From a virus: 20,458 nt of DNA. The stretch covers positions 1-20,458 of the IMG/VR virus record IMGVR_UViG_3300042866_000051; one strand, written 5' to 3'. The stretch's first letter is position 1. Each line of letters starts with the position of its first letter. Shown piece after piece: positions 1-20,458 of this stretch. A program made the position numbers and the translations under genes. Below the pieces are notes generated by a model. It was not told the DNA's origin. It saw nothing but the letters and a program-made list of their open reading frames with translations, and ran no database searches.

Positions 1-226
1 GGTAGGCTTGGTTCAATTGATCCCGGATTGTCATCTGGGGAGGTTTGCGCTGCATCTGCCGCAACTGTGAAGCCTGAGCCATCATGGTCTCAAGGTCAGG
101 AGAAATGCCATCGAGCAAAAGCTGCTCTGTATAAGCAACGGCCTGATCCGGCGGCATACCGCTAGATTGTTTCTGCTGAACTGATGCTTCGGCGGCGCGG
201 CCAAGGGTGCTAATCGGTCCCATCAT
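1..226 (-). CDS. Hypothetical phage protein, 3' end outside window
   Basis: Partial gene: 75 codons are visible and the reading frame is still open at base 1. The start is the first of two adjacent ATG codons (226 or 223), preceded by a strong GGAGG Shine-Dalgarno 8 bases upstream that lies within the end of the preceding gene. The product begins MMGPISTLGRAAEASVQQKQ and continues as a polar, Gln/Met-rich, probably helical segment (MMAQASQLRQMQRK). No domain is recognisable. It follows the two candidate internal virion proteins by 2 bases, so it is probably another late virion or assembly protein; this is inference from position only. It is too near the window edge to judge its full length. 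Confidence 0.7.
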   Translation of the reverse strand, partial: MMGPISTLGRAAEASVQQKQSSGMPPDQAVAYTEQLLLDGISPDLETMMAQASQLRQMQRKPPQMTIRDQLNQAY

Positions 227-228
227 GA

Positions 229-1215
229 TCAACTACCTCCGAATCCGCCCATCAATCCGCCGAGTCCCGCAAGACCCAGACCGCCGACGATGCCACCCAA
301 ACTTGGGGGAGCTTGATAGCGTTGCTGAATCGCAGCAGACGACGGCGTACCCCGGAGGATATCCGAGAAGAAGCCCAACTGCTGGAACGGCAACTGCTGC
401 TCGTTGAGGAACTGCTGGTAACGGCTGGCAAGATCCTGCTGGCCCAACGCCTGAATCTGAGATCCAGCGCCAAGCTGAGCCTGATTGATACCCATCTGCT
501 GGCCGTACTGCTGCTGACCAAGACCGCCCAGAGTTCTAGCGGCATCCAATTGCTGCTGAAGCCCTGAGAGACCGAGTCCTGCACCAAACTGACGAGACTG
601 CTCGCGTAACTGAGAACCGGCTAAACCATACTGTGCCCGCATTGCAGCATCTTGAGCGGCTTGAGCCTGAGCCTGTTGGAAGGCGTTTTGAAGTCCGGTA
701 GCTTGAATTCCGCCAAGCTGCTGCTGAAGATTACGTTGTCCTTCTGACCGCAAAAGAGCCTCACGAGTACCGCCCTTAGCCCCCGCACGAGCCGCTGCTG
801 CAGCCATGCCCGGAAGCTGCCGACCGTAGTCCTGAATTGCCTGACTCTTTTGCTGCTCAACTACGCCCTGCATATAGGGCGACATGTAGGATTGAATGCC
901 GCCGGGCTGTTGAAGCGGAGAAGAATAAAACTGCGTGTCCGCCATCGGACTGTATTCCCCAGCCTTTTCAGCACGAAGTCCAGCCAAACCGGCCAGCCCC
1001 GTAGCCTGACCAATCTGAGAGGCAGTTCGCATCCCCGCCACATCACGAAAAGCCTGTTCTTGGAGAGGATTGAACTCCTCCACCATTTGGCCCTGATAGG
1101 GCTGGAATCCCCGGCGGGAAAGCTTTTCACTCTCGCCAAGCAAACGCTCAGCGTAGCCTTTAGCCCAGTCCGGGATGTTAGAAGTAATTTGTGTCGTTTC
1201 GGTCGGGGTAGCCAT
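229..1215 (-). CDS. Gln/Ala/Gly-rich protein, candidate internal virion protein
   Basis: A 328-residue protein with very high Gln, Ala and Gly and almost no Cys or Trp. The ATG at 1215 has AGGAG about 6 bases upstream. Residues 1-60 hold a mixed helical start (IPDWAKGYAERLLGESEKLS). Residues ~110-280 are a long Gln-rich helical or coiled-coil-like stretch with an ARAGAKGGTREALL motif near residue 145. The last ~25 residues are an almost pure Gly/Leu hydrophobic tail (GGIVGGLGLAGLGGLMGG), glycine-zipper-like. I recall similar proteins among uncultured aquatic phages beside stabilisation-type tail genes. A membrane-active glycine tail on a helical body would suit an internal (ejection) protein, but no sequence motif proves it. 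It lies 12 bases after another large low-complexity protein. Confidence 0.75.
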   Translation of the reverse strand: MATPTETTQITSNIPDWAKGYAERLLGESEKLSRRGFQPYQGQMVEEFNPLQEQAFRDVAGMRTASQIGQATGLAGLAGLRAEKAGEYSPMADTQFYSSPLQQPGGIQSYMSPYMQGVVEQQKSQAIQDYGRQLPGMAAAAARAGAKGGTREALLRSEGQRNLQQQLGGIQATGLQNAFQQAQAQAAQDAAMRAQYGLAGSQLREQSRQFGAGLGLSGLQQQLDAARTLGGLGQQQYGQQMGINQAQLGAGSQIQALGQQDLASRYQQFLNEQQLPFQQLGFFSDILRGTPSSAAIQQRYQAPPSLGGIVGGLGLAGLGGLMGGFGGS

Positions 1216-1227
1216 TTTTAACTCCTA

Positions 1228-3672
1228 TTAGGCGGGCATGTACTTCCGGGCTTCTACTTCCGGAGCCTGCCTCTCACGACCGGTACGCGCTTTGCGAATC
1301 CGATCCATCATTGCATAAAGTTGTTTTGCGCCCGCATCGGTCGAGCCGTTACCAAGGTGGGACACCACATCTGCCGGAATCACGAATTCGCCGTCTGCAA
1401 GTCTAGCTTCTTGGTGCCCGCTAATGTTGGCCTTGATGTCATCAGACATACCGTCGCCTTGACCGTTGACGAGCTTACCGCCAACTGCGTACTGCTGCAG
1501 GGAGCCAAGACCGCCTTGAGCGTAGCCCGGGACGTAGCCGCCAGCAGCAAAGTCAACAGCTTCCGGTATTGTTACTGAGTAGTCCGGTTCATACCCTTCT
1601 TCGGACTCCACTGGGTTCTTCAAATCGCGCAGTGTATAACTACGTCCCGAGTTCCACGGAATAGCCGAACCGCCCCCAGCAGGTGCAGAAGTTGTCGGCG
1701 GAGGCTGAACCGGCTGATCAGGCACTTCCGTAATGGTGTAGGTAGCTTCTTTCTCTTTTTCCTTCGGTGGCTCTTTCTTGAAGAAATACTTGTACGCTTC
1801 ATAAAGAAGTGCGGTTTTAGGATCAAGTTTTGCTAGTTGCTCAATCCAATTTGTACCAGCTTCTGATGCTTTACTAGCCGCTTCTTCATCGCCTTCTTTC
1901 TCAGCTTTCTGCTGCGCTTCAAAGTTCTTCAGGATCTCGTCAACAATAGACTTGCTCGCATCAGCCACTTCCTGAGTGGTCTGCGGATTGATGAAACCCA
2001 AATCGATAAAGTCATAACCAACCGGATCTTCTCTAACAGAAACAAATCCCCTAGTAGACGGCAGGGACGATCCAATTGGAGGAGCTACGCTAGCCGGGGC
2101 ACCCGAGTAGTCAGAAGCAAGAGATTCCTTGTCAAACACCTCAATTGACGTTTCAGTATCTTGATCCGGGGGCGGTTTCTTCTTCGGTAGCCCAGTGCCC
2201 GGCACGACGCTGGCCGGAGCACCTGCATAATCAGGAGCAATCGTTTCCGGATCAAACACTTCAATAGAAGTTTCGGTTTCTGGTTCCGTTTCTTCCACTT
2301 TAGTGTCGGTTTCAGTGCCCGGAACAAAAAATTCTGGTGGTGTACCAAACAGGTCACCTAGATCCCCCGGAGTTGCTCCCGGAGCCACTGAACTAGGTGG
2401 CGTTAAATCTTCCCTCGGCTTAGGAGGAGCCGGAGGAACCGGTGGCTGTATGAAATCAATCGGAGTACCGGTCACACCAGTAGCAAACGGATCATTGCCC
2501 GGAGGAGTTACAGTTCCACCAGATCCGGGGCCGCCGCCACCGCCAGTATCTCCACCAGTATCCGTACCCGTTCCCGGACCATAAGGCTGATACGGTTTCT
2601 TTAGTCGCGCTCGCAATGCATCCAAGTACGCCTGCAGGGCGGAAGTATCCCGAGGCGCGGTGTTAGGGGGGACTAGCAGGCTTTCGTAGTACTTCCCAAG
2701 CCCGGCTCGGTCCTGCGTGAAAGAGGGCTGATAGGTAGTAACGGTTTGGGGGAGCACAGCGCCCGGAGACACCATAACCTCGCCACCGTCAGCAAATCTC
2801 TCTTCCCCAAAGATCATGCCGCCACCGGCATACCCCGGATACTTGTCCGTGAAGTAACCCGGTTTAAACAGCCACTCACCGTAGCCCTTGCCGTAGTTCG
2901 GGTTGTAATCGCCCGGGATGTAGTAGCGAGGCTTCGACATCTGCCCGCCCTTCATATCTTCTTCGTCAACGGTCGGAGTCAGAGCCGCTTGGATGCCAAG
3001 CGAGGTAGCGTACTTAGACGCCATCTTGCCGAACGGACTCGTGTAACCGCCCTCCAATCCGGTCGTAAACGCCTTGCGGCCCTGCTCAGTGGCTAGGCCC
3101 TTGATACCCTCGAAGATCCCCGACTTGCTCGGCTGGGGTGTGACTGGAGATACGGCAGGAAGCGGAGTGGTAGTCTGCGGTAGCCTGACGCCAAAAGTCT
3201 GTTTATCGAGATCGGGCTTGTCCAGATCGTAGCCCATCAACTCGTCTTCTTTCAGACCCAACTGCTGTGACAAAGTCTTGGGAGGAGCCATCCGCACTGC
3301 AGCAGCCCGACGTAAACCTTCGCTGATGTTCGATCCGCTATAGGCGCTGAACCCGGCATTTAAACCTTTCTTAAAACTGCCCTCGATAAGGCCCGTCGCG
3401 CCACCGACAATCGCACTTGTAGCAGTCGAGCCAAGGCCCGGGAACACCCGATTAAGGGTAAATCCTGCGATGGCAGGAAGGATGGACTTCAAGAACCCGG
3501 CTTCCGGCAGACCCGTGTGGGGATTAAGCGTAAGAGAGCCGCCCGCAGCTTGGGCAATTGACTGCAAACCCCGAACTTCCCCGGGGGTCATGTGAACAAG
3601 AACTTTATCTTCCCCCCGCCCCTGAGAAGCGAGAAGGCCAGCTAGCCCGGCCATGTTAGGGTTTCGATTCAT
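1228..3672 (-). CDS. Large Pro/Gly-rich structural protein, candidate internal virion protein
   Basis: An 814-residue protein. The ATG at 3672 has a GAGGGAAG purine tract directly upstream. Residues 1-120 contain a conserved-looking start (VHMTPGEVRGLQSIAQ) followed by hydrophobic, Gly-rich segments that could contact membranes. Residues ~345-520 are low complexity: a Gly/Thr/Asp stretch, then Pro-rich acidic sequence with a 40-residue tandem duplication (ETSIEVFD...DY.GAPASV). Residues ~560-640 are charged and helical. The C-terminal ~80 residues form a conserved-looking module (ARLADGEFVIPADVVSHLGN, then a helix ending in MMDRIRKARTG), which I recognise as recurrent in aquatic phage structural proteins. 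Its position downstream of the tail-stabilisation gene and its composition favour an internal or ejected virion protein; a minor tail protein is the alternative. Confidence 0.75.
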   Translation of the reverse strand: MNRNPNMAGLAGLLASQGRGEDKVLVHMTPGEVRGLQSIAQAAGGSLTLNPHTGLPEAGFLKSILPAIAGFTLNRVFPGLGSTATSAIVGGATGLIEGSFKKGLNAGFSAYSGSNISEGLRRAAAVRMAPPKTLSQQLGLKEDELMGYDLDKPDLDKQTFGVRLPQTTTPLPAVSPVTPQPSKSGIFEGIKGLATEQGRKAFTTGLEGGYTSPFGKMASKYATSLGIQAALTPTVDEEDMKGGQMSKPRYYIPGDYNPNYGKGYGEWLFKPGYFTDKYPGYAGGGMIFGEERFADGGEVMVSPGAVLPQTVTTYQPSFTQDRAGLGKYYESLLVPPNTAPRDTSALQAYLDALRARLKKPYQPYGPGTGTDTGGDTGGGGGPGSGGTVTPPGNDPFATGVTGTPIDFIQPPVPPAPPKPREDLTPPSSVAPGATPGDLGDLFGTPPEFFVPGTETDTKVEETEPETETSIEVFDPETIAPDYAGAPASVVPGTGLPKKKPPPDQDTETSIEVFDKESLASDYSGAPASVAPPIGSSLPSTRGFVSVREDPVGYDFIDLGFINPQTTQEVADASKSIVDEILKNFEAQQKAEKEGDEEAASKASEAGTNWIEQLAKLDPKTALLYEAYKYFFKKEPPKEKEKEATYTITEVPDQPVQPPPTTSAPAGGGSAIPWNSGRSYTLRDLKNPVESEEGYEPDYSVTIPEAVDFAAGGYVPGYAQGGLGSLQQYAVGGKLVNGQGDGMSDDIKANISGHQEARLADGEFVIPADVVSHLGNGSTDAGAKQLYAMMDRIRKARTGRERQAPEVEARKYMPA
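2088..2285 (-). repeat. Tandem 120-bp (40-residue) duplication inside the 814-residue protein
   Basis: Two copies of a segment encoding ETSIEVFD(P/K)E(T/S)(I/L)A(P/S)DY(A/S)GAPASV are spaced 120 bases apart: the strings gtcaaacacc at 2131 and atcaaacact at 2251 mark equivalent points. A weaker related PSSVAPGATPG stretch lies upstream in the protein. Several synonymous changes separate the copies, so the duplication is not recent. It sits in a proline-rich linker. Confidence 0.7.
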
Positions 3673-3706
3673 ACTTCCCTCGCGGGGTCAAGTTGTCTGA
3701 ATAATA

Positions 3707-4321
3707 TCATGTAGCAGCCTGATAAATAGCCGAGCCGTAGTTCGACACCCAAACCACGCTTAAGATGATGGACGGGATGGCTGGCCTGTTGTTAGTAGCT
3801 GCCACGTACGGAATGATGACAGCCGTATCAGCCGCTTCCCAAGCCAACTCAAAGTAGTCGTTGGCCTCCATCACAAGCACAAAGTTCCAAGCCGCCACGA
3901 TCTCGCTGTTAGGACCGTCAATAACGATCTTGGTGTTTGAGTCCGGTACGTTGACTCCGTTAATCCGGGGCCAAATATAGACCGCACTAGCCGAACCGCC
4001 TGACTTGTCTAGCTGAGCGGAGAACTGAAAGTTGTATACACCAGTATTAGCGACGTAAATTTTGGAAGTCGGGGTACCACGAGTAACTTCGTAGTCCGAA
4101 ACGACTGAGTTATACGTAAAAAGATTGATAGCGTTGGATACCGGGTTCGTCTGCGTCGTGGTATCGAAATACGAAGCGTGTGGAGTAGGCGCGTTGATCC
4201 GGTTTGAGACTTGGTTAAAGTACAGACGCAGGACGTTATTGAACTGCTCCATACCACGCTGATCGTATTGCCGAAGCGCAACTGGCAAATTTGGCGGAAC
4301 TACACCACGTGGAGTTGTCAT
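3707..4321 (-). CDS. Jelly-roll-like phage structural protein
   Basis: A 204-residue protein. The ATG at 4321 overlaps the stop of the preceding gene by one base (TAATG). Residues 1-45 are a conserved-looking start: a proline-rich opening (TPRGVVPPNLPVALRQYDQR) and a helix (MEQFNNVLRLYFNQVSNRI) that may anchor the protein to the virion. Residues ~65-200 alternate hydrophobic and polar residues (GVYNFQFSAQLDKSG, VYIWPRINGVNV, FELAWEA), the pattern of a beta-sandwich of C1q/TNF or similar jelly-roll type. Such domains commonly trimerise in phage fibres and decoration proteins. A short fibre, tail spike accessory or head decoration are all possible. The fold is inferred from strand pattern only. 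Confidence 0.75.
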   Translation of the reverse strand: MTTPRGVVPPNLPVALRQYDQRGMEQFNNVLRLYFNQVSNRINAPTPHASYFDTTTQTNPVSNAINLFTYNSVVSDYEVTRGTPTSKIYVANTGVYNFQFSAQLDKSGGSASAVYIWPRINGVNVPDSNTKIVIDGPNSEIVAAWNFVLVMEANDYFELAWEAADTAVIIPYVAATNNRPAIPSIILSVVWVSNYGSAIYQAAT

Positions 4322-6627
4322 TACCGACGACCATCCGGCCTGATATCAAGACGCAGCGCACCTACCTGCCACGACACGCCAAGCCCAGAAGACCCGACAC
4401 GTACAGCCATCTGCCTACCGCGAACCCGAGTAAACAACTGCTCGGTATAGATCTCGTACGGCAGCACTGCCGTCGCATTAACTTGTTCTATATCAGGAGT
4501 GCCGTACGCGGAGCCGGGATAGTTACGCGGATAGATCGAGATAGTAACTGATGGCGAAGAGGTCGTAGACCCCAAGAACTTGATATCCGGGATGATGCGG
4601 GAGACGAAGCCGAAGTTGTGTCCGTCACCGATGTCAAAGTCAGACGACTCAATAAAGCAAGTAATTGGCTGCGCCACACCCGTCGAGACATCATCCCAAT
4701 TCACTTCGTGATACAGGACTTGGTTTGGTGCCGTCATCGAAACGGTAGTACCCGTTGTGTGAGAAGTAGCAGTCGAAGGCACCCCAGCAGGGCTATTCGC
4801 ACCTCGCACACATCCAGTCAAAGTGTCGCCACTAACCCCCGTATAAGTAATGTACTCACTATCAATCTGAACCGTACCTGATCGTGGGTAAGCAGAAGCT
4901 TCAAGCAGAGCGATAGAAGTGACAGATGAATTGATGTTCGTCGCAAGGTAAGAAGTCTGGATGCTGAACGACAACATCGGATAGTCGCGGATACTCTGCG
5001 GCGAGAACGCAGACCGGTTCAAGCTGCCATACGACCAGACATTATCAAGGTAGTTGTAGATCACTACCGTGTCATTCACTGTGCTACCTGTGCTTGGGTA
5101 GAACCACCAGACTTCACTGAACGCTTCGTTGTTGCCACACATAACCTGTGCGATCTGGTCTTTGTTCAACGTACTGAAGATGTGTTGGCGAATCGTGCAG
5201 GGCAACGTATTTACACGACCGTCGTACACGAAGAACTTATCCAAGCCCATCCAGTACACAGCGTTGTTGACGTTGATCACCGCATTCTGAGAGGCAATAG
5301 AAACGTCTTGATCAAGCAGGGTGAACCCAAACACAAACGGAGGTCCGAGGTACTGCATCGAGTACACAGCCGTGTCTGTCCAAATGATAATTTCCTGACG
5401 AGCAGTTGTCGCCGTTACGATCTTGGAGCCATTAGCAATACGTTGCTCACCTGACTGGTTAGTAACTTCAGGCACCCACTCGTACGGGTTATCAGCATCA
5501 GACCAACGCACCAACAACGGATCAAACGGTGTACTGAAGTTAGTCGGGTCGTAAGGATTAGATCCAAAGCAAACCGTAAAGTCGTCAACCGGAGAGTCAA
5601 TAATTAACGCGGTTTCATCAGGCACATGTCGTCCGGCATAGCTAAATGTCAAAGCTGAGACTGTAGCGGAAGCTGTCGTAGCGGTTGAAATAGTGACCGA
5701 AGTACTGCCATCCCATGCCGCAGTGACATACGTGCCTGAGACGATACCGCTGCCTGAGATGACTGAGCCGGTGTTGATACCCGTAGCATCAGCTACGACA
5801 AGCGTGACAGACCCTGAAGCATAGGCTGCCGTCGTCGTTGTTTTAGGCAGTGAATTGGCCTTTTCTTCAAGCGTGATAGCCCGTGCCCACGTAGTAGTGT
5901 CATTAGTCCAGTAGTAAATCGGGCCGTTGTTCTCAGCAAAGATCAGGTCGTTGCCATAGTTAAACTGTGACCACAAACGCAGCGGAACACCCTGTGGAGT
6001 TGAAGAACCCCAGCCACCCGATCCCCACGGAGGACCACCCCAACCGACGTTGGACGTATAGACAGCGGTACCAGCATCAATGTCGATACTGGCAATAACT
6101 AATGAGCCACCGCCCGTCGCAGATGAACTAGCAGCAGTTGGGGTTACGATGACAAGTGAGTTATCGCCCGGAACTTCTACGATCTCAAACTGCCCGTTTA
6201 AAGTCAGGCTGCCTACCGAAGTCGCACCTGAAAAAGTAACGTAAGTACCTACTGATGAGCCGTGCGCTGAGGCTAAAACGGTGACAAAGTTACTGCCCGA
6301 TACAGTCGTAAACGGGTTTTGAGACAGGTTTAGGGAACTGCCAAGCGGAGTAATGTCGTAATACTCACCACCCAGTTCGACATAAAACTTCTGATTCGTG
6401 CCGACGCCCAGCAAATTTAAACCATCAATCGTTACCCAGTTCCACAATGACCGAGCAACGCCTTTAAACGTAGACAGAATCGTGGAAGAGTTTATCCAGC
6501 CACCGATCCTTTGGGCGTAGCCACCACGGAAACGCACCTTGTCTACGACGAAGTAACCGCCCTCACCTGCGTAATTGGTAGTTTCACGGTTGACGCCGGG
6601 GCGGAATTCGACCTTCTGAAGTGGCAT
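4321..6627 (-). CDS. Tail/DNA-stabilisation-like structural protein (P22 gp10-like role)
   Basis: A 768-residue protein whose ATG at 6627 overlaps the endolysin stop by one base (TAATG). Its start (MPLQKVEFRPGVNRETTNYA, then VDKVRFRGGYAQRIGGW) is a signature I know from a large family in aquatic short-tailed phages, usually annotated as a stabilisation or tail protein. Between ~190 and 560 are conserved-looking blocks (PLRLWSQFNYGNDLIFAE, DNPYEWVP, IIIWTDTAVYSMQYLGPPF, NNAVYWMGLDKFFVYDG) consistent with a beta-propeller-like tail hub. Two modules look inserted: Ser/Thr/Val-rich residues ~267-329 and residues ~560-629, the latter of the common phage type IDSEYITYTGVSGDTLTGC. The likely role is closing the head-tail channel after packaging; this is by analogy, not from catalytic motifs. 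Confidence 0.75.
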   Translation of the reverse strand: MPLQKVEFRPGVNRETTNYAGEGGYFVVDKVRFRGGYAQRIGGWINSSTILSTFKGVARSLWNWVTIDGLNLLGVGTNQKFYVELGGEYYDITPLGSSLNLSQNPFTTVSGSNFVTVLASAHGSSVGTYVTFSGATSVGSLTLNGQFEIVEVPGDNSLVIVTPTAASSSATGGGSLVIASIDIDAGTAVYTSNVGWGGPPWGSGGWGSSTPQGVPLRLWSQFNYGNDLIFAENNGPIYYWTNDTTTWARAITLEEKANSLPKTTTTAAYASGSVTLVVADATGINTGSVISGSGIVSGTYVTAAWDGSTSVTISTATTASATVSALTFSYAGRHVPDETALIIDSPVDDFTVCFGSNPYDPTNFSTPFDPLLVRWSDADNPYEWVPEVTNQSGEQRIANGSKIVTATTARQEIIIWTDTAVYSMQYLGPPFVFGFTLLDQDVSIASQNAVINVNNAVYWMGLDKFFVYDGRVNTLPCTIRQHIFSTLNKDQIAQVMCGNNEAFSEVWWFYPSTGSTVNDTVVIYNYLDNVWSYGSLNRSAFSPQSIRDYPMLSFSIQTSYLATNINSSVTSIALLEASAYPRSGTVQIDSEYITYTGVSGDTLTGCVRGANSPAGVPSTATSHTTGTTVSMTAPNQVLYHEVNWDDVSTGVAQPITCFIESSDFDIGDGHNFGFVSRIIPDIKFLGSTTSSPSVTISIYPRNYPGSAYGTPDIEQVNATAVLPYEIYTEQLFTRVRGRQMAVRVGSSGLGVSWQVGALRLDIRPDGRR

Positions 6628-7115
6628 TACATAACCCCCGACAAGTACAGCGCACGTTCGTCCATACGCCGTTTAATCAGTCCCGGCAGTACTTTACCAC
6701 CTGCCTTAGTCCATTTCATAAACTCGTCAGCCGCTTCTTCCAGTTCACCCCGATTGGTCTTCATCCGAAGGGAAGAACGCTGGAGATTGCCGAGGCCCAC
6801 GTTGAAGGCAAAACTGACGAGAGAATCGAAGATTCCCTGATTGCCAACAGCAGCAGGGCAAAGTCGAACCACACCACGCTCAAACCGACGAAGGTCTTCA
6901 GCAAGTATCCGGTCCACCTCGTCCATCGTGAGAGTGCGATCCCACCCTGCGGGTATCGGTAGATTCTTGCGCTCCTCATACTTCACCGTAGCGTGAGTAG
7001 GGTCAATCACATGGCCGACACCGACAGTCCACAAAAGGGCAGGGCAGCGGTAAGGCTTGGTCCGTACCCCCTCGTGGTGCTTAATCATGTCGATGGCGGC
7101 CTTGGAGACTTTCAC
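6627..7115 (-). CDS. Endolysin, GH24 phage lysozyme (muramidase)
   Basis: A 162-residue protein, a normal length for T4/lambdoid-type lysozymes. It would cleave the N-acetylmuramic acid-N-acetylglucosamine linkage of peptidoglycan. The catalytic signature E-x8-D/C-x5-T is complete: E15 in HHEGVRTKPY, C24 in YRCPA and T30 in WTVGVGH. The middle position is Cys, the known alternative to Asp. Downstream conserved segments are present: ALLWTVGVGH, the FDSLVSFAFNVGLGNLQRS block and GLIKRRMDERALYLSG at the C-terminus. There is no signal peptide or SAR segment, so export should depend on the adjacent holin. The start is GTG at 7115, overlapping the holin stop as GTGA; an internal ATG at residue 10 would leave only five residues before catalytic E15. 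High confidence in family. Confidence 0.93.
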   Translation of the reverse strand: MKVSKAAIDMIKHHEGVRTKPYRCPALLWTVGVGHVIDPTHATVKYEERKNLPIPAGWDRTLTMDEVDRILAEDLRRFERGVVRLCPAAVGNQGIFDSLVSFAFNVGLGNLQRSSLRMKTNRGELEEAADEFMKWTKAGGKVLPGLIKRRMDERALYLSGVM

Positions 7116-7597
7116 TTCTTACCGAACGCCTGCGTGCCAAACCAGAAAGCGATGATCGAAGACAGAATCAACATCTCGTCATCCGAGAACACTTCAGCCA
7201 TCGCAGCGGCAAACGGCACACCCGTGTTGTAGGCGTACCAAACACCAGCAATGTTGATGGCAACAAGTTCCAGCACGAAGATATAGGTCACAACCGGACG
7301 GACGCTGGCGCGGAGATTGATCATCCACTGCGAGGCACCCTTGCCGATTTCCATGTCGTGCTGGTACAGGGCTTGGCGCTCTTCGCCTGCCGTCTGAGTT
7401 TGGATCTGCTCTAGTTTAATTTCCTCAACCCGTGCCTGAGCAATAAAGCCACGCTCAGCCAAAGCCAACTCACGCTCCTTCTGGGCAGCAACCAAGGCCA
7501 ACTCGTGCTTCTTGTCCTGACGGTCTTGGAAGATTTGCAGGATCTTGGGTAATCCACCCGCGAGGAAGGACAGGAACGTGCTAACCATCGTCATCAT
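7112..7597 (-). CDS. Holin, three-TM type (GTA/3TMP-like)
   Basis: A 161-residue protein with a hydrophobic N-terminal segment (~5-22), a long charged coiled coil (~25-80, HELALVAAQKERELALAERG), and two clear transmembrane segments (~100-122, VVTYIFVLELVAINIAGVWY; ~137-155, MLILSSIIAFWFGTQ). The RASVRP motif just before the second segment is typical of the three-TM holins first described in gene transfer agents and marine phages. It would permeabilise the inner membrane to release the endolysin encoded immediately downstream with a 4-base overlap. I chose the ATG at 7597 because AAGGAG lies 8 bases upstream; an in-frame TTG at 7603 is only two bases from that Shine-Dalgarno. ATG at 7594 is a possible second start, a dual-start arrangement common in holins. 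Confidence 0.88.
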   Translation of the reverse strand: MMTMVSTFLSFLAGGLPKILQIFQDRQDKKHELALVAAQKERELALAERGFIAQARVEEIKLEQIQTQTAGEERQALYQHDMEIGKGASQWMINLRASVRPVVTYIFVLELVAINIAGVWYAYNTGVPFAAAMAEVFSDDEMLILSSIIAFWFGTQAFGKK

Positions 7598-7599
7598 GA

Positions 7600-8157
7600 T
7601 CAATACTCCTTGCCAAGAACATTTTTGGCAAACTGATAGTCTGCCGCGTACTTTTCGCGAACGAAAGCTTCTATCTCAGGCGTCACCTCTCGTCTATTCA
7701 CGGCAACAGTCATATTTACTTTTAACGGAGCCGAATCAGGTTTACCCAATAATCCACCAAATTTTTGCATTTCCGCTTTGTAATTTGCGTAATCAAGCGT
7801 CGTTATGCTTGGATAATCAAGCCAGTCAATCTGTGGTCTGAAGAGCGTATGTGGAAAATAATTAGGGTCAAACAACTTGTCGAAGTCTTTATCTTCTACG
7901 TTCTCAAGTATGTTCCTAATCCCACTCATAAAACGATCAAGCGGATTACGGAAAAACCCGTACGTCTTATATGTAGTTAAGTTTGGATACTTAGCAAAGG
8001 CTACATCCGGTGTCAGGTGGACACGCGCAATGATATGGTCATTATCGTTAGTAGGTACGTGCTTCATGCCGAGATCGACAAGAAATGCCCTAGCAGCGGT
8101 ACTTCCGGTTTTAGGATTAAGCACCATCGCAATCTGTTTTTCTTTGTGAAACAGCAT
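7600..8157 (-). CDS. Sulfotransferase-like protein (PAPS-dependent family)
   Basis: A 185-residue protein; the ATG at 8157 overlaps the preceding stop by one base (TAATG). Two landmarks of cytosolic and carbohydrate sulfotransferases are visible. A 5'-phosphosulfate-binding loop sits at residues 14-20 (NPKTGST, with K16 and the GST turn) after a beta strand (IAMVL). A 3'-phosphate-binding motif sits at residues 68-80 (FFRNPLDRFMSGI, with R70, R75 and S78). H47 in ARVHLTPDVAF is a candidate catalytic base. The family moves sulfate from PAPS to hydroxyl or amino groups of sugars, lipids or proteins. At 185 residues it is short for the family (commonly over 220) and lacks a membrane anchor. It is AT-richer than the lysis genes (35% G+C in 7741-7800). 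A nucleotide kinase is less likely because there is no GxxGxGKS/T loop. Substrate unknown. Confidence 0.75.
   Translation of the reverse strand: MLFHKEKQIAMVLNPKTGSTAARAFLVDLGMKHVPTNDNDHIIARVHLTPDVAFAKYPNLTTYKTYGFFRNPLDRFMSGIRNILENVEDKDFDKLFDPNYFPHTLFRPQIDWLDYPSITTLDYANYKAEMQKFGGLLGKPDSAPLKVNMTVAVNRREVTPEIEAFVREKYAADYQFAKNVLGKEY
7606..7611 (-). promoter_or_regulatory. Ribosome binding site of the holin gene
   Basis: Minus-strand AAGGAG, 8 bases before ATG at 7597. It lies inside the last codons of the sulfotransferase-like gene, so holin translation can initiate independently. It decides the start against the TTG at 7603 and allows ATG 7597 or 7594. Confidence 0.75.
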
Positions 8158-8540
8158 TACGGTAATTCTTCTTCGGTTAGTGATTTCTTAACTGCATAGC
8201 TAAGATTTGAAAAAAGAACCGGCAAATTGGTTGCCTCGTCTTTAACTTCCCATAAACAGGTATTAGGGTTAATTACCAAAGAAGCTGGATAGGGCGGTTT
8301 AGGAGGTACAAACGCGTCGTACTCAGAAGAATATGTGCCGCCAATTGCAGCGTAGTTTTTTCTAAAATTGGCGTTATAGCTTGTCTGCACCCAACGAGTA
8401 TCAGGGCCAAACAAAGACTGACAGAAAGCTATACCCTTCGCTTCAGACTCTTTACCGTCTAAATCAATGAGTTCGTTGTTAGATACAGTAATGACCTGAA
8501 GAACAACGTTATTTGTGTCTATTTGTGCAAAGTGAGCCAT
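8157..8540 (-). CDS. Small tail-fibre-associated phage protein, function unknown
   Basis: I place the start at ATG 8540 (127 residues; MAHFAQIDTNNVVLQVITVS), 2 bases after the preceding stop. An in-frame TTG at 8555 would start inside the upstream gene. The opening, the AKGIAFCQSLFG segment, WVQTSYNANFRKNYAAIGGT and the YDAFVPPKPPYP stretch match a family I know from marine cyanophages, pelagiphages and many metagenomic phages, often beside tail-fibre genes. Its biochemical function is not established. Residues ~80-130 (PNTCLWEVKDEATNLPV) resemble the C-terminal region of fibre-assembly-type proteins. G+C is low, like the adjacent sulfotransferase-like gene (about 42% in 8221-8280). Possible roles: fibre-folding helper or small virion component. 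Confidence 0.78.
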   Translation of the reverse strand: MAHFAQIDTNNVVLQVITVSNNELIDLDGKESEAKGIAFCQSLFGPDTRWVQTSYNANFRKNYAAIGGTYSSEYDAFVPPKPPYPASLVINPNTCLWEVKDEATNLPVLFSNLSYAVKKSLTEEELP

Positions 8541-8542
8541 AG

Positions 8543-9673
8543 TTATGAGTTCCAAACTATCGAGCCTGAACCAGTAAACGTATAAATCTTGTACCCGCCA
8601 GTATTAACAAACGTTGGCGAACCTGTCGTAGTAGCAGTTGTGTAGGTATTAGAGTGTCGAACGATTACAACACCGGAACCGCCAGAGTTACCTGAGAAAG
8701 CGACCCATTCGTTATATCCACCCAAACAACCATTACCACCGCCGCCACCGCCGCCAGTATTAGCGCCACCAGCCTGTGCGTTGTTAAGACAGTAAAAACC
8801 TGCATGTCCGCCGCCACACCGCCCATCTCTTGGAGCAGTGTCACTATTACCGCCACCGCCGCCACCGGCTCTACATACAGAAGATCCGGTAATAGTTGAA
8901 ATGGTGCCGGAAGCACCCAAACCCTGCTGAAAAATACCAGAAATAACAATTGACTGTGCCGCAGCATCGGCACCGCCACCGCCACTAGTATATGAATACC
9001 GAGCAGGATTATTTACTTTACCGTTAATACCTCCGTAGCCTTGTCCGGAAGTTCCTGCACCGCCAGCACCTTGAGCATTGGTAACGTTACTTTCCCAGTT
9101 ACCGTCAAGAACGTTATTAAAATACGCCGCGCCACCGCCACCGCCTGATCCACCGGAACCGCCAGCATTAGCATAGTCGCCGTAATACCAATAACCACTA
9201 CCGCCGTATCCACCGCCTATAGCAGTCACGCCAAATGCAGATGAGTTACCACCCTGTGCACCGTTAGAACCTGCGCTATTACCGTAAGCGCCACCACCAC
9301 CGCCAGCACCGACTGTGATGGTATAAGTAGTTGATTGACTAATTGATGCAGAACCGCTGAGGTAGCCACCGCCACCGCCGCCAGCACCGCCACCGCCATA
9401 AACTTGCCAAACAGCGTATGGGGCGTAGGGCTGATAACCGACCAAAGTCCATGCACCTGCGCCACCGCCGCCACCGGCGATAACCAAGTATTCAACTTGC
9501 GGAGGACCGTTATAGGCAGACTTGCCCCACAAGTCACTCATTGAAATCGCACCGGAAGCCTTACCAGCAAGTGTGCGTACGTTCGCTTGGTTCAACGAAA
9601 TCTGAGTAGTAGCGGCTAAGCTAAGCTCAACGTTTACTTGTGAAAGCGATATAGAACCTGTAGGAAGTGGCAT
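8543..9673 (-). CDS. Polyglycine-rich tail adhesin-like protein 1
   Basis: A 376-residue protein with about fifteen glycine runs of three to eight residues. Residues 1-52 form an N-terminal module (SISLSQVNVELSLAATTQIS, ISMSDLWGKSA) common at the front of phage fibre proteins, probably for virion attachment. A strand (QVEYLVIAGGG) then opens the glycine-rich body (~60-330), which alternates GGGGG tracts with aromatic-rich loops (e.g. YQPYAPYAVWQVY, GYWYYGDYA). It closes with GNSGGSGVVIVRHS and a hydrophobic C-terminus (YKIYTFTGSGSIVW). The design recalls the polyglycine type II helix sandwich of T-even gp38 adhesins, where loops between glycine helices bind receptors. There are four Cys, all in the ~270-320 region. 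The weak GAAG-type ribosome site follows the window's longest gap (50 bases). Receptor-binding role is inferred. Confidence 0.8.
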   Translation of the reverse strand: MPLPTGSISLSQVNVELSLAATTQISLNQANVRTLAGKASGAISMSDLWGKSAYNGPPQVEYLVIAGGGGGAGAWTLVGYQPYAPYAVWQVYGGGGAGGGGGGYLSGSASISQSTTYTITVGAGGGGGAYGNSAGSNGAQGGNSSAFGVTAIGGGYGGSGYWYYGDYANAGGSGGSGGGGGAAYFNNVLDGNWESNVTNAQGAGGAGTSGQGYGGINGKVNNPARYSYTSGGGGADAAAQSIVISGIFQQGLGASGTISTITGSSVCRAGGGGGGNSDTAPRDGRCGGGHAGFYCLNNAQAGGANTGGGGGGGNGCLGGYNEWVAFSGNSGGSGVVIVRHSNTYTTATTTGSPTFVNTGGYKIYTFTGSGSIVWNS

Positions 9674-9723
9674 GGCTTACTTCTTTGAAATTACTCAATG
9701 ACAGGTTCAGGCCGAGAAAACAC

Positions 9724-10131
9724 TCAGATCTTCTCGTTAGGCTGTACCGGAGCAGTCAGGATCTCAGTCTCGCGCTGCGAAGTCAAAAGTCCCTTTGACA
9801 CCATCATGTCCAAACCAGACTTGGTACGAGAATCGTTGAGATTGACTTGACTGACGATGTTGAACGTCTCAACCCACGCCGCTACGGAAACGTCGGTTTT
9901 AGCAGCAGTCAAAATGCCAACATACTCTTCATCGGTCATGCGATAGCGAAACGCCAACCGAGTGATGATTGGTTCTGCCGCAAGTGGAGGACTAAATGTA
10001 CCGCCGCTATAAAGCCAGCCGGGGCCGACAGAATCAGGACATTCAACCCATGTTCCAAATACTTGAGGTTGGGCGGCTTGTATAACCACCGTATCAACCA
10101 CGCCATTTTTAATTAAAGCCCAGCGTTTCAT
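9724..10131 (-). CDS. Small fibre-associated / assembly-chaperone-like protein
   Basis: A 135-residue protein; its ATG at 10131 overlaps the stop of the upstream glycine-rich gene (ATGA). Residues 1-50 (MKRWALIKNGVVDTVVIQAA, then WVECPDSVGPGWLYSGGTFSPP) look like a small beta module seen in several fibre-assembly and fibre-adjacent phage proteins. Residues ~58-130 are helical (ITRLAFRYRMTDEEYVGILT, SRTKSGLDMMVSKGLLTSQRETEIL) and resemble a widespread small protein next to tail-fibre genes in siphoviruses and podoviruses. Location between two adhesin-like genes supports a folding, loading or capping role, but no catalytic motif exists and function is unproven. Confidence 0.75.
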   Translation of the reverse strand: MKRWALIKNGVVDTVVIQAAQPQVFGTWVECPDSVGPGWLYSGGTFSPPLAAEPIITRLAFRYRMTDEEYVGILTAAKTDVSVAAWVETFNIVSQVNLNDSRTKSGLDMMVSKGLLTSQRETEILTAPVQPNEKI

Positions 10132-10925
10132 GCTTGTATAAACTCCTCAATAACGATGTAACCGCCAGACCCGGCACCGCCAGAACCAGAAACGCATCCG
10201 ACTCCTTGTGCACCACCTGAACCGCCGCCACCGGCTCCGTAGCCCGTTCCAGCACTACCGTTTGCGCCTGTTGTGGAATTAACTGCGGCACCGCCATTTC
10301 CACCAGTTCCATATATGCTGTCGCCGCCAGCGCCGCCGCCACCTGCATCACTAGCCGCAGCGCCGCCGGTTGCTAGTCCTGCTATTAATTCTCCGGGGGA
10401 TTCTCCGGCGCTTCCCGCAATGGCAGGACTTCCGGTTCCACCAGCACCACCATCTCCTCCGCTATAACCGGGAGAAGCGCCAGCATTGGTGTAGTTTAAA
10501 GCGCCACCATTTCCACCTGTTGAAGGAGAACCGCCAGATGGATTTCCTTGACCGCCGCCACCGCCACCGGGAGATACAAACCTTCCAAATTTAGTATTTC
10601 CGCCCGCAGTACCGTTATTGCCTAACGGATTTCCAGAAGAGCCAGCAACTCCAGCGCCACCAGATCCACCAGCGCCAACGGCATATGAGTAAGAACCGTC
10701 AATAAGTCTTATCCAGAACTGAACGGTTGCACCTGCGCCGCCACCGCCACCGCCAGTAGCCGCTTGACCGTCTGTTGCACCGCCAGATCCGCCACCGCCA
10801 CCACCACCAACAAGCGTGACACGCGCCCAAGATTGCGATGTGCTAATGGGTGTAAACGTGCCACTACCGCTGGTGTAAGTCGTGACCTTGGCGGGGCCGC
10901 CAGTAAATTGACTAAAGTAACTCAT
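10128..10925 (-). CDS. Polyglycine-rich tail adhesin-like protein 2
   Basis: A 265-residue protein when started at ATG 10925, which overlaps the upstream stop (ATGA) and has GAAGG/GGATGG purines upstream at suitable spacing. An ATG at 10937 has its purine tract directly abutting it and would overlap more, so it is less likely. A short N-terminal segment (MSYFSQFTGGPAKVTTYTSG) leads to a strand (WARVTLVGGGGGGG), then a body almost entirely of Gly-Gly-X tracts interrupted by short loops (FWIRLIDGSYSYAVGAGG, FGRFVSPGG). It ends SGGYIVIEEFIQA, the usual closing strand of phage glycine-rich fibres. It differs from the 376-residue protein in lacking the SISLSQVNVEL module and in shorter, less aromatic loops. 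Probable receptor-binding or fibre-tip protein. Confidence 0.8.
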   Translation of the reverse strand: MSYFSQFTGGPAKVTTYTSGSGTFTPISTSQSWARVTLVGGGGGGGSGGATDGQAATGGGGGGAGATVQFWIRLIDGSYSYAVGAGGSGGAGVAGSSGNPLGNNGTAGGNTKFGRFVSPGGGGGGQGNPSGGSPSTGGNGGALNYTNAGASPGYSGGDGGAGGTGSPAIAGSAGESPGELIAGLATGGAAASDAGGGGAGGDSIYGTGGNGGAAVNSTTGANGSAGTGYGAGGGGSGGAQGVGCVSGSGGAGSGGYIVIEEFIQA

Positions 10926-12097
10926 GCCAAAATCCATCCTTCGGTGTTATCGGTAAAGCGAAGCTGTGCCGATGCGTAGGGAGCGTTCAACGTCATATCT
11001 TCTGCAATACCTTGAATGTTTTTGCCGTTACGAGCGATGACGTTCGTTGTCAGGCTGTTAGCCACCGTGACGTAGATTGTGTCGCCCGAACTTGGTGAAC
11101 CCGGCAGCGTAACCGTAGCGGCAGAACCTGCGGTCAAAACGTAGTGGAACCCAGCCGAAGCAGAGATGGCCGTGGAAGAAGTCACGGTCACGACCGGAAG
11201 TCCCGCCGAAGCAAGCGTAATGCTGCCAGCGTTGTTCGTGATGGTCATGCCGGTACCGGCAGTCAGAGTCGATAGAGCAAACCCAGATCCGTTACCAATT
11301 AGCAACTGACCATTGGTCGGAGTCGAATCTACACCGGTTCCACCCTCTGCAACTTTGAGTGCATTCGTAAGGGTCAGGCTAGTCGCAGAGATGTTCGTAC
11401 CTGTGAGGGTTGTGATGTTGGCTGAAGTAGACCCGAGGTTTGTAACCGTAGCCGAGGTATAAGTGGCCGTCGTACCTGTGAGAGTCGTGATGTTGGCTGA
11501 AGTGGAGGTCAGCGTCGTAATCGTGGCCGAAGTTGATTGAAGTTGAGTAATGTTTGCTGAGGCATGAGTCGCCGTAGTGACGTTCATACTGCTACCGGTC
11601 AGGGTGGTAATCCCCGCCGAGGTCGAAGTCAGCGTCGTAATTGTGGCTGAGGTAGCCGTTAAATTAGTCAGTGAAAGGCTTGACGGCGTAGAAGTGATGT
11701 AGCTCGTTGCTTGGACAATATCCGTGCCATTAGAAACGAGAATAACTTTATCACCTGCCGCAACAGAGACACCGGTCTGACCCGCCACCTTGACCGTTAC
11801 TGCACCAGTAGAGTTATTGAAGATGAAGTAGAGCTTCTTGTTGGCAGGGACGATCAGGTTAGTGTTAGTACCACCCGTGCCGGTCAACTCAATAAACATA
11901 TTACGGGCGACACCGGTCGCGCCGTTCGGGATGGTCAGCGTGGTATCTGTGCCCGTAGAAACAGCCTGAGTAACGTACCCGGAAATGGCTTGCTCAAGCA
12001 GCGTACCAAGATTGGTATTTGTAGTATTACCCCATGTACCCGCGCCTTCGCCGGTAGTCAAAAGGGTCAAGGCCAGATTTGTACTGTAAGTAGCCAT
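10922..12097 (-). CDS. Tail fibre protein with SATITTLT-type repeats (no S74 domain)
   Basis: A 391-residue protein; ATG at 12097 with GAGG 6-7 bases upstream. Residues 1-135 are a virion-attachment-like head (MATYSTNLALTLLTTGEGAG, WGNTTNTNLGTLLEQAISGY) common to phage fibres. Residues ~137-250 contain about ten Ser/Thr-rich repeats of the form S(A)xITTLTGT, consistent with a trimeric beta-helical shaft. Residues ~250-300 are a module (EGGTGVDSTPTNGQLLIGNG) nearly the same as one in the 934-residue fibre. The C-terminus (~300-391) has VILVS/YVLTAGSAATVTLPG-type strands and ends AQLRFTDNTEGWILA. There is no S74 chaperone, so folding must rely on another helper or none. Probably a second fibre or a co-fibre. 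Confidence 0.83.
   Translation of the reverse strand: MATYSTNLALTLLTTGEGAGTWGNTTNTNLGTLLEQAISGYVTQAVSTGTDTTLTIPNGATGVARNMFIELTGTGGTNTNLIVPANKKLYFIFNNSTGAVTVKVAGQTGVSVAAGDKVILVSNGTDIVQATSYITSTPSSLSLTNLTATSATITTLTSTSAGITTLTGSSMNVTTATHASANITQLQSTSATITTLTSTSANITTLTGTTATYTSATVTNLGSTSANITTLTGTNISATSLTLTNALKVAEGGTGVDSTPTNGQLLIGNGSGFALSTLTAGTGMTITNNAGSITLASAGLPVVTVTSSTAISASAGFHYVLTAGSAATVTLPGSPSSGDTIYVTVANSLTTNVIARNGKNIQGIAEDMTLNAPYASAQLRFTDNTEGWILA
11345..11690 (-). repeat. Tandem SATITTLT-type repeats in the 391-residue fibre
   Basis: A Ser/Thr-rich stretch of about ten short units, each encoding variants of SA(T/N)ITTLTGT separated by 2-5 residues. The DNA string gtgatgttggctgaagt recurs at about 11413 and 11488 and also in the neighbouring fibre gene, so the repeat is visible at nucleotide level. 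Confidence 0.75.
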
Positions 12098-12105
12098 TTA
12101 AAACC

Positions 12106-12963
12106 TCACGCCGCAACCTGTATCCAGTTCGGATTTTGTGTGTCATCAACAGGAGTCCAAGGACCGGTCGGGACCGGAACAATATTACCCCAAACAAGCA
12201 CTTGGGCTACAACGCCCGTGCCAACAACCCCTGTGGGGAACACAACCGCCCCCGCAGACGTAGTAACCGTACCGACCGCGCCCTGTGCAGATACTCCTGT
12301 GACCGGAACACTAGCTCCTGCCGCTGCCGTAGCTGTACCAAGCTGGCCTGTACCTTCAACGCCCGTAACGGCAAGAACCTGATCCGTCTTGACGAATACT
12401 GTTCCGATTTGTGGGAGAGCAACGACTTGAGTTGGGTAAATTATTGCGGTACCAATTACCGCTACGTCGCCAATCTCACCCGTACCTGCAACGCCTGTAA
12501 CCGGGACATCGACAACGACGGCAACAGATATCGTGCCGAGTTCAGCAGTGGCCTCAAGACCGGTAACAGCCAAGACCTGATCGGTAGTAACAAATACGTT
12601 ACCAAGTTCCGCAGTTGCCCCAAGTCCCGTGACCGGGACAATCGCTTGGGCTGCTACAGCAACATCGCCAATTTCGCCGGTGGCCTCAACCCCGTCTTCA
12701 AATACGTTGGCATTTGCGGCAACAGTGACATCACCAACAAAGCCAGTAGCTTCAACCCCCGTAACTATCTGAACAATAGTGATGAAGATCTCAACACTAC
12801 CAAGCTCAGCGGTAGCAGCGACTCCATTTGGGAATACGTCTGCTTGGGCTACAACTAGAACATCACCAAGTTGCCCAGTAGCACTTACCCCAGTTACAGT
12901 TACAAGAACGTCACCGTCCGTAGCAGCAAACGGCGCTTCAGAAAATGGGGTAAAACTGAGCAC
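12106..12963 (-). CDS. Protein of eleven tandem 22-residue repeats, putative fibre shaft
   Basis: A 285-residue protein, very rich in Val, Ala, Gly and Thr, with no Met after the start and no Cys. The start is GTG at 12963, 3 bases after the stop of the S74 fibre; no ATG is available in frame. Residues 23-263 are ten exact 22-residue units plus a final 21-residue one, consensus VTGVxATGxLGxVxVxxxAxVx. Residues 1-22 (SFTPFSEAPFAATDGDVLV) and the last 22 (WTPVDDTQNPNWIQVA) are non-repeat caps. Twenty-two residues suits one turn of a parallel beta-helix, so a solenoid or trimeric shaft is plausible; a string of beta hairpins is the alternative. Its place between two fibres implies a fibre component. 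I know no firm functional assignment for this repeat. Confidence 0.78.
   Translation of the reverse strand: MLSFTPFSEAPFAATDGDVLVTVTGVSATGQLGDVLVVAQADVFPNGVAATAELGSVEIFITIVQIVTGVEATGFVGDVTVAANANVFEDGVEATGEIGDVAVAAQAIVPVTGLGATAELGNVFVTTDQVLAVTGLEATAELGTISVAVVVDVPVTGVAGTGEIGDVAVIGTAIIYPTQVVALPQIGTVFVKTDQVLAVTGVEGTGQLGTATAAAGASVPVTGVSAQGAVGTVTTSAGAVVFPTGVVGTGVVAQVLVWGNIVPVPTGPWTPVDDTQNPNWIQVAA
12175..12897 (-). repeat. Eleven 66-bp / 22-residue tandem repeats
   Basis: The units in register begin VTGVSATG, PNGVAATA, VTGVEATG, EDGVEATG, VTGLGATA, VTGLEATA, VTGVAGTG, PTQVVALP, VTGVEGTG, VTGVSAQG and PTGVVGTG. Ten units are exactly 22 residues; the eleventh is 21. Units 5 and 8 share an extended TDQVLA ending, suggesting a higher-order three-unit (198-bp) duplication. 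Unit 8 has lost most consensus Gly residues. Confidence 0.85.
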
Positions 12964-12966
12964 GGC

Positions 12967-15771
<2,805 letters not shown>

Positions 15772-15783
15772 GTAACCCTCCGA

Positions 15784-16239
15784 TTAAGCGATACGCAGGA
15801 TAGCAGTCGAGGCAGCAGCAGGCGGGAACTGGATGGTGAAGTTACCAGCCGTCGAGGTCTTGTCACCGCCAAACGCCAGCACCGCCACAGCCTTGTTTCC
15901 CTGCGTCTCGTTGTAGATCAAAGCACCATTGGCCGTGATCGTCGCGCTCGGGAAGGTCAGGTCATCGAAGTCGATGTAGGCCGTCGTGCTGCTCGAAGTC
16001 GGTACTTGCGAGATCGTCAGCGTCAGCCCACCCGCCGTGTAGTTAGTACCAGACGAGGAAACTTCGTCAGCCGAAGTGTATGCCGTAGTAGCAGCACTCA
16101 ACGTAGCCGACGAGGTGTACAGGGCCAGCTTGAACACATCCGCAGCCGTCGAAGCACGGATGACGCCGGTACCAAAATTATGAATGCCGTCAAGGATCTC
16201 AACCTTGAACGACGTTGCCATTGCTTGAGTAATAGCCAT
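15784..16239 (-). CDS. Conserved phage structural protein, function unknown
   Basis: A 151-residue protein; ATG at 16239 overlaps the upstream stop by one base (TAATG). It begins MAITQAMATSFKVEILDGIH and includes FKLALYTSSATLSAATTAYT, a Thr/Ser-rich middle, and NGALIYNETQGNKAVAVLAFG ending FPPAAASTAILRIA. This pattern belongs to a family I recognise in many tailed phages, nearly always beside neck or fibre genes. Alternating beta strands and few charges suggest an all-beta virion protein, perhaps a fibre-attachment or decoration component. No function is established. It lies directly between the adaptor pair and the S74 fibre, which fits a role at the tail or fibre junction. Confidence 0.78.
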   Translation of the reverse strand: MAITQAMATSFKVEILDGIHNFGTGVIRASTAADVFKLALYTSSATLSAATTAYTSADEVSSSGTNYTAGGLTLTISQVPTSSSTTAYIDFDDLTFPSATITANGALIYNETQGNKAVAVLAFGGDKTSTAGNFTIQFPPAAASTAILRIA

Positions 16240-16487
16240 TAGAGGTCTCCAATTAAGTGTGCGATTTCCGCATATCCTTGTTGATCTAGTTTCTTACATA
16301 TCATCTTGCGCTCGGCCACTTGAGCCTCGCTGAGATACTTCACCAGCCAATAATGCAGTGCTTCCTTTGAGTCGGCACTGAGTATGCGGTTAGCCGCACG
16401 TTCTGCAATTTCTTCTACAGTGTGCTCACGGTTATCCGTGGTCTGTACAAACACACTGCCAATCTCTGACCCAGCTACGAAGCTCAT
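16239..16487 (-). CDS. Small hypothetical phage protein
   Basis: An 82-residue protein; ATG at 16487 overlaps the adaptor stop as ATGA, implying coupled translation. It opens with a short beta segment (FVAGSEIGSVFVQTTDNREH), then EEIAERAANRILSADSKEAL and further helices ending IAHLIGDL. The TTDNR.HT.EEIAERA segment recurs in small phage proteins encoded beside connectors in aquatic podoviruses as I recall them, but none has a known function. No catalytic or membrane features. A structural or assembly helper is likely from position only. Confidence 0.72.
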   Translation of the reverse strand: MSFVAGSEIGSVFVQTTDNREHTVEEIAERAANRILSADSKEALHYWLVKYLSEAQVAERKMICKKLDQQGYAEIAHLIGDL

Positions 16488-17122
16488 GTCACAGGAATCC
16501 TAACTTGTCCAGACCGGTACGCATCCTGACGATCCAAGCCGTCACCGAGGCGCTTCAACTGGCCGAGGGCTTCTTGGTACTTCTGCTCGTAGTAGGTCAT
16601 CATGTCCTGCTCACCCTTCAAGTAGGTGTACGCCTCGCGCAACGACCCGTAGAGCAAAACAGAATCAAAGTTATTACCGAGCCAAGAAGTCCCCGCCGTC
16701 ACGATGGATACCGGGTAATAATAGTAGTGCAGTTCCGCAGTATAGTTTGCGTTTGGGGTCGGCCCCAGCAACATCGTCGTAGCGTCGAAGATAGCGTAGT
16801 ACTTAGGCTTACCTGAAGTCGCCGGGAACGGGTACGAGGCTCGGATGAAGTTCACATCCTTATTGAGCATGTACTCGTATTCGCCCGTCGTACCGTCAAT
16901 TACCGCTATCGAAAACGTCGAGAGCCAGTCAGACGGCAGGGACATATATTGATTGCCGTTGCTCATCGAACCGGTGACGTTTTTACGAAGTGCCGGAAGC
17001 TGGACCGTGTTGTAAATGCGCTGCTCAGCAACCTCCACAAAAGTAGGAATATTCGCCACGAAGGAAGTCTCCGTGGACTGACAGTAGTCCTGAATCAGTT
17101 GTGTAAGCTCTGAGTAGTTCAT
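16484..17122 (-). CDS. Head-tail adaptor (neck) protein, SU10-type
   Basis: A 212-residue protein; ATG at 17122 overlaps the preceding stop by one base (TAATG). The start (MNYSELTQLIQDYCQSTETS, then FVANIPTFVEVAEQRIYNTV) is characteristic of the adaptor family named for podovirus SU10, whose members sit as a dodecameric ring beneath the portal. The middle contains strands with LPSDWLSTFSIAV and PKYYAIFDATTMLLGPTPN, and AELHYYYYPVSI. The C-terminal helices (LLYGSLREAYTYLKGEQDMM, YYEQKYQEALGQLKRL) match the helical bundle that contacts the portal. It would bind the portal and provide the platform for the tail proteins. A second, different connector-like gene lies at 17885-18610. Confidence 0.85.
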   Translation of the reverse strand: MNYSELTQLIQDYCQSTETSFVANIPTFVEVAEQRIYNTVQLPALRKNVTGSMSNGNQYMSLPSDWLSTFSIAVIDGTTGEYEYMLNKDVNFIRASYPFPATSGKPKYYAIFDATTMLLGPTPNANYTAELHYYYYPVSIVTAGTSWLGNNFDSVLLYGSLREAYTYLKGEQDMMTYYEQKYQEALGQLKRLGDGLDRQDAYRSGQVRIPVT

Positions 17123-17316
17123 TAGCTCCAGCCTGCGCGAACCTTACCGTTGTTCTGCAAATTGATCTGCGAGACGAACTTCTTACCCTTGGTGGCAGCG
17201 CCAGCACCCTTCATATCCATGTGGGTGACGCCCTTGTTGACATCCTTTTCAGGATAGCCATTCTCACCAGTCGAGTCAGTGTTCGGCCTGATCTTGCCGG
17301 GGTTTAGTTCTTTCAT
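17122..17316 (-). CDS. Small basic Gly/Asn-rich phage protein
   Basis: A 64-residue protein; ATG at 17316, 5 bases after the preceding stop, with a GAAG purine tract about 8 bases upstream. It is polar throughout with no predicted membrane helix: MKELNPGKIRPNTDSTGENG, then THMDMKGAGAATKGKKFVSQ and INLQNNGKVRAGWS. The GAGAATKGKKF stretch is one I associate with small proteins in aquatic phages; function unknown. Its position next to the adaptor suggests an assembly or packaged basic protein. Confidence 0.7.
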   Translation of the reverse strand: MKELNPGKIRPNTDSTGENGYPEKDVNKGVTHMDMKGAGAATKGKKFVSQINLQNNGKVRAGWS

Positions 17317-17321
17317 GGCAG

Positions 17322-17498
17322 TTACTTCGGGCCAGAAGACTTACGGACCGGGCTGCGCTGGTTCATCACCTTCGCCATGTTCCGACCGTACTTCTTCATC
17401 TCGCTGTTGGTCTTGCCACCAGCACGAAAGCCTTTAGCGTTCTTGCCGTGAGCCTTGCTCGCCGGAAGTTTGGCGTGTTCCTTCAAAGTCATAGCCAT
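17322..17498 (-). CDS. Very small basic protein (58 residues)
   Basis: A short gene supported by an ATG at 17498 with AGGAG spaced 6 bases, and by tight packing: 9 bases from the preceding stop and 5 bases before the next start, filling what would otherwise be a 190-base gap. The product is strongly basic, rich in Lys, Arg, Gly and Asn: MAMTLKEHAKLPASKAHGKN, AKGFRAGGKTNSEMKKYGRN and MAKVMNQRSPVRKSSGPK. An ATG at 17492 is an alternative start. It resembles in composition the small basic proteins at 19026-20251. A nucleic-acid-binding or packaged role is plausible but unproven. Confidence 0.7.
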   Translation of the reverse strand: MAMTLKEHAKLPASKAHGKNAKGFRAGGKTNSEMKKYGRNMAKVMNQRSPVRKSSGPK

Positions 17499-17504
17499 CT
17501 CAAT

Positions 17505-17509
17505 CTCCT
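17505..17509 (-). promoter_or_regulatory. Ribosome binding site of the 58-residue basic protein
   Basis: Minus-strand AGGAG, 6 bases before ATG 17498. It overlaps the TAG stop of the zinc-ribbon gene (CCTAGGAG). This site is the main nucleotide evidence that the small gene is real. Confidence 0.65.
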
Positions 17510-17885
17510 AGGTCGTAACGACCGTTACCGTTCCTACTTCACCAGCCGGGGCTAGTGTGTTTGGAGTTAGTTCCGCATCGAAAGATCTTGATCCGCCGAC
17601 CGGGTTCCAACCCCATTGTATCTGACGGCTACCGTTTGCGCCGTCATTGCCCACAGCAAAGTAACTCGTATCCGGTCTCGGATTCCGCAAAGCCTGCGGA
17701 TCGTCCACGGGATACAAACCAAGCGATAACTGCGGTTGATCTGGCTCCCAACACTCCGGACATACCAAGATGTTGACGTTCTTGGTTTTGATTACGAGAG
17801 ACTTCAACTGCCGAAGCTTGTATTGAAAGCCACAGCGGTCGCACATCGCAATCGCGTTTTTGCCACTTGCAAACCTGTTTGGCAT
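17508..17885 (-). CDS. Zinc-ribbon phage protein, function unknown
   Basis: A 125-residue protein; ATG at 17885 overlaps the preceding stop by one base (TAATG). Two CxxC knuckles, C15/C18 (MCDRCGFQYKLRQL) and C42/C45 (LVCPECWEPDQPQL), form a treble-clef or zinc-ribbon of normal spacing. The segment from the start to the YPVDDPQALRNPRPD stretch (~residue 71) is a conserved unit I recognise in many aquatic phages. The C-terminal ~50 residues (GWNPVGGSRSFDAELTPN ... VGTVTVVTT) are beta-rich and more variable. It lies between the two connector-type genes, pointing to a structural or assembly role rather than regulation, though DNA contact at the portal cannot be excluded. Confidence 0.8.
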   Translation of the reverse strand: MPNRFASGKNAIAMCDRCGFQYKLRQLKSLVIKTKNVNILVCPECWEPDQPQLSLGLYPVDDPQALRNPRPDTSYFAVGNDGANGSRQIQWGWNPVGGSRSFDAELTPNTLAPAGEVGTVTVVTT

Positions 17886-18610
17886 TAGTAGCCACCCAAG
17901 AAGCTCTCACGTGGGACGAATCGCACCGCCGCCTTTTCGCGGTCTTCACCTGCCGCAAGATCCCAAGCCTCGTCGTACTGGGCCTTCAAAATGGCCGTAC
18001 GCCCTTCTGCTCCGGGGATCTTCATCGACAGCATATAAGCCAAGCCTGCAACCATACAGGGCAGGAAACGGAACGGGATATCTTGCCCATTCACGCCTGT
18101 ACCGGGGTCAAACATCCGCCGCAACCGCGTGTAGTACAACGTCCACGTGGTCGAATTGTCAGGCTTCGGCCAAACCGTAAATTGCGGGTAAACCACCACA
18201 TCGTCGGCACCCGTCGCGCCAGTACGTCGGTTGATCCAAATCTGAATCGGGCGACCCGTCGCGTTCTTATTCGGGATGGAGACGTAGGTGCTGGACGAGA
18301 TACGGCTGATGTTGATGTCCTGCTGGTTCGTGCCAGAGCCAGTCCTAATAACATGATCTAAAAGATCGACCGTATCCACCGGCAGGTCGTAGGTACCGAC
18401 GTTATAAGTCAGCACATGGGTGCCTTGCTCCAATGTCCAAAGGTTGATGCCCCGGTTTGACCAGTCCATCAGGAGCAGGGCAAGACTACGCTTCGACGTA
18501 CGGAAGTCATAACCCGTACGCAGTTCAGCACCGCAACGCTCGTAAGCCTCTTCGATAATCGTGTTGAGGTCGAGGTTGAAGTCTGTAGTAGCTGTAGTCT
18601 TGTCTACCAT
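17885..18610 (-). CDS. Head-tail connector / tail-tubular-like protein
   Basis: A 241-residue protein; ATG at 18610 overlaps the preceding stop by one base (TAATG). Residues 12-75 are helical and conserved-looking (FNLDLNTIIEEAYERCGAEL, RTSKRSLALLLMDWSNRGIN, LWTLEQGTHVL), followed by beta-rich DLPVDTVDLLDHVIRTGSG, WINRRTGATG and VYPQFTVWPKPDN, and C-terminal helices (FLPCMVAGLAYMLSMKIPG, LKAQYDEAWDLAAGEDREKA). Helix-beta-helix architecture is that of gatekeeper or adaptor proteins such as T7 gp11 and P22 gp4. In combination with the SU10-type adaptor it suggests successive rings in the neck. The exact equivalence needs a structure comparison. Confidence 0.78.
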   Translation of the reverse strand: MVDKTTATTDFNLDLNTIIEEAYERCGAELRTGYDFRTSKRSLALLLMDWSNRGINLWTLEQGTHVLTYNVGTYDLPVDTVDLLDHVIRTGSGTNQQDINISRISSSTYVSIPNKNATGRPIQIWINRRTGATGADDVVVYPQFTVWPKPDNSTTWTLYYTRLRRMFDPGTGVNGQDIPFRFLPCMVAGLAYMLSMKIPGAEGRTAILKAQYDEAWDLAAGEDREKAAVRFVPRESFLGGY

Positions 18611-19023
18611 TACTTCCTCGCTGTCACTACGTCGTCACCCTTGGTGACGGTGACATGATCGCCTTCCACATCGACTCGCATCGGCATTTCTTTCCGATCC
18701 AGTTTATCGAGTTTAGCGATAAGTTCCTTGATGACCGCAAACTCAGGCTTCTCTTCCTTCTCGTTTGCACCGGCAATACCGTTGAGCATAGAGATCAAGG
18801 CGGTAAGTGAAGCACCGAGCAATCCCATCACAGCAGCAATCTTCTCAGAATCCAGCACCAAACTGGATGCCACGCCGATAACAACAATGATCGTGATGTA
18901 CTTCAGGCCGTCCTTGCCGATGGCTTTGCCAGCGACTTCTTTAGCAGACGACTTGGCCTCAAGCCGATTTAACTCGGCCTGAACCTGTGCCTTGAACATC
19001 TCGATGTCGGTTGTCTCAGCCAC
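18610..19023 (-). CDS. Two-TM membrane protein, possible holin-like or virion membrane protein
   Basis: A 137-residue protein. I accept GTG at 19023: it lies 2 bases after the preceding stop and has AAGG about 9 bases upstream; the next in-frame ATG is residue 9. Residues 1-38 are a charged helix (MFKAQVQAELNRLEAKS). Two hydrophobic segments follow (~41-57, KYITIIVVIGVASSLVL; ~62-85, IAAVMGLLGASLTALISMLNG). The C-terminal half is charged, with a helix (VIKELIAKLDKLDRKEM) and a short beta end (VDVEGDHVTVTKGDD). Topology is compatible with a class II holin or antiholin, but it is far from the endolysin, where a separate holin exists. A membrane-associated assembly role is equally possible. Confidence 0.72.
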   Translation of the reverse strand: MAETTDIEMFKAQVQAELNRLEAKSSAKEVAGKAIGKDGLKYITIIVVIGVASSLVLDSEKIAAVMGLLGASLTALISMLNGIAGANEKEEKPEFAVIKELIAKLDKLDRKEMPMRVDVEGDHVTVTKGDDVVTARK

Positions 19024-19025
19024 GC

Positions 19026-19271
19026 TTACTTACCTTTTTGGCGATACGCACGGGTTTTCTGCGAGATGCCTTTGGGCTGGGCGACGAACTGTTTGCCTTG
19101 GGCTTTGCCTTTTCGCTTGGCGGCAGTGGTTCGGGCGTACTCAGCAGGGCTGAGAGCTTTAATCGCAGCCTCTGGTAGATATCTTTCACCCGTATCAGAA
19201 GATCGTTTACCACTCTTAGTCCTCCATTTCTGGGCAGTCCATGCCTTCAAGGATTGCTGCGGCGCTTTCAA
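19026..19271 (-). CDS. Small basic phage protein (DUF5872-like)
   Basis: An 81-residue, strongly basic protein. The pattern SLKAWTAQKWRTKSGKRSSD, GERYLPEAAIKALSPAEYAR and GKAQGKQFVAQPKGI is one I recognise from a family of small phage and cellular proteins (DUF5872-like), function unknown. No ATG exists in frame; the best start is TTG at 19271, overlapping the preceding stop as TTGA, with a G-rich tract (GGCGGGGGG) upstream. A shorter start at residue 8 (also TTG) is possible. Belongs to a run of tiny basic genes. Confidence 0.72.
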   Translation of the reverse strand: MKAPQQSLKAWTAQKWRTKSGKRSSDTGERYLPEAAIKALSPAEYARTTAAKRKGKAQGKQFVAQPKGISQKTRAYRQKGK

Positions 19272-19567
19272 TCGCGGTACCCCCCGCCACGCCGTTTGTA
19301 CTCTTTAGCCAGTAGCTGTGCCTTCCGCGCTGACCACTGACCTGCCTTGGTGCCTTGGACCGCCCGAGACTTGATGGATTTAAACAAGCTCTCACGCATA
19401 CCGGGCTTGGTGTAGTTACCGGCTGCGTTGACCTTGCTCTTGACCTTACCGCCCTTGGCGTGGCGAATGGGACGACCAGTACCCTCAACAATCTCGTTAT
19501 CCCCACGCCGTTTAGCACGAGGAACTTTGTTGGGGGCAATGACGCCCATGCCACGCGAAGCCATCAT
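19268..19567 (-). CDS. Small basic phage protein
   Basis: A 99-residue, highly basic protein; ATG at 19567 (or the next ATG, 19564) overlaps the preceding stop by one base. A variable start (MGVIAPNKVPRAKRRGD, RPIRHAKGGKVKSK) leads to a conserved-looking C-terminal half (KVNAAGNYTKPGMRESLFKS, then GTKAGQWSARKAQLLAKEYK and RRGGGYRD), which I recall as widespread in marine phage genomes. The C-terminal motif suggests a folded nucleic-acid or capsid-binding module, but the role is unknown. It overlaps the next gene by 4 bases. Confidence 0.76.
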   Translation of the reverse strand: MMASRGMGVIAPNKVPRAKRRGDNEIVEGTGRPIRHAKGGKVKSKVNAAGNYTKPGMRESLFKSIKSRAVQGTKAGQWSARKAQLLAKEYKRRGGGYRD

Positions 19568-19797
19568 TAGACCATCTTCCCGCGAGTCTTACCGCGAACG
19601 GCGCAACCATCAGCACGCTTGGAAGCAGACGAGTGAATCTTTCCGCCGCCAGCTTTTTTGACCGGAGGCTTCTTCTTCACATCGTCGCCATAACCTTTGC
19701 CCGGAGGAATCACGGACTTATCCGGCAACATTGACGGCGGCACCAAATCGTCCGAAGGCGACGGAGGTGGCATCTTGGGCTTCTTTTTGTCGTCCAT
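19567..19797 (-). CDS. Small Lys/Pro-rich basic protein
   Basis: I start this at ATG 19797 (76 residues), which forms the TAATG overlap seen at many junctions here; the GTG at 19803 is a less likely alternative. The first half is Pro/Lys/Asp-rich and probably disordered (MDDKKKPKMPPPSPSDDLVP, PPGKGYGDDVKKKPP). The C-terminal ~25 residues (SSASKRADGCAVRGKTRGKM) resemble the C-terminus of the neighbouring 102-residue protein (FRKAADGIASKGKTKGKMV), suggesting paralogy or a shared binding motif. Function unknown. Confidence 0.74.
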   Translation of the reverse strand: MDDKKKPKMPPPSPSDDLVPPSMLPDKSVIPPGKGYGDDVKKKPPVKKAGGGKIHSSASKRADGCAVRGKTRGKMV

Positions 19798-20105
19798 TAG
19801 CACTTACCGCCGTAAGCCATTTTCACCATCTTGCCTTTGGTCTTGCCCTTGCTGGCGATGCCATCAGCGGCTTTACGGAAGACAGAACCGCCTTCGTTGT
19901 ACTTCTTGACCATCGCACGACCCATCTTGTCAGGGGTACGCTTCTTCATGGCGCGACCAGCCTTATCAGCGATCTTGCCGCCTTTCTTGTACATCGGCTC
20001 TTCCGGAATTGGCTTCAACCCCGGCATACGGCGAGAACTAATACGCTCAGCCATCGGCTCACGTTCAGGACGCATCATACGTCCGCCCATCGCATACTTC
20101 TTCAT
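19797..20105 (-). CDS. Small Lys/Arg/Met-rich basic protein
   Basis: A 102-residue protein; ATG at 20105 overlaps the preceding stop as ATGA. Extremely basic and methionine-rich: MKKYAMGGRMMRPEREPMAE, a central series of K-K-x-G-G and RAMKK segments (YKKGGKIADKAGRAMKKR, DKMGRAMVKKYNEGG), then FRKAADGIASKGKTKGKMVK and MAYGGKC. The KKYNEGGSVFRKAADG region is familiar from small proteins in aquatic phages. A DNA-condensing or scaffolding partner would fit the composition, but nothing in the sequence proves it. Confidence 0.75.
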   Translation of the reverse strand: MKKYAMGGRMMRPEREPMAERISSRRMPGLKPIPEEPMYKKGGKIADKAGRAMKKRTPDKMGRAMVKKYNEGGSVFRKAADGIASKGKTKGKMVKMAYGGKC

Positions 20106-20251
20106 TTGGATTTACCTTTAAATTTACGGCCTTTGTCGGCCTTCATGAACTCTTTCCCGACTTTCGACGGGATACCCAAACGCTTTGCGGCTTTCGGGTC
20201 ATTAGCCACTAGCGCCATTAGACGATGTTGTTTACCCGACTTGCTTGGCAT
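20102..20251 (-). CDS. Very small basic protein (49 residues)
   Basis: ATG at 20251, with the stop at 20102 overlapping the next start as ATGA, the standard junction here. Product: MPSKSGKQHRLMALVANDPK, then AAKRLGIPSKVGKEFMKADK and GRKFKGKSK. The pattern PSKS.KQHRLM...A..P..AK..GIP..VG..F.KADK is one I recognise from small phage-encoded proteins, sometimes called head-associated without proof. It overlaps the end of the preceding membrane-protein gene by 20 bases, more than is usual here. Filling this interval leaves no gap in the region. Confidence 0.75.
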   Translation of the reverse strand: MPSKSGKQHRLMALVANDPKAAKRLGIPSKVGKEFMKADKGRKFKGKSK

Positions 20252-20458
20252 TGTGACTCACCAATCTGTCAATCTTTTGTTCCAGTCGATCAAGCCGGTC
20301 AAGAAGTACTTGTGCATCAGCCCGTACTTCGGCACGGGTTACATGATCACGAGCCACTTCCTCTCGGGTTTTGTTGAGAAGAATCCCCAACCGTTGAAGT
20401 TCGGCAAACTTCTCTTTCACAACAAAACCAAGCACGGCCACGATTCCCGTAAGAACCA
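20232..20458 (-). CDS. Membrane protein, 5' end outside window
   Basis: Seventy-four complete codons are visible to the stop at 20232; the frame continues open to the window edge, so the N-terminus is missing. A GTG at 20441 would cut the hydrophobic segment, so it is probably not the start. The visible sequence begins VLTGIVAVLGFVVKEKF, a probable transmembrane segment, followed by helix FAELQRLGILLNKTREEVAR and a coiled coil (LLDRLDRLEQKIDRLVSHN). This N-in membrane-anchored coiled coil resembles small phage membrane proteins of unknown role; Rz-like spanin is less likely because the gene is far from the lysis pair and lacks the usual partner. Confidence 0.7.
   Translation of the reverse strand, partial: VLTGIVAVLGFVVKEKFAELQRLGILLNKTREEVARDHVTRAEVRADAQVLLDRLDRLEQKIDRLVSHNAKQVG

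Follow-up and report, generated by a model that had tools for sequence, protein, structure and literature searches.

Encapsulins, shells with the HK97 fold, take up unrelated cargo proteins by means of short cargo-loading peptides, which sit at the C-terminus after a flexible glycine-rich linker. For the internal proteins of phage T4, a short targeting peptide (CTS) carried by different small head proteins is described, in the passages available from PMC5694885, to ensure entry into the prohead. Here we describe a locus from a virus record of 20,458 bases, analysed at its full length and called the window hereafter, which carries a phage late region on the - strand. As far as sequence comparison can tell, the locus belongs to a head and packaging block of many aquatic phages in which one C-terminal peptide is conserved as protein on bodies without detectable relation to each other. 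This tag on otherwise unrelated proteins of a widespread family may be an address label for loading into the virus particle.

Gene layout and coding status of the late region

The preliminary description of this DNA had reported five overlapping, strongly basic ORFs of 49–102 residues, and this was borne out, as p49, p102, p78, p99 and p81 all lie on the - strand, carry net charges of +10 to +20 and overlap their neighbours by 1–7 bases. The five genes are not of one kind: p102 and p78 are tagged, whereas p49, p99 and p81 represent three other families. We call a protein class A if it ends exactly with the tag and class B if the tag is followed by a short stretch mostly ending in GGxC. Read along the - strand, the order is the 3' end of p69, p49, p102, p78, p99, p81, p137, a portal adaptor, a zinc-ribbon-like gene, p58 and p64, with more virion and tail-fibre genes downstream of p64. 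The main features are:

20232..20441, - strand: p69, 3' part of a small coiled-coil gene; weak matches to phrog_12220 and phrog_462
20102..20251, - strand: p49, 49 aa, net charge +12, phrog_16759
19797..20105, - strand: p102, 102 aa, net charge +20, class B tagged
19824..19871, - strand: tag of p102, AADGIASKGKTKGKMV, then KMAYGGKC
19567..19803, - strand: p78, 78 aa (GTG start) or 76 aa (ATG start), net charge +10, class A tagged, proline-rich body
19570..19617, - strand: tag of p78, RADGCAVRGKTRGKMV, exact C-terminus
19268..19567, - strand: p99, 99 aa, net charge +19, phrog_17747
19026..19271, - strand: p81, 81 aa, TTG start, net charge +17, phrog_14910
18610..19023, - strand: p137, acidic, with a hydrophobic segment; optional among relatives and varying in place
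17885..18610, - strand: portal adaptor, phrog_12985; 43% to a DSL-LC04 gene annotated as Pam1 adaptor protein
17322..17498, - strand: p58, 58 aa, net charge +13, untagged; kept downstream of the adaptor in relatives
17122..17316, - strand: p64, containing KGAGAATKGKKF at 17176–17211

p69 is probably a holin-like membrane protein that is cut off by the window edge, its version in contig L001 having 99 aa. The further basic protein that had been noted at 17322–17498 is p58, which is indeed basic but lacks the tag. Median dN/dS values against relatives were low for p49 (0.02), p81 (0.07) and p99 (0.19), so these three genes are coding and under purifying selection; the adaptor had a median of 0.05. 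For p102 and p78 the medians were 0.43 and 0.64, the proteins used for comparison often having non-orthologous bodies. A Shine-Dalgarno-like sequence was present upstream of two of the ten genes tested, and a single-sequence search of the PDB with the adaptor returned only chance matches. Elsewhere in the window, an 814-aa protein without a PHROG match (1228–3672, - strand) contains repeated short GG motifs (YAGGG-, YAQGG- and YAVGG-like) resembling those that precede the tags.

The C-terminal tag and its bodies

Proteins of the p102 and p78 type have a C-terminal peptide of about 16 residues in common (consensus RADG[IC]AxRGKT[KR]G[KR]MV) and little else. A C-terminal motif shared by the 76- and 102-residue proteins had been noticed before, and it is real, with 11 of 16 positions identical between RADGCAVRGKTRGKMV and AADGIASKGKTKGKMV, but the position before ADG holds R or A where K or A had been given. 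It forms the exact C-terminus of p78 only, being subterminal in p102 because KMAYGGKC comes after it. The paralogy suggested for the two proteins is too simple a description, since they have the tag in common but not the bodies: among the matches listed, none of 59 same-contig pairs of this type had bodies similar at 1e-3, and the last 16 residues of these pairs showed a mean identity of 0.77. A recent duplication of p102 and p78 is likewise unsupported, given that same-contig class A bodies are unrelated. In contigs selected by their adaptor, p78-like genes occur in one to several copies of very different lengths.

The interval bounded by the holin-like gene and p99, a short way upstream of the portal adaptor, consists almost entirely of tagged genes. 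To avoid selection on the tag itself, every ORF between p69 and p99 was listed for 24 distinct anchored intervals, including the near-identical pairs L003/L045, L030/L031 and L040/L047. They contain 36 class A, 23 class B and 16 p49 ORFs besides seven others; class B is found once per phage in 23 of the 24, and class A zero to three times per interval. Three of the seven others (L036, L044, L054) have the divergent ending RGYGIAQ[KR]GRGRGRFVR, and the remaining four are apparently spurious. Scanning viral contigs with a DNA pattern of the tag core gave at least 120 matches, those listed falling into 80 loci; the one in L127 is a chance P-loop in an unrelated protein. Among the matches listed, the motif is followed by exactly three residues to the end in 87 of 134 in-frame cases, and the same adaptor family is present within the DNA examined in 62 of the 80 loci, a number that includes L072 and two doubly numbered contigs (L102 = L063, L153 = L026).

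In a profile of 160 distinct class A proteins among the matches listed, R(-16), A/G(-15), I/C(-12), A(-11), K/R(-9), K/R(-3), M/F(-2) and V(-1) each carry 2.3–4.1 bits, compared with a mean of 0.5 bits for the body background at -70 to -45; the D, G, K and T positions had served for selection, and the bits are quoted for unselected positions. Net charge was positive in all 160 class A and all 83 class B proteins among the matches listed. Synonymous codons vary freely inside the tag, with four Gly codons at both -13 and -4 and four Thr codons at -6, and it is therefore the protein that is conserved.

Known domains were also seen as bodies. In L126, L147, L151 and L154 a DUF6321-like body (..SRINKSLRAWNC) is joined directly to the tag, so a known small domain serves as tagged body, and EF-hand or dockerin-like calcium-binding loops were seen in the tagged bodies of L230, L243 and L255 as well as in freshwater class A proteins. 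The Pfam matches of 140 tagged proteins include no NTPase family; the freshwater form of the tag fits the spelling GxxxxGKT, but in class A it is C-terminal, and a working Walker A motif was rejected on this position.

A second dialect of the tag has the consensus RGxGAAxRGxxFKGVF. We refer to the two as freshwater-type and marine-type, convenience labels derived from isolates. In the Pelagibacter phage HTVC023P, which has an adaptor with 36% identity to that of the window, gp51 lies about 0.7 kb upstream of the adaptor and ends in SRGGGAAVRGMGFKGVF. The scan for the marine-type pattern yielded at least 120 matches, with 80 loci among those listed. In 84 of the 85 in-frame matches listed, the stop codon comes exactly two residues later, and in the remaining one it comes at once. 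The matches listed amount to 113 proteins by the loose ending or 101 distinct ones by the fuller motif, and all 101 have a positive net charge; 2 of 28 same-contig pairs among them have similar bodies, at a tag identity of 0.71. A p49 domain is joined to a marine-type tag in L233, and an EF-hand-like module of the PDLTGDGKVT type is found with both dialects, which at sequence level are linked through common bodies. A joint alignment of 140 tagged proteins aligns the G-x-A core, partly owing to selection. The element KGAGAATKGKKF of p64 resembles the marine tag core but is internal (35 distinct sequences have it 17–22 residues before their C-terminus), and may be the same binding element within another head-tail protein.

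The tag alone found no match by tblastn in 50,697 phage records, and p102 and one marine-type tagged protein retrieved only weak unrelated matches when used as queries. Of 16 records scanned with the strict pattern, the two without a match are DSL-LC04 and Pag-Yong1; Pag-Yong1 contains a variant tag, RDGCAKRGRTKGRFI, two genes upstream of its adaptor. In CRP-902 no such small genes were seen between capsid and adaptor. When the pattern was tightened by a stop codon, bacterial and archaeal genomes totalling 257 billion bases yielded only 12 matching stretches. One of these, a 5.9-kb contig (L217) from a metagenome-assembled genome assigned to Gammaproteobacteria, has four such matches; it may be a binned phage and a hint at a host. 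No Pfam or PHROG family of the tag came up for the proteins scanned (140 of 261 non-redundant tagged proteins). The papers listed in a literature search for the tag strings deal with unrelated subjects, and none that names the tag was found.

Head gene block and neighbouring families

A search with the adaptor yielded 80 viral contigs, and in those of sufficient length the order p69-p49-p102-p78-p99-p81-adaptor is largely kept, a further sign that these ORFs are more than chance. The head block of a relative, L226, starts with terminase large subunit, portal, a 65-aa gene, a GroES-like gene, an acidic 324-aa protein and two unknown genes, continues with the major capsid protein, decoration-like genes, a DUF6321 gene (1.6e-20), p69 and p49, and ends with one class B and two class A tagged genes, p99, p81, one small gene and the adaptor. 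Its acidic pre-capsid protein (phrog_28737) is a better candidate for a scaffold than the small basic genes, for which such a role had also been suggested. This protein does not carry the tag, and the tag was accordingly discarded as the coat-binding end of a scaffold.

In 14 freshwater-type IMG/VR records (25–66 kb each, 749 kb in total), all 27 strict tags are on the strand of the adaptor, 19 bases to 2.83 kb upstream of it. Among 14 marine-type records (13 from IMG/VR and HTVC023P), 12 have an adaptor of phrog_12985 and 10 a portal of phrog_1216, and the tag lies at most 2.9 kb from a portal or adaptor gene in every one; these distances were computed by hand from coordinates. For the neighbours of marine-type tags, scans of 53 of the 55 downstream proteins (all but the long ones of L229 and L304) and of all 63 upstream ones gave, apart from the adaptor family, mostly portal, terminase, GroES, holin and endolysin genes where a named PHROG was matched.

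The link to the virion comes from p49, which belongs to phrog_16759 (8.1e-17, residues 1–46 of 49) and also matches the N-terminal domain of the virion structural protein families phrog_22033 (2.5e-7) and phrog_25121 (7.1e-6), although it is a stand-alone gene of 49 aa in the window. It matches 91 phage records up to E 1, phiKZ gp165.1 (63%) among them, and the same domain forms the N-terminus of the jumbo-phage proteins GAP32_317 and CBB_322. According to the passages available from PMC5259590, ESI-MS/MS of virions detected CBB_322, with 30 unique peptides that cover 43.57% of it; the virion evidence runs via one domain of this large protein. Among the matches listed, 26 of 344 tagged proteins begin with a p49-like N-terminus, 24 of these 26 being class B. 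PDB sequence searches with p49, p81 and three small P-SCSP2 proteins gave no credible relative. The literature passages retrieved for phiKZ gp165.1 contained only a chance occurrence of the number, and the relevant passages on P-SCSP1u and P-SSP7 no mass-spectrometry statement on these genes.

p99 has a constant SRGMG N-terminus, a variable middle and a conserved C-terminal half, through which it belongs to phrog_17747 (1.2e-25, residues 40–98); its AlphaFold2 model (mean pLDDT 63.5) is confident only for about residues 53–95. p81 belongs to phrog_14910 (1.1e-34, residues 1–78 of 81), and its model is mainly helical (pLDDT 86.8), with nothing below E 6 in a Foldseek search against the PDB. Genes like p99 and p81 both occur, mostly adjacent, in HMO-2011 and in Pelagibacter, Roseobacter and Methylophilales phages. 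In DSL-LC04 the place of the p99-p81 pair is occupied by two adjacent genes (L081:11101-11286 and L081:11288-11548) that match the two halves of DUF5872 (PF19197), one each, below threshold. Searched against Pfam, p99 and p81 showed no match to DUF5872 up to E 1; hhalign against the DSL-LC04 genes gave 85.6% for p99 and 1.3% for p81, by which a relation is supported for p99 and unsupported for p81. Small basic genes resembling split DUF5872, DUF6321 and EF-hand proteins, labelled mostly by eye, co-occur in P-SCSP2 and several Pelagibacter phages.

Possible role of the tag

We give about an even chance to the reading that the locus is a cassette coding for small basic proteins associated with the head, their C-terminal peptide being constant and their bodies replaceable, and that the tag is a sorting signal for virion loading. 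A conserved partner, such as the portal, adaptor, scaffold or a capsid protein, would bind the tag during head assembly and so bring the tagged proteins into the virion, where the basic proteins could neutralise packaged DNA and from which they might be carried or ejected into the next host. p49 would be a domain that is made separately or fused ahead of a class B tagged protein, and p99 and p81 a conserved pair of partners. We infer entry into the virion from place, charge and the p49 link. Of the earlier interpretation, which is supported in part, the suggestion of packaged or head-associated basic proteins fits both the position in the head operon and the occurrence of the p49 domain in a protein that mass spectrometry detected in virions.

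Several other explanations were considered. Protamine-like DNA condensation, with the basic charge as the function and the C-terminal peptide as a DNA- or phosphate-binding element instead of an address, would agree with the positive net charge of all tagged proteins counted among the matches listed, with the richness of the tag in K, R and G and with the phosphate-loop spelling of the freshwater dialect. Charge alone, however, leaves the strict C-terminal placement and uncharged positions such as A(-11) unexplained, the marine dialect lacks GKT and no DNA-binding fold was found, which makes this explanation rather unlikely. The constant place in the head block near adaptor or portal would equally suit assembly factors whose tag docks on portal, adaptor or scaffold and which are absent from, or incidental to, the mature virion; the scaffold of phage P22, whose basic C-terminus binds the coat, is a parallel. 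For assembly factors, however, the variable number of class A genes (0–3) and their unrelated bodies would be odd, and a separate acidic pre-capsid gene exists, so we consider such a role improbable.

That the proteins act late in the host cell, in lysis timing or counter-defence, with the peptide as a stability or localisation signal unrelated to particles, might be read from the fast-changing bodies (p102 and p78 having the high dN/dS medians given above) and the adjoining holin-like gene. In all 28 records, however, the tag stays within the head block, and p49 is linked to a virion protein; both speak against this role and leave it quite improbable. Conservation of the tag at the DNA level, be it through use in recombination, through recent duplication or in some other way, would account for same-contig tags being alike on bodies that look exchanged, but it is very unlikely and was rejected because synonymous codons vary at invariant residues.

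Small lysine- and glycine-rich ORFs in the head operons of aquatic phages are currently left as "hypothetical", and a single uniting tag offers a way to find them and predicts virion cargo. Should the tag load cargo, it would also serve as a portable packing peptide for phage heads and indicate where the proteins that these phages deliver to the host are kept.

A wider reading, possible but doubtful, is that abundant phages of lakes and seas use a C-terminal loading signal in two dialects to pack an exchangeable repertoire of small basic proteins into the head, to be delivered with the DNA, the cargo evolving under pressure from the host; this signal would correspond to the T4 capsid targeting sequence, but at the other end of the protein. 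The L226 head block showed no recognisable gene for a separate protease, and its capsid protein corresponds in alignments to the C-terminal portion of profiles in which capsid and protease are fused. According to the passages available, T4 has its CTS at the N-terminus and the prohead protease cleaves it, whereas the tag of the window is C-terminal; as in T4, a constant peptide is found on several otherwise different proteins. With the cargo peptides of encapsulin systems the tag shares the short C-terminal form after a linker on unrelated cargo, by analogy and not by membership; there is no encapsulin here. Without claiming that it belongs to either system, we propose that the tag may work like the T4 targeting sequence and the encapsulin cargo-loading peptides.
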